DNA of 53,044 nt from a virus. Every line of letters starts with the position of its first letter. Positions within the stretch are counted from its first letter, which is position 1. Under the pieces are notes generated by a model. The model was not told where the DNA came from. It saw only the letters and a program-made list of their open reading frames with translations, and made no database searches. Location: positions 1 to 53,044 of IMG/VR virus record IMGVR_UViG_3300023109_001242; one strand, given 5' to 3'. Shown piece by piece: positions 1-53,044 of the stretch. The translations under genes and the position numbers were made by a program.

Positions 1-292
1 CTGTTGGAAGATCTTGATTATCTATAATGTGATCAGAAACATTCTTAATTGCTGTTTTCAAAAGAGATCGACACGGTTCGATCATAAAGACACGCTTAGC
101 TCCAGCGTCAAGTGATTTAGCTGAGAACATTCCTATACCTGCGCCAATGTCAACGACGACATCACCAGGTAATACTTCGTACCACCAGTCGTAATCTTTA
201 GTATGGAAAAAGATGTTATAAAGACTTTGTACGTCGTTCATTGATAGGTCAGCTGTGTCGACTTCAAAGTTAAGAGATTTAGGTTTTAGCAT
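1..292 (-). CDS. FkbM-like SAM-dependent methyltransferase, partial (3' end outside window)
   Basis: The leftward frame is open from an ATG at 292-290 to the left window edge (97 codons seen). It has a clear class I methyltransferase motif I, VVVDIGAGIGMFS at about residues 46-58, followed about 15 residues later by VFMIEP, the acidic end of strand 2 that binds the SAM ribose. The IEP form is typical of FkbM-type enzymes. A GGTG ribosome site lies about 7 nt before the ATG. The substrate cannot be inferred. The gene diverges from the tail-tube-like gene that starts at 350. The stop codon and C-terminal half are not in the window. Confidence 0.75.
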   Translation of the reverse strand, partial: MLKPKSLNFEVDTADLSMNDVQSLYNIFFHTKDYDWWYEVLPGDVVVDIGAGIGMFSAKSLDAGAKRVFMIEPCRSLLKTAIKNVSDHIIDNQDLPT

Positions 293-309
293 GATATAGT
301 CACCGTGTT

Positions 310-317
310 TATAAATA
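310..317 (+). promoter_or_regulatory. T4-type late promoter -10 box
   Basis: TATAAATA is an exact match to the T4 late consensus recognised by gp55. It lies 32 nt before the ATG of the structural gene at 350, with no -35 element needed. Confidence 0.7.
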
Positions 318-349
318 AATAGTATATAACAATTGCTTGGATATACTCT

Positions 350-838
350 ATGATTAATAACTATTTATCTGCTAGTGGCTTTAAAATACAGGTCAAAAGG
401 CTACCCACCGTGGAATTCTTTTCCAATAAGGTCTTATTGCCTTCTGTAACCACAAACTCAGTTAAGAGTGACACACCTCTAAGCGCGTTCTATAGTGTTG
501 GTGATCATCTTAGTTACGCTGATTTAGATTTGACATTTATCGTAGATGAAAATATGAATAACTATATTGAAATTTATAATTGGGTCAAAGCCTTCGGTAC
601 TCCAGAAACTTTAGATTCATATAATAAATTAAACAAAAGCAAAGATGGTCTGACTTCAGATATTTCTGTGATCATATTAAACTCACATAAAAATCCAAAT
701 ATTGAAGTTACTTTCTTAAACGCTTTCCCTGTTGGTATTACACCTGTAAGTTTAGACTTATCTAACCAAGACGTAACCTACGTCGAAGCAACAGTTACTC
801 TTAGATACGACCGATTTAATATAAATCAATTAGCCTAA
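350..838 (+). CDS. T4 gp19-like tail-tube-fold structural protein
   Basis: 162 residues. The layout is that of the T4 tail tube family: an N-terminal strand FKIQVKRLP, LPS.TT at about 30-35, a central LDLTFIVDE, a helical YIEIYNWVKAFG, then NAFPVGITPVSLDLS and a final VEATVTLRYDRFNI. T4 gp19 is of similar length (about 163). The protein would form or extend the tail tube or tube-baseplate junction. It is isolated from the other tail genes and is preceded by a T4 late promoter, which fits a virion role. Assignment to gp19 itself rather than a paralogue is uncertain. The ribosome site is weak. Confidence 0.65.
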   Translation: MINNYLSASGFKIQVKRLPTVEFFSNKVLLPSVTTNSVKSDTPLSAFYSVGDHLSYADLDLTFIVDENMNNYIEIYNWVKAFGTPETLDSYNKLNKSKDGLTSDISVIILNSHKNPNIEVTFLNAFPVGITPVSLDLSNQDVTYVEATVTLRYDRFNINQLA

Positions 839-842
839 GGGG

Positions 843-871
843 TTGACAAATCACTATAAACGTGATATAAT
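843..871 (+). promoter_or_regulatory. sigma70-type early promoter for uvsY-uvsW
   Basis: TTGACA at 843-848, 17-bp spacer, TATAAT at 866-871, with an extended -10 (TGA before TATAAT). The predicted start is near 878, giving a leader of about 26 nt to uvsY. Confidence 0.9.
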
Positions 872-903
872 ATACCTTTATTGTTAACAACCGAGTTTAT
901 ATA

Positions 904-1341
904 ATGGATACAAATGACATAGCCACTTTATGGGCAAACGATTCAATCATAGATGAAACAAATCTAGTTGGTGAGTCTAAAAGAATTCCTCAATTACACA
1001 GCAAATACTACAATCTCTTTTATAGAGAAGTACTTCGTGTTAAAAAATTAAAAGCCGAATATAAAGACCTCGAGTCTCGTAAGCGAGATTATTACGATGG
1101 CTCTATGGCTGAAGAAGATTTAAAAGATAATGGTTGGAAGCCATATCAGAAAAAAGTACTGCGTAACGAAGTAGATAAATATATACAGAGCGATAAGGAT
1201 ATTATTAAATTAAGTTTGACTATTGACTATCACACAGCAAATTCAAACTATCTTGAAGATATTATTAGAACTCTACACAGCAGAAACTTTATAATTAAAA
1301 ACATGATTGACATGTTGAAATTTCAGGCAGGTGACTACTAA
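904..1341 (+). CDS. uvsY: UvsY recombination mediator
   Basis: 145 residues against 137 in T4 UvsY. Family features seen are the N-terminal ID.T.L segment, the ...RDYYDG.M motif near the middle (T4 has RLDYYSG), DKDIIKL, and the C-terminal ending NFIIKNMIDMLKFQAG, matching T4 GFAIKHIQDMRAFEAG. UvsY loads the UvsX recombinase onto gp32-coated single-stranded DNA during recombination-dependent replication. It is first in a three-gene operon with uvsW, 5 nt before the next gene, and is driven by the sigma70-type promoter at 843-871. Confidence 0.9.
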   Translation: MDTNDIATLWANDSIIDETNLVGESKRIPQLHSKYYNLFYREVLRVKKLKAEYKDLESRKRDYYDGSMAEEDLKDNGWKPYQKKVLRNEVDKYIQSDKDIIKLSLTIDYHTANSNYLEDIIRTLHSRNFIIKNMIDMLKFQAGDY

Positions 1342-1346
1342 AGATT

Positions 1347-1625
1347 ATGGAATGGTTTACACGATTTATAGAATATGGCTTCAGAAAAGAAGCCGACAAA
1401 CAGTGGGAAAAAACACAAGCTACTCTTACTGAACAAGCTCTAAATCGTGCAGCAGAACCAAAGGTCATTGATATGATGGCCGACGATACTGATCCAGAAG
1501 AAGTCACTATAGAAAATGCATATAAGACAAGGTGGATTTGGTACCATACTATATTAGCGATCGGGATATTCTTTACGAATGTTCTACTGATCTCAATATT
1601 AGTATTACTAGCAATTAAATTATGA
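1347..1625 (+). CDS. small conserved membrane protein between uvsY and uvsW
   Basis: 92 residues. The first 60 are charged; residues about 66-91 form one strong hydrophobic helix (WYHTILAIGIFFTNVLLISI...), so it is probably a single-pass, C-terminally anchored membrane protein. I do not recognise the family. Its stop overlaps the start of uvsW by 4 nt (ATGA), so the two are translationally coupled. A membrane protein in the middle of a recombination operon is odd and its role is unknown. Confidence 0.75.
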   Translation: MEWFTRFIEYGFRKEADKQWEKTQATLTEQALNRAAEPKVIDMMADDTDPEEVTIENAYKTRWIWYHTILAIGIFFTNVLLISILVLLAIKL

Positions 1626-3112
1626 GCGAACAGATAACGATCGAGCCGATTAATTCGGTTCATATGAAAATTGTCGCAGACAGTGGCACACTCATGGAAT
1701 TAGCCGAACACTTCTCTTTCAGACCTGAAGGCTATCAGTTCGTACCTGCTTATAAAAATCGAGTATGGGATGGTATCATTAGACTATTCCAACCAATGAG
1801 ACCAATACTCTTTGTTGGCCTTTACCCACATGTTAAAAAATTCTGTGACGATCGTGGATATTTCTTATCTGCACCAGATCATATTGGAATGGACGAGGAA
1901 TTTGATGATGATTATCCTACTCAACTCGCTGAAGAAATTAATTGTAAATTTACACCAAGAGATTATCAAGCACAATATGTACTTAACGCATTGCGTAAAC
2001 GCAGATCTCTATCTCTATCACCGACATCATCTGGTAAGTCTTTAATCATTTATTTGATACAACAACATTACTTTCAAGCATTCGGCCATAGAACACTTAT
2101 TATCGTTCCGACAATCTCTTTAGTACACCAAATGAAAGGTGACTTTGTAGATTATGGTTGTGATGAGAATGATATCTATACTATTCAAGGTGGTGTAGAT
2201 AAAAACACAAGCTCACCGATTGTCATATCTACATGGCAGTCACTAGTCAAATTAGGAAAAGAATGGTTCGATCAGTTCTCAGTTGTACTTGGAGATGAAG
2301 CTCATACCTTCCAAGCAAAAAGTTTAACTAAGATTATGGAATCATTAACCGATTGTGAGTACAGACATGGATTCACTGGTACACTCAAATCAACTGAAAG
2401 TAAAACTCATAGGTTAGTACTTGAAGGATGTTTTGGTGAGGTTAAACGATTTGTGAATACAAAAGAACTCATGGATAAAGGAACCGTTGCTGATTTTAAA
2501 GTGAAGGCGATCGTCCTATCACATAGTAACGAAACACGTAAAAAATTCAAAGACGCTCTCAAAAATTTAGATGGAACAAAGAAATGGCCAGCTGAACGAG
2601 AGTTTATTGTTAACAACGAAAAGAGAAACAAATTCATTGCTAATCTCGTCCATAGTTTGGAAGGGCAGAATAATTTGATTCTATTTGATTTAGTTGAGAA
2701 GCACGGTAAGGTATTACAACCAATGCTTGAAAAAGAAGGTCGTATACTACACTTCATATATGGTGGAACTAAGGGTACTGAAAGAGAAGACATCAGACAC
2801 TTAGTTGAAAATGACAAAGAGAAGCGACATAACATACTTGCTTCTTATGGTGTATTCTCTACAGGTGTTAATTTAAAAAGACTTGATAACGTGATTTTTG
2901 CTTCAGGCTCTAAGTCTGAAATCAAAGTGCTTCAGTCAATTGGTAGAACTTTGCGAAAGGCTGATGATTCTGAAGAAGCGACTTTATACGATATAACTGA
3001 CGACCTATCGGTCGGCTCTTTCGAGAACTACACGTTGAAACATTTTAAGAAGAGAATTGATATCTACGGAACAGAACAATTTGCTTATAAGATTTATACT
3101 ATTGAGGTTTGA
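1622..3112 (+). CDS. uvsW: UvsW RNA-DNA and DNA helicase
   Basis: 496 residues (T4 UvsW is 503). It is an SF2 helicase: motif I SPTSSGKS at 133-140, motif II DEAH at 225-228, motif III TGTLKST at 252-258, and motif VI QSIGRTLRKA at 438-447. The N-terminal 100 residues form the UvsW-specific DNA-binding domain (FSFRPEGYQFVPAYKNRVWDG). In T4 the enzyme unwinds R-loops at replication origins and branched recombination intermediates, moving replication from origin-dependent to recombination-dependent mode. T4 makes it only late. Here it shares an early-type operon with uvsY, and an antisense promoter lies just beyond its stop (see 3152-3180). Confidence 0.93.
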   Translation: MSEQITIEPINSVHMKIVADSGTLMELAEHFSFRPEGYQFVPAYKNRVWDGIIRLFQPMRPILFVGLYPHVKKFCDDRGYFLSAPDHIGMDEEFDDDYPTQLAEEINCKFTPRDYQAQYVLNALRKRRSLSLSPTSSGKSLIIYLIQQHYFQAFGHRTLIIVPTISLVHQMKGDFVDYGCDENDIYTIQGGVDKNTSSPIVISTWQSLVKLGKEWFDQFSVVLGDEAHTFQAKSLTKIMESLTDCEYRHGFTGTLKSTESKTHRLVLEGCFGEVKRFVNTKELMDKGTVADFKVKAIVLSHSNETRKKFKDALKNLDGTKKWPAEREFIVNNEKRNKFIANLVHSLEGQNNLILFDLVEKHGKVLQPMLEKEGRILHFIYGGTKGTEREDIRHLVENDKEKRHNILASYGVFSTGVNLKRLDNVIFASGSKSEIKVLQSIGRTLRKADDSEEATLYDITDDLSVGSFENYTLKHFKKRIDIYGTEQFAYKIYTIEV

Positions 3113-3136
3113 TTAACAACATCATTATATACCTTA

Positions 3137-3151
3137 AAGGTTGATAACCTT
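3137..3151. repeat. small inverted repeat after uvsW
   Basis: AAGGTT-GAT-AACCTT forms a 6-bp perfect stem with a 3-nt loop. It lies at the predicted start of the leftward antisense transcript, so it could be a 5' stem-loop of that RNA. No T-run follows it on the + strand, so it is not a convincing terminator for uvsW. Confidence 0.5.
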
Positions 3152-3180
3152 ATTATACCATACTTTGCACCTCTTGTCAA
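3152..3180 (-). promoter_or_regulatory. leftward sigma70-type promoter, antisense to uvsW
   Basis: On the minus strand TTGACA (3180-3175), 17-bp spacer, TATAAT (3157-3152), with extended -10 TGG before TATAAT and GGG before TTGACA, exactly like the rightward family. The predicted start is near 3145, reading into the 3' end of uvsW on the opposite strand. No convincing leftward gene follows. Confidence 0.75.
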
Positions 3181-3229
3181 CCCTTTTTTTAAAAATAATT
3201 AAAATAATTTCACAAAGTTGAAATAAAGG

Positions 3230-3258
3230 TTGACAAACCTCTTAAAGTAGTATATAAT
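3230..3258 (+). promoter_or_regulatory. sigma70-type early promoter for gene 55 operon
   Basis: TTGACA at 3230-3235, 17-bp spacer, TATAAT at 3253-3258. This is the only intergenic member without TG one base before the -10. The start is predicted near 3265, with an AAGGA ribosome site before the ATG at 3295. Confidence 0.9.
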
Positions 3259-3294
3259 TATACCTTTAATAGTAACAACTACAAGGAATTCATC

Positions 3295-3792
3295 ATGGCG
3301 AGAAAACGCAACTATGTGAACAATCCTGACTTACTTGCCGCATTGATAGCTTATAAAGAGCTATGTAAAGAAGCAGAAGACGCAGGAGAAAAGAACCCTC
3401 AAGTACCTGAATACATTGGAAAGTGTATTTTGTTGATAGCCACTCGGTTAGCGACTAAACCCAATTTCTCAGGATATTCATACAAAGAAGAAATGATTTC
3501 GGATGGTATTGAAAACTGTTTACAGTACATTCATAACTTTAACCCTGAAAAATCTCATAATCCATTTGCTTATTTTACACAGATTATCTGGTTTGCATTT
3601 CTAAGACGAATACAAAAAGAGAAGAAGCAGACTTATATCAAGTTTAAAGCTTCTCAAAACATGTTAACTCAAAGCATACTTCAGGATAGTGATAGTCAAA
3701 CTATTACAATGAATGAGCCGCCTGAGTACATATCAAGATTCATAGACGAATTTGAAAAGAAATTTAAGAAACCACCTGCGGAGAAAAAGTGA
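3295..3792 (+). CDS. 55: gp55 late sigma factor
   Basis: 165 residues (T4 gp55 is 185). The central block NPFAYFTQIIWFAFLRRIQK, preceded by IENCLQYIHNFNP, is the gp55 signature and corresponds to sigma region 2, which recognises the TATAAATA late promoter. The tail ending is acidic and basic mixed, as expected for the gp45-clamp contact region, but I cannot pinpoint the clamp-binding peptide. The gene starts a long operon (55 to 46). Its product would activate the late promoters at 310, 28663 and 44132. Confidence 0.92.
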   Translation: MARKRNYVNNPDLLAALIAYKELCKEAEDAGEKNPQVPEYIGKCILLIATRLATKPNFSGYSYKEEMISDGIENCLQYIHNFNPEKSHNPFAYFTQIIWFAFLRRIQKEKKQTYIKFKASQNMLTQSILQDSDSQTITMNEPPEYISRFIDEFEKKFKKPPAEKK

Positions 3793-4205
3793 AGAAGATA
3801 CTAATATTCGGTTTGCCTGGAAGTGGTAAGAGTTATCTTGCCGAACCATTAGCAGCTGAGCTTGGCGGAGTCTGGATAAATGCAGACCAAGTACGTGGAC
3901 ATTATGACGACTGGGACTTCAGTGATGAAGGCCGAATGAGACAAGCAATGAGAATGAAATTCTTATCAGATGGAGTAGTCCGTGCTGGTAAGTATGCTAT
4001 TACAGATTTTGTTTGTCCATTCCAAAATGCTAGAAGTGATTTTCAGCCAGACTATTCAGTTTGGATGGATACTATTGAAGAAGGCAGATACGAAGATACT
4101 AATAAGATCTTTGAGAAGCCTGCTGAAGTAGATCATATCATACACACATGGCGAAAAGACGTACACGTTACTCTTGCAGCTATCATTAGAGCGAAGTATG
4201 AGTGA
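3789..4205 (+). CDS. APS-kinase-like P-loop kinase
   Basis: 138 residues starting with GTG that overlaps the gp55 stop (GTGA), with GGAG just upstream. Walker A is GLPGSGKS at 8-15. The following blocks fit the adenylylsulfate kinase (CysC) family: NADQVR, FSDEGR, R.AG.Y.ITDFVCPF, and a C-terminal W.DTI..GRYEDTN.IFE. The short length means only the core kinase is present. APS kinase makes PAPS from APS; whether this phage enzyme uses APS or another phosphoryl acceptor cannot be read from the sequence. It is coupled to a DUF2061 protein and a nucleotidyltransferase. Confidence 0.65.
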   Translation: MKKILIFGLPGSGKSYLAEPLAAELGGVWINADQVRGHYDDWDFSDEGRMRQAMRMKFLSDGVVRAGKYAITDFVCPFQNARSDFQPDYSVWMDTIEEGRYEDTNKIFEKPAEVDHIIHTWRKDVHVTLAAIIRAKYE

Positions 4206-4416
4206 AGTAACAAAGAAAAGACATTTAGCTAAAGCAGTAACATGGAGAATTATAGCAAGTATTACCACAGCAGCAATTGCACTATATTTTGGATTACCTC
4301 AGAAAGCAGTCGGAGCTGTATTTCTTGCTGATATAATAATAAAGTTCGTATTATACTATGGCCACGAAAGGCTTTGGTATAATCATATTAAATATGGAGT
4401 AAAACAAGATGATTGA
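4198..4416 (+). CDS. DUF2061 small membrane protein
   Basis: 72 residues from the ATG at 4198, which follows no better upstream site and overlaps the kinase gene by 8 nt; a longer reading from 4174 adds eight residues without support. KRHLAKAVTWRIIASI and the end YYGHERLWYN match the DUF2061 pattern (K...WR at the start, YYxHERxW at the end). Two hydrophobic helices cover about residues 18-52. DUF2061 proteins are small inner-membrane proteins that recur near sulfate-activation or nucleotidyltransferase genes. The function is unknown. Confidence 0.75.
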   Translation: MSEVTKKRHLAKAVTWRIIASITTAAIALYFGLPQKAVGAVFLADIIIKFVLYYGHERLWYNHIKYGVKQDD

Positions 4417-4834
4417 TTATGAAACAGCCTTTGATTACAAAAAACCTTCGGTGCAAATGTTGGGCAGATGGCAGCCATGGCATGACGGCCACACAAAATT
4501 ATTTAAAAAAGCCTTGACAATCACGGGACAAGTTGTTATAATGGTACGTGACGTGTTTAAATTTGACGGTGACGCTGGAGCAGGACGTACAACCACACAG
4601 GACGATAATCCTTTTGGTATGATCCAAACTATTGAAGGCATTGAAGCTGGACTGAGAGAACATGGTTATGAAAATGGTCGTGAGTATCTGATACTTGAAG
4701 TACCAAACATCGTTGACATTAGTTATGGTCGAGGTGTTGGTTATACATTTACAGAGCACGACTTGGGTGAAGAAACGCATGCGATATCAGCAACTGCTAT
4801 TCGTGCACAAATGAGAGAAGAAGGTAAATTATGA
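4409..4834 (+). CDS. cytidylyltransferase-superfamily nucleotidyltransferase
   Basis: 141 residues. The HxGH motif is in GRWQPWHDGHTKLF (about 19-32) and the second signature is ISATAIRAQM (about 125-134); NPF in between resembles NadM/NMN adenylyltransferases. These enzymes transfer AMP or CMP to a phosphate-bearing substrate. Candidates are NMN adenylyltransferase or glycerol-phosphate-type cytidylyltransferase; the substrate is unresolved. The gene overlaps DUF2061 by 8 nt and the deformylase by 4 nt, and has an early promoter inside it at 4514-4542. Confidence 0.7.
   Translation: MIDYETAFDYKKPSVQMLGRWQPWHDGHTKLFKKALTITGQVVIMVRDVFKFDGDAGAGRTTTQDDNPFGMIQTIEGIEAGLREHGYENGREYLILEVPNIVDISYGRGVGYTFTEHDLGEETHAISATAIRAQMREEGKL
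4514..4542 (+). promoter_or_regulatory. internal sigma70-type promoter
   Basis: TTGACA at 4514-4519, 17-bp spacer, TATAAT at 4537-4542 with TGT before it (extended -10). It lies in the nucleotidyltransferase gene and would give a second transcript for deformylase, gp47 and gp46. Confidence 0.6.
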
Positions 4835-5388
4835 AATTAGTATCTAACAAGGACGAAATCTTAGCTACAGGACTCGAGCCATTTGACTTTGAAAGTGTCG
4901 ACGCGGTCGACATAAAGAAATCACTTGTCGACATAATGATAAAACATAAAGGTGTTGGCCTATCTGCGAACCAAGTTGGCCTCAATTACAGGTGTTTTGT
5001 AATGGGTGAGAGCAAAGAAGCTGCCATTATGGTAATCAATCCTGAGATCCATGGATATGGTGAAGAACAAGATTGTGAAGTTGAAGGTTGTTTAAGTTTT
5101 CCAGATGTGTTCGTTAAGATCACAAGACCCACTTCAGTACAAGCTAAATGGTACGATGAGCACGGTGAAGAACAAGGTGGTATACTTGAAGGGTATGGAG
5201 CTAGAGTCTTTATGCATGAGTTTGACCACTTAAACGGAGTCGTATACCGAGACAAAGTATCTCGTCTCAAATGGGAACGCGCTCTTAAAAAGAGAGATAA
5301 AATACAGAAGCAGCGAAAGCAAATGGTTGAGTACATGCACAAAGCGCAAGCAGCAATTAACCAAGCTCAGTCTGCTCAAAAGGACTAA
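4831..5388 (+). CDS. def: peptide deformylase
   Basis: 185 residues. All three metal and active-site motifs are present: GVGLSANQVG at 41-50, EGCLS at 85-89 (Cys87 ligand), and HEFDH at 129-133 (two His ligands and the catalytic Glu). The enzyme removes the formyl group from nascent N-termini. The C-terminal 40 residues (KWERALKKRDKIQKQRKQ...) are basic and helical and extend beyond the catalytic core, which may help ribosome binding. It is translationally coupled to the upstream gene (ATGA). Marine phages often carry deformylases, probably to keep host or phage protein turnover going during infection. Confidence 0.92.
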   Translation: MKLVSNKDEILATGLEPFDFESVDAVDIKKSLVDIMIKHKGVGLSANQVGLNYRCFVMGESKEAAIMVINPEIHGYGEEQDCEVEGCLSFPDVFVKITRPTSVQAKWYDEHGEEQGGILEGYGARVFMHEFDHLNGVVYRDKVSRLKWERALKKRDKIQKQRKQMVEYMHKAQAAINQAQSAQKD

Positions 5389-5389
5389 T

Positions 5390-6451
5390 ATGAAAATTGC
5401 AATCGTCACTGATCTACATTTCGGTGCAAGAGGAGACAGCCGTGTATTCCATGAAGTACAACGAAAATTCTTTGAGGAAGTATTCTTTCCTTACATTGAT
5501 GAACATAATATCACAACAGTATTTGATCTTGGTGATACTTTTGATAGACGTAAGTATGTAAACTTTGTTAGTCTACAAAGGTGTAGAGAATTCTTTTTCC
5601 AAAATCTAGCTGATCGTGATATTGATTTTCATTGTCTTATTGGTAACCACGATATCTATTATACGAACACAAATGAAATCAATAGTATGAGCTTACTACT
5701 TAATGATTTCAAACAATTTAATTTATATGAAGATAAAGCAGAACACGTTACGTTAGGTTCTACTACATTCTTAATGCTTCCTTGGATTAATAAAGAGAAT
5801 GCAGAGTACAACCATAAGATGTTAGCTGAAAGCAAAGCTGATGTTGTAATGGGTCACCTTGAAGTCAAAGGCTTTGAGATGCTTAAAGGAGTACCATGTA
5901 CTCACGGTACTGAGATGAATGTATTTAAGAACTTTGAAGATGTTTACTCTGGTCACTTCCACCATCCATCACGGTATGGTAACATCGAATATCTCGGAGC
6001 TCCTTATGAAATGACATGGTCAGATTATAATGGCAGTCGTGGGTTCCACGTATTTGATACTGAAGATCGTACTATGACTAAGTATGAAAATCCTAACAAA
6101 GTGTTCTATAAAATAGATTATGACGATTCAGACTGGACAGTAGATGACGTAGCTAATTTTGACGTTGATCGCTATAAAGATACATTTGTTAAAGTCATAG
6201 TTAAAAATCGCACCAACGCGTATTTGTATGATCTCTTTATGAGTCGTATGAGTGAATGTGGTGCAGTCGATGTAAAAGCAATCGATGATAATTTAAACTT
6301 GGAAGGTGCTGGTGTCGACGAGATACTTGACGAGACAAAAGATACTGGTGAGATCCTTCATCAATATATAGATAGCATAGAAACCCAAGTTGATAAATCA
6401 CGAGTAAAACAAGTTATCGACGACCTATATCATGAGGCCCTTAGTTTATAA
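5390..6451 (+). CDS. 47: gp47 recombination nuclease subunit (Mre11-like)
   Basis: 353 residues from the ATG at 5390, which has AGGA 6 nt upstream and starts directly at the conserved first strand; a longer frame from 5327 lies inside deformylase and has no family match. Metallophosphoesterase motifs are TDLHFG (Asp8, His10), DLGDTFD (Asp46, Asp49), GNHD (85-88), GHLE (155-158) and SGHFHHP (His189, His191). With gp46 it resects DNA ends and supports recombination-dependent replication and host DNA breakdown. The stop shares one base with the gp46 start. Confidence 0.93.
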   Translation: MKIAIVTDLHFGARGDSRVFHEVQRKFFEEVFFPYIDEHNITTVFDLGDTFDRRKYVNFVSLQRCREFFFQNLADRDIDFHCLIGNHDIYYTNTNEINSMSLLLNDFKQFNLYEDKAEHVTLGSTTFLMLPWINKENAEYNHKMLAESKADVVMGHLEVKGFEMLKGVPCTHGTEMNVFKNFEDVYSGHFHHPSRYGNIEYLGAPYEMTWSDYNGSRGFHVFDTEDRTMTKYENPNKVFYKIDYDDSDWTVDDVANFDVDRYKDTFVKVIVKNRTNAYLYDLFMSRMSECGAVDVKAIDDNLNLEGAGVDEILDETKDTGEILHQYIDSIETQVDKSRVKQVIDDLYHEALSL

Positions 6452-8160
6452 TGAGAATTACATTCAAGCAGATAAAGTATAAGAATATTTTATCAACAGG
6501 AAATACGTTTACAACGATCAACTTTAATGACAAACCAACTACTCTTGTGAGTGGTACTAACGGTGCTGGTAAATCTACACTACTTGACGCTATTGTTTAT
6601 GGTTTATACGATAGACCTTTCCGTAAGATCAATAAAGTGCAGCTGATTAATACAATCAATACTAAAGAGTTATTGGTTGAGTTATACTTTACAGCTGGTG
6701 GTAACAACTATATGATTCGTAGAGGTATGAGACCAGCTATATTTGAAATATGGAAAGATGGTCTAATGATTAACCAAGACGCTGCTAAGAAAGATTACCA
6801 AGAATTCTTAGAGCAATCTATCCTTGGAATTAATTATAGATCATTCAATCAAATTGTTGTATTGGGTTCAGCTACCTATATTCCTTTTATGGAACTCAAT
6901 GCAGGTCAGCGTCGTATTATTATCGAAGACTTACTTGATATCCAAGTGTTTAGTACTATGGGTATACTTGCTAAGAATAGTATGAACGAAAACAAAGATG
7001 ATATCAATGACAATGCTTATAAGATTGAGATCATCGAAAACAAAATTGACAGCGCCAAAGAAAACAATAACGAAATACGTAAGATTAAGGAAACAGAAGT
7101 ATCCAAAATCAAAGAGCGTATGGGAGTAGAGATTGAAACTGTAGAAGGTAAGAATAATCTTATTGATACTCAAGATGAGATTATTAAAGTACTCTATGAT
7201 GATATCTCTGATAAGCCTGATGAGAAACAAAAGTTTACTGAAGCGACTGAACAAAGAGCCGAACTCGAAAGAAACAGAATAACATTTGAAAAAGAACTAT
7301 CGTTCTATGAACACAACGACGACTGTCCAACGTGTAAACAAGGTATTGCTCACGACTTTAAATCTGATCAAATCAATGAAAAGAACAAACTCAAATCAGA
7401 TATAGAACAAGGTTTAGTTAACATAGCTAGTACTATTAAAAAGCACCAGACAAGACTGAACTCAATATCTAAAATTGAAGAACAAATACAACAAGTAAAC
7501 TTTAAGATCTCAGAATATCGTGCTGAAATCAAAATGTCTAAGAACGCTTTACGTTCTATGAAAGGCGAACTTGATGCTGCACAAAAAGAGGTTGAAGAAG
7601 TTGACACATCTAAGCTGCAAAAGCTTGAAGAGTCCATTGAGAAGAAAACTAAAGAACGTACAGAACTGCTTGAAGAGCGTGAGATATTGAATGTTGTTCG
7701 TACTATACTACAAGATGGTGGCATCAAAGCACGTATCATCAGTCAGTATATTCCCGTTATGAACAAGCTTATCAACAAGTACTTGGCTGCGTTTGATCTC
7801 TTTGTTGACTTCCAACTCGATGAGAACTTTAATGAGATTATCAAATCACGTTTCAGAGATAAGTTCTCTTATGCTTCTTTCTCAGAAGGTGAGAAGTTAC
7901 GTATCACACTTGCAATTATGTTAACATGGCGATCAGTCGCTAAGCTACGTAATTCAGTATCTACCAACCTTCTGATACTTGACGAAACACTTGATGGTGC
8001 ACTTGACGGTGTAGGTATCGAGAGTTTAATTGAAACGTTACACAGTCTGAATGCTGATGATAACGTATTTGTTATATCACACAGAGGCGATCAGTTCGCC
8101 GAGAAGTTTGATACTTCTATCACATTTGCGAAGGTGAAAAACTTCAGTGAGATTGTATAA
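6451..8160 (+). CDS. 46: gp46 recombination nuclease subunit (Rad50-like ATPase)
   Basis: 569 residues (T4 gp46 is 560). Walker A is SGTNGAGKST at 34-43. Two coiled-coil arms flank a zinc hook, CPTC at 292-295. The ABC signature is FSEGEKLR at 477-484 and Walker B LLILDE at 507-512, followed by SHR. The SMC-like ATPase forms the complex with gp47. It is the last gene of the operon that starts at gene 55; a new promoter follows its stop. Confidence 0.94.
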   Translation: MRITFKQIKYKNILSTGNTFTTINFNDKPTTLVSGTNGAGKSTLLDAIVYGLYDRPFRKINKVQLINTINTKELLVELYFTAGGNNYMIRRGMRPAIFEIWKDGLMINQDAAKKDYQEFLEQSILGINYRSFNQIVVLGSATYIPFMELNAGQRRIIIEDLLDIQVFSTMGILAKNSMNENKDDINDNAYKIEIIENKIDSAKENNNEIRKIKETEVSKIKERMGVEIETVEGKNNLIDTQDEIIKVLYDDISDKPDEKQKFTEATEQRAELERNRITFEKELSFYEHNDDCPTCKQGIAHDFKSDQINEKNKLKSDIEQGLVNIASTIKKHQTRLNSISKIEEQIQQVNFKISEYRAEIKMSKNALRSMKGELDAAQKEVEEVDTSKLQKLEESIEKKTKERTELLEEREILNVVRTILQDGGIKARIISQYIPVMNKLINKYLAAFDLFVDFQLDENFNEIIKSRFRDKFSYASFSEGEKLRITLAIMLTWRSVAKLRNSVSTNLLILDETLDGALDGVGIESLIETLHSLNADDNVFVISHRGDQFAEKFDTSITFAKVKNFSEIV

Positions 8161-8165
8161 AAAGG

Positions 8166-8194
8166 TTGACAATGACCTACAACTGTGATATAAT
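8166..8194 (+). promoter_or_regulatory. sigma70-type early promoter for gene 43
   Basis: TTGACA at 8166-8171, 17-bp spacer, TATAAT at 8189-8194 with extended -10 TGA. The start is predicted near 8201, about 17 nt before the polymerase ATG. Confidence 0.9.
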
Positions 8195-8217
8195 ATACCC
8201 TTACAATATGGAAAAAT

Positions 8218-10761
8218 ATGATGACATCATTCTACACTTCAGTCGAGCGATATGGCAAAAACATTCTATGGCGTGGTTATGAAAACGGTAAACGTTTCTC
8301 GTACAAAGTTCCATACAAGCCAACGCTCTATCTAAGCAGTAACAAAGCAGGAGAAGAGGGATTTACCCCTCTCAAAGGTAACAGCAAAATCAGTCCGCAC
8401 CAGTTCGGTTCCATGGCTGAAAGCAAAGACTTCATCGAGGAATACAAAGGTGTTTCCAACATGAAGATCTATGGTAACACAAACTATATCACTCAATTCA
8501 TACAAGAAAGCTATCCTGATGATATCAAATATGATATCAAAGATGTTAATATCGTATCATTTGATATCGAGGTTGATATCGCTGATGGCTATCCCAATGT
8601 TGAATATGCAGATAAAGAAATCACATCGATCGCTTATAAATCTTCTAAGAGCAGTAAGTACTTCCTACTTGGTCGCAAAGACTACGATAAGACACAAACT
8701 GTTACTGGTATTGATCCAGACGACATTGTCTTTATTAAATTTGAAAGTGAAGAGCAATTACTACGAAGGTTCATAGAGTTATGGGTAGCAGAATATCCTG
8801 ACATTGTTACTGGTTGGAACGTTCAATACTTTGATATCCAGTATCTTATAACTCGTATTACAAACTTAATGGGTGACGATGTTGCAGCTCGACTCAGTCC
8901 TTGGAAAAACGTTAAACGATTCAGCAGAGAGTTCTTTGGTAAGATGCAATCTTCTTACAATATCTCGGGTGTTTCTGTTATTGACTACATGGATTGTTTC
9001 AAGAAGTTCGGTTACAAGTATGGTCCTCAAGAATCATTTAAACTTGACCATATTGCATATGTTGTTCTTGGTGAAAAGAAACTTGACTATTCTGAATATG
9101 GTAACCTCAACGACTTATACGAAAAGAACCCACAACTATATCTCGACTATAACTTAAAAGACACACAGCTTATACAACGACTTGAAGATGAAACATCTCT
9201 ACTTGCTCTTGTTATGACTGTTGCTTATGGTGGTGGTGTAAACTACCAAGACGCTTTCGGTACTGTTGGTATATGGGAATCTATTATCTACAGACGATTG
9301 ATGAAAGATAAGATTGTTCCACCAATCAAAGAGTCACCTGGTATGCGAGGTAAAGAACTCGTAGGTGGTTACGTTAAAGATCCAAAACCTGGTATGTATC
9401 CATGGGTTGTATCGTTTGACTTGAACTCACTGTATCCTCACTTAATGTTACAATACAACATGTCACCTGAAACTTATATGCCAGATGAACGTGAGTATGT
9501 AACTCAAGACATGGTACTTGATGGTAAGTTTAAAAACAATAATGGTATGTCGGTTGGTGCTAATGGTGTATGTTTCAGTAATGAAAAAGTTGGTATTATC
9601 CCAGGCATCATTCAAGAGTACTACGACGAACGTGCTCTTATCAAAAAGCAGATGCTTGCAGTTGAACAACAACTTGAGGTTGAAACAGACCCAACTGAAA
9701 AGCGTAAGCTTAAAACAGAAGCTAACCAATTACACAATTCTCAAATGTCTATTAAGATTTCGATGAACTCACTCTACGGAGCTACAGCAAACATCTACTT
9801 CTTATATTATATTGGAGAAATGGCAGAAGCTATTACAACGTCTGGTCAACTCTCTATTCGATATGCTCAAAAGTCTGTTAACGAATATCTCAACAAGGTA
9901 CTCAAAACAAAAGACCATGACTATATCATCTATATTGACACTGACTCAATCTATGTTGACTTCGCTTCACTGATTGAAAAGGTCTATGGTACTACAGACA
10001 TTGATCGTAAGACAGGAGAAGAGTTCCTAGATAAAGTCTGCAAGACTAAGATCGAACAAATCATCGAAGATGGTTACGAACAACTTGCATCTGACATGGG
10101 TGCCTATCGTAATGCCATGGTAATGAAACGAGAGAAGATTAACGATCGAGCAATCTTTATTGCTAAGAAACGTTACATACTGAATACTCTCAACTCAGAA
10201 GGTGTTCATTACGAAAAGCCAAAGATCAGTGTAACAGGACTTGAGTCTGTACGATCAAGCACACCTGAAGTCTGCCGTGATAAAATGCGTGAGATCTTCA
10301 GCGTGATTCTAAACGAAGGTGAAGAGCAGACACAACAGTTTATTGGTAACTTTAAACAAGAGTTCTTTAAGATGCCAGCGCAAGACGTTGCTAAAAACTC
10401 TGGTACTGATAGTATTTCTAAATATCAAAACAGAACTAATCTTTATAATAAAGGTTGTCCCATACACGTACGTGGCTGTATCTTATTTAACCACTATCTG
10501 AAAGAAAGTAATCTTACTAAACGATACGAACCTATTCAAGGTGGTGACAAGATCAAATTCGTTTATCTTAAAGTACCAAACCCTATCAAAGAAAATGTGA
10601 TCTCATTTCCAAACTTCTTACCCAAAGAGCTTGGACTAGAGCAATACATTGACTACGAAACACAATTTAACAAAGTATTCCTAAGCCCTATTGAAAACAT
10701 TATTTCACCACTCGGCTGGACTGCAGAAAAACAAGATACACTTGACTCATTTTTCGGTTGA
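8218..10761 (+). CDS. 43: gp43 DNA polymerase (family B)
   Basis: 847 residues. Exonuclease motifs: Exo I FDIEV (Asp116, Glu118), Exo II TGWNVQYFD (Asn201, Asp206), Exo III YNLKD (311-315). Polymerase motifs: A FDLNSLYP (400-407), B KISMNSLYG (513-521), C YIDTDS (572-577). The C-terminus ends DSFFG, matching the T4 gp43 clamp-binding tail DFLFG. The exonuclease is therefore intact and the enzyme is a proofreading replicase bound to gp45. ATG codons at 8218 and 8221 are both possible starts. The C-terminal codons overlap the next promoter. Confidence 0.97.
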   Translation: MMTSFYTSVERYGKNILWRGYENGKRFSYKVPYKPTLYLSSNKAGEEGFTPLKGNSKISPHQFGSMAESKDFIEEYKGVSNMKIYGNTNYITQFIQESYPDDIKYDIKDVNIVSFDIEVDIADGYPNVEYADKEITSIAYKSSKSSKYFLLGRKDYDKTQTVTGIDPDDIVFIKFESEEQLLRRFIELWVAEYPDIVTGWNVQYFDIQYLITRITNLMGDDVAARLSPWKNVKRFSREFFGKMQSSYNISGVSVIDYMDCFKKFGYKYGPQESFKLDHIAYVVLGEKKLDYSEYGNLNDLYEKNPQLYLDYNLKDTQLIQRLEDETSLLALVMTVAYGGGVNYQDAFGTVGIWESIIYRRLMKDKIVPPIKESPGMRGKELVGGYVKDPKPGMYPWVVSFDLNSLYPHLMLQYNMSPETYMPDEREYVTQDMVLDGKFKNNNGMSVGANGVCFSNEKVGIIPGIIQEYYDERALIKKQMLAVEQQLEVETDPTEKRKLKTEANQLHNSQMSIKISMNSLYGATANIYFLYYIGEMAEAITTSGQLSIRYAQKSVNEYLNKVLKTKDHDYIIYIDTDSIYVDFASLIEKVYGTTDIDRKTGEEFLDKVCKTKIEQIIEDGYEQLASDMGAYRNAMVMKREKINDRAIFIAKKRYILNTLNSEGVHYEKPKISVTGLESVRSSTPEVCRDKMREIFSVILNEGEEQTQQFIGNFKQEFFKMPAQDVAKNSGTDSISKYQNRTNLYNKGCPIHVRGCILFNHYLKESNLTKRYEPIQGGDKIKFVYLKVPNPIKENVISFPNFLPKELGLEQYIDYETQFNKVFLSPIENIISPLGWTAEKQDTLDSFFG

Positions 10762-10786
10762 CAAATGGATTCAAATGTGTTATAAT
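10758..10786 (+). promoter_or_regulatory. sigma70-type early promoter overlapping the gene 43 stop
   Basis: TTGACA at 10758-10763 includes the TGA stop of gene 43; 17-bp spacer; TATAAT at 10781-10786 with extended -10 TGT. The start is predicted near 10793. Confidence 0.9.
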
Positions 10787-10809
10787 ATAACCCACAAATG
10801 GAGAAAAGT

Positions 10810-11097
10810 ATGAATGATATACAAATCGTAAGGCTATCAACTGGTGAAGAAGTTGTAGCTAAAGTCGTTTATGACAAAGGATTCTATACCTTAACGGATG
10901 GAATCTTACTAGTGCCGGCAGGTGAAGGTAAAATTGGAATGGTTCCTTTCGTACCTTATGCAAAAAGAGTGCCCATCGCAATTGGTGAACAACATGTTAT
11001 GTTTGTTACTGAACCTGCAGATGAGCTTAAGAAGCAAGTAATTGAAGCAACCACGGGTATTATGATGCCTGAAAGTGGTGGACTTAAGTTAATATGA
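10810..11097 (+). CDS. Sm-like (SH3-barrel) protein of the marine phage type
   Basis: 95 residues from the ATG at 10810. An in-frame ATG at 10798 lies about 5 nt from the predicted transcript start, and its ATGGAG is better read as the ribosome site for 10810. The opening IQIVRLSTGEEVVAKV, the central hydrophobic strands and a proline-rich PFVPYAK segment resemble a structurally known Sm-like protein of putative cyanophage origin. Sm folds bind RNA or form rings, but the role in phages is not established. It overlaps glutaredoxin by 4 nt. Confidence 0.65.
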   Translation: MNDIQIVRLSTGEEVVAKVVYDKGFYTLTDGILLVPAGEGKIGMVPFVPYAKRVPIAIGEQHVMFVTEPADELKKQVIEATTGIMMPESGGLKLI

Positions 11098-11309
11098 TAA
11101 AGATATACGGAAAAGATAATTGTGGCTATTGTAATATGGCTAAGCAGTTATGTGAACAGAAAGGCTTAGAGTACGAATACCTAAGCCTTGGTCTAGATTA
11201 CTTGCAAGACGAATTTTTTGAAATGTTCCCTGGTGCAAGGACTTTCCCACAAATAACAATGGAAGGTGAAAACATCGGTGGATTTACTGAATTGAGAGAA
11301 TTAGTATGA
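11094..11309 (+). CDS. glutaredoxin
   Basis: 71 residues with the redox site CGYC at 10-13, the cis-proline in ARTFPQITMEG and GGFTEL near the C-terminus, all typical of glutaredoxins. It is probably an electron donor for ribonucleotide reductase, as T4 NrdC is, although no reductase lies in this window. Its start overlaps the Sm-like gene and its stop overlaps the next gene by 4 nt. Confidence 0.9.
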   Translation: MIKIYGKDNCGYCNMAKQLCEQKGLEYEYLSLGLDYLQDEFFEMFPGARTFPQITMEGENIGGFTELRELV

Positions 11310-11707
11310 GTAAAAATTGGGTAGAAGATATACACTTAATGCAAAGTAAATATCTTACAAGACAATGGGTTGAAGCTAATCCTGAAAAACTTAAAGAGTT
11401 CTTAGATTTTAGAATTAAATTTTTAGAAGAAGAACTAGGAGAAACACGTAAAGCTGTAGCAGAAAATGATCCAGAAGAAATCGTAGATGGTTTAATTGAT
11501 CTATGTGTTGTGGCTATTGGTACGCTTGATGCTTACGGTGTCAATCCTTACAAAGCTTGGGACGAAGTACTCAAAGCAAATATGAACAAAGAGGTTGGTG
11601 AAAAACCAAGCAGACCAAATCCACTCGGTGTGCCAGACCTCGTTAAACCAGAATCATGGTATCCACCCTCTCACGAAGGTAACCATGGTAAATTCTCAGA
11701 CTTATAG
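11306..11707 (+). CDS. MazG-like all-alpha NTP pyrophosphohydrolase
   Basis: 133 residues. The metal-binding pattern of the MazG/HisE/dUTPase superfamily is visible: EEELGE at 41-46 followed by EEIVDGLID at 57-65. Such enzymes cleave dNTPs or ppGpp-like nucleotides to monophosphates. Given the hydroxymethylase downstream, one attractive role is the T4 gp56-type removal of dCTP or dUTP, but the substrate is inferred only from context. The C-terminal 35 residues are proline-rich and not part of the helical core. Confidence 0.7.
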   Translation: MSKNWVEDIHLMQSKYLTRQWVEANPEKLKEFLDFRIKFLEEELGETRKAVAENDPEEIVDGLIDLCVVAIGTLDAYGVNPYKAWDEVLKANMNKEVGEKPSRPNPLGVPDLVKPESWYPPSHEGNHGKFSDL

Positions 11708-11718
11708 GAGATTATATT

Positions 11719-11952
11719 ATGAAAAATTTGAGAGAAAATATCCTAGCAGCTTTAATCGCTAGGTACAACGCATCTATTGCAGAAGCAAAAGTTAACATTG
11801 AAGTTCTATTAGAATCACACGTTGGTGTGGCAGAACATCCAGGTACTGTTGAAACAATCGACGGTGAACTAGCTAAACTAGCAGAAGCAGAAGACAAGCT
11901 AGCAAACATTCAGAAGTCTTTCGCAGCACCAATCCCACCTAAAGTTGTTTAA
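11719..11952 (+). CDS. small helical protein of unknown function
   Basis: 77 residues with a strong TAGGAG ribosome site. The sequence is alanine- and glutamate-rich and predicted to form two helices (about 3-30 and 46-67) with an AAPIPPKVV tail. No family recognised. It is the last gene of the operon before the promoter at 11960. Confidence 0.7.
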   Translation: MKNLRENILAALIARYNASIAEAKVNIEVLLESHVGVAEHPGTVETIDGELAKLAEAEDKLANIQKSFAAPIPPKVV

Positions 11953-11959
11953 AAAAGGG

Positions 11960-11988
11960 TTGACAAACACATTTAGATGTGTTATAAT
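11960..11988 (+). promoter_or_regulatory. sigma70-type early promoter for the modification operon
   Basis: TTGACA at 11960-11965, 17-bp spacer, TATAAT at 11983-11988 with extended -10 TGT. The start is predicted near 11995. Confidence 0.9.
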
Positions 11989-12011
11989 ATATTTTTATTA
12001 TGGAGCAAGCT

Positions 12012-12356
12012 ATGACCAAACAGGTTAACCCAGTTTCGGTTGATGTACTGCAAGAGTGCGTTGACCTACAATTGAAAAAGTCGAGAGATTATCAAAATCC
12101 AAACTCGACTGTTCAGCAAGCCGACTACTATCCTAACGGAATCACAACTATACATGATATCATGCATGCAAAAATGCTACGTATGAAATCAGTTATGGAA
12201 GCGATGCAGTCGGACGATTACGATCCTAACTTTGAGTCCCTTGAAGACTCAGCTAAAGACTTAATTAACTATTCTAGTTTCTTTGTCTCTTACTGTCGTC
12301 AAGGTATTAAAGGTCAGGATTCAACTAAAGACGTATTTAACAGGACTATATCATGA
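12012..12356 (+). CDS. DUF1599 / nucleotide-modification-associated domain protein
   Basis: 114 residues from the ATG at 12012; the ATG at 12000 is only about 5 nt into the predicted transcript and its ATGGAG serves as ribosome site. The pattern KKSRDYQN ... HDIMHAKMLRMKSV ... ESLEDSAKDLINYSSFF is that of DUF1599 (PF07659), which has been linked by comparative genomics to DNA base-modification clusters. Its biochemistry is not established. Here it heads the operon with a dCMP hydroxymethylase, which fits that link. Confidence 0.65.
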   Translation: MTKQVNPVSVDVLQECVDLQLKKSRDYQNPNSTVQQADYYPNGITTIHDIMHAKMLRMKSVMEAMQSDDYDPNFESLEDSAKDLINYSSFFVSYCRQGIKGQDSTKDVFNRTIS

Positions 12357-12607
12357 GTAACATTATTATACCTTCAAGCGAAGAAGACAGAAAACGCATC
12401 CGTGGAGCATTCGAAGAGATCAGCAATTCATTTGTTAGAATCGAAGGTGAACGCTCTTTCCAAAAAGACGCTATCGAAGCTTTGGCAGAAGATGTAGATA
12501 TTCCAAAGGGAACACTACGTAAAGCTGCAAGAGTATTTCACAGGCAGAACATCAGTTCAGTAGTAACTGAAGTTGAAGACATGGAAGCATTACTGGAATC
12601 TATCTAA
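12353..12607 (+). CDS. dsbA: DsbA-like double-stranded DNA-binding protein
   Basis: 84 residues (T4 DsbA is 89). The middle part IRIEGERSFQKDAIEALAED..IPKGTLRKAARVFHRQN aligns by eye with T4 DsbA (KISGYNELIKDI ... YHKDN), including the acidic C-terminal EDMEALLES. T4 DsbA binds DNA near late promoters and enhances late transcription. The start overlaps the DUF1599 gene by 4 nt. Confidence 0.65.
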   Translation: MSNIIIPSSEEDRKRIRGAFEEISNSFVRIEGERSFQKDAIEALAEDVDIPKGTLRKAARVFHRQNISSVVTEVEDMEALLESI

Positions 12608-13275
12608 TGAAACAAGTCCAAGACATTCGTAACATCATTATGAACAAGTATCTTCTTGAAGATTATACTGTTGATCGTACTGGTGCAAAAACTATCGAAG
12701 TCTTTGGTGAATCGTTTCTTGCCGATGAAGACTACGTAATTCGTAAACCTGCGTATAAGTATATTGAACGTGAATTAGATTGGTACAAATCAGAATCGTT
12801 ATATGTTGACGACATTCCTGGAGAGACACCACAAATATGGAAAGATATATCTTCTGATGAAGGTAAGATCAATTCAAATTATGGTTGGTGTATCTATTCA
12901 GAAGAGAATGGCCATCAGTATAAACACGTACTTCGTGAGTTAAAATCTAATCCTAATAGCCGTCGTGCTTCAATGATTTATAACCGACCAAGTATGCATC
13001 TTGACTTCAGCCGTGATGGTATGAACGACTTTATGTGTACTTTCAGTAATACATTTATGATCCGAGATAATAAACTTATCTCACACTATGTGATGCGATC
13101 TAATGATGCTGTCTTCGGTTATAACAATGATTACGCTTGGGCTAAGTATGTTCAATCACAACTCGCTGAAGATCTAGACATTGAAGCAGGTGATCTAATC
13201 TGGACAGCAACCAACTTTCATGTATACGAAAGACACTTTGACCAAGTTGAGGCGTTAATTAATGCAGGTAAATAA
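12607..13275 (+). CDS. 42: gp42-type deoxycytidylate 5-hydroxymethyltransferase
   Basis: 222 residues (T4 gp42 is 246). It is a thymidylate-synthase fold protein that matches T4 gp42 rather than thymidylate synthase: VDRTGAKTIEVFGESFLADE, IPGETPQIWK, INSNYGW and SRRASMIYNRPSMHLDF. The nucleophile is Cys144 in DFMCT. Asp175 (GYNNDYAW) occupies the position where thymidylate synthase has the uracil-specific Asn, the known determinant for cytosine in T4 gp42. The reaction makes 5-hydroxymethyl-dCMP from dCMP with methylene-tetrahydrofolate. The shorter C-terminus ends after FHVYERHFDQVEAL. Confidence 0.88.
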   Translation: MKQVQDIRNIIMNKYLLEDYTVDRTGAKTIEVFGESFLADEDYVIRKPAYKYIERELDWYKSESLYVDDIPGETPQIWKDISSDEGKINSNYGWCIYSEENGHQYKHVLRELKSNPNSRRASMIYNRPSMHLDFSRDGMNDFMCTFSNTFMIRDNKLISHYVMRSNDAVFGYNNDYAWAKYVQSQLAEDLDIEAGDLIWTATNFHVYERHFDQVEALINAGK

Positions 13276-13735
13276 ATGGGACCAAAGATTTACAAGACTA
13301 GCTAGAGAAGTAGCTACTTGGTCAAAAGATCCAAGTACACAGATTGGCGCAGTGATTGTAAACGACGAACGTAGAGTATTAGCTACTGGTTATAACGGTT
13401 TCCCAAAAGGAATAGCCGACACACCAGAGAGATACGAAGATAAAGAAGTGAAATACGAAACAGTAATTCACGCAGAAATGAATGCTATCTATAACGCTAC
13501 ATACAATGGTATCTCTTTAAAAGATTCTACCATTTATGTTTGGGGATTACCTGTGTGCAACGATTGTGCAAGAGGGATCATTCAAGTTGGTGTTAAAAGA
13601 GTTGTAATGGCAACTGCTGGAGAAATTCCAGAGAAATGGGTCGCTTCATTTTCTAAATCTTTTAATCTATTTCTTGAAGCTGGAGTCACCACAGAGTTCC
13701 TACAAGGACCTACGGTGTTAGAACTTCATAAATAA
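13262..13735 (+). CDS. cd: dCMP deaminase
   Basis: 157 residues overlapping gene 42 by 14 nt. The zinc site is HAE at 70-72 (His70, catalytic Glu72) with PVCNDC at 97-102 (Cys99, Cys102). YNGFPKG and DPSTQIGAVI are also typical. It converts dCMP to dUMP for thymidylate synthesis. It competes with gp42 for dCMP, as in T4, so the pair sets the ratio of T to modified C precursors. T4 Cd (193 aa) has an extra zinc-site insertion that appears missing here. Confidence 0.9.
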   Translation: MQVNKWDQRFTRLAREVATWSKDPSTQIGAVIVNDERRVLATGYNGFPKGIADTPERYEDKEVKYETVIHAEMNAIYNATYNGISLKDSTIYVWGLPVCNDCARGIIQVGVKRVVMATAGEIPEKWVASFSKSFNLFLEAGVTTEFLQGPTVLELHK

Positions 13736-13786
13736 TATAATATATAAACACACCTTTATAATGTACCAGTGAGAACTACCTGAACA

Positions 13787-14869
13787 ATGAGAATACTTCT
13801 ACCATACTTTACAAGAAACAATATTGAGATTACAGACTCTGTTGTTATTGGTGGTGTAGAGCGTTTCGCACAGTTAATTTATCAAAATTTTGACGATGTG
13901 ATACCTGTACATTTTACAGATGAAGATCGAAAGAAGCGTAGAGTGACTGATAAAATCACTGCTGCTATTGATACTTACTCACCAGATGTTGTTATTGTAA
14001 ATTATGATAACGCACCACTTACTACTAGATTACAAGCAAAAACTAATACACCTATATTATGGATTAGTCATACCGCTGCTGGTGGTATTTCTAAAATTGG
14101 TCATATGCAACAAATGCATGAGTTCCAAGAAAAGGGTGGAGTAGTTGCGTTTGTATCTAAACATCAACATCTCGGTATGGATAAATTAAGTCAACGAATA
14201 GAAAAGAAACCATTGCCTATTGTCGATTTTATTAATTCAGCCTTTTGTAGTGGTGATGAGAAGGTACTTGAAAAAACTTATGATGCAGTGACGATCGGTC
14301 GTACAGATAAAACAAAAAATCCATTTTGGATGCCCAAGAAACTTGACGGCTCTGGATTACATAATATCGTATTGACATCTCACGTATCTGAATTATTGTA
14401 TGGTGAACATCTTAAATACTACGAAGACAATACCAAATGGGAACGTCCAAACGAAGTATTGCGTAACTTACCTTACGATCAAGTTATGACTTATATGGCT
14501 CAAGCTGGTTGCTATGTGTCAACATGTCCTGTAGAGACTTGGGGTATTACTGCTCTTGAAGCACTTGCTCATGGTCTACCTACTATACTTGTAACGAACA
14601 CAACTGACTCCCATGCATCCGAGTCGATCCCGGTCATAAATAAAGATATAATCAAAGTACGATCAACTATTAAAGGCGAAGACCTTGCTGATATTGTTCG
14701 ATCTTTAAACAAGTTAACCTTTACAGAGAGACAAGACATCTCTGAAAGGACCAAAGCAAAACACAGCTTATGGGCTTGGAAGAAAAACATTGAAAAAGTG
14801 TTGACAAAAACTATAGAATGTGTTATAATAGATAATAATGACGAAGCTTCCCTGAGTAGCTTCTTTTGA
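13787..14869 (+). CDS. GT-B retaining glycosyltransferase (GT4-like)
   Basis: 360 residues. The N-terminal nucleotide-fold has GGVERFAQ at 22-29; the donor-binding half has GRTDKTKNP at 171-179 and the retaining-enzyme E-x7-E motif ETWGITALE at 250-258. T4 alpha-glucosyltransferase has a similar IGRTT.WKG segment, so action on hydroxymethylated DNA is plausible but unproven. It follows the hydroxymethylase and deaminase by about 50 nt without a clear promoter. A promoter for the next gene and a hairpin lie inside its last 70 nt. Confidence 0.75.
   Translation: MRILLPYFTRNNIEITDSVVIGGVERFAQLIYQNFDDVIPVHFTDEDRKKRRVTDKITAAIDTYSPDVVIVNYDNAPLTTRLQAKTNTPILWISHTAAGGISKIGHMQQMHEFQEKGGVVAFVSKHQHLGMDKLSQRIEKKPLPIVDFINSAFCSGDEKVLEKTYDAVTIGRTDKTKNPFWMPKKLDGSGLHNIVLTSHVSELLYGEHLKYYEDNTKWERPNEVLRNLPYDQVMTYMAQAGCYVSTCPVETWGITALEALAHGLPTILVTNTTDSHASESIPVINKDIIKVRSTIKGEDLADIVRSLNKLTFTERQDISERTKAKHSLWAWKKNIEKVLTKTIECVIIDNNDEASLSSFF
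14801..14829 (+). promoter_or_regulatory. sigma70-type early promoter inside the end of the GT4 gene
   Basis: TTGACA at 14801-14806, 17-bp spacer, TATAAT at 14824-14829 with extended -10 TGT. The start is predicted near 14836, giving an unusually long leader of about 52 nt that includes a hairpin. Confidence 0.85.
14843..14867 (+). terminator. hairpin plus T4-run in a leader: terminator or attenuator
   Basis: GAAGCT (14843-14848) pairs with AGCTTC (14858-14863), loop of 9 nt, followed by TTTT (14864-14867). It lies between the promoter at 14801 and the gene at 14888, so it may end readthrough from upstream or attenuate the new transcript. The stem is only 6 bp. Confidence 0.5.
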
Positions 14870-14887
14870 TAATTATGGAGAAATTGA

Positions 14888-16012
14888 ATGAAAATCTTAA
14901 TCACTGGCTTTAACAAAGAGCAATGTACACGTGATTATTTTCTAGGTAAAGAACTCAAGATCCTTAATTCACACTATTCGCTTATCCGATGCCTCGAAGC
15001 TATGGGACACGAGATTGAGCAAAGACCTGTGAGTATTGGTGAGAATCTAACTGCCTATGATAAAGTTATTGTGTACCTCTCATCTGTAAAATCTTTCAGT
15101 CACCACGCTTTTGACGCGCTGTATGCACTCAAAGCAAGACCTGACGCGCTTCTTGGAAACGATGATTGGCAAGTACGCGAAGTATTTGTATCGTTTAAAC
15201 TATACCAAGAGAACCTTAGAGAATGGAAAGAAACTGGTAAGCCGTTCCTTGAATATGGAACAAACAAATACCTGGCTGATCTTTACAAAGGTGATACTAA
15301 ACTCGAAAAGCTTGGTGATCATATTGATACATTCATTGAAGGTTGTGAAATCATTAACAGAAAAACAAATCCGTTAATTCTTTGTACCTTTGCAGGTGGT
15401 GACAACGATCTATTTAAGATTGGTTACAAAGGTGATATCATCAATTACAATCCTAATCCTTACAATTTAAATCGTAGACCAGAGAATAACTATGGTGAAG
15501 ATCCTGGTATCTTATCATTCTTTGATGATGAGCCAATCATTCTTCCACCCGATGAAAAGAAAATGCGTTGGGTATTCTCATCTATCGTTCAAAGTAAAAC
15601 AATGCCTTGGTTCAATAAACAAACACCAACATGGGATGTTTTAAACTTTGGCCCAAGACGAGAAACTAAACTTACTAAAGGTATCGAAACATTCCGTGTT
15701 AAAGAGCCTGAGATGTGCAGAATCTATAATGAAAACTGGGGTTGTATGATGCCAGAGTATTATCATGCTGGTTCAGCTTGGTGGAGATCTCGTGTTCAGC
15801 AAGTAGCTGATGTAGAGTCTGTCCTAGTATGTTCAGATAAAGAAGGTGCCATCTATGGTGAAGCTTATGTAGGTAATACACTAGCGAGTGTTGAGAATAT
15901 GTCACTCGAAGAGCTAACCAAACTTGGTAAAGATCAAAAAGAATGTTTGTACGATAACCATCCACTCGATAAAAGAGTACAACAGCAAGAATTAGAGGCA
16001 ATAGTACAATGA
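14888..16012 (+). CDS. GT-B-like glycosyltransferase, possibly beta-glucosyltransferase-like
   Basis: 374 residues with GGAG 8 nt before the ATG. The N-terminal Rossmann-like opening MKILITGFN, SLIRCLEAMGHEI and YDKVIVYLSSV resembles T4 beta-glucosyltransferase (MKIAIINMGNN ... YDRLIVVNSS). The second half has DVLNFGPRRETK, then a run ending SVLVCSDKEGAIYGE, in the expected donor-binding place. There is no strong family signature and I assign the fold, not the sugar or acceptor. It overlaps the methyltransferase gene by 4 nt. Confidence 0.5.
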   Translation: MKILITGFNKEQCTRDYFLGKELKILNSHYSLIRCLEAMGHEIEQRPVSIGENLTAYDKVIVYLSSVKSFSHHAFDALYALKARPDALLGNDDWQVREVFVSFKLYQENLREWKETGKPFLEYGTNKYLADLYKGDTKLEKLGDHIDTFIEGCEIINRKTNPLILCTFAGGDNDLFKIGYKGDIINYNPNPYNLNRRPENNYGEDPGILSFFDDEPIILPPDEKKMRWVFSSIVQSKTMPWFNKQTPTWDVLNFGPRRETKLTKGIETFRVKEPEMCRIYNENWGCMMPEYYHAGSAWWRSRVQQVADVESVLVCSDKEGAIYGEAYVGNTLASVENMSLEELTKLGKDQKECLYDNHPLDKRVQQQELEAIVQ

Positions 16013-17250
16013 AACACGCAGCAATTATACCACTGATCGGTGGTGAGGTATTAGCTTCAGATGATGCTTACGGAGTCACTCCAGAATATATGATGACTTA
16101 TAGCGGATTTGAAGGTAATGAGAAACATCTAAGAAATCATTATGCACAACAAGGTGTCGACGTACCTTACCATATTATTGATGGAGATAATGCACCTAAG
16201 CGTTACAAGAAAGTTGATGTTGTTTCATCAGTATGTCCTTGTGCAGGCTTAAGTAGTTATCACAGTTCTTACGGTGAAGACAATCCAAATAACCAATGGA
16301 TGGAAAAATCAACTAAGTTTGTATTGAATGAGATTGGTCCTAAAGTATTATGGGGTGAGAATGCTCCTGCTTTGGCAACCAACGTCGGCGCATTTATGAG
16401 AAAGAAACTTCTTAAAACTGCCAATGAAGCTGGTTATAATATGACCATCTATACTACGAAGACATTATTACATGGTACTCCGCAGATACGAAGACGATCA
16501 TTCTACTTCTTTTGGAAAAGAGATTACTTTAAGAATAAAGTTCCTGTATTTAATTACTTCAAAAAAGAACATCCAACGATCGCTCAATTACTGATGGAGA
16601 ATAAAAGTAATTTCCAAACAGAAACAATTAACTCTAAGATTCCATCTGTTGATGATCCTTACTATAAGTACTTCTTAGAAGAAATCAAAGGCGGAATGAC
16701 TCACGCAGAGTTTGCAAAAGAGTTAAGAGAAGATGAAACTTTCACAAAGCCTTCTTTTAATGTTGAAAGTGAAATGATCCTTGGTGATTATAAAGGACAA
16801 TGCAACTACAAAGAGCTATCTGAATATATGGCTGCTCAAGGCCTTGAAAGAGAAGCTGCAAAGTGTTTAAGACGATACGAAAAGCTTAAGTCAGGTAAAG
16901 GTGTAATGTGGCGAGGAACAATTATTCCTGTCAAACATATTGGTGCATTCGTTGTACATATGCCTCACGTTCTGACTCACCCTGTAGAAGATAGATATAT
17001 AAACTATAGAGAAGCCATGACCATCATGGGTCTTCCACAAGATTATGAATTACTTGATCCTGAGAAAAGCGTCAATCACATTTGTCAAAATGTTCCGTTC
17101 AATACTGCTAGAGATATGGCTACTCAAGTCAAAGCAGCGATCGAGCGCAAACTTCCTATGGAAGATGCTTCATTCATGTACCAAGACAATATGTCTCAAA
17201 GAATACGAGAGACTACATCAACAGTTGATATTACAGAGTTTATGACATGA
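16009..17250 (+). CDS. divergent DNA cytosine-C5 methyltransferase
   Basis: 413 residues. Motif IV is VCPCAGLS with Pro77-Cys78 (catalytic Cys), motif VI is ENA at 117-119 (usually ENV), motif VIII is QIRRRSFYFF at 159-168, and motifs IX-X are visible as YREAMTIMGLP (333-343) and ICQNVPFNTARDM (358-370). Motif I is weak: IPLIGGEVLA replaces the usual FAGxGG. The target-recognition region between 170 and 310 is long. It could methylate C or act on hydroxymethylcytosine. It is coupled by 4-nt overlaps to the glycosyltransferase before it and DexA after it. Confidence 0.7.
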   Translation: MKHAAIIPLIGGEVLASDDAYGVTPEYMMTYSGFEGNEKHLRNHYAQQGVDVPYHIIDGDNAPKRYKKVDVVSSVCPCAGLSSYHSSYGEDNPNNQWMEKSTKFVLNEIGPKVLWGENAPALATNVGAFMRKKLLKTANEAGYNMTIYTTKTLLHGTPQIRRRSFYFFWKRDYFKNKVPVFNYFKKEHPTIAQLLMENKSNFQTETINSKIPSVDDPYYKYFLEEIKGGMTHAEFAKELREDETFTKPSFNVESEMILGDYKGQCNYKELSEYMAAQGLEREAAKCLRRYEKLKSGKGVMWRGTIIPVKHIGAFVVHMPHVLTHPVEDRYINYREAMTIMGLPQDYELLDPEKSVNHICQNVPFNTARDMATQVKAAIERKLPMEDASFMYQDNMSQRIRETTSTVDITEFMT

Positions 17251-17870
17251 AGAAAAATTTAGTACTTGATTTTGAAACAATGGGTGTTGACCCAACTACG
17301 TGTGCAGTCGTTGACTGTTCAGTAATGATCTTTGATTGGGATGAGTTTACACAAAACCCTTATGGCTTAAAAGATATCAGCAAGACTCGTAGGTTTAAGC
17401 TTAATGTACAAGAGCAAGTAAAAGACTATGGATATAAGATCGAAGATTCTGTTTTAGAATTTTGGTCTAAGCAAGATAAAGAAGTACGTGCTCGTGTCAA
17501 ACCAACACAGCAAGACTTGACTGTTAAAGAGTTTGTATCTAACTTTCATAATCTAGTTGTTGATGAGAATATTGGTCACTGGTGGACAAGAGGTAATGCT
17601 TTTGATCCTGTAATCTTGACAAGACTTTTTGATAGCCAAAAAAGAGGCAACCATCTTAATACTTATCTAAAATATTATATGGTTCGTGACATGCGGACTT
17701 ATATTGATGCCAAATTTAATTTTGACACAAAAAACGGTTTCTGCCCGATCGCTGATGATAAACTATGGGAAAGAGCATTTAAACAACATGATAGTTCTTG
17801 GGATGTATTAGCAGATGTGCTTAGACTTCAAGCGATCGCTCGAGCTGAAAATGACATGGAGCAAATCTAA
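17247..17870 (+). CDS. dexA: DexA-like DEDD exonuclease
   Basis: 207 residues (T4 DexA is 227). Exo I is LDFETMG (Asp8, Glu10), Exo II lies in RGNAFDPVIL (Asp about 120) and Exo III in HDSSWDVLADVL. The early block VLEFWSKQDKEVRARVKP matches T4 DexA (TIEWWKNQSPEARKNI). DexA degrades DNA 3' to 5' and is an early host-DNA nuclease in T4. Placed between a methyltransferase and a glycosyltransferase, it may discriminate modified phage DNA, but that is inference. Confidence 0.85.
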   Translation: MKKNLVLDFETMGVDPTTCAVVDCSVMIFDWDEFTQNPYGLKDISKTRRFKLNVQEQVKDYGYKIEDSVLEFWSKQDKEVRARVKPTQQDLTVKEFVSNFHNLVVDENIGHWWTRGNAFDPVILTRLFDSQKRGNHLNTYLKYYMVRDMRTYIDAKFNFDTKNGFCPIADDKLWERAFKQHDSSWDVLADVLRLQAIARAENDMEQI

Positions 17871-18733
17871 TGAAGATTGAAATCAAAACAGAAGAACTAA
17901 GAAAACATAAAATATTTGTAGGTACACCAATGTATGGTGGCCAAGCAACTGGTTTATACACTAAAGCAACGAATGACTTGAGCATGTTATGTGCAGCTCA
18001 TGGTATTACTTTAAAGTACTACTTCTTATTTAATGAGAGCCTTGTACAAAGAGCTCGTAACTATATAGCAGATGAATTTTTAAGATCTGATTGTAGTCAT
18101 TTATTATTCATTGATGCTGATATCGCGTTTAATCCAAAAGACGCGCTTGCATTACTTGGTATCCATTTACAAAATCCAGAAGAATATCCTATTGTTACTG
18201 GTCCTTATCCTAAGAAAACAATTGCTTGGGAAAAGGTTGCTAAGGCAGCTCAAATGGGCAAGAGTGATGATGATCCATTTGAATTAGCACGGTTTACATC
18301 AGACTTTGTATTTAATCCTGTAAAAGGAATGAAGCAATTTAAGTTAAGTGAACCAGTTGAAGTACAAGAAGCAGGAACTGGGTTTATGTTAATCAGTAGA
18401 GAAGCATTTGAGAAATATCGTGATGCTTATCCTGAGTTATCCTACTTACCAGACCACGCAAGAACAGAACAATTTGATGGCACAAGAGAGATTACAGCTT
18501 TCTTTGATTGTGTTATCGACCCCGAATCCAGGCGCTACTTATCAGAAGATTACTTCTTCTGTCATAAAGCTCGTGATGCTGGCTTAAAGGTATGGATGTG
18601 TCCTTGGATGCACCTAAACCATGTTGGCACCCACATATTCCAAGGCGGAATGGGCTCTATAGCAGAGCTTGGTGTAACCGCAACTGCAGACTCGACTTCT
18701 AATAAAAAGTCGTACAAAACAGTTGACAAATAA
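17870..18733 (+). CDS. GT-A glycosyltransferase (GT2-like)
   Basis: 287 residues. The opening KIFVGTPMYGG, LVQRARNYIADEFL, the metal-binding LLFIDADIAF (Asp82-Ala-Asp84) and the acceptor-side block SEDYFFCHKARDAGLKVW are typical of GT2-like GT-A enzymes. It uses a nucleotide sugar; the acceptor may be DNA, protein or a surface polymer. The last 25 residues (TATADSTSNKKSYK...) are low-complexity. It is the last gene of the operon and its stop overlaps the next promoter. Confidence 0.8.
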   Translation: MKIEIKTEELRKHKIFVGTPMYGGQATGLYTKATNDLSMLCAAHGITLKYYFLFNESLVQRARNYIADEFLRSDCSHLLFIDADIAFNPKDALALLGIHLQNPEEYPIVTGPYPKKTIAWEKVAKAAQMGKSDDDPFELARFTSDFVFNPVKGMKQFKLSEPVEVQEAGTGFMLISREAFEKYRDAYPELSYLPDHARTEQFDGTREITAFFDCVIDPESRRYLSEDYFFCHKARDAGLKVWMCPWMHLNHVGTHIFQGGMGSIAELGVTATADSTSNKKSYKTVDK

Positions 18734-18751
18734 GCTAAAGTGTGTTATAAT
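18723..18751 (+). promoter_or_regulatory. sigma70-type early promoter for gene 45
   Basis: TTGACA at 18723-18728, 17-bp spacer, TATAAT at 18746-18751 with extended -10 TGT. The start is predicted near 18758, followed by AGGAGA before the ATG at 18787. Confidence 0.9.
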
Positions 18752-18786
18752 TATACTTTAAATTTAACCAGGAGAAAACCTATATT

Positions 18787-19449
18787 ATGAAATTTTCTAA
18801 CGAAACCTTGAGTGTTCTCAAGAGCTTTACTGCAATCAACAAGTCTATCTTGATGAAACCCGGTAATGTTCTCAAGACAATTACTCCAGAAAAAACGCTT
18901 ATTGCGATTGCCCAAATCCAAGATGAGATACCAAGTGAAGCTTGTGTATATGACTTATCTAGATTCTTGTCAATCCTAAGCTTATATAAAGATCCAGACG
19001 TAGAGTTTGGTGATAAGTATTTTATTATCTCAGAAGGCAAGAGACGAACCAAATATATCTACGCAGATATATCAATGATTCACACACCGCCTGAAAAAGA
19101 TATAAATATACCGTCGGAAGACGTTGTTGTAGATGTAACAGAAAGTGATCTTTCTTCAGTACTGAAAGCAGCAGGTGTTCTACAATTTTCAGAAATCGCA
19201 TTTGTTGGCGAAAGCGGCAAGTGTTATCTGAAAGCAATCGACAGTGCAAACGATAACGCAGATGACTTTGGCGTTGAAATCGGAAACACTGACGATGAGT
19301 TCAAGGTGATCATTAAAACTGATAACTTGAAACTTATGCCAATGGATTACAAAGTTACCATTTGTTCAAAGGGTATCTCTGAATTCAAGGGTAAGGATGT
19401 CACATATTTTGTGGCGATAGATTCAAAGTCGACTTATAATAAAGGATAA
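18787..19449 (+). CDS. 45: gp45 sliding clamp
   Basis: 220 residues (T4 gp45 is 228). Family features are MKFSNETLSVLKSFTAINKSILMKPGN (T4 MKLSKDTTALLKNFATIN), VYDLSRFLSILSL, the middle FSEIAFVG and the end YFVAIDSKSTY (T4 YVVALEADST). The ring clamp tethers gp43 and also couples gp55-directed late transcription to replication. An AGGAGA site lies about 12 nt before the ATG. It leads the clamp/clamp-loader operon. Confidence 0.93.
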   Translation: MKFSNETLSVLKSFTAINKSILMKPGNVLKTITPEKTLIAIAQIQDEIPSEACVYDLSRFLSILSLYKDPDVEFGDKYFIISEGKRRTKYIYADISMIHTPPEKDINIPSEDVVVDVTESDLSSVLKAAGVLQFSEIAFVGESGKCYLKAIDSANDNADDFGVEIGNTDDEFKVIIKTDNLKLMPMDYKVTICSKGISEFKGKDVTYFVAIDSKSTYNKG

Positions 19450-19453
19450 CATT

Positions 19454-19735
19454 ATGAATAATGTACAAGATGGCAACTTCGGTGGCCAACAGCAAGAAGA
19501 ACAGGTCGTTATTAACATGAACGATTTGTCAACGATCCTGCAACTTATTGATGTAGTATCAACAAGAGGCGGGTTTCAAGGTCAAGAATTGGCCGGTGTA
19601 GGAATGTTAAGGAATAAGCTTGAAGCTTATCTAAGACAGAACATGCCACAACAAGAAGCGCCACAAGGTGCGGACGGTGAAGTGGCTGTAGCTGCACCAG
19701 TCGGTGGTGAACTGGCTGACAAGGTAATTGATTAA
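19454..19735 (+). CDS. small acidic protein of unknown function beside the clamp
   Basis: 93 residues, 4 nt after gene 45. The first 20 residues are Q/N/G-rich; residues 20-60 form a helical region (MNDLSTILQLIDVVSTRGG...GMLRNKLEAYLRQ); the tail is alanine-, glycine- and proline-rich (QEAPQGADGEVAVAAPVGG). No family recognised. Position between gp45 and gp44 suggests a replisome or late-transcription partner, but nothing in the sequence proves it. Confidence 0.7.
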   Translation: MNNVQDGNFGGQQQEEQVVINMNDLSTILQLIDVVSTRGGFQGQELAGVGMLRNKLEAYLRQNMPQQEAPQGADGEVAVAAPVGGELADKVID

Positions 19736-19761
19736 AAGATTACCAACCTTTCTCGAGAATA

Positions 19762-19788
19762 GGGGACACAGTTTAACCGCTTGTCCCC
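19762..19788. repeat. GC-rich hairpin between the clamp and clamp-loader genes
   Basis: GGGGACA (19762-19768) and TGTCCCC (19782-19788) form a perfect 7-bp stem with a 13-nt loop; a second CCCC follows at 19791-19794 and could compete for pairing. No U-run follows, so it is more likely an RNA-stability or translational control element than a terminator. Confidence 0.55.
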
Positions 19789-19825
19789 GCCCCTCAATTT
19801 ATTATATTATGTATCAAGGTGATCT

Positions 19826-20773
19826 ATGCAACACAAAACAAATGAAGTCCTATGGGTAGAAAAGTACCGTCCTCAAAATATCGAAGACACAATCTTACCC
19901 GAGACAATGAAAAATACGTTTCGCAAATTTGTAAATGACAAAAACGTACCAAACTTATTACTAACCGGTGGACCAGGAGTAGGTAAAACTACGATCGCTA
20001 AAGCCATGCTCGATGAAATGGGCTGTGACTATATCGTTAAAAACGGTTCCCTTAATGTGAATATCGACACTCTTCGATATGAAATCTCTACATATGCATC
20101 CTCTGTATCTCTTACAGGTGGTCGTAAATATGTTATCTTTGACGAAGCAGACTATCTAAATGCAACTTCTGTTCAACCAGCTTTACGTAACTTCATTGAA
20201 GAATATTCTGCTAACTGTGGGTTTATCTTTACTTGTAATTTCAAGAATAGAATTATTGGTCCATTAAGATCTCGACTCTCTGAAGTTGACTTCTCTATTG
20301 AACAAACTGAACGACCTCAACTAGCAATGCAATTCTTCAAACGCGTTATTGCCATACTCGATAATGAGAATGTAGATTACGATAAGAAGGTCGTTGCAAA
20401 AGTTATCGAAAAACATTTCCCTGACTTCCGTCGTGTATTAACTGAACTACAATCGTATGCAGCTTCAGGTAAGATCGACGAAGGTATCTTTGTAAATCTC
20501 AAGCAAGAGAGTATGGATGAGTTATTCAACCTACTCAAAGCTAAAGACTTTACTAATATGCGTAAATGGGTTGCATCTAACTCAGATCAAGACATGAACG
20601 AGATGTTCAGACGTGTCTATGACATGATGCAAGAACGCGTAGAGTTTAAGACTCAACCAGGGTTTGTAGTTACTCTAGCAGATTATATGTACAAAGCAAA
20701 CTTTGTAGCGGACCAAGAGGTCAACATGGTTGCCTTCTTAACCGAAGTTATGATCGAATCAGAGTACTCTTAA
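19826..20773 (+). CDS. 44: gp44 clamp loader large subunit
   Basis: 315 residues (T4 gp44 is 319). AAA+ motifs: Walker A GGPGVGKT at 48-55, Walker B IFDEAD at 104-109, sensor 1 FIFTCNFKN at 133-141 and an arginine-finger region LRSRLSE at 147-153 in place of the usual SRC. The opening LWVEKYRP is typical of RFC-type loaders. Four copies with one gp62 load gp45. AAGGTG precedes the ATG at 19826. Confidence 0.95.
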   Translation: MQHKTNEVLWVEKYRPQNIEDTILPETMKNTFRKFVNDKNVPNLLLTGGPGVGKTTIAKAMLDEMGCDYIVKNGSLNVNIDTLRYEISTYASSVSLTGGRKYVIFDEADYLNATSVQPALRNFIEEYSANCGFIFTCNFKNRIIGPLRSRLSEVDFSIEQTERPQLAMQFFKRVIAILDNENVDYDKKVVAKVIEKHFPDFRRVLTELQSYAASGKIDEGIFVNLKQESMDELFNLLKAKDFTNMRKWVASNSDQDMNEMFRRVYDMMQERVEFKTQPGFVVTLADYMYKANFVADQEVNMVAFLTEVMIESEYS

Positions 20774-20956
20774 ATGAAGATTGACTTTCGCAGAACTGTC
20801 CCATGCTTTAACTGTAGTGAGCGTATTGAAGGAGGTGAAGAATACACTCTAAAGTACCAAGCATCAGATGGTGAAGCGGAAGTTAAGATGTGCGCAAACT
20901 GCGCCAAAGAATTTAATGAGATACTCATAGGAATAGAGGAAATACAAAATGGCTAA
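20774..20956 (+). CDS. small zinc-ribbon-like protein
   Basis: 60 residues with two CxxC pairs, CFNC at 11-14 and CANC at 40-43, separated by a strand-rich segment, as in a treble-clef or zinc-ribbon fold. It starts immediately after the gp44 stop and overlaps gp62 by 8 nt. I do not recognise a named family. Position suggests a clamp-loader or RNA-polymerase partner. Confidence 0.75.
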   Translation: MKIDFRRTVPCFNCSERIEGGEEYTLKYQASDGEAEVKMCANCAKEFNEILIGIEEIQNG

Positions 20957-21347
20957 GGGTGACTTAAATCCATTTGATTTTATGAATGCTGCTTCTTTCA
21001 GTAAAGTAGATCTCATAAGAGATGGAGACAATCCAGAACTAATTGAAAAGCAATATAACGCTTATATTGTAAACCGCGGTTTTACTAACTTCGAAGATAC
21101 TATACTACACGCTAATGAAATGAATCAGAGACACGAACTGTTTCCTGGTGCACAATTTGATTACTACCGTGCAGTATTACGAAAACGCAAAAGATTTTCC
21201 AAGTGGCCCAAGGCTACTAAGGACGTTGATCTTGATGCTATCCAAGAAGTTTACCAGTGCAATAGAACAGTTGCTAAACAATACTTTAAGGTATTGAACA
21301 AGGAACAGTTGAAAAGTGTGCACGATCGCCTCATTACCGGTGGCTAA
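20949..21347 (+). CDS. 62: gp62 clamp loader small subunit
   Basis: 132 residues (T4 gp62 is 187, but marine relatives are short). NPFDFMNAASFSKVDLI, the VNRGFTNFEDTILHANEMNQ block and KRKRFSKWPK are the features shared with marine T4-like gp62 proteins. It is non-ATPase and completes the gp44/62 loader. It follows gp44 with one small gene between. Confidence 0.85.
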   Translation: MAKGDLNPFDFMNAASFSKVDLIRDGDNPELIEKQYNAYIVNRGFTNFEDTILHANEMNQRHELFPGAQFDYYRAVLRKRKRFSKWPKATKDVDLDAIQEVYQCNRTVAKQYFKVLNKEQLKSVHDRLITGG

Positions 21348-21389
21348 GTTCTTAAAAAAATAAATAAGAACTATATGGTTATATACCAT
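21347..21389. repeat. two consecutive inverted repeats in the regA leader
   Basis: AGTTCTTA (21347-21354) and TAAGAACT (21365-21372) form an 8-bp stem with an A-rich 10-nt loop that starts at the gp62 stop. ATGGT (21375-21379) and ACCAT (21385-21389) form a second 5-bp stem. Both lie in the 75 nt before regA, a translational repressor that in T4 binds its own mRNA. Confidence 0.55.
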
Positions 21390-21422
21390 GGCCACTAATA
21401 ATTAAACAGGTGAATATGTATC

Positions 21423-21833
21423 ATGGAACAAGAAGATATTTTTAGAGGTGTTGGCGTTGAAGTAACTCTTCCGACACCCGACAGTTTTCTTAAGATTAAG
21501 GAGACTTTAACAAGGATTGGTATTTCAAGTCGTAAAGACAAGAAACTATTTCAGTCCTGTCACATCTTGCATAAGAAGGGTCGCTACTCAATTCTACATT
21601 TTAAAGAATTGTTTATACTCGACGGCAAGCACAACACGTTTACTGATGAAGATCATGCTAGACGAAACACAATTGTAAACTTACTTGAAGAATGGGAACT
21701 TGTAAAGATCGTTGATCCTAACAAAACAAAAGATCCTCTTGCTTCATTGAATCAGATTAAGATTATCTCTTATAAAGAAAAAGATGATTGGGAACTGACT
21801 GTCAAATACAACATAGGAAACGGAAAAAAGTAG
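21423..21833 (+). CDS. regA: RegA translational repressor
   Basis: 136 residues (T4 RegA is 122). From residue 14 on it follows T4 closely: VEVTLPTPDSFLKIKETLTR, KDKKLFQSCHILHKKGRYSI, HFKELF, LDGK, and the end KYNIGNG (T4 KYTIGN). RegA binds mRNA near start codons of early genes and blocks ribosome access. The extra N-terminal segment MEQEDIFRGVG is not in T4. The AGGTGA ribosome site is about 9 nt before the ATG. A promoter starts directly after the stop. Confidence 0.93.
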   Translation: MEQEDIFRGVGVEVTLPTPDSFLKIKETLTRIGISSRKDKKLFQSCHILHKKGRYSILHFKELFILDGKHNTFTDEDHARRNTIVNLLEEWELVKIVDPNKTKDPLASLNQIKIISYKEKDDWELTVKYNIGNGKK

Positions 21834-21862
21834 TTGACATAAATTTAATTTTATGATATAAT
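21834..21862 (+). promoter_or_regulatory. sigma70-type early promoter for dUTPase
   Basis: TTGACA at 21834-21839, 17-bp spacer, TATAAT at 21857-21862 with extended -10 TGA. The predicted start near 21869 is only about 6 nt from the first ATG of the gene. Confidence 0.85.
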
Positions 21863-21874
21863 AGTGGGTATATA

Positions 21875-22381
21875 ATGATGAATGTTTACAAGACAAAAGA
21901 TATTGCAATCTTACCTTCGTACGCGACTCGAGGCAGTGCATGCTTCGACGTTTCCGCTGCATTTCAAAAAGGTGATAAGATTAAAGCTTATAATTCTGTT
22001 AATAGGAAAATAGAAGTTTTAACTAAAGATATCGAAGGAGCAGCTGCTTTCTTAATACACCCTGGCCAAAGAGTCATGGTTCCGACTGGTTTGATATTTG
22101 ATATCCCAGAGGATTATGTAATGAAAATGTACATACGCAGTAGTATAGCAGCTAAAAAAGGTTTAGCACTTAGTAATGGTGTAGGTATTATAGATTCTGA
22201 TTATGTTGATGAAACTCATATTTTAGTTCACAACATATCTGATAGTTTGACGCGTATTCAACATGGTGAGCGACTTGCTCAATGTATTATTGAGCCTGTA
22301 AAACAAATAGAGATGACTGTTATTAGTACACCACCATCACAGAAAACTGATAGAGAGGGTGGTATAGGTAGTACTGGTTAG
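21875..22381 (+). CDS. dut: dUTP diphosphatase (trimeric)
   Basis: 168 residues. The five trimeric dUTPase motifs are seen: RGSACFDVSA (19-28), IRSSIAAKKG (87-96), NGVGIIDSDYVDE (101-113), GERLAQCI (131-138) and TDREGGIGSTG (158-168). It hydrolyses dUTP to dUMP, feeding thymidylate and keeping uracil out of DNA. Residues 35-60 are an insertion relative to short dUTPases. Two ATGs (21875, 21878) are possible; neither has a Shine-Dalgarno sequence. Confidence 0.92.
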   Translation: MMNVYKTKDIAILPSYATRGSACFDVSAAFQKGDKIKAYNSVNRKIEVLTKDIEGAAAFLIHPGQRVMVPTGLIFDIPEDYVMKMYIRSSIAAKKGLALSNGVGIIDSDYVDETHILVHNISDSLTRIQHGERLAQCIIEPVKQIEMTVISTPPSQKTDREGGIGSTG

Positions 22382-22455
22382 AAAGTTTTGTTGATGACTC
22401 GGATTAAACCACCTGATTTCATCATTTTATCGAATTTTTTATATAATATTGCCAT
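22378..22455 (-). CDS. 25-residue basic microprotein, leftward
   Basis: The leftward frame from ATG (22455-22453) to TAA (22380-22378) encodes MAILYKKFDKMMKSGGLIRV and five further residues INKTF. An AGGAG ribosome site lies 7 nt upstream, and a perfect TATAAATA late motif on the same strand lies at 22508-22501. The stop overlaps the dUTPase stop on the other strand. No family recognised; the peptide is basic and amphipathic. It is real-looking because promoter, ribosome site and start are well spaced, but so short an ORF needs expression data. Confidence 0.5.
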   Translation of the reverse strand: MAILYKKFDKMMKSGGLIRVINKTF

Positions 22456-22476
22456 TGTATTTCTCCTGTGTTAATA

Positions 22477-22485
22477 TAATAAATA
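22477..22485 (+). promoter_or_regulatory. variant late promoter motif for the RHH gene
   Basis: TAATAAATA differs from the T4 late consensus by one base (AATAAATA). It precedes the ribbon-helix-helix gene by about 63 nt and interlocks with the leftward late motif at 22501-22508. Confidence 0.35.
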
Positions 22486-22500
22486 TATTGTATATACTAT

Positions 22501-22508
22501 TATTTATA
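22501..22508 (-). promoter_or_regulatory. T4-type late promoter for the leftward microprotein
   Basis: The minus strand reads TATAAATA, an exact late consensus. It lies 46 nt before the start codon of the 25-residue ORF at 22455. Confidence 0.6.
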
Positions 22509-22515
22509 CAAACAT

Positions 22516-22548
22516 GTTACAACTACGTGACAAAAAGGTGACAAATTA
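22516..22548 (+). promoter_or_regulatory. three tandem 11-bp repeats, candidate RHH operator
   Basis: Three directly repeated 11-mers start at 22516 (GTTACAACTAC), 22527 (GTGACAAAAAG) and 22538 (GTGACAAATTA), with core GTGACAAA and one change in the first copy. They end at the ATG of the ribbon-helix-helix gene and cover its AAGGTG ribosome site. An 11-bp period puts the copies on one face of the helix, as in CopG/ParD/Arc-type operators. Confidence 0.6.
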
Positions 22549-22697
22549 TGATAAAAGATGACACACTGCTAATAAAAATCAATAAAGAGCAGAAAAAAGA
22601 ATTCATTCAGCTCTGTAAAGATGATGATACAACAGCATCAAGAGAACTGCGAAATTATATTAAACAATTTATAAAGGCGCACGCAGAAACTGAATAA
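22548..22697 (+). CDS. ribbon-helix-helix (Arc/MetJ/CopG-type) DNA-binding protein
   Basis: 49 residues, below usual ORF cutoffs. DTLLIKIN (5-12) is the N-terminal strand, KEQKKEFIQLCKD (13-25) helix A, and TTASRELRNYIKQFIKAH (28-45) helix B, the standard ribbon-helix-helix layout with Thr-Ala-Ser at the helix B start. AGGTG lies 9 nt before the ATG. Such proteins are dimeric repressors whose strand residues read the major groove. The tandem repeats directly upstream suggest it controls its own expression. Confidence 0.75.
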   Translation: MIKDDTLLIKINKEQKKEFIQLCKDDDTTASRELRNYIKQFIKAHAETE

Positions 22698-22791
22698 ATA
22701 AATTTGTAGATACGAATAATCGGTCTACATAACCGGTGAGCTAATGGCCACCAAATTAGTATAACAATATCTTGCTTAATAGGAGAACAAC

Positions 22792-23244
22792 ATGACTGGA
22801 TTAAATATACACAACCTTTCCCCATTCACTGTGGGGTTTGATCGAATCATCGATCGCTTAGTAGAAATAGAAAACCACCCAGCCAGAAATGGCGCACAAG
22901 GCTTTCCGCCTTATAACATCAAAGTAGACAAAGGCGAACTTAATTTTACAATTGAGCTTGCACTTGCTGGTCTAGATGAATCTGATGTCGATATCGAAGT
23001 TAAAGAGAATCAACTCTCTATTAGCTCTACATATGAGACAGTAGAAGACACTGGGCAATATGTTCATAAGGGTATTTCTAAAAGGAAATTTACGCGAAGC
23101 TTTACTTTAGCAGACGACATCGAAGTTCTTGGAGCTAGCTTTAAGAATGGTCTTTTGACTATAGGACTCGAGCGTATTATTCCAGAGGAAAAGAGACCTC
23201 AAAAAATTAAAATTGATAATAAGAAGGAGTTCTTAACAGAGTAA
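22792..23244 (+). CDS. hsp20: Hsp20 small heat-shock protein
   Basis: 150 residues with TAGGAG before the ATG. The alpha-crystallin domain covers about 38-140: YNIKVDKGELNFTIELALAGLDESDVDI, ISKRKFTRSFTLADDI, then the family signature ASFKNGLLTIGL followed by the Ile-Pro-rich IIPEEKRPQKI. It is an ATP-independent holdase. It belongs to the IbpA-like group found repeatedly in marine T4-like phages, where it may help capsid or tail protein folding. Confidence 0.92.
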   Translation: MTGLNIHNLSPFTVGFDRIIDRLVEIENHPARNGAQGFPPYNIKVDKGELNFTIELALAGLDESDVDIEVKENQLSISSTYETVEDTGQYVHKGISKRKFTRSFTLADDIEVLGASFKNGLLTIGLERIIPEEKRPQKIKIDNKKEFLTE

Positions 23245-23252
23245 CTTTTTAC

Positions 23253-23273
23253 GGGGGAGCGCAATGTTCCCCC
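23253..23273. repeat. GC-rich hairpin between hsp20 and peroxiredoxin
   Basis: GGGGGA (23253-23258) and TCCCCC (23268-23273) form a 6-bp perfect stem with a 9-nt loop, followed by ACTTTAT rather than a clean T-run. It sits 20 nt before the peroxiredoxin ATG and may be a weak terminator or mRNA processing signal. Confidence 0.5.
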
Positions 23274-23292
23274 ACTTTATAAGGAATATATT

Positions 23293-23820
23293 ATGACACA
23301 AGAATACAGACAAGAATTAGTACCACAAGAAAACTTTAAAACTCGCCAACGCGTAGACGATCAATTTGAATGGGTAAACTTAACTACCGATGATTTATTC
23401 AAAGGTAAAAGAGTAGTAGCATTCTCATTACCTGGTGCATTCACACCAACATGTTCGAATATGCAAGTACCAGGGTATCAAGCCCTACACGAGGATTTTA
23501 CGAACTTGGGTATTGATAAAATTTATTGTATATCATGTAATGACGCATTTGTAATGAATGCATGGGCAGAAGATCAAAGAGCACCCAACATCGAGTTTAT
23601 ACCAGATGGATCCTGTAATTTTACAAAGAATATGGGTATGCTTGTTGCTAAAGACAATCTTGGTTTTGGCATGAGATCTTGGCGTTATGCGATGATCGTT
23701 AATGATGGAGTTATTGAACAGATGTTTGTAGAGCCTGGAATGTGTGATGACTACGAGGAAGATCCCTACGGAGAAACGTCACCTGAAAATCTCTTAGAAT
23801 ATCTAAGACATACTTTATAA
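23293..23820 (+). CDS. peroxiredoxin (Prx5-type)
   Basis: 175 residues. The active site PGAFTPTCS has the peroxidatic Cys54; SLPGAFTPTC and QVPGYQALHEDF are characteristic of the Prx5/AhpE-like group, as is NMGMLVAKDNLGFGMRSWRYAMIV. It reduces peroxides using thiols, perhaps with the phage glutaredoxin at 11094. It is an auxiliary gene; oxidative stress protection during infection is the likely benefit. A terminator follows directly. Confidence 0.9.
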   Translation: MTQEYRQELVPQENFKTRQRVDDQFEWVNLTTDDLFKGKRVVAFSLPGAFTPTCSNMQVPGYQALHEDFTNLGIDKIYCISCNDAFVMNAWAEDQRAPNIEFIPDGSCNFTKNMGMLVAKDNLGFGMRSWRYAMIVNDGVIEQMFVEPGMCDDYEEDPYGETSPENLLEYLRHTL

Positions 23821-23826
23821 TTGATT

Positions 23827-23851
23827 AGGGATTCTTAGGAGTCCCTTTTTT
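23827..23851 (+). terminator. Rho-independent terminator
   Basis: AGGGATT (23827-23833) pairs with AGTCCCT (23840-23846) with one G-T wobble, loop CTTAGG, followed by six T. It closes the rightward operon between two convergent blocks. Confidence 0.8.
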
Positions 23852-25718
23852 AATTAGCTGCCGCAACAAAGACACCACCAGACATGCTGCCTTGATTATA
23901 TGAATTCACAAGAGAGCTTACGTTTTGAGCACCACCAATCGAATTTGTTATATAGTTGTTAACAGGAGCTGCGTTACTGATTGTTGTTATTGATGGTAGT
24001 CCACCTAAACCATAATTATTATTCTTAACACTGGCCAATGCCATTTCAGTAAAGTTTTTATATTGCGAAGCTTCAGGATATGCTTTAATAAACGCATTCC
24101 ATTTCGTATCTCGTGCTTCTTTGATTCTTACAGCTTCGTTTTGTCCTCTAATTACCTCACGGTGATCGCGAGTTACTATATTACCTTGATACCTAGTTAC
24201 ACCCATGTCGGCAGCATTCATTTGCATCTGTTCTCTACCATATTTGACAGTAGCATCCATTTGCGATTGATTTAAAGCAATATTTTCATCAAGCTCTTTA
24301 ATTTCGTCGAGATACAGTTGTTCAAGCTCTAAATCCGTCCTTCTTCTAGCTTTGCCTTTGGTCTGCTTCAATTTTAAGAAGTTCGCTTTACCTTCTGGTG
24401 TAAGCAAGTGAGCTTTTGCTGCTTTATCTTCGGTAATTGATTCTTGTTCTTCAGCTAATGATTCTAAGAAAGTTTCTTTAAATCGTTTTCTATCTTCGGC
24501 TATTTTCTTTTTAAGTTTTCTTATTTGTTTATCTATTTCTTGAGTTGGAGCACCTAGTCTAATAGCTTCTTCTTGCATCGTATACAATTCTTCTAATTTT
24601 TTATTTGAATCAATAACGGCTGCAGCTACTTTTTCTATTTTATTTGGAAGCATATCATCGTCTTTAAGATAATCGATAGTCTTTAAAGCTCCACCGATTA
24701 TAAACGCTGCTACTCCACCTGCTGCCATTACAAGTGGGCCACCAGGTATAAACAACGCAGCTATGGTTGCAGCGCCAGCTAAACCACCTATTTGCATACC
24801 AATTGGTATTTCAGTTCTAGCAATATCTTCACTACTCATATCTCTGCCACGAATGAAGTTCATAACAGGATCTATTGCAGAATATAATCCACTAAATACT
24901 AGGCCAGCAATACCACCTCTTACTAATTTTTTAGTAAGACCAGCTTTGGTCATTCCAGCACCAACATCTTCAACGCCAGGAGTAAACATCTTTTTAAGAG
25001 CAGAAAATGTTAACGCTTGAGCAGCAACACTGGCTGCCGCAGAACCAACAGCAGCAGTACCTTTAACTGCAGCGTAACCAAGACCTAACTGAGCGATAGG
25101 TTGAGCTAAGTATTTTATGTTTGTTATAAACCCATCCCAATCCGTCATACTGAGTTTGCCCAATGCTGTACCTGCATTTGCAAACCCTTCAAACAAAGTT
25201 GGCATATTAACGTCTTTTCCGAAAAGCTTAGGTGCTAACGCATCAATAGCACCAGCTAATACCTCATAACCAATGGCTCCAACTATACCAAAGAATAAGG
25301 CTTTCTTTAAAACATTAAACGTACTTTTTAAAGTACTTGCAAATATACCATCTTTGCCGAATATTTTAAAATCTTTCTTATCTCTTTCTTTGGAGGCTTT
25401 TAAGTCTTGAGCTAGTCTTGCAGTGTCAAGCTTCTGTTTATTTTTAGTATTGGCTGCCTCTTGCGCTATGTATTCTTTTTGGTCTTTTTCGTTGAGATCA
25501 TCAAGTTTAAATTGTCTTTCATCTTGCAGTTCTTGAAGTTTTGTTTGGTTCTGAATAGTACCAGTAATACCTTCCATACTACCAGACATAGCTTTAAACG
25601 CGTCGGAGAATTTACCCAACTCAACTTTCACAGACTTAATAGAGTTCGTACCCGAATTTCTAAATAAGAGTCCTTCCGCCTTTAATCGTTCTACTATAGC
25701 TTTAGTGTCTGGTGACAT
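23850..25718 (-). CDS. 29: gp29-type tape measure protein
   Basis: 622 residues (T4 gp29 is 590). Layout is that of a tail tape measure: helical N-terminus, charged coiled-coil segments (about 60-115 and 375-480), and two hydrophobic stretches (about 138-165 and 295-345) of the kind that insert into or cross the host membrane. It ends in a glycine/asparagine-rich tail. It follows the gp26 and small-ORF pair, the standard position for tape measures. AGGATAATTAA precedes the ATG at 25718. Assignment is from position and composition more than motif. Confidence 0.7.
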   Translation of the reverse strand: MSPDTKAIVERLKAEGLLFRNSGTNSIKSVKVELGKFSDAFKAMSGSMEGITGTIQNQTKLQELQDERQFKLDDLNEKDQKEYIAQEAANTKNKQKLDTARLAQDLKASKERDKKDFKIFGKDGIFASTLKSTFNVLKKALFFGIVGAIGYEVLAGAIDALAPKLFGKDVNMPTLFEGFANAGTALGKLSMTDWDGFITNIKYLAQPIAQLGLGYAAVKGTAAVGSAAASVAAQALTFSALKKMFTPGVEDVGAGMTKAGLTKKLVRGGIAGLVFSGLYSAIDPVMNFIRGRDMSSEDIARTEIPIGMQIGGLAGAATIAALFIPGGPLVMAAGGVAAFIIGGALKTIDYLKDDDMLPNKIEKVAAAVIDSNKKLEELYTMQEEAIRLGAPTQEIDKQIRKLKKKIAEDRKRFKETFLESLAEEQESITEDKAAKAHLLTPEGKANFLKLKQTKGKARRRTDLELEQLYLDEIKELDENIALNQSQMDATVKYGREQMQMNAADMGVTRYQGNIVTRDHREVIRGQNEAVRIKEARDTKWNAFIKAYPEASQYKNFTEMALASVKNNNYGLGGLPSITTISNAAPVNNYITNSIGGAQNVSSLVNSYNQGSMSGGVFVAAAN

Positions 25719-25722
25719 TTAA

Positions 25723-25905
25723 TTATCCTGTTTGCGCATCTCGCGCTTTATCGTTTTGTTCTTTTATATATTCAACTAACATTTGAAAATATAAATCTCT
25801 TTCATAAGGTAGCATACTCTCAATTTCACTTATACTATATTTATGGTGCTGTGCCATACTAAAAATCATTTCATAATAATTTTGTAGACTGATATGGCTC
25901 AGCAC
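25723..25905 (-). CDS. small ORF between gp26 and tape measure, likely frameshift extension
   Basis: 60 residues if read from the GTG at 25905, but there is no ribosome site at a useful distance, and the same frame is open upstream across the poly-T run of gene 26. It contains YYEMIFSMAQHHKYSISEIE and LPYERDLYFQMLVEYI, a helical pattern seen in small proteins at this position in T4-like phages (gp51/gp28 region) and reminiscent of the T part of gpG/gpGT chaperones. Most likely it is translated as the C-terminal part of a gp26 fusion. Confidence 0.6.
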   Translation of the reverse strand: MLSHISLQNYYEMIFSMAQHHKYSISEIESMLPYERDLYFQMLVEYIKEQNDKARDAQTG

Positions 25906-26606
25906 TAGGAAAAAAAACTTTGCATTCCCTCTACTACAAACGTCTTTTCAGTTCCAGCTGAATTAGTATATTCAACCTCATGTCTTAATTTTGGCATCGT
26001 TTCAAAGAAGCTTGTAATACCTTTAATTGATTTAGCTTCTAATGAATCCATAAATTCGTCAATGTCTTCTCTACTATATTCTTTAAAGTAGTGTACCTCG
26101 TCCTCAGATGCGACGTAGTCAATACAAGACGTTAACATTATATAATCTGTTAATGGATCTTCAGGGTCGAGTGTACTCAACCTAGCAAACTCATCAATGG
26201 TAGGATATCTTAAGAACAATGTGTACTCATCATTTATTGAGATTTCGTTAGTATGTTCTGGATCTCTTACTAACTGTACTTTATCAATGTCAATCTCAAG
26301 ATCATGACGCTCTTCAGTATCCTCGTCTCGTATTGAAAAGTTAATCATATTGTTAACTGATCGAGCTCTGATATAAAGTATTACGTACTCAAGATCAAAC
26401 ATTGCAAGGTCAGCAACGTCAGTATCAATTAAGCAGTTGTTAACGACTTGTTTTGCTGCTAATATCTGTGATGTTGCTTCATCTGATTCTTGAGCTACTA
26501 AAAGAATCTTTTCTTCTTTTACAGTAAATGGTCTGTATTTTAATCTTTCACCGTTTGAAGGTAGTGTTAATTCCATAATTGGAATATCAATTTTTGGCAA
26601 TGCCAT
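25905..26606 (-). CDS. 26: gp26-type baseplate hub / tail assembly protein
   Basis: 233 residues. The N-terminal VMELTLPSNG-like segment (here IMELTLPSNGERLKYRPFTVKEEKIL) is the signature of the T4 baseplate protein family PF12322 (T4 gp26). Later DFEEY-type acidic segments and RYPTIDEFARL are also shared. T4 gp26 works in assembly of the baseplate hub. It starts with AGGAG 7 nt before the ATG. Its last codons are a T-run that allows -1 shift into the next ORF. Confidence 0.8.
   Translation of the reverse strand: MALPKIDIPIMELTLPSNGERLKYRPFTVKEEKILLVAQESDEATSQILAAKQVVNNCLIDTDVADLAMFDLEYVILYIRARSVNNMINFSIRDEDTEERHDLEIDIDKVQLVRDPEHTNEISINDEYTLFLRYPTIDEFARLSTLDPEDPLTDYIMLTSCIDYVASEDEVHYFKEYSREDIDEFMDSLEAKSIKGITSFFETMPKLRHEVEYTNSAGTEKTFVVEGMQSFFS
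25910..25917 (-). other. candidate -1 ribosomal frameshift site
   Basis: On the minus strand a run of eight T occurs at codons AGT TTT TTT TCC TAG, the last five codons of gene 26 including its stop. A slip on T TTT TTT moves the ribosome into the frame of the 60-residue ORF with no stop between. The fused product would be 294 residues. Confidence 0.55.
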
Positions 26607-26630
26607 AATATATCTCCTATAATATAAATT

Positions 26631-27485
26631 CTATGCTGTCGGGCCCAAACCTTTTGGTTCTTTGGGTGGCTTTGATGAAGCCTGACCGGACGAAGCTTTA
26701 TCACCAAAGAAACTATCTAGATTATCGAATGAATTACGAACTCTAGTTAATTTATTAATGGCATCTTGTATGCTTGTCGGTTTACCCGATTTAATTGTTT
26801 GTTTTGTGATGTCAACGAAGCTTGCTAATTCTGAAAGTGACTCTAGTAATCCACCTTTTAATCTACGAGAAGGATTAGCCTCTCTATCGCCAGAGTAATG
26901 TATTTTATCATAAGCAAAGGTAACGTCTACTGTTAAAAATTGATCGTTCGTTGCCCAGTCGAGTGTCATATCTGCTATTTGATAAGGCCAACAATTATCT
27001 AAAACTACTTCGTAAAATCTGTCGTTGTGTCCTATTGTTTCTGTAGAGTAATGTTTAATTGATAATCTACAAGCGTATTCGTCTTTATATCCAAGTTCGT
27101 AAGGTAACATTCCACCCATTCCGTCAGGATCAATAGCACCATAGATTCCATCCTTAGTACTATAATTCATAACTCTTTGAATCCAATTATGAAAGAAAGA
27201 TAACATCTCATGATTGCTGTCAAGCATAAAGGTTAAAGTAATAGGTGTAGATGACATACTTAATGGGAAGACAGTTGGCAGTTGAGCAACGTTTGTCATT
27301 GAAGCGGTTTCAATACCAATACCAGGGAATGATGCTCTACTACAGAAGAATGAAAATTCTGTTGTTGGTTCAATATTAGAGTTAGTCTCTTTGTATTTTC
27401 CAAGAGTTACTTCAAATAAATTAGCTCTGGCAGGACCACCATACTTATCCATTGTCGTCTTAAATTTACTAATACTAAATGTCAT
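26631..27485 (-). CDS. 54: gp54-like baseplate tail-tube initiator
   Basis: 284 residues (T4 gp54 is 320). ANLFEVTLGK, a middle SSTPITLTFMLDSN.EMLSFFHNWIQRVM and the later FLTVDVTFAYDKI match the tube-fold pattern of gp54 (T4 FDVTFAYRVM). The C-terminus is proline- and lysine-rich and looks disordered. gp54 caps the baseplate and nucleates tail tube polymerisation with gp48. The ribosome site AAGGA is 8 nt before the ATG. Confidence 0.7.
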   Translation of the reverse strand: MTFSISKFKTTMDKYGGPARANLFEVTLGKYKETNSNIEPTTEFSFFCSRASFPGIGIETASMTNVAQLPTVFPLSMSSTPITLTFMLDSNHEMLSFFHNWIQRVMNYSTKDGIYGAIDPDGMGGMLPYELGYKDEYACRLSIKHYSTETIGHNDRFYEVVLDNCWPYQIADMTLDWATNDQFLTVDVTFAYDKIHYSGDREANPSRRLKGGLLESLSELASFVDITKQTIKSGKPTSIQDAINKLTRVRNSFDNLDSFFGDKASSGQASSKPPKEPKGLGPTA

Positions 27486-27491
27486 TCTGTT

Positions 27492-28181
27492 TTATCCTTG
27501 GATCATTCTTCTTGAGTCAGCATAAACTTTCTGTTTAGTTGCTTTCTCAAATCTGGCCAGCGGTAGGAATAAAGCTATGTCCCATTCCGATGGATTAATA
27601 AACACAAACTGTGATTGCATCTGTTTAGTTAAATACATCTTTAATGCTGGTTGAAAGAAACGAAACTTAGCAGCACCCTGTAATAATTCGTAACTTACTT
27701 TTAATCTTGTTGTCTCATCAAATTTACGGTTTGATGCAACTGTATATAACGCGTCCATTAATTGGCCACGCATTATAGGCGGCAAATAATGGAAGTTAAT
27801 TCCCATAAAGCCACCCTTTACCTTATTTATAGGAAATATCAGTGGAAATCTATCATAATATGGTAATGTGTCTCTGTGCTTAGGATTGTACGCAAATGTG
27901 TACATCGCACCAGGTTCCATATTACTTGTAAGACGACCTCGTTCTTGAGCAGCAGATGAAATCATTGCAGCACCAGATACACCAGATGTACCACTACCAC
28001 TTTTAGTTACTGCCTTTGATTGGTTACGATACCATTCACGTGCTGTCTTTGAACGTGCAGGAACTTGACCTTGTCTAATACCCTTTGTTAATAAATCACC
28101 GAATACTGCAGTACCTTTAGCTTTGCCTTTAGCTATTCGACTAGCTTCTTCGTATAAGTCTTTGTAATCCATCGTTGCCAT
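27492..28181 (-). CDS. 2: gp2-like DNA end protector (tentative)
   Basis: 229 residues. The segment GAMYTFAYNPKHRDTLPYYD followed by FPLIFPI, GFMGINFHYLPPIMRGQLMDALY and INPSEWDIALFLPLARFEKAT resembles proteins annotated as T4 gp2 DNA end protector in marine phages. In T4 gene 2 lies next to gene 4, as here. gp2 binds DNA ends in the capsid and protects them from RecBCD. The name rests on memory of the family plus synteny, so it may be another head/tail completion protein. Confidence 0.5.
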   Translation of the reverse strand: MATMDYKDLYEEASRIAKGKAKGTAVFGDLLTKGIRQGQVPARSKTAREWYRNQSKAVTKSGSGTSGVSGAAMISSAAQERGRLTSNMEPGAMYTFAYNPKHRDTLPYYDRFPLIFPINKVKGGFMGINFHYLPPIMRGQLMDALYTVASNRKFDETTRLKVSYELLQGAAKFRFFQPALKMYLTKQMQSQFVFINPSEWDIALFLPLARFEKATKQKVYADSRRMIQG

Positions 28182-28643
28182 TTATTTACCTGCTATTCCA
28201 TCTCTTTCGGTCATAATAACAAAACTCCACCCCCGATCTGCACAATACGATCGAGCTGCTTTCCATTTTGCACTATTAATACCATAATTCTTAACCTCAT
28301 TTAGATATCTTCTTGATACTCTACCTGTAGGTGTTTTATTCTTATTAGCAACATTTGGAGGTAATGTTTGGCCATAAGGTTTAATCTCTATCATAATGGT
28401 TTGAGTTTTACCCTTACCATCATGTTTATGGACAACTACATCTGGGAAGTATCTATGCATCCTTCCATCTATCGGAGATCTATATGGAACAATAACTTCT
28501 TCTGATTGCCACCATATAACGTCTTTATGTTTGTCAAGCCAAGAAAATACGTTTCTTTCCCACCAAGACCGATAAATAATCCTAGTTGGATCACCTTTAT
28601 ACTTATGTGGGTGTGTTGGCTTAAACTTACCTCTATATGCCAT
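28182..28643 (-). CDS. 4: gp4 head completion protein
   Basis: 153 residues from the ATG at 28643 (MAYRGKFKPTHPHKYKGDP), which aligns with the T4 gp4 start MAYSGKWVPKNISKYRGDP. A longer frame from a TTG at 28685 adds 14 unsupported residues. Later blocks match too: IIYRSWWERNVFSWLDKH, YFPDVVVH, IMIEIKPY and SAKWKAARSYCADRGW. gp4 completes the head for tail joining and has a nuclease-like fold (E..D/EIK pattern). Confidence 0.92.
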   Translation of the reverse strand: MAYRGKFKPTHPHKYKGDPTRIIYRSWWERNVFSWLDKHKDVIWWQSEEVIVPYRSPIDGRMHRYFPDVVVHKHDGKGKTQTIMIEIKPYGQTLPPNVANKNKTPTGRVSRRYLNEVKNYGINSAKWKAARSYCADRGWSFVIMTERDGIAGK

Positions 28644-28662
28644 AACTAATTTGTCAATCCTG

Positions 28663-28670
28663 TATAAATA
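28663..28670 (+). promoter_or_regulatory. T4-type late promoter for the rightward baseplate genes
   Basis: TATAAATA, exact consensus, 39 nt before the gp48 ATG. Transcription from it would cross the leftward motif at 28690-28698. Confidence 0.7.
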
Positions 28671-28689
28671 ATCTATAATGTCCAATTAC

Positions 28690-28698
28690 TATTTATTA
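28690..28698 (-). promoter_or_regulatory. variant late promoter motif for the leftward tail block
   Basis: The minus strand reads TAATAAATA (AATAAATA variant), 47 nt before the gp4 ATG at 28643. Confidence 0.4.
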
Positions 28699-28708
28699 CG
28701 AGATAACT

Positions 28709-29755
28709 ATGTCCAGCACACGACCTGAAATATTAAAGAAGAGGCAAGAAAGCCAAAAGCGACTTTCCTTTCTGTCGTTTCCTTCTAAGCCTATGCCTCA
28801 TAGCATTCTAATGCAATTTAACGATTACAACTATAATACTTACATAGCAAGCATTTCAAAAGGTAAAGACGCAGAGGGCGCTGATACTCTTACATTAAAT
28901 AACAACTTTAACCTCAATAAGCAAGTATCTCTAGCAGAAATCTCGTCAACAACTTCTTTAGAATTACCATTTCCTAGATCATTACAAGATAGCCAAGGTA
29001 TTAGAATACAGAGTTTTGAAAGAGACTTTATTACAGAACGTTTAGCATCTGGTCTTTCAAGCCTAGGCGGTAAAAATAATCAAGATTTTGTAAAAAATCT
29101 ACAGCAAACATCTAAAGATGCATTAGCTGGAATAAGATCACAATCCGGAGCATTCTTTGAAGATCCAGTTGCTGCTGTTACAAATGCGATTAAAGCCGCA
29201 GGTGCGGTGAATACAAATCAAGCAACAGCGATCGGAGCTTATTTAGCAAAGAACGTTATCGGTGGAGATTTAGCAAGAACACTTTCAGTAGTTGGTGAAA
29301 GAACAGTTAACCCACAAGAGACATTATCATTTACTGGTGTTGATTTAAAGAACTATACTTTTAGTTGGGATTTATTTCCATCTAATAAAAAGGACACAGA
29401 ACAAATTCAGAGAATAGTTCAATTCTTAAAGAATAAATCTTTGCCAGAGGCAGAATCTGTTGAAGGTATTAGTTCAACTGCAAGAGCGTTCTTAAAATAT
29501 CCTAGTATTGTTACTCTTAATTTATTGGGTGTACAAGAGTCACACTTCCAACAGTTTAAAAGATGTATGATTAGTAATGTTACAGTTGATTACGGTGGGG
29601 GTGGAGGAATGCCACAGATTGTTAAAGGTGGTGTACCTGCTGCAGTCACATTAAGCATATCATTTAGTGAAGTTCAAATACACGTTGCAGAAGATTATCC
29701 TCTTGGTAATGAAGCTGAAGATCCTGCAGCCACCAATCAAGGAGCTCAAGCATAA
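28709..29755 (+). CDS. 48: gp48 baseplate tail tube cap
   Basis: 348 residues (T4 gp48 is 364). The family signatures are YTFSWDLFPSNKKDTEQIQRIVQFLK, FLKYPSIVTLNLLG, QQFKRCMISNVTVDYGGGG, and the end AAVTLSISFSEVQIH. gp48 lies at the baseplate-tube junction together with gp54. It directly overlaps gp53 at one base and starts the rightward baseplate operon. Confidence 0.88.
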   Translation: MSSTRPEILKKRQESQKRLSFLSFPSKPMPHSILMQFNDYNYNTYIASISKGKDAEGADTLTLNNNFNLNKQVSLAEISSTTSLELPFPRSLQDSQGIRIQSFERDFITERLASGLSSLGGKNNQDFVKNLQQTSKDALAGIRSQSGAFFEDPVAAVTNAIKAAGAVNTNQATAIGAYLAKNVIGGDLARTLSVVGERTVNPQETLSFTGVDLKNYTFSWDLFPSNKKDTEQIQRIVQFLKNKSLPEAESVEGISSTARAFLKYPSIVTLNLLGVQESHFQQFKRCMISNVTVDYGGGGGMPQIVKGGVPAAVTLSISFSEVQIHVAEDYPLGNEAEDPAATNQGAQA

Positions 29756-30129
29756 TGAAGTATTTTGAAAACTTTCCTTTAATAGAATACGAAGGGCGTA
29801 AAGTTAGAGACATATCTCGTAGAGCTTCGTTTATAAAGGCATTGAGTAATAATCCTTATGTTTATTACCCATACACAGTTTCAGAAGGTGAGCGTGCAGA
29901 ATCAGTCGCTCAATTCTATTATGGGTCAGTCGATTATGTCTGGCTTGTTTATATGGCAAATAATATTATTGATCCATACCATGAGTGGCCAATGGATCCC
30001 CAAACGTTCAATGAATTTTTGGTAGAAAAATACACAGAAGAATCTGGTGAGGTCGGCGAAGATGTCATTGATTGGACACGCGATGAAGGGAATGACGACA
30101 ACATTATTTTCTATGTTAAAAAGGTATAA
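29755..30129 (+). CDS. 53: gp53 baseplate wedge protein
   Basis: 124 residues, shorter than T4 gp53 (196). YTVSEGERAESVAQFYYGSV and YVWLVYMANNIIDPYHEWPM are the conserved gp53 core (T4 ...PEELANAIYGNPQLYWVLLMCNDNYDPYYGW). The core has a LysM-like layout and joins wedges to the hub. The C-terminal domain of T4 gp53 is missing, and the next small gene may supply part of it. Confidence 0.9.
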   Translation: MKYFENFPLIEYEGRKVRDISRRASFIKALSNNPYVYYPYTVSEGERAESVAQFYYGSVDYVWLVYMANNIIDPYHEWPMDPQTFNEFLVEKYTEESGEVGEDVIDWTRDEGNDDNIIFYVKKV

Positions 30130-30133
30130 GTAA

Positions 30134-30391
30134 ATGGCAGCAGTAGACGAAATTTTATTAGCACCCGAATCGTTTAGAACGATCTATCTTCGTAGAGAAG
30201 ACAGGGTTATTATGCGTACAGAACAAGGGCAAAAGATTATTATTAGAAGAATCATCCCTGAAGAATGGAAGCCGTATCGCATATATGACTATGAACAAAC
30301 TTTAAATGATAACAAAAAAGAAATATACTTATTTGATAAATCGTTTTTACCTCAAATTACATCTGAATTTCAATCGTCTGTTAGTGAATAA
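30134..30391 (+). CDS. small baseplate-operon protein of unknown function
   Basis: 85 residues, 4 nt after gp53. Contains RTIYLRREDRVIMRTEQGQK, basic strands, and EEWKPYRIYDYEQTLNDNKKEIYLFD. No named family recognised. Because gp53 here is shorter than in T4, this protein may act with it, but that is inference from position only. Confidence 0.7.
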   Translation: MAAVDEILLAPESFRTIYLRREDRVIMRTEQGQKIIIRRIIPEEWKPYRIYDYEQTLNDNKKEIYLFDKSFLPQITSEFQSSVSE

Positions 30392-30396
30392 TACAA

Positions 30397-31794
30397 ATGG
30401 CTAAAGAAGCTTTTAATCCATCACGTTGCGAAATTAAAAAAGCAGAGCTAATACCGCACGTTAAAGAAAACATTAAATCATATGATATCTCATTAATGAT
30501 TGGTGATTTTCATTTAAACCAGAGTATTGATTCTGTTGCTTTAAGTGGCTCTATAGACGTGTTAGACAATATTAATTTATTGCAAGGCATGCCGTTGCGT
30601 GGTGAAGAGCAATTAAGATTAACGATATATTGTTATGATAAACAAACTGAAATCACTTTAAATTGTCAAGTTATTAAAATTAATAGATTAGAGCCAACAC
30701 CTGATACTAAAGGCATGAGCTATACTTTACATTGGATAACAAAGTTAAGTTATGAGTCTGGTAAACGATCAATGATTAGATCATTTATTAATAAGAAGCC
30801 TTCTACAATTGTACATGATATATTTAAAACATATTATGGTAGTAATTTAACTGCGATCACAAAATTGCCTGATGGAAGAAAAATACCAGACAACACAAAA
30901 GTTTATAATATCGAAAAAGACCAAGGTCGTAGATTATACATTGAAGAATCAGATAATAATATAACAGTTACTATACCAGATTATAGTCCAGCAGAAGCAA
31001 TACAATTTATCGTAAAGAGAACATACGGAAGCACAAGATCTAAATCATCTTCTTTTAGATTCTTTGAAAGATTTGATGGTTGGTATTTTGTAAGTGATGA
31101 ATGGTTATTTCAGAATGGAAGAGATAATGGTGCTAAGGTATTAAATTATAATCCCTTTGTTGAACTCGATGGTGCTAATCCACTTGAACAAATTAATGGT
31201 TTAACACAACTCAATTATAATAAAAGAGTTAATACAGCATCTGATATATTGGGTGGTGCTTATAGTAATACTATATTGGAAATTGATATATTAGCAAGAA
31301 CAGCAAAGAAATATAATTACAATTATAAAGATTACTATAAAGAGTATACTGATGTTGGTGGTAAAACAGCTTCATTAGGTACAGATGTTCATAGCGAAAA
31401 GTTTATTAGTGATACTTTTAATAAAGAAAACGCTAAACAATTTATGATCGTTAGAGATTATAGAGCAGATAAGAATGCAGGAACATTTAAACCAGAGAAT
31501 AATATAAGAGAAATAGTAGCTAAAAGAAATATGTTTGAGTACCATTCTCAATCAACTGGAATGACAGCAGTAACTGCAGGTCGTTTAGATATTCAAGCAG
31601 GTCAAATAGTTAAATTAGATATTAAAGAAATGAATGCAGGTAGTCAAGCTGAAAAGAATCAACAACTAAGTGGTAGATACTTAGTAGTTGCTGTTGAGAA
31701 TCATATTAATAATGGAGAATGTACCACTGGTTTAGCTCTCTATAAGTTTGGTTTCAGCGATGCAGCCGGTGATAAGAAAGGAGCAATTATATAA
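30397..31794 (+). CDS. gp27-like baseplate hub protein
   Basis: 465 residues (T4 gp27 is 391). It precedes the gp5-like gene as hub proteins do. Strand-rich pattern with LSGSIDVLDNINLLQGMPLRGEEQLRLTIY, then FRFFERFDGWYFVS and a C-terminal MTAVTAGRLDIQAGQIVKL.I..M....SGRYLVVAVENHI, the latter typical of gpD/gp27-type hub domains. Direct motif identity to T4 gp27 is low, so the assignment is structural and positional. Confidence 0.65.
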   Translation: MAKEAFNPSRCEIKKAELIPHVKENIKSYDISLMIGDFHLNQSIDSVALSGSIDVLDNINLLQGMPLRGEEQLRLTIYCYDKQTEITLNCQVIKINRLEPTPDTKGMSYTLHWITKLSYESGKRSMIRSFINKKPSTIVHDIFKTYYGSNLTAITKLPDGRKIPDNTKVYNIEKDQGRRLYIEESDNNITVTIPDYSPAEAIQFIVKRTYGSTRSKSSSFRFFERFDGWYFVSDEWLFQNGRDNGAKVLNYNPFVELDGANPLEQINGLTQLNYNKRVNTASDILGGAYSNTILEIDILARTAKKYNYNYKDYYKEYTDVGGKTASLGTDVHSEKFISDTFNKENAKQFMIVRDYRADKNAGTFKPENNIREIVAKRNMFEYHSQSTGMTAVTAGRLDIQAGQIVKLDIKEMNAGSQAEKNQQLSGRYLVVAVENHINNGECTTGLALYKFGFSDAAGDKKGAII

Positions 31795-33605
31795 TGAGAA
31801 CAGGAATGGGAATACGCAGCCCAATGTTTTTCGTTGGAGTCGTTGAAAATAACGACGATCCTACAGGTCAAGGCCGCGTACAAGTAAGAGCGTTTGGTGT
31901 ACACGGTGAAAATACTGAAGCAGAAATTTTAACTGGTGCTTTACCATGGGCGCCATGTGTCTCTGGTGAATATAGTAATGATACTCCAGTACCTAAGTTA
32001 AACACATTTGTATTTGGTATGTTTTTAGATGGTGATGAAGCACAACATCCAATGGTACTTGGTTTAATACCTACACAATATATGGCACCACATGACCCAG
32101 AAAAAGATAAATGGGGTGTAGTACCAGGCAAAGATGGTGACTTACTTGGTAAAGGTGCTGCTCCAAATGATATTGGTGAAGCTCCACAAAGTAAATTAGC
32201 ACGTGGTGAAGCTCTTGACTCAACTTATATTACTAGTATGTTTTCAAACGCCATTCAAGGTCAAAAGATTGCAGATTCAGATTCAACATGGAATGAACCG
32301 CCTCCTGCTTATGGTGCAAAATATCCACATAATAGAGTTATAGAAACTGCAAGACATAGTATTGAGATTGATGACACACCTGGTGCAGAACGTATTAATA
32401 TTCACCATTTCTCTGGTTCTTATATTGAAATAGATGCTGTTGGTTCAGTTAAAGAACGTGCTGATGGCGATCGCTACGAAGTTACTATTGGAACTGCACA
32501 CCAATCGGCAGGTCACTCAACAGTTACGATCAACGGTAATTCTCACGTTTATGTTAAGGGAAATAAAACAGAAGAAATAATGGGCGATTATAAACAAATC
32601 GTTCACGGTGAACACGAGTTATCTATCGGTGGTAGTTCATTCTATAATGTTGGTAATCATTTAAATGCACGTGGTGCTAATATTAAACTTGAAGGTAATG
32701 CAGATAGAGTTACAATATTCGGTAAAAACGAAGTACAGTTTGAAGCAGAAAAACAAATTAACTCAGTATCAATGAATATTAAAAGTACTGCTTTAAATAC
32801 AGTTGACATATATTCAAATAAAGCAATTAAATTAACCACTCCAATGGATATTCATTTAACTGGTTCTAATATTATTAATAATGCTGCTGGTTTAATACCA
32901 CCCACACCTTTATCAGGCGGTGTTGGTGTTCCTGGATTTAGTGTTAACGCGTTAGCATGTCAATTTACATCTGCAACCGGTTCATTCAGTGGAATATGGA
33001 ATGCGTCAGTTGGAAACTTTGGAGTAATGACAACTCCTGTTGCTAATATATCAACTGCAAGTATTACAGCAGCAAGTGTTACTGGTTTAAATGCAACTCT
33101 TGGTAGTGTAAGTAAATTAGATGCTGGTACAGTTTCAGCTGGAAAGGTAAGTGGTGGTCGTGGTGACTTTGCTTCATTAGGTGCACCTCTTCCTATAGTT
33201 ACTGGTTCTGCTTCAATATCATTCAGCCCTGGCTTTACTGTTGCTGCTCCAACACCACCAACTGCTTTACCAAATGTTAATGTTGCAATTCCATCTTTAC
33301 CTGCATTAGTTCCTGCTGCAATAAGTACTCCAGTAGCTGCACCATTACCTGGTGTTACTTCGGGTTGGGCTTATCCTACAGGTAACGGACCACTCTTTTT
33401 AGCTTCAATATTAACTTCACCATTTAGTGTGGTAACAGGTATTAATCCACTACCAACTGGAGGATTAGGTATTCCAAGAATTCAAATGCCTGAACCTGCA
33501 AGTTATGGTAAAACAATCTTATCCAAAGGATACTTTGCATTGGGTTACGCTCTTGGATTTGTAGCCCCACTCGATGATTCTGCAGATGGAGACTTCAATG
33601 GCTAG
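31794..33605 (+). CDS. 5: gp5-type baseplate hub spike without lysozyme domain
   Basis: 603 residues. The N-terminal OB-fold domain (about 12-115) has VGVVENNDDPTGQGRVQVRA and MVLGLIP. Residues about 195-370 form the repeated beta-helix spike (HYVK- and EIMGDYKQIVHGEHELSIGG-like segments). A proline/alanine/serine-rich extension of about 230 residues follows (TPVAAPLPGV and similar). T4 gp5 has a lysozyme domain between OB fold and helix; no E..D..T lysozyme pattern is present here. The muralytic function may have moved to the next gene. Confidence 0.8.
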   Translation: MRTGMGIRSPMFFVGVVENNDDPTGQGRVQVRAFGVHGENTEAEILTGALPWAPCVSGEYSNDTPVPKLNTFVFGMFLDGDEAQHPMVLGLIPTQYMAPHDPEKDKWGVVPGKDGDLLGKGAAPNDIGEAPQSKLARGEALDSTYITSMFSNAIQGQKIADSDSTWNEPPPAYGAKYPHNRVIETARHSIEIDDTPGAERINIHHFSGSYIEIDAVGSVKERADGDRYEVTIGTAHQSAGHSTVTINGNSHVYVKGNKTEEIMGDYKQIVHGEHELSIGGSSFYNVGNHLNARGANIKLEGNADRVTIFGKNEVQFEAEKQINSVSMNIKSTALNTVDIYSNKAIKLTTPMDIHLTGSNIINNAAGLIPPTPLSGGVGVPGFSVNALACQFTSATGSFSGIWNASVGNFGVMTTPVANISTASITAASVTGLNATLGSVSKLDAGTVSAGKVSGGRGDFASLGAPLPIVTGSASISFSPGFTVAAPTPPTALPNVNVAIPSLPALVPAAISTPVAAPLPGVTSGWAYPTGNGPLFLASILTSPFSVVTGINPLPTGGLGIPRIQMPEPASYGKTILSKGYFALGYALGFVAPLDDSADGDFNG

Positions 33606-35169
33606 TTGTACTGATACAAGAGATCAAACATATATTAATAAAGTCAATGTTGCTATTGAGCCACCAGTTATTAATGGTCGTTATACATCAGCAGCAATTG
33701 ATGTTTTTGCAGAAGAGCTTGCACAAAATATATTACAAGACGCTGAAAAAAATCCACTTAAAATTGCTGTTAATACTTACGGTGATGAATTCTACGAAGC
33801 TGTTAATTATATTAATGGACCGTGGAAAAACAGAATCGGTGCAAATGCTGGTGAATCACTAGCGAGACGATGGCAGAGTGGGAACATTACAAACCTTGAA
33901 GTTGCAGACTTTATGGCAGCTTATAATTATACAGCCGCTGGTCTTGCTAATCAGAATAATTTATCTAAGCTGAATTTAGAACTAACTAACTTTTATAATG
34001 GTGGAATATCTGAAAGTGTTATCGGTGGATTCTGTAATAGTTTAAAAAATATATTTAATCAGATAGATGCCTTTTATGATTTAATTGGTGTAGTTGATGG
34101 ATTAATCCAAGACGCTATAGCAATTTATAATAAGATACCAAGAGACTATGATGGATTTAAAACATTAATTCAAGAGGAGATTATCGACAAGCTTCTTGAA
34201 GAAATACGAAATAAGATTATTAATGTTATAGTAGAAACGTTCAATGACATTATGGCTGCTATTGAAAACTTTGACCCTGTTGGTATTATATCAGACACTG
34301 TAACAGATGTCAACCGTATGCATACAAAAAGAGTTATGACACTTAAAGAACGTATGTGTAATCAGATGACAGAAAAAGAAAAACAAAAGCTTAAAGATAA
34401 ACTTAAAAACTTTATGGATTACGCTGTTGGTCTCTTTGAAAACATTGACTTAGAAACAGTTCAGTTCTTAGTTTATAGGTTCTGTGCACTTGCTACTAAC
34501 ATTGAATCACTTATTAAAGAAATTAAAAATCCATTAGATCAGTTCGGTAATAGGTATCAAAGAGTCGTTCAAAGACTACAAACTATATCAAAACTCAATA
34601 CATCTACTGCTATTCGTAACGGAGGCATAAGATTTTCTGAAGAATACCGACGAGAAGCTATAAATAGTCTAAGGGATGTATGGGAATCTTCTGAAGAAGA
34701 TCCTGGTAAGGTTCGTAGAACACCTACTGGTGAAGATGCGATCATAGTACCAGAGATAACTGCTCAAGAATATAAAGATTTACCTCCTTGTATGGCTGTC
34801 TTAAAAGGCTCTAATGCAAGGTTTGGATTAGATGGTAAAAGCTTTGACGAAGATAACGGAGTTGGTTTACCTGCGTATACTCACATTGATTTAGATGTTA
34901 AAGTATATTTGGCAAGGTTTCAAAAGAAGCTTGGTAGCAAAGTTATTATTACCAAGGGTTGGGTAAATAAAGAATATAACGATGAAGTAAAGGGGTCGCC
35001 AGAGAGTAGCCATTTAAGTGGACTTGTTATAGATATACAAAACGATTTTGAATTAAATAGCGACGAAAAGGTTGAAGAATTTAAGACAAGAGCGTTTGCA
35101 GCAGGATTTAAATACATTGTAATTTACGATAAGCATATCCATTTAGACATAAGAGATATACCTAGATGA
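33598..35169 (+). CDS. baseplate protein with C-terminal M15-type peptidase domain
   Basis: 523 residues from the ATG at 33598, with GGAG 8 nt upstream and 8-nt overlap with gp5; a start at 33574 adds eight residues without a ribosome site. The first 390 residues are helical, with no family recognised. The last 120 carry a zinc peptidase pattern: VIITKGWVNKEYND, SSHLSGLVIDI (His472, Asp479) and HIHLDIRD (His513, His515), as in M15/VanY D-Ala-D-Ala peptidases. It probably cuts peptidoglycan crosslinks at injection. Zinc and substrate are predictions. Confidence 0.7.
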   Translation: MASCTDTRDQTYINKVNVAIEPPVINGRYTSAAIDVFAEELAQNILQDAEKNPLKIAVNTYGDEFYEAVNYINGPWKNRIGANAGESLARRWQSGNITNLEVADFMAAYNYTAAGLANQNNLSKLNLELTNFYNGGISESVIGGFCNSLKNIFNQIDAFYDLIGVVDGLIQDAIAIYNKIPRDYDGFKTLIQEEIIDKLLEEIRNKIINVIVETFNDIMAAIENFDPVGIISDTVTDVNRMHTKRVMTLKERMCNQMTEKEKQKLKDKLKNFMDYAVGLFENIDLETVQFLVYRFCALATNIESLIKEIKNPLDQFGNRYQRVVQRLQTISKLNTSTAIRNGGIRFSEEYRREAINSLRDVWESSEEDPGKVRRTPTGEDAIIVPEITAQEYKDLPPCMAVLKGSNARFGLDGKSFDEDNGVGLPAYTHIDLDVKVYLARFQKKLGSKVIITKGWVNKEYNDEVKGSPESSHLSGLVIDIQNDFELNSDEKVEEFKTRAFAAGFKYIVIYDKHIHLDIRDIPR

Positions 35170-35582
35170 CTATAATTAGTAAAACACCGGTAACTAAAAA
35201 GCCGAATTTATATAGCGACTTTAATAAAGACTTGCGAATCAGTCCTGTTTCAAAGGACCTCGCTATTTTAAAAGACGAAGACGCAGTAAAGGAAAGTTTA
35301 AAGAATCTGATATTAACAGATCCTGGTGAAAGACTTATGCAACCATTTATTGGTGGCGGAATACGTGGGTTGTTATTTGAGAACATAACACCTGGCGTAT
35401 TAAAGACGATAGAAACCCGTGTTAAAAATACAATTCAGACATACGAACCACGAGCAGAAATAATTAGTGTCGAAGCATCAACTGAATATGATGACAATAC
35501 AGTTAGGGTACTAATACAATTTTATATACGAAATGTCGATCGTCCAATATCGCTCGATTTAATTTTAGAAAGGATAAGATAA
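35166..35582 (+). CDS. 25: gp25 baseplate wedge protein
   Basis: 138 residues (T4 gp25 is 132), GPW/gp25 family. Features are DLRISPVSKDLAILKDEDAVKES, LILTDPGERLMQPFIGGGI and the conserved YEPRAEI (EPR core). It joins wedge and hub and triggers sheath contraction. It overlaps the previous gene by 4 nt (ATGA). Confidence 0.93.
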   Translation: MTIISKTPVTKKPNLYSDFNKDLRISPVSKDLAILKDEDAVKESLKNLILTDPGERLMQPFIGGGIRGLLFENITPGVLKTIETRVKNTIQTYEPRAEIISVEASTEYDDNTVRVLIQFYIRNVDRPISLDLILERIR

Positions 35583-35583
35583 G

Positions 35584-37476
35584 ATGGCCAGTCCAAAAAC
35601 TCCAATTACTGAACTCGATTTTGATTCGATAAAAGATCAGTTAAAAACATTTCTGCAAACGCAGACTCAATTTAAAGATTATAATTTTGAAGGTAGTAAC
35701 ATGAGCGCGATGCTTGATGTGCTTGCGTTTAACACTTTCCAAAATAACTTCTATACAAACATGACAATGAATGAGATGTTTCTTGACTCGGCCGTCTTAA
35801 AGAACTCTATCGTTTCTCATGCAAAAGAATTAAACTATATTCCAAGATCTCGTAAATCTGCTAAAGCAACTGTTCGTGTAACGATTACTGATCCAAACGA
35901 AGTTGCATCTACAGTATCTATTCCAACTTATACTAACTTCAGTTCTGCTTACCAAGGAGAATCCTTTAACTTCGTAACTAATCAAACATATGTTGCAAGA
36001 AGAACAGAACCTGGTGTATACGTAGCTGATAACGTTGATATCTTTGAAGGACAAATACTTGCCTCATTCCAAAGAGAAGGATTTATTATTGATGGTGATG
36101 GTGTATTACGTGTACAGTTAACCAATGACGAAGTTGACACAGACTCTATTGTAGTCTTTGTTGATGCTGAGCAGCAAGAAGATCGAAACGTATTTACTCG
36201 TGCTAATACGATATACGGTGTTAAACCATCCGATAAAGTATTTTATTTAGAACCTTATTTAGATAACAGATATGCAGTTTATTTTGGTAAAAATGAATTT
36301 GGTTTACAGCCAGAAGAGTTTGAAGATGTGCGTGTACGATACCGTGTATGTTCAGGTGTACTACCAAATGGCGCATCAAGTTTTACAACAAGCTTTTTTG
36401 AAAACGCTACTGTTTCAGTAAGTACTATTGCTCCTGCAGCTAATGGTGCAGAACGTGAGAGTATGGAATCTATTAGATACTTTGCTCCTAAAGCATTAGC
36501 AGTACAAGAACGTGCAGTAACAACAAAAGATTACGAAGTATTATTACAACAAGCGTTCCCATCAATTAAAAGTGTAAGTGCTTATGGTGGTGAAGAATTA
36601 GAACCACCTCAATTTGGTCGTGTTGGTATTTCTGTTTATTTAGATGCAGAAACAACGCTGATCAGTTCAACTCTTGCTAATACTTATATTAATTATTTAA
36701 AAGAAAAGAGTCCGTTAGGTATTGAACCAATATTTGTACAGACTGAATTTGTTTACGCTGATATAGTTGTTGATATTGTTTATAGTAATAAGAGTACATC
36801 AAAGAGTGCATCAGAACTTGAAGCACTAATCAGATCACAAATACAATCATACGCTGATAATAACCTCGAAGATTTTGATGTTAAACTGAGAGGAAGTAAA
36901 CTCACATCTGAAATTGATAAAATAGATACTGGTATTCTATCAAGTTCATTAGCGATCATGCCGATGATTGATTGGGTGCCAAATACAAATATTAAATCAG
37001 CTCCAAGCTTTAAATTTGAGATGGAGCTTATTAAACCATATCCATTTAGAGATGCTAACGGTTTTGCAAATTATAAACCTGCAATGAAGAGTACACCGTT
37101 TGATGTTAATAAAATTTGTGTTTATTTACAAGACGATGGTCTTGGTAACCTAATGACTATTATTAACGATGTTACTAACCCACAAGTATTTAATCCTAAT
37201 GTTGGTACTATTGATTACGCAACTGGTAATATTAAACTTAATGATATTATTGTTGAAGCATATGACGGAGCATCTATTAAAATAATGGTTAATCCTAAAA
37301 AGAATGATATTAATTCACCGAAGGGTCGTGTATTCCTTATTAGAGATACAGACGTTCAAGTGAATATGGCTCTTGAAGAAATACCTGGTACTTCAACCAC
37401 TGCTTCAAGTTCAGCGATCGGTTCATTAAATGCTTCAACATCTAGTTCTTCATCATCAAACAATAACGGTTATTAA
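35584..37476 (+). CDS. 6: gp6 baseplate wedge protein
   Basis: 630 residues (T4 gp6 is 660). Conserved segments are FDSIKDQLKTFL, FKDYNFEGSNMSAMLDVLAF, NFYTNMTMNEMFLDSA, AKELNYIPRSRKSAKA and a later RAVTTKDYEVLLQQAFPSIK. gp6 forms the wedge ring with gp7 and gp53. The C-terminus ends in a serine/asparagine-rich tail (TASSSAIGSLNASTSSS...), unusual for gp6. Confidence 0.9.
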   Translation: MASPKTPITELDFDSIKDQLKTFLQTQTQFKDYNFEGSNMSAMLDVLAFNTFQNNFYTNMTMNEMFLDSAVLKNSIVSHAKELNYIPRSRKSAKATVRVTITDPNEVASTVSIPTYTNFSSAYQGESFNFVTNQTYVARRTEPGVYVADNVDIFEGQILASFQREGFIIDGDGVLRVQLTNDEVDTDSIVVFVDAEQQEDRNVFTRANTIYGVKPSDKVFYLEPYLDNRYAVYFGKNEFGLQPEEFEDVRVRYRVCSGVLPNGASSFTTSFFENATVSVSTIAPAANGAERESMESIRYFAPKALAVQERAVTTKDYEVLLQQAFPSIKSVSAYGGEELEPPQFGRVGISVYLDAETTLISSTLANTYINYLKEKSPLGIEPIFVQTEFVYADIVVDIVYSNKSTSKSASELEALIRSQIQSYADNNLEDFDVKLRGSKLTSEIDKIDTGILSSSLAIMPMIDWVPNTNIKSAPSFKFEMELIKPYPFRDANGFANYKPAMKSTPFDVNKICVYLQDDGLGNLMTIINDVTNPQVFNPNVGTIDYATGNIKLNDIIVEAYDGASIKIMVNPKKNDINSPKGRVFLIRDTDVQVNMALEEIPGTSTTASSSAIGSLNASTSSSSSSNNNGY

Positions 37477-37488
37477 TAGGAAATTATA

Positions 37489-40134
37489 ATGGCTGAAAAT
37501 TATTCACAGATAGAAAAAAGTATAAGCTACTTTATTAATCAGCAGTTCCCAGCGATCTATCGTGAAAATGGACCAGAGCTTGTACAATTAGTTAAAGACT
37601 ATTACAAGTTTATGGAAACTGAGACTAATCAGTCGACCTATGTTTCTCGACGTTTCTATGACTATAAAGATATAGATACAACGATTAAATCTTTATTAGT
37701 ATTCTTCCAAAAGAAATACTTAGCTGATTTAGAATTAAAAGAGTCAATTGTTCCATTCCTTGTTAAAAATGTTTTAGACCTTTATAGAAGAAAAGGTACT
37801 AAGGCTGGTATTGAATTATTCTTTGCTACATTTTATAATGAGTATGATATTGATATCGTTTATCCTGCTTCGAAGATACTCAAGCCATCTAATTCAGAAT
37901 GGAAGACTGGTACATTCCTTCAGATGTTTCCAAACGATAATCTATTTTATAGTAAAACAAGTAAAGAATATACTTACTCAGATCTTATTTCTAAAAACAT
38001 TACTGGTAGTATATCACACGCAGTAGCTTCAGTAACTAAAATTAATTCAATATTAATTAACGGTATTTACACACCTATTATTTACCTCGATAATGTTGCA
38101 GGTAAATTTGTAAAGTACGACGATATCTATACTAATATTAATGGTGAAATAGTTACCTTCGGTCGTTTAAACGGATCCTTAAGTGAGTTTATAGTAGATA
38201 AAGAAGGCGGACCTGACGGTATCAAATCATCTGGTAATGCACCTGGTGACCCATTTAAAGTTAAAGCAGATGCTGGCGGCGGTGGTGAAGGTATAGTTGT
38301 TACTGTATCAGAAGAAACAGATAGTGTTGCAGAATATACTATTGTAGATGGTGGATTCGGTTATACAGTTGCTAATACATCACTTATAGTTTCAGACCAA
38401 TCAATTCAAAGAGCAGTTAGCGATCAAACAGTCTGGGAATACGGTGAAGTATTACGAGACACTTCAGGTAACGAAGGATTTATTGTTGGTACTAACGAAA
38501 GGTCTATCGGTGTTAAAATGAACGGTTCTGATATATTTGATCAGACTCGTGCAATCAGTACAGTTAATCGTAGTCCTAATATTGATTTAAAGGCAACAGG
38601 TATTCAAAGAGCGGTTTCTGCCAAACCATCAATACCTTCTCCAGGTCCACTCTTCCCAGAAGGATCTCCACCTGACGCTAACACAATGGTCACGGCTGTA
38701 ATTACAGACATTCAAACAGTTTCGTTAATTACAGACGTTATTCAACCTCATGCAGGTACTTTATTAAATGCTGCTGATTACGAAGTTAACGCGTCTATGT
38801 CTGGTAGTGCATCACCAATTAATATCAATACAGTTATTGGTGACGCGTTTGAAGAGACTGATATTGAAATGGGTAAAATCTCAGGGTTTACGAACATTAA
38901 TCCTGGTGGAGGATATAACTTCGATATATTTGCACGTGCTAAAGATGACCTTGTTAGCAAGCTTCAACAAAGAAATCAAATTGTTCGTTTAGTTAATACG
39001 CCCGATGCTTCTTTGTTTGAGAAAGACGAAATCATTACTGAAGTGGGAACAGGAAGTACTGGTAGAATAATAAAAGTAGATGCTCCTAATGGTTCACTAA
39101 ATATTATTCCAAATACTTGGTATGGGTTTACAGGTACAAATAATATTCAAAAGAGTAATGGTGACCAATATTTTGTTGGTGGAGTTTCAAGAGATTATTC
39201 TTCAACTGCAAGAGTCTTTGGTGATAACGCAGATATTGACGCAAGTGTAGATTTTGAAACTGGTTATATTGAAACAGTTGCAATTAATAATTCAGGTTTC
39301 TCATATATACATGATACTAACGGAATACTTGTTGATCCAGACGACCCAACTAAAGAATTAGCTTTTGGTACGATCAAAGCAGATACTCAAGGAACAAATA
39401 AAGGTTATTGGAAAGACTTTACTTCTCATATTGACGGATACGTACAAAAGGGTTCTGAAAGTACTAACATAGATCGAATTAACAATAATTTTGCTCTTGC
39501 TGTATTAGCAGTAGCTTTTGGATCACCTGCAGACCAAGCAGTAGCAGGTTTAACATCAGCATTTGAACCTTGGTTAATATCTATAGCATCAGATGGTTAT
39601 GCTTATGGTGATATTAATTCAAGTGGTAGTATTAACAGTGACGACGGGCAGCAATTTGCACTACTTTCAACTGGGGTTGACTCGCTTGGTGATCCTGCAT
39701 GGCAGACACGATTTGACGAAATTATTTTCCCAAGTATGAAATTACAACCTTGGTATGACTCGATGCTTAACGTCATTTATACCACAGTAGGTATTGATAC
39801 AGTATATGATTTAGAATACTCATCAGCAGGAATGAGAATACAAGATAGTAACTTCTATCAAGAGTATTCATATCAAATTAAATCTACACTTGATAAGAGT
39901 AGATACGAAAAACTATTAAAAGAGAATGTTCACCTTGCAGGTACTAAGATGTTTGGTGACTTTATCTATAAGTACGAAAATACAAGTACAATTAAACCAC
40001 GATTCATCAGATTCTTTAACGACGATGGATTTGGTACAGCATTGGATATTGCTAATACAGCAACACTCGATGCTTCAGTCACAAACTTTAATGTTGATAG
40101 CACTTATGTTACAGCAGATCATGTAAAAGTATAA
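37489..40134 (+). CDS. gp7-position baseplate wedge protein with dockerin-like motif
   Basis: 881 residues (T4 gp7 is 1032). It lies directly after gp6. The N-terminal SYFINQQFPAIYRENGP, LVQLVKDYYKFME and YRRKGTKAGIELFFATFY are shared by large wedge proteins of marine T4-like phages. The middle is strand-rich with IVDGGFGYT and INPGGGYNF repeats. Near residues 700-725 GDINSSGSINSDDGQQFALL resembles a dockerin calcium-binding repeat. It probably fills the gp7 role. Exact orthology to T4 gp7 is not shown by motif. Confidence 0.7.
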   Translation: MAENYSQIEKSISYFINQQFPAIYRENGPELVQLVKDYYKFMETETNQSTYVSRRFYDYKDIDTTIKSLLVFFQKKYLADLELKESIVPFLVKNVLDLYRRKGTKAGIELFFATFYNEYDIDIVYPASKILKPSNSEWKTGTFLQMFPNDNLFYSKTSKEYTYSDLISKNITGSISHAVASVTKINSILINGIYTPIIYLDNVAGKFVKYDDIYTNINGEIVTFGRLNGSLSEFIVDKEGGPDGIKSSGNAPGDPFKVKADAGGGGEGIVVTVSEETDSVAEYTIVDGGFGYTVANTSLIVSDQSIQRAVSDQTVWEYGEVLRDTSGNEGFIVGTNERSIGVKMNGSDIFDQTRAISTVNRSPNIDLKATGIQRAVSAKPSIPSPGPLFPEGSPPDANTMVTAVITDIQTVSLITDVIQPHAGTLLNAADYEVNASMSGSASPININTVIGDAFEETDIEMGKISGFTNINPGGGYNFDIFARAKDDLVSKLQQRNQIVRLVNTPDASLFEKDEIITEVGTGSTGRIIKVDAPNGSLNIIPNTWYGFTGTNNIQKSNGDQYFVGGVSRDYSSTARVFGDNADIDASVDFETGYIETVAINNSGFSYIHDTNGILVDPDDPTKELAFGTIKADTQGTNKGYWKDFTSHIDGYVQKGSESTNIDRINNNFALAVLAVAFGSPADQAVAGLTSAFEPWLISIASDGYAYGDINSSGSINSDDGQQFALLSTGVDSLGDPAWQTRFDEIIFPSMKLQPWYDSMLNVIYTTVGIDTVYDLEYSSAGMRIQDSNFYQEYSYQIKSTLDKSRYEKLLKENVHLAGTKMFGDFIYKYENTSTIKPRFIRFFNDDGFGTALDIANTATLDASVTNFNVDSTYVTADHVKV

Positions 40135-40140
40135 TAAATA
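40132..40140 (+). promoter_or_regulatory. variant late promoter motif
   Basis: TAATAAATA overlaps the stop of the upstream gene and precedes the fibre gene ATG at 40168 by 27 nt. Confidence 0.35.
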
Positions 40141-40167
40141 TTTAAATAAGAATTTAGAGGAAATGCT

Positions 40168-41832
40168 ATGGCCAAGCAAACAATAGGTATCGGAGCAAGT
40201 GCTAATGACGGATCAGGTGATCCGATTAGAATTGCTTTCGATAAAGTCAACGATAACTTTAATGAGTTGTATGGTAACGGTGGTACCACCGGCAATACGC
40301 TTATAGATTTATTTGATAGTAATGGAAACTTTGATTTATTCGGTAAATCGCATAAAATTAGTTTCTTATATTCTACAGAAGCAGATCTGCTGAATGTTAA
40401 TCCAGGTACGTATCACGGTGCTATCGGCCACGCACATAATACTGGTTCTCTGTATTACGCTCACGGATCTTGGAGAAGATTATTATCTGATAATTCTAAT
40501 AATGATATTACGAGCTATACTGATCCTCTCAGTAAACATGTATATTTAAATAATATTACTAATGCAGAAACTGCTGATTATATCCTTAAAACAAATGCTG
40601 ATGGCACATATACCTGGGTTGCTGACGGTGGTGGTGGCGGAGGTTCATACGCTAACGCAGATGTAGATACTCATTTAAACGTATCAGCAGCACAAACAAA
40701 TCAAATTTTAAGTTGGGATGGTTCTGACTTTGCTTGGGTAGCAGATGCAACAGGTGGCGGTGGTGGTTCATACGCTAACGCAGATGTTGATACTCATTTA
40801 AACTCAGGCTCTGCAAGTAGTAATGAAATTTTAAGTTGGAATGGTTCAGACTATGCTTGGATATCTCAGTCAGGTGGTGGTTCATATTCTGATAACGATG
40901 TATCTAGTCACCTTAATACAAGTGCAGCATCTGCCGATCAAATTTTAAGTTGGACTGGTTCTGACTTTGCTTGGGTTGACGACGCGACTGGCAGTGGTGG
41001 TGGTTCATCAACCTTTGCAGGATTAACTGAAATCGCTCTTGCTGATTTAGATGTGCATGATATTGCATTACAAGCAAAAAGCAATTATGTAATGACAGGA
41101 CCTGATAGTTCTAAATACTTAATTGACCAATTACCTGGAAATAATCCAACAATTTATGCAACAGCTGGTGAAACGATCGCAATTAATATTGACGGTGTAA
41201 CATCATCACACCCATTAGAAATAAGACAACCTAATGGAAGCACTGCTTATAATACAGGACTTATTCATTATGCTCCTGATGGAACAAAGACAACAGGTTC
41301 ATCTGCACAAGGTAAAACTACAGGTACATTATTCTGGAAGATCCCAGGCAATATAAGTGGTACATATAAGTATATCTGTAATGTTCATAGTGGAATGATT
41401 GGTGATATTGTTATTGCAGATCCATCAGCAAGTGGTAGTAGCGGCGGAGCAGCTAGTCGTGTAAATGAAGCCGAAACAACAGGCTCGATAGCTGATGGCG
41501 CGACTGGTAATATTGCATTCTCAACACTCGGTAAATCATTTGGATTACTTAAAGTTACTGTTGATAAAGAATGTTGGGTAAGGATTTATTCTGATACATC
41601 ATCAAGAACAGCAGACGCATCCCGAACACAAGGTACTGACCCAGCAGATGGTTCAGGTGTTATTGCAGAATTTATCTCAACGACTTCAGGTACACAAGTA
41701 TTTAAAGTTACACCATCAATTATTGGTTGGCTTGATAATTCAGAAACAACAGTTCCTGTAGCAGTTCAAAATAACTCGGGAACAACAGGGACAGTTCAAG
41801 TTACGATCGACGCATTACAATTAGAGTCTTAA
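40168..41832 (+). CDS. fibre-like virion protein with repeats and cupredoxin-like domain
   Basis: 554 residues. The opening MAKQTIGIGASANDGSGDPI and FDKVNDNFNELY is shared by marine phage fibres. Residues about 154-279 hold three repeats of the SYANADVDTHLN...ILSWDGSDFAWV type. Residues about 320-418 form a cupredoxin-like domain with His348 and Cys404-x2-His407-x2-Met410 (YICNVHSGM), the layout of a mononuclear copper site. The rest is a strand-rich C-terminal domain. Likely distal fibre or baseplate-attached adhesin; copper binding is predicted, not shown. Confidence 0.7.
   Translation: MAKQTIGIGASANDGSGDPIRIAFDKVNDNFNELYGNGGTTGNTLIDLFDSNGNFDLFGKSHKISFLYSTEADLLNVNPGTYHGAIGHAHNTGSLYYAHGSWRRLLSDNSNNDITSYTDPLSKHVYLNNITNAETADYILKTNADGTYTWVADGGGGGGSYANADVDTHLNVSAAQTNQILSWDGSDFAWVADATGGGGGSYANADVDTHLNSGSASSNEILSWNGSDYAWISQSGGGSYSDNDVSSHLNTSAASADQILSWTGSDFAWVDDATGSGGGSSTFAGLTEIALADLDVHDIALQAKSNYVMTGPDSSKYLIDQLPGNNPTIYATAGETIAINIDGVTSSHPLEIRQPNGSTAYNTGLIHYAPDGTKTTGSSAQGKTTGTLFWKIPGNISGTYKYICNVHSGMIGDIVIADPSASGSSGGAASRVNEAETTGSIADGATGNIAFSTLGKSFGLLKVTVDKECWVRIYSDTSSRTADASRTQGTDPADGSGVIAEFISTTSGTQVFKVTPSIIGWLDNSETTVPVAVQNNSGTTGTVQVTIDALQLES
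40642..41003 (+). repeat. three tandem repeats in the fibre gene
   Basis: Copies begin near 40642, 40765 and 40879 (123 and 114 nt apart), each starting GGTTCATA and containing ATTTTAAGTTGG. They encode the ILSWxGSDxAWV module. DNA identity is high between copies one and two. Confidence 0.75.
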
Positions 41833-41835
41833 TAA

Positions 41836-44124
41836 ATGGATAAGCAATTTTATAACATATTATTAGAACCCGGTACTGACGAAGCAGCATTTCTTGCTAA
41901 CGAAGCAGCAGGTATGGTTTGTCATGATAATCTTGACCTCTTTGATATGTGTTTAGTTATGAAATTAACAGAAGCAGAAGCAGCAACGCTAGAAGCAAGT
42001 CCAAAAGTAATAGAATGTCACATAGAATTAGTAGCTGAGCTTGATTCATATCCAACAAGTATTCCAAGGTACGAAACACCAACTACAGAATATAGAGCAA
42101 GATACTATCCATCCGGAGGTGACGACGGTGCTGATTATACTGGTTCAAATATGTTTTTTACTAGTGAGTTTAAAGGCGCTACAGGTTTTAACCCGCCTAT
42201 AGGATATTTTGGTGATACAAACTTTGAGGATACAGTTAAATCAAACTTTATGGGTGACTATGTTGATATAGTTGCAGTTGAAGCAGGAGACACAGCAGAC
42301 GCACCTGCTCAAAATCATCAAAGCCATGTTGACTTTCAAGAGTTTGATAGTACTACTAGTAGGTTTGTTCCTATGGATTGGTCCGATATAAACTCATCTT
42401 TAACTACTGTTTTAAACAACCAAGTTAGTAATCCTAACGGTGCTGGCATCGGTTATTTTTCATATCATGCAGCTGGTGTACTTAGTGCAGCTGGTGGTAA
42501 ATATTGCGGTTGGGGTAAAAACTCTTCGCTAAGATTAATATATCTTGGTGGTGAATCAACAGCTTCTGTTTATTACGCAGTACTTCAATGGCACCTTGCC
42601 AAACCTATTAATCCTATTACTGGTGTTCGTAATGCAACAGTTGTTACTGGAGCATGGGGCTATGGTGGATTAGAGCATAATAGGTTTTATGATATTGAAG
42701 ATTGTTCATATATAGAAGCAAAAGATCCAGTTACTAATGCCACTACTAGGTATGACAGAGGCGGTTACTTAGAAGGTCAAGAATTTAATATTACAATGAC
42801 TGCCACAGGTTCTACAGAATATATAGTTACAGGCAGCGATCGAATATATAACGGAGCTACAGCATCAACACCTCTAGGCAATAGAGGCATTACTGGAAGA
42901 CCAGGCGATAGAATTACAATAACTAACAACGCAGTCGGTGCGCATCCTCTCTATATTAAAACTGCAGCAACTGGTGGATCTACTAGTGATCTATATTCTG
43001 GAGTAACAGGACAAGGTACATCAGAAGTATCTTTTATCTTACCTGACGCAACTATAGGATTGTATTATATTTGTGGAAATCATTCAGCAATGACTGGAAG
43101 TATAATAGGGCTTAAGGATACTACAACTTGGGGTCAAGATCTTAGACCATTCTTTAGAACTGGTATTATTCCAAGAGTAATTCTAGACCCTGCAGATAAT
43201 ACTGATAAGTGGATGATTTCAGTACCAAACTCGTCACGCTGGGCTGCTTATGATACAATAATGGACACTTATAATACTAACGGTGGAATTTATCACTTTA
43301 AGAGTGCAGGTAACAATGCTCATATTGCAGTTAATCCAGATGATAACAGATGGGACACGTATGTTAGACAAGACGGCAATAGTCCTTACGTTCAAAATAT
43401 TGTTGCTGGCCAACAAAATAATTTTAGTTCTAAAGCCGCGTCATCGACCTATGCCAACAATTATGTGTTTAGAACATATATTAATGGTGGAGATAATCAA
43501 TTCACGGTTGCTGCTTGTCAACAAGACGACACAAACAGATTATTAGATGATTATAGTAACAGAGGCCCAATGATTGACATAGCTTCTTTTGGAGCGCAAA
43601 CATGGACATCATATCCAATTCAAGCTTATAGTGATGGCAGATGGGGTTATTTTAGTGGAACAAGTTGTGCTGCTCCAGTAGCTGCTGGTTGTGCTGCAGT
43701 ATTTTTAGATTGGTATGTTACTCAGAGAGGTAAATTTCCAACTATTGCACAACTCAAAGAATTAATACAAAAACACGCTAAAGAAAACTTAATAGAAGAT
43801 ATAGTAACTAATCTTGACTTTGAAAATCAAATAGGCACGATGGACCCTAATAACGGTCAAGCTAGATTATCGCCTAAAAATATATCTTCAAGTAAATTAT
43901 ACTCTTCAACAGAAGTTAATAGAATTAAAAATCTTGATAGCAGTAATGGTGGAGCAGACTTAACTGTTCTAGCTGGGACACAACCATTAAGAATTCATAT
44001 TCCATGGGGAATCAGAATGGGAAGCGGTAAATATATCGCTGGTGGTTCCGAACAAACACAACATAAAAGGAGACCGACCTCTGGATCTGTCTGGCCTAGA
44101 AGAAAGGTTTCTTTCTCTTCCTAA
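41836..44124 (+). CDS. subtilisin-like (S8) virion protease with inserted cupredoxin-like domain
   Basis: 762 residues. The N-terminal 70 residues (YNILLEPGTDEAAFL ... SPKVIECHIEL) look like an I9 propeptide. S8 features: VDIVAVEAG with Glu149 where the Asp normally lies, SYHAAGVLSAAGG (His211), KSAGNN (oxyanion Asn493), YSNRGP and the nucleophile GTSCAAP (Ser610). Residues about 310-425 between His and Asn are a cupredoxin-like insert with His370 and Cys413-x2-His416-x2-Met419 (YICGNHSAM). It follows the fibre gene by 3 nt. It may process fibres or degrade host surface protein; activity is uncertain because of the Asp to Glu change. Confidence 0.75.
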   Translation: MDKQFYNILLEPGTDEAAFLANEAAGMVCHDNLDLFDMCLVMKLTEAEAATLEASPKVIECHIELVAELDSYPTSIPRYETPTTEYRARYYPSGGDDGADYTGSNMFFTSEFKGATGFNPPIGYFGDTNFEDTVKSNFMGDYVDIVAVEAGDTADAPAQNHQSHVDFQEFDSTTSRFVPMDWSDINSSLTTVLNNQVSNPNGAGIGYFSYHAAGVLSAAGGKYCGWGKNSSLRLIYLGGESTASVYYAVLQWHLAKPINPITGVRNATVVTGAWGYGGLEHNRFYDIEDCSYIEAKDPVTNATTRYDRGGYLEGQEFNITMTATGSTEYIVTGSDRIYNGATASTPLGNRGITGRPGDRITITNNAVGAHPLYIKTAATGGSTSDLYSGVTGQGTSEVSFILPDATIGLYYICGNHSAMTGSIIGLKDTTTWGQDLRPFFRTGIIPRVILDPADNTDKWMISVPNSSRWAAYDTIMDTYNTNGGIYHFKSAGNNAHIAVNPDDNRWDTYVRQDGNSPYVQNIVAGQQNNFSSKAASSTYANNYVFRTYINGGDNQFTVAACQQDDTNRLLDDYSNRGPMIDIASFGAQTWTSYPIQAYSDGRWGYFSGTSCAAPVAAGCAAVFLDWYVTQRGKFPTIAQLKELIQKHAKENLIEDIVTNLDFENQIGTMDPNNGQARLSPKNISSSKLYSSTEVNRIKNLDSSNGGADLTVLAGTQPLRIHIPWGIRMGSGKYIAGGSEQTQHKRRPTSGSVWPRRKVSFSS

Positions 44125-44128
44125 GGCC
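44093..44128. repeat. imperfect hairpin spanning the protease stop codon
   Basis: GGCCTAGAAGAAAG on the left pairs imperfectly with CTTTCTCTTCCTAAGGCC on the right, with single-base bulges. It includes the TAA stop and precedes the late promoter at 44132. It could end or protect the upstream transcript; no T-run follows. Confidence 0.4.
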
Positions 44129-44131
44129 CAT

Positions 44132-44139
44132 TATAAATA
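44132..44139 (+). promoter_or_regulatory. T4-type late promoter for gp8
   Basis: TATAAATA exact consensus, 33 nt before the gp8 ATG at 44172. Confidence 0.7.
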
Positions 44140-44171
44140 ATAAAAACACCTAGAGTCGAATATAAAATACC

Positions 44172-45824
44172 ATGCCAGAAATACTTTCAAATAGCTTTAA
44201 AACAGACGTTACCCGATTGTTTATTGACGACCTCGTTAATAATGACTATTGGTTGTTTGTTTCTGGGATAGACGGGTTCACTCCATCAGACTCAGTTAAA
44301 TCAAAACGCGGCTTCTTAGAAAGAACTCTATTTGCCAAAAAGGTAATTGAAAGTGATATTCACTTTATGATAAAATATTACCCTTGGCAGGTTGGCCAAT
44401 CTTATGTTGAGTACGATGACGAAGCAGATTTAACTGGCCAAAGATTTTACGCTGTTGTTGGCCCTAACGATAATGATACTGGTGATTATCGTGTTTATAA
44501 ATGTCTGAATAATAATAATGGTGCTATAGCAAATACACCACCTAATTATGACGTAACAAATTCAAATCAAATTTATTCAACAGCTGATGGATACGTTTGG
44601 AAGTTTATGTATTCTATCTCATCTTTAGAGTTTGACGCTTATAATGCAATTGGTTACATTCCGATTACACCTACACCTACTCCCAATAATCCAGTACCAA
44701 CTACTCAAAGCACAGTTTCAGATGTTGTTGTAACTAATCCAGACGATAACTTTGGTTATACAGTAGAACGCGGCGCGTTTGCACTATCACCATTTCAAAG
44801 TGGTGTTATTATTGTAGAACCTTCAACAGAATATAGTCCAATACGAAATTATTATACTGGTCAGTACTTGTATTCAACAAATCCAAATGATGGTGTTTCG
44901 AGATTATGGGTAATAACTTATTATGATTATAATGTCAATACAGGTAATGCTGAAATAAGAGTAGGCACAGAATTAATAACAGGAGCTGTTTCTCCTGATA
45001 TCTCTGGTGTAGCATCTAACGCAAACTTCCAAATATTCCCACGAATTGATGTTATTGGTGATGGAAGTGGTGCAGTTGCTATACCAAGAATTACTAATAA
45101 CCGTATTCAAACATTAACAGTTTTAAAAGAAGGTAGTGACTATACAAACGCAACTGCAATAGTTGTAGATCCGGCTTATAGTTTTGATCCAGAAGATACT
45201 ACAACGACTGACATCCGAGCTGAGATACGACCTCGTTTATCACCAGCTGGAGGTCATGGATTTAATTTAATCGATGAGTTCAGATGTAAACACTTCTCTT
45301 TATATGCTTATATTACTGCCGAAGATAATACTATGATTGGTGACGTTAATACTTATGGTGGTGTTGGAATAGTACGAACACCTTCATTCGACACTGGATA
45401 TAGTGAGAATATTGTAGATAATAGAATAGCAGTTGTAACTGATGACTATGATAAAATAACGGCTAATGGTACTATTATTCAAGTTAATAGTAGTAATGAA
45501 ACAACTTTTAGCGGTAAAGTACACGAGATTGACGCAACAAGCAATACAGTTTATATTGCAGAGTATCTCGGACCGTATACAAATAACACAGATACTGGCA
45601 CGGCGTTGCATACAAATAATATTGCAGATGTTCCTTTAGATCTAACACTATCGTTTAGAAATGAAACAGGCCAGACAATTGAAATAAATAATCCTGTAGA
45701 GGACAACGTAACACTATCCAAATATATGCAACGAACTGGTGAAGTTTACTTTATGGAAAACTTCTTCCCACTTGCAAGAACCGACTTATCTCGTGAGGAA
45801 TTTAAGTTTGTACTGGAATTTTAA
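44172..45824 (+). CDS. 8: gp8 baseplate wedge protein
   Basis: 550 residues, much longer than T4 gp8 (334). The N-terminal half is typical: FKTDVTRLFIDDL, YWLFVSGID, VIESDIHFMIKYYPW, RFYAVVG, YRVYKCLNNNNGA and DGYVWKFMYSI. The extra length lies after residue 190, with repeat-like NPDD and VYIAEYLGP segments, and an END ...MENFFPLARTDLSREEFKF. gp8 forms a dimer in the wedge in T4. Confidence 0.85.
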   Translation: MPEILSNSFKTDVTRLFIDDLVNNDYWLFVSGIDGFTPSDSVKSKRGFLERTLFAKKVIESDIHFMIKYYPWQVGQSYVEYDDEADLTGQRFYAVVGPNDNDTGDYRVYKCLNNNNGAIANTPPNYDVTNSNQIYSTADGYVWKFMYSISSLEFDAYNAIGYIPITPTPTPNNPVPTTQSTVSDVVVTNPDDNFGYTVERGAFALSPFQSGVIIVEPSTEYSPIRNYYTGQYLYSTNPNDGVSRLWVITYYDYNVNTGNAEIRVGTELITGAVSPDISGVASNANFQIFPRIDVIGDGSGAVAIPRITNNRIQTLTVLKEGSDYTNATAIVVDPAYSFDPEDTTTTDIRAEIRPRLSPAGGHGFNLIDEFRCKHFSLYAYITAEDNTMIGDVNTYGGVGIVRTPSFDTGYSENIVDNRIAVVTDDYDKITANGTIIQVNSSNETTFSGKVHEIDATSNTVYIAEYLGPYTNNTDTGTALHTNNIADVPLDLTLSFRNETGQTIEINNPVEDNVTLSKYMQRTGEVYFMENFFPLARTDLSREEFKFVLEF

Positions 45825-45837
45825 GGAAATAAAATAA

Positions 45838-48800
45838 ATGCCTATTAACACAAATCTCAACCAATCGCCTTATTTTGACGATTACGATCAAGATAAGCAG
45901 TTTAATCGCATTTTGTTCAAGCCCGGTTTTGCGGTTCAAGCTCGTGAGCTAACACAGTTACAGTCTATACTTCAAAATCAGGTTCAGCAATTTGGTGATA
46001 ATATCTTTAAAGAAGGTAGTATTGTCAAAGGTTGCACGTTTACTAATATTGACGATTTAAAATACGTTAAATTAAAAGAAGGTACAGTTACCACTTTTAA
46101 TCCAACATTATATATTAGTAAAGTTGTTATCGAACCTGTAGCTGGTGGCCAAGAACAAGAAGTCGATAATGTTTATGTAATGACTGGACAAACTTCAGGA
46201 CTAAGAGCACAAATTATTTCAGCTGTTCGTGGTTCTCAAGGTACTTCAGCTGCTACCGCGCCTAACAATACATTCTTTATTAAATATTTAAATACGACTC
46301 CTGGATATTCACAGTTTAGTCAAGGTGAGAAGTTTGATATTACTTTAACTAAGTATAAGCGTGGAACAAATGAGCCTTTAAGTACTTCAACACCAGTTAT
46401 TTTACCGACAGTTGGTACAGATTCTGTAACTGTTTGGAATGACAGCGATGCAGTTGGTAACTCATTCGGTATTGAATCATCTCCTGGTGTGATATTCCAA
46501 AAAGGTCATTTCCTATACGCTTCAGAACAAATATTAATTGTAGAAAATTATAATAGAATACCTGCTGATAAATCAGTTGGTTTCCATATTGCAGAAAATA
46601 CTGTTAACGCACTTACAGATGATAGTTTATACGATAATGCTTTCGGATCTAAGAATCAAAATGCACCTGGTGCAGACCGATTACAATTAGTACCTGCTTT
46701 AACTGTTAAAACTCCTGTACAAGCAAAAGAAGATGCAGACTTCTTCTCACTCGTTCGTTATCAAAACGGAAACGCAGTGACCTTAAGAGATGTATCTCAG
46801 TATAATGCTATCGGCGAAGAGCTAGCAAGAAGAACATACGAAGAGTCGGGTAACTATATACTCGAAGAATTCCCAGTACGAAGCGATGACAGAATACCTC
46901 AAGGTGAAGCTACAAGTAAAGTCCATGCATTAGTTGGTCAAGGTACTGCTTATGTTAAAGGTTTCCGTGTAGAAAATAGTGGAGAGCGATCATTTGAAAT
47001 TGATCCAATAACAACCACTGATATCGTTAATAATCAATCTATTGGTACTGACTATGGTCATTACGTTAACATCACTAGTATTACTGGTCATGTTGATATA
47101 GATTATACTCCTGTTACTTTACAAGACTCAGGTGGTAGTTCAATCGGTCAAGCGATCGCTGTTAACGTAACAAGAAACAGACTATACTTATCTGCTCTAT
47201 CAATGACTGGTAGTATTGCAGATCTTGCTAAAGTTTCTGATGGTAATGGTACAATACAAGTTGATAGCGTATTGCAAGAAGCAGCTAAAAAGTCGTTAAT
47301 ATTTGATAGCGGACTGATCAGCACGTTTGATATGACTGATACTTTAATTCCTGTTAGAGCAAAAGAAGAAGTAACTCACACTGGTGGAGCAATTACAATT
47401 ACTGCTAATCCTGGTGAAGATTTTGTTTGTCAAAATACAGTAAACGATATATTAGTTGTAGAAAAGACAAGTAATGTATTTAGAGAAGCTTCAGCAGTTA
47501 CTGTTACTAATAACAATTCTGAATTAAATATTACAATTGACGCTGGTGCAGCATCTCCGGTTTATGTTTATTACAACAAACGATTAGTTGGTTCTACTGG
47601 TGTAGATTCTTATAATAAGATTGTACGAGAGCCTTGGGTCAAAGTTAGTTATGCTGGTAACGCCAATGCAGTCAATTCAAAATATAGCTTAGGTTTCCCA
47701 GACGTATTTGGTATTACAGAAATTAAAACTATAGGTACAGGTCTTGGTGGAATTGACGAAGACTTTACAAACAGCTTTAGATTAAAGACAAACCAAAAAG
47801 ATCAGTTCTATGATATCTCTTATATGGAGCATATCCCAGGTAGACCTAAACCACTCGATGGCACTCATAACTTATATGTTAAATTAAAAGTATTTCAGAT
47901 CTCTCCTTCCACTGGTAGCTACTTCTTTAATATTAATAGTTATCCGAATACCCTTGATAGAAATGACATACCGGTACATACAAGTGACTCTGGTAGACGT
48001 TTTAACCTTCGTGACTGTGTAGATTTCAGGCCTCATTGTGACAAAGATACTGCAGTTGGTTATGGCGATGATACTGTTATATTAGCAGGACCAATTACAA
48101 ACGCAGTTGGTTTCTTAACTGCAACGTTCTCTGATTTCGGTGCACCTTTAATACCTGCTACTCAAGACGGAATCACAACAGACATCGAACATTACCTTGC
48201 GCGTATTGATACTATTGTCTGTGACTCTTATGGTCAGATTAAAATAGTTAAAGGTAAGGAATCAAAGATACCTGCACCTGTTCAAATCGAAAGCGATAAA
48301 CTTGCAATTGCTAATGTAACAATTCCTGGTTTCCCTGCTTTATCATCTCGTCAAGCAGACACACAAAGAAAACGTGAATACGCTATTAGTATGGTTCCAA
48401 CAGGAATTAAAAATTACACGATGAAAGATCTTCATTCTTTAGAGAAGAAGATTGACAACATGGCTTATTACATCTCGTTAAATCAATTAGAATCTGACAC
48501 ACAGAATTTAACAGTACTTGATGAGAACGGATTGTCAAGATTTAAGAATGGTTTTGTTGTAGATCCATTTAATGATTTACGTTTAGCAGATGTTGGTAAC
48601 CCAGAGTTTAGAGCAGCCGTTCCATTCGCGCAGAAAATATTAACACCAGAAGTTAATACATTCCCAATTGATCTTAAATATAAGACAAGCGCTGGAGCAA
48701 CAATCTTCCCAAGCACAGCTAAGGGTCAGGTTGCAACCTTGACAAGAGATTCAAATGTTGATATAATAGACCAACCATACGCTACTGATTTTAGAAACTG

Positions 48801-51309
48801 TGTAAGTAACTTCTACAAATATGTTGGTGAAGGTATTATCTCACCCCCATACGATGCTGCTTACGATACTACTACAAACCCAGTTAGTTTAGATATTGAC
48901 CTTACAAGTTACTTCGAAGATTTTGTTGATAATATTCAACGATTCCTTCCAATGACTGATACATCAATAAGACAGATTGACTTCGAACGTACAGGTCGAC
49001 GTGGAGCTGGTTTTGCTACAGATCAAATTACAACAAGACAACAAACTATTGAAGTCGGTGAAAATCTTATTAATACTCCAGTTGGTGATTTTGTATCTAA
49101 CTTTGCATTTGAACCATTTATGTCTTCTCGTGATATTAAAATTTATATGTCAGGATTAAGACCTGATACTGATCATTACTTCTTCTTTGATGGAGTTGAT
49201 GTTAATGCTCATATTATTAAAGGTACACCTACTGCCAATTTAGTAGAAGATATTGAAAGATATGGCGATAAAGGTATTACTTCAGTTAAGACTGATTCAA
49301 GCGGTGTTATAAGAGCAATATTCCACTTACCTGCTGAAACATTCTATGTCGGAGATCGAATTTTAGAAATTGTTGACGTTGACCAATATTCAAGTATTGA
49401 CAGTGGTGCAACATCTAAAGGGTTTATAACATACCGTGCTTATAACTTCTCTGTTGAGAAATCATCTCTTACAACTTCAACACGTGCACCAACGTTTGAT
49501 ATTAATACAACAACGACATTCAGAAATGTAACACGTCGTGTCGGTGGCCGTGATCCTATTGCTCAAACATTCTTTATTAAGAAAGGTATGGGACTAGGGT
49601 CTAACAGTGTTTATCTATCTAATATTGATGTATTCTTTAAACGTGTTTCTGCAGAAAACGGTATTACTCTACAAGTACGTGAAGTTATTAACGGTTTCCC
49701 AACAAACCAAGTAGTTCCATTCTCTAAGGTACACAAATTACCAAGTCAATTAACTTCATCTGTTAGTGATGACGCTTCAGTAGCAACAACATTTGCTTTT
49801 GATGCACCAATACGACTTGATGTTGAAAAAGAGTATTGTTTAGTATTACAGCCTGATGCTTCAGATCCTAATTATTTAGTATTCATATCTAAAGTTGGTG
49901 GCCTTGACCTAACACCTGGCGCATCTCAAGGAACTGCGATCGTGCAGGATTGGGGTGACGGTGTATTATTCAGTTCAACAAACAATAGCGCATGGCAGTC
50001 TTACCAAGACGAAGATATGAAGTTTACTCTACGTAGACATAACTTCAGTGCTTCTACTGGTTCTGTTACATTAACTAATAACGATAACGAGTTCTTAACA
50101 TTAAATAATATTACACCTTCTTCTGTTTCTAACTACTTTATTCCTGGTGAAGCTATTTACCAAAATAAAGCTTTGACTGGTTCCACAAACGCAACTGGCG
50201 GTGTTGTTTTAAATAGTACAACAATAACGCAGTCAAATGCTGATCAGAGTTATGTTATCGGTGACTTTATTAAAATTACTGGCGCAGGTAATAAAATTCA
50301 AATTGTTGAGATTGTTAATATTTCAGATGCAAATACAATTATTATTAAATCACCATGGCCTTATCCTACGGAACCAGCAGCTGCAATTATACCTGTAGTA
50401 AAAGGTGATATCTCAAACCACGATAAAAGAAATCCAAGTAAATTGCAACTCGAAAAGAGTTCTGCAACGGCTGTAAAACAATTTACAGTTACTACATACG
50501 ATTCTGGTGGTGCTGCAGAAAATCCTATTACTGGTGCTGATAGTAAGGTTGTTGGAAGTATTGTAAGCGTAGATAACATTAACCTCAGTTATGTTCAGCC
50601 AATGATTATGAGAGCAAATGATTCAGTATCGGCCACAACACTGGAAGGTACACTTGTTTCTCCAACTGACCTAAATACTACATATAATACTACATTAGCG
50701 TTTAACGATAATAATCACTTCTCTAATCAAGGCGTGATAGTTTATAGTAAGTCTAATGATCCAACTGGTGCTAAAGCTTTTGACTTTACTGTGAATCTAA
50801 CAAATGGAAGTAATGTAACTTCAACACCATTTGTTGATATTGAAACATCCAAGTTAATTGGTTATCAATATACTTTAAATTCAGATCCTGCAGAATCAAG
50901 TAATTATATTTCTAGAGTTATAGAACTTGCTAGTGATTTAGATGCTGAAGATCTTAATGTTATATTAACGGGTTACAGACCAGTCAATTCAGATATTAAA
51001 GTATACGTTAAAGCTCAAAATGCGTTTGACTCATCAGACTTAGATTCCATAGGTTGGACTGAGTTAGAAATGTTTAGAGGTGTGGGTACATTCTCATCTA
51101 CTTCTAATATTAAAGATTACAGAGAGTTCCAATACAAGATACCTGCAACTGCTAAAGTTGGTGGTCTACCTAGTGGAGCTCATACATATACTTCAACTAA
51201 TGGTACATTTAAAGAGTTTAGGAAGTTTAAGATTAAAATTGCTTTAACTTCAACTAATATTCATAATGCGCCTACACTAAGAGACTATAGAGCTATAGCT
51301 CTAACATAG
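45838..51309 (+). CDS. giant DUF4815 baseplate/fibre structural protein
   Basis: 1823 residues. The opening INTNLNQSPYFDDYDQDK, FNRILFKPGFAVQARELTQL and QSILQNQVQQFGDNIFKEG is the DUF4815 (PF16075) signature, found in large structural proteins of marine T4-like phages. The rest is strand-rich with no enzyme motif visible. It is the largest gene in the window and probably occupies the gp10-like wedge-to-fibre position. An exact sigma70 promoter match occurs inside it at 48739-48767. Confidence 0.85.
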   Translation: MPINTNLNQSPYFDDYDQDKQFNRILFKPGFAVQARELTQLQSILQNQVQQFGDNIFKEGSIVKGCTFTNIDDLKYVKLKEGTVTTFNPTLYISKVVIEPVAGGQEQEVDNVYVMTGQTSGLRAQIISAVRGSQGTSAATAPNNTFFIKYLNTTPGYSQFSQGEKFDITLTKYKRGTNEPLSTSTPVILPTVGTDSVTVWNDSDAVGNSFGIESSPGVIFQKGHFLYASEQILIVENYNRIPADKSVGFHIAENTVNALTDDSLYDNAFGSKNQNAPGADRLQLVPALTVKTPVQAKEDADFFSLVRYQNGNAVTLRDVSQYNAIGEELARRTYEESGNYILEEFPVRSDDRIPQGEATSKVHALVGQGTAYVKGFRVENSGERSFEIDPITTTDIVNNQSIGTDYGHYVNITSITGHVDIDYTPVTLQDSGGSSIGQAIAVNVTRNRLYLSALSMTGSIADLAKVSDGNGTIQVDSVLQEAAKKSLIFDSGLISTFDMTDTLIPVRAKEEVTHTGGAITITANPGEDFVCQNTVNDILVVEKTSNVFREASAVTVTNNNSELNITIDAGAASPVYVYYNKRLVGSTGVDSYNKIVREPWVKVSYAGNANAVNSKYSLGFPDVFGITEIKTIGTGLGGIDEDFTNSFRLKTNQKDQFYDISYMEHIPGRPKPLDGTHNLYVKLKVFQISPSTGSYFFNINSYPNTLDRNDIPVHTSDSGRRFNLRDCVDFRPHCDKDTAVGYGDDTVILAGPITNAVGFLTATFSDFGAPLIPATQDGITTDIEHYLARIDTIVCDSYGQIKIVKGKESKIPAPVQIESDKLAIANVTIPGFPALSSRQADTQRKREYAISMVPTGIKNYTMKDLHSLEKKIDNMAYYISLNQLESDTQNLTVLDENGLSRFKNGFVVDPFNDLRLADVGNPEFRAAVPFAQKILTPEVNTFPIDLKYKTSAGATIFPSTAKGQVATLTRDSNVDIIDQPYATDFRNCVSNFYKYVGEGIISPPYDAAYDTTTNPVSLDIDLTSYFEDFVDNIQRFLPMTDTSIRQIDFERTGRRGAGFATDQITTRQQTIEVGENLINTPVGDFVSNFAFEPFMSSRDIKIYMSGLRPDTDHYFFFDGVDVNAHIIKGTPTANLVEDIERYGDKGITSVKTDSSGVIRAIFHLPAETFYVGDRILEIVDVDQYSSIDSGATSKGFITYRAYNFSVEKSSLTTSTRAPTFDINTTTTFRNVTRRVGGRDPIAQTFFIKKGMGLGSNSVYLSNIDVFFKRVSAENGITLQVREVINGFPTNQVVPFSKVHKLPSQLTSSVSDDASVATTFAFDAPIRLDVEKEYCLVLQPDASDPNYLVFISKVGGLDLTPGASQGTAIVQDWGDGVLFSSTNNSAWQSYQDEDMKFTLRRHNFSASTGSVTLTNNDNEFLTLNNITPSSVSNYFIPGEAIYQNKALTGSTNATGGVVLNSTTITQSNADQSYVIGDFIKITGAGNKIQIVEIVNISDANTIIIKSPWPYPTEPAAAIIPVVKGDISNHDKRNPSKLQLEKSSATAVKQFTVTTYDSGGAAENPITGADSKVVGSIVSVDNINLSYVQPMIMRANDSVSATTLEGTLVSPTDLNTTYNTTLAFNDNNHFSNQGVIVYSKSNDPTGAKAFDFTVNLTNGSNVTSTPFVDIETSKLIGYQYTLNSDPAESSNYISRVIELASDLDAEDLNVILTGYRPVNSDIKVYVKAQNAFDSSDLDSIGWTELEMFRGVGTFSSTSNIKDYREFQYKIPATAKVGGLPSGAHTYTSTNGTFKEFRKFKIKIALTSTNIHNAPTLRDYRAIALT
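48739..48767 (+). promoter_or_regulatory. internal sigma70-type promoter match in the DUF4815 gene
   Basis: TTGACA at 48739-48744, 17-bp spacer, TATAAT at 48762-48767 with TGA before it. It is as good as the intergenic members but lies mid-gene, with no gene start nearby; could be fortuitous. Confidence 0.35.
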
Positions 51310-51319
51310 GCATAATACG

Positions 51320-51505
51320 ATGAGTAATATAGAAAGAGATAAAAGATCTGGGGCAATTGTAAACACAGATGTGTCCGCGCTGAATAAATATAAAGTAGAG
51401 CGGAATTATTATCGTAAAGTAGATAAACTGCAAGATGATATTCTGGACATCAAGCGTAGCATTATCTCTATATACGAACGAATTGAAAAACTGGAAAACA
51501 AGTAA
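51320..51505 (+). CDS. small coiled-coil structural protein
   Basis: 61 residues. N-terminal MSNIERDKRSGAIVNTDVSAL and a C-terminal heptad-like helix (DKLQDDILDIKRSIISIYERIEKLE) suggest a small trimeric coiled-coil linker for fibres. Similar short proteins sit beside DUF4815 genes in marine T4-like phages. The stop shares one base with the next ATG. Confidence 0.8.
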   Translation: MSNIERDKRSGAIVNTDVSALNKYKVERNYYRKVDKLQDDILDIKRSIISIYERIEKLENK

Positions 51506-52614
51506 TGGCTAAACCCAATATACAAGATATCTTAATCACCCAGACGTTCCAGAACTGGCTTCAAAAAACTAATGAAGTTGTAGAAGTTATTAGAACCGAT
51601 GCTGTTACTGCAGGCGGAGATACTACAGACGGTGATGTGATACTAACCGGTGATATTACTGCAGAGAATGTTATTGCTGGTACTTTATTACAAGCTGATA
51701 ATATCGGGCCACAAACTGGTGGACAACCAGTTACTATTAATGCTCAAACAAGAATTAATGGTACTTCTCAAGAAGCTCTTATCGTTTCAAATGGTACTGG
51801 CGGACAGATAACCTTTACAAACGGAAGTTTAGGTTGGGCTGCTGGTCTTAAAGATAATAGTGGTGATTTTATTATCGACACTGGTGCTGGAGCTGATAAA
51901 TTTAATCTAGCAACTAACGGCATGTTAACCGTACCTAATTTAACAGCAATTGAAGACGTTACTGCTGTTAATTTTATTGGTGATGGTTCTCAATTAACTG
52001 GTGTTGTATCATCTGTTGCACTTGCTGATGTCACAGACGTTACACTTACAAATGTTTCAAACGGTCAAGTATTAAAATATAACTCATCTCAAAATGCTTG
52101 GGTTAACGATACAGATTTTGTAGGAGAAGGTGGTGGCGGAGATGCTGATACTCTCGGCGGTTTAGCTGCTACGTCATTTCTAAGAAGTAATGCTGATGAT
52201 ACTTATACAGGTACTTTAACAGTTACTGGTGACATCGATCAAACCGGTGACCATGATCTGACTGGTACTTTAACCGTTACTGGTGAGATAAGAGCAACTG
52301 GTGATGTTATTACTGCATACAGTGCATCTGATGAAAGATTAAAAGAGAATTTAAAAGTTATTGAACAACCACTAGACAAGATTAGTGAAATTAGTGGTTA
52401 CACATTTAATTATAAAAACAAACCTGACGAAACAGTTCCAGGCGTTGTTGCTCAAGAAGTTGAGAAGATACTTCCAAATGTTGTATTTGACCACGAAAGA
52501 GAAGGTGGCACTTACAAGGCCGTTCGATATGATCAAATTATCCCACTCTTAATTGAAGGGATTAAGGAATTGAAAGAGAAAGTTAATGATTTAGAAGATC
52601 AGTTAAAATCGTAA
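51505..52614 (+). CDS. tail fibre with C-terminal S74 self-cleaving chaperone
   Basis: 369 residues. The N-terminal helix (IQDILITQTFQNWLQKTNEVVEVIR) is followed by a repeat-rich beta region and TGTLTVTGDIDQTGDHDLTGTL. From about 273 the S74 intramolecular chaperone begins with the SDERLKENL motif (Ser275-Asp276, the autocleavage pair), then LDKISEISGYTFNY, PGVVAQEVEKILP and VRYDQIIPLLIEGIKEL. The chaperone trimerises the fibre and then cuts itself off. Confidence 0.92.
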   Translation: MAKPNIQDILITQTFQNWLQKTNEVVEVIRTDAVTAGGDTTDGDVILTGDITAENVIAGTLLQADNIGPQTGGQPVTINAQTRINGTSQEALIVSNGTGGQITFTNGSLGWAAGLKDNSGDFIIDTGAGADKFNLATNGMLTVPNLTAIEDVTAVNFIGDGSQLTGVVSSVALADVTDVTLTNVSNGQVLKYNSSQNAWVNDTDFVGEGGGGDADTLGGLAATSFLRSNADDTYTGTLTVTGDIDQTGDHDLTGTLTVTGEIRATGDVITAYSASDERLKENLKVIEQPLDKISEISGYTFNYKNKPDETVPGVVAQEVEKILPNVVFDHEREGGTYKAVRYDQIIPLLIEGIKELKEKVNDLEDQLKS

Positions 52615-52634
52615 TGAGTACTAGTGTACTGACC

Positions 52635-52643
52635 TAATAAATA
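52635..52643 (+). promoter_or_regulatory. variant late promoter motif for the last fibre gene
   Basis: TAATAAATA (AATAAATA variant), 27 nt before the ATG at 52670; AAGGG follows as ribosome site. Confidence 0.4.
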
Positions 52644-52669
52644 ATAGATAAAATAAGGGAAAAGACTAA

Positions 52670-53044
52670 ATGTCAAAGATTTCAGAACTAGGTTCCATTA
52701 CCGGTGCAAATACCAGGTCGGAAGACCTGCTTGTCATTGTTAACCTTGTTCAAGGTGACGACGGTACCAAGAATATCACAAGAAAAGAACTTGTACAGGC
52801 TATTCAGTACGAGATCTTTGATCGTATTACCATTACTGGTGGAACGATCTCTGGTGTTGAGATGTCCGATTCGACGCTTGACAATGTTACGATCGACAAT
52901 TCAAACATTGAAGATACGGACTTCTTACGTGGCACTATTAGAGATACAGAAATCTTTAATTCTACTGCTAATAACATTACGATCACTTCATCGTCGTTTA
53001 CCGATGGTACATTAGCAGATTCAACTGGTACAAATTTAGAAATT
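52670..53044 (+). CDS. fibre-type structural protein with beta repeats, partial (right edge)
   Basis: 125 codons are open to the window end. The start MSKISELGSITGANTRSEDL, VIVNLVQGDDGTKNITRKELVQAI is shared by marine T4-like phage structural proteins. From residue 64 the sequence becomes a regular series of short strands (GGTISGVEMSDSTLDNVTI, DNSNIEDTDF), typical of a beta-helical fibre. The C-terminus lies outside the window. Confidence 0.8.
   Translation, partial: MSKISELGSITGANTRSEDLLVIVNLVQGDDGTKNITRKELVQAIQYEIFDRITITGGTISGVEMSDSTLDNVTIDNSNIEDTDFLRGTIRDTEIFNSTANNITITSSSFTDGTLADSTGTNLEI

Follow-up and report, generated by a model that had tools for sequence, protein, structure and literature searches.

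The window analysed here is a stretch of 53,044 nucleotides of viral DNA (positions 1 to 53,044 of IMG/VR record IMGVR_UViG_3300023109_001242). On its minus strand lies a homologue of T4 gene 26, the end of which overlaps a 60-residue ORF in the -1 frame. The features considered in this work are, in the order of transcription:

26631..27485, minus strand: tail tube protein, adjoining gene 26 upstream (PF23849, E=3.9e-12; phrog_45, E=2.2e-38)
25905..26606, minus strand: gene 26, predicted short form (TAC-N), 233 aa (Pfam T4_baseplate PF12322, E=1.4e-53; phrog_150, E=2.8e-60)
25927..25931, minus strand: Shine-Dalgarno-like GAGGG, 9 nt upstream of the heptamer
25911..25917, minus strand: candidate slippery heptamer T TTT TTT, in phase with gene 26 as T(25917) TTT(25916-25914) TTT(25913-25911)
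25723..25917, minus strand: -1 frame extension (TAC-C, T4 gp51 C-terminal module), assigned by phrog_634, hhalign and protein alignment from the slip site
25893..25905, minus strand: 5' arm of the predicted stem, beginning 5 nt after the heptamer
25846..25858, minus strand: 3' arm of the stem, 13 positions, with one A.A mismatch in the window phage
23850..25718, minus strand: putative tape measure protein, 622 aa, the next gene downstream, assigned by position and size

Gene 26 has a GGAG ribosome site before its ATG. Its product shares ~40% identity at best with the gp26 of named phages, and the window represents a distinct uncultured lineage. The 60-residue ORF aligns to phrog_634 (gp51, 'baseplate hub assembly catalyst') from position 59 of the model onward (E=2.8e-22), and a Pfam scan of this gp51 module returned no family. 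The gp26/gp51 pair sits between the tail tube gene, which is identified by family matches, and the tape measure gene, which is assigned only by position, length and relatives: the 622-aa protein resembles long ORFs near gp26 in relatives and gave no match among the Pfam and PHROG family models. Tail tube, gp26, gp51 and tape measure stand in the order of lambda genes V, G/T and H.

Several other genes of the window were recorded along the way. The opposite strand carries, immediately beyond the tape measure gene, an Hsp20-family protein (22792-23244, plus strand; PF00011, E=2.3e-18), adjoined by a peroxiredoxin-like protein (23293-23820, plus strand; Redoxin PF08534, E=3.6e-26) that seems unusual for a phage. 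A head-closure (gp4-like) protein (28182-28685, minus strand) matches both the TnsA-like endonuclease N-terminal domain (PF08722, E=1.6e-20) and phrog_218, and an 1823-aa protein (45838-51309, plus strand) matches phrog_358 and phrog_877, both of unknown function.

A candidate slip site at the end of gene 26

On the minus strand gene 26 ends in ...GGA ATG CAA AGT TTT TTT TCC TAG TGC TGA, and the run of eight T that the first-pass annotation had pointed out contains the heptamer in phase with the gene. The same annotation had proposed that a -1 slip leads without a stop into the 60-residue ORF, which we can confirm: the -1 frame is open across the heptamer and for ~30 nt 5' of it, and the join is uninterrupted. 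A slip on T TTT TTT would give ...MQSFF|FLVLSHISLQNYY..., a predicted fusion of 294 aa composed of 232 gp26 residues, FL and the 60 residues of the ORF, in which the extension added after the slip is 62 residues long and gp51-like. The ORF itself runs from the GTG at 25905 to 25723 (60 codons). This GTG overlaps the gene 26 stop in the window phage (TAGTG) and was correctly said to be without a ribosome site, there being no Shine-Dalgarno (SD) motif at a usable distance.

Conservation of the heptamer in relatives

We gathered 178 loci, comprising 159 IMG/VR contigs, 18 annotated phage records and the window, and 177 of these were usable, one contig that ends inside gp26 having been left out. 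An in-phase T TTT TTY is present at the end of gp26 in 172 of the 177 usable loci, and in every contig of sufficient length the -1 frame leads on to a gp51-like ORF. The five loci without T TTT TTY differ from one another. Klebsiella phage JD18, of the T4 group, has a separate gp51; Vibrio phage K469 (L096) and Aeromonas phage phiA8-29 (L097) have no heptamer near the gp26 end; in contig L119 the gp26 frame is broken; and RHph_I34 has TTTTTTG in its place. K469 and phiA8-29 may make the long form in another way, or may use reinitiation. In K469 a small ORF in the -1 frame begins with the ATG of a TAATG overlap.

For statistical comparison we used 84 representatives with a T6 core and less than 70% identity. 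A codon-usage null for the terminal pattern gave a product probability of ~10^-35 over these 84, a nominal figure that treats as independent sequences which were selected for having the core and whose relatedness inflates such probabilities; the comparison with internal Phe-Phe pairs (see below) is the better control. Conservation of the T-run is far beyond chance. The first-pass annotation had named conservation of the T-run and of the frame offset as one check on its proposal, and the relatives keep both; of the three findings that it had said would refute the proposal, we found neither a changed frame relation, nor loss of the T-run beyond the loci listed above, nor an SD-served start.

A joined coding sequence is annotated in none of the 18 relative records. 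For S-PM2, the predicted fusion junction is GLQSFFRISMFYNNLENYYR. The gp51 module is unannotated altogether in the records of ACG-2014d (L084), S-CAM4 (L100), LPCS28 (L094) and VH7D (L092), in each of which gp26 has the slip site.

RNA signals flanking the slip site

The predicted stem begins 5 nt after the heptamer. When the -1 frame was randomly recoded with synonymous codons, the folding energy of the native window sequence stood at z=-6.5, and mean z was -4.2 in the stem clade (38 representatives, picked after inspecting folds), -2.1 in the other 45 and ~0 in a control region. In a fixed register, and in a clade for which gp26 identity to the window was the sole criterion, 9.68 of the 13 stem positions are paired, compared with 7.35 (sd 0.20) in the synonymous-recoding null and 3.0-6.1 in slid registers. 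Five stem pairs have changed on both sides, for example from C-G to U-A and from A-U to U-A. The covariation score of the stem was reached by 1 of 500 shuffles and lies above all slid registers, while stem pair counts and pair-type counts were not clearly above the shuffles; only two of the five measures clearly exceed them.

RNAalifold found no consensus pairs on alignment A2, and the evidence for the stem is that of fixed-register counts, synonymous recoding and single-sequence folding. A search of Rfam gave nothing above gathering score, its chance miRNA-like matches reflecting the hairpin. Taken at the level of the nucleotide sequence, these results indicate that the stem is under selection beyond the protein it encodes. 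In the cyanophage relatives (S-PM2, L001 3205-3288; L099, L127, L148 and L149) the place of the stem is taken by other, shorter hairpins, that of S-PM2 having ~14 pairs, and it seems that the stimulatory structure was replaced in these phages and the heptamer kept.

Upstream of the heptamer, glutamate at the position of the GAGGG element is encoded by GAG in 35 of 51 cases, compared with 29% elsewhere (p=6e-9), and SD matches of at least 5 occur in 36% of sequences, compared with 19% in the synonymous null. The element is kept in part of the family and is absent from several clades. It lies 21 nt from the GTG of the small ORF, the wrong distance for initiation there, and it is likely to be a stimulator of slippage. 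Its placement fits that of the internal SD of Escherichia coli dnaX. The window indeed has the three-part layout of the dnaX type, with an SD-like element ~10 nt upstream and a stem-loop ~5 nt downstream of a homopolymeric heptamer. In contrast to the window, where the slip would give the longer product, the dnaX slip gives a shorter one, on the heptamer A AAA AAG and in an unrelated gene. The literature accessible to us, in which Vladimirov et al. 2022 is represented by papers that cite it, holds no description of the stem or of the SD-like element in this lineage.

Relation to T4 gp26 and gp51

In T4, genes 26 and 51 lie on opposite strands. Residues 1-201 of T4 gp51 form a full PF12322 domain (E=3.9e-52), and residues 200-242 align to the -1 ORF of the window (hhalign, E=5.3e-5). 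By these matches T4 gp51 appears as a gp26-type domain followed by the small-ORF module, which is the architecture of the fusion product with the junction at the same place. Equally, on the alignments, the small ORF to which other phages' annotations give the name gp51 corresponds only to the C-terminal module of T4 gp51. The window's pair fits the T4 gp26/gp51 family, with a short form that matches PF12322 and a predicted long form made of the PF12322 domain plus the gp51 C-terminal module. T4 gp26 is the counterpart of the window's short form, and T4 gp51 has the architecture of its frameshift product; T4 has two separate genes and needs no frameshift. The likeness to lambda gpG/gpGT drawn by the first-pass annotation gains support both from this natural fusion and from the order of tail tube, gp26, gp51 and tape measure.

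In order to compare folds, we used an AlphaFold2 model of gp26 (pLDDT 88.6), the alignment behind the model containing proteins of the window and the contig loci only. Among 350,542 PDB chains the best match was the HK97 tail assembly chaperone 2ob9, a weak match that is not significant (E=0.41, probability 0.72, TM 0.20 by query), so that the likeness of the gp26 model to a tail assembly chaperone is suggestive only. The -1 module is predicted to be helical, with gp51-type proteins as its best viral matches. Neither profile found a significant sequence match in the PDB.

Alternative explanations

Between the upstream stop and the conserved core, 37 of 83 representatives have no ATG, GTG or TTG in the second frame; 13 have GTG/TTG only, and in 33 an ATG precedes the core. 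None of the 83 has an SD-like 4-mer suitably spaced from the small-ORF start. The members with an ATG would suit an independent small gene, whose translation would depend on termination-reinitiation at the TAGTG overlap with no fusion being made. So would the GTG or ATG that, in the window and some relatives, overlaps the gp26 stop or stands 5 nt after the first base of that stop, and most GenBank records annotate the module as a gene of its own. Such a gene is harder to reconcile with the start-less members, with the conservation as protein of the codons between slip site and stop (FF[RY][LIV]xL[SC]H across the gp26 stop, that is, FF followed mostly by R or Y, then L/I/V, any residue, L, S/C and H), with the retention of the heptamer regardless, and with T4, where the module lies inside a longer protein. 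Because the start-less members have no start codon and yet conserve the peptide, they can, on this reading of their sequences, hardly make it except by frameshifting. A stand-alone small gene as the sole product is disfavoured by these start-less and SD-less representatives, and we regard it as improbable. In the window phage, whose TAGTG overlap supplies a start codon, a free small protein may be made besides the fusion.

Slippage of RNA polymerase on the T-run, rather than of the ribosome, could also give a -1 product, given that the window has eight T and that slippage on runs of nine A or T is described in bacteria (PMC5009743). In 101 of the 177 relatives, however, the run is T6 followed by C only, which is under the known slippage length; the site is moreover in codon phase and is followed by an RNA stem. 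With T6C in more than half of the relatives, transcriptional slippage was rejected, and we give it very little credence. Nor does the T-run appear to be a mere product of Phe-Phe codon usage or of homopolymer assembly error, with no recoding. Phe-Phe is invariant at the gp26 C-terminus and TTT makes up 71% of Phe codons, but only 4 of the 90 Phe-Phe pairs inside gp26 make up the heptamer, and in all 84 representatives the third base of the codon before the terminal pair is T, although the codon itself varies (AGT, GAT, TCT, AAT, ACT, GCT). Assembly error is ruled out, many independent genomes having one and the same frame relation. On the strength of the internal pairs we reject chance codon usage, and the probability that remains for either form of this explanation is close to nil.

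Discussion

In our assessment, gp26 and the gp26-51 fusion are very probably TAC-N/TAC-NC tail assembly chaperones, made by -1 frameshifting with the help of the stem and, probably, of GAGGG. The site, its frame, its conservation, the selection at the RNA level and the homology of the fusion to T4 gp51 were obtained directly. We infer slippage itself, its rate and the chaperone role as follows. Most ribosomes would stop at the gp26 TAG and release the short form (TAC-N), and a minority would shift back by one base on T TTT TTT, skip the stop and make the 294-aa long form (TAC-NC), aided by the stem 5 nt downstream and probably also by GAGGG upstream. If lambda gpG/gpGT are a guide, the tape measure protein would be coated by the short form, and the long form would bring tail tube subunits to it.

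A more elaborate possibility is that the three-part signal (SD-like element, U-rich heptamer and covarying 13-position stem, the 5' arm of which holds the gp51 start) sets a fixed ratio of gp26, fusion and free gp51 module made by reinitiation, the stem coordinating slip and reinitiation. We consider this unlikely. The preferred reading, in which frameshifting produces a short and a long chaperone, adds a further case to a kind already known. The first-pass annotation had supposed that such a slip was not described for T4-like gp26, and on this point it was out of date. Vladimirov, Gautam and Davidson (2022, Virology 566:9-15) reportedly found frameshifting to be conserved in several T4-like groups, with T4 using separate genes 26 and 51. 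Two papers cite this work: PMC12846349 refers to it for poly-T slippery sequences within T4-like TAC-N genes, and the PRFect paper (PMC10885494) for T4-like phages in which a short gene and a long fusion gene take the place of a frameshift. The window shares with that earlier work both the genes and the idea of the frameshift, and differs in belonging to a distinct uncultured lineage.

A 2016 review of recoding had listed T4 as an exception to the tail-gene frameshift among long-tailed phages, and describes for lambda gpG/gpGT how a -1 slip close to the first ORF's end, just ahead of the tape measure gene, gives short and long chaperone forms (PMC5009743). The window resembles lambda in the position of the slip, near the end of the first ORF and just before the tape measure gene; the resemblance drawn here is one of layout and not of sequence, and the window's slip sequence is U-rich with a downstream stem.

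Most of the sampled T4-like diversity (84 distinct relatives) keeps the frameshift site, and in T4 a gene of its own encodes the long form. In cyanophages and their relatives the annotated gp51 is probably not a free-standing gene, and several records leave the module unannotated. With the work presented here, a defined RNA stem is now available for testing.
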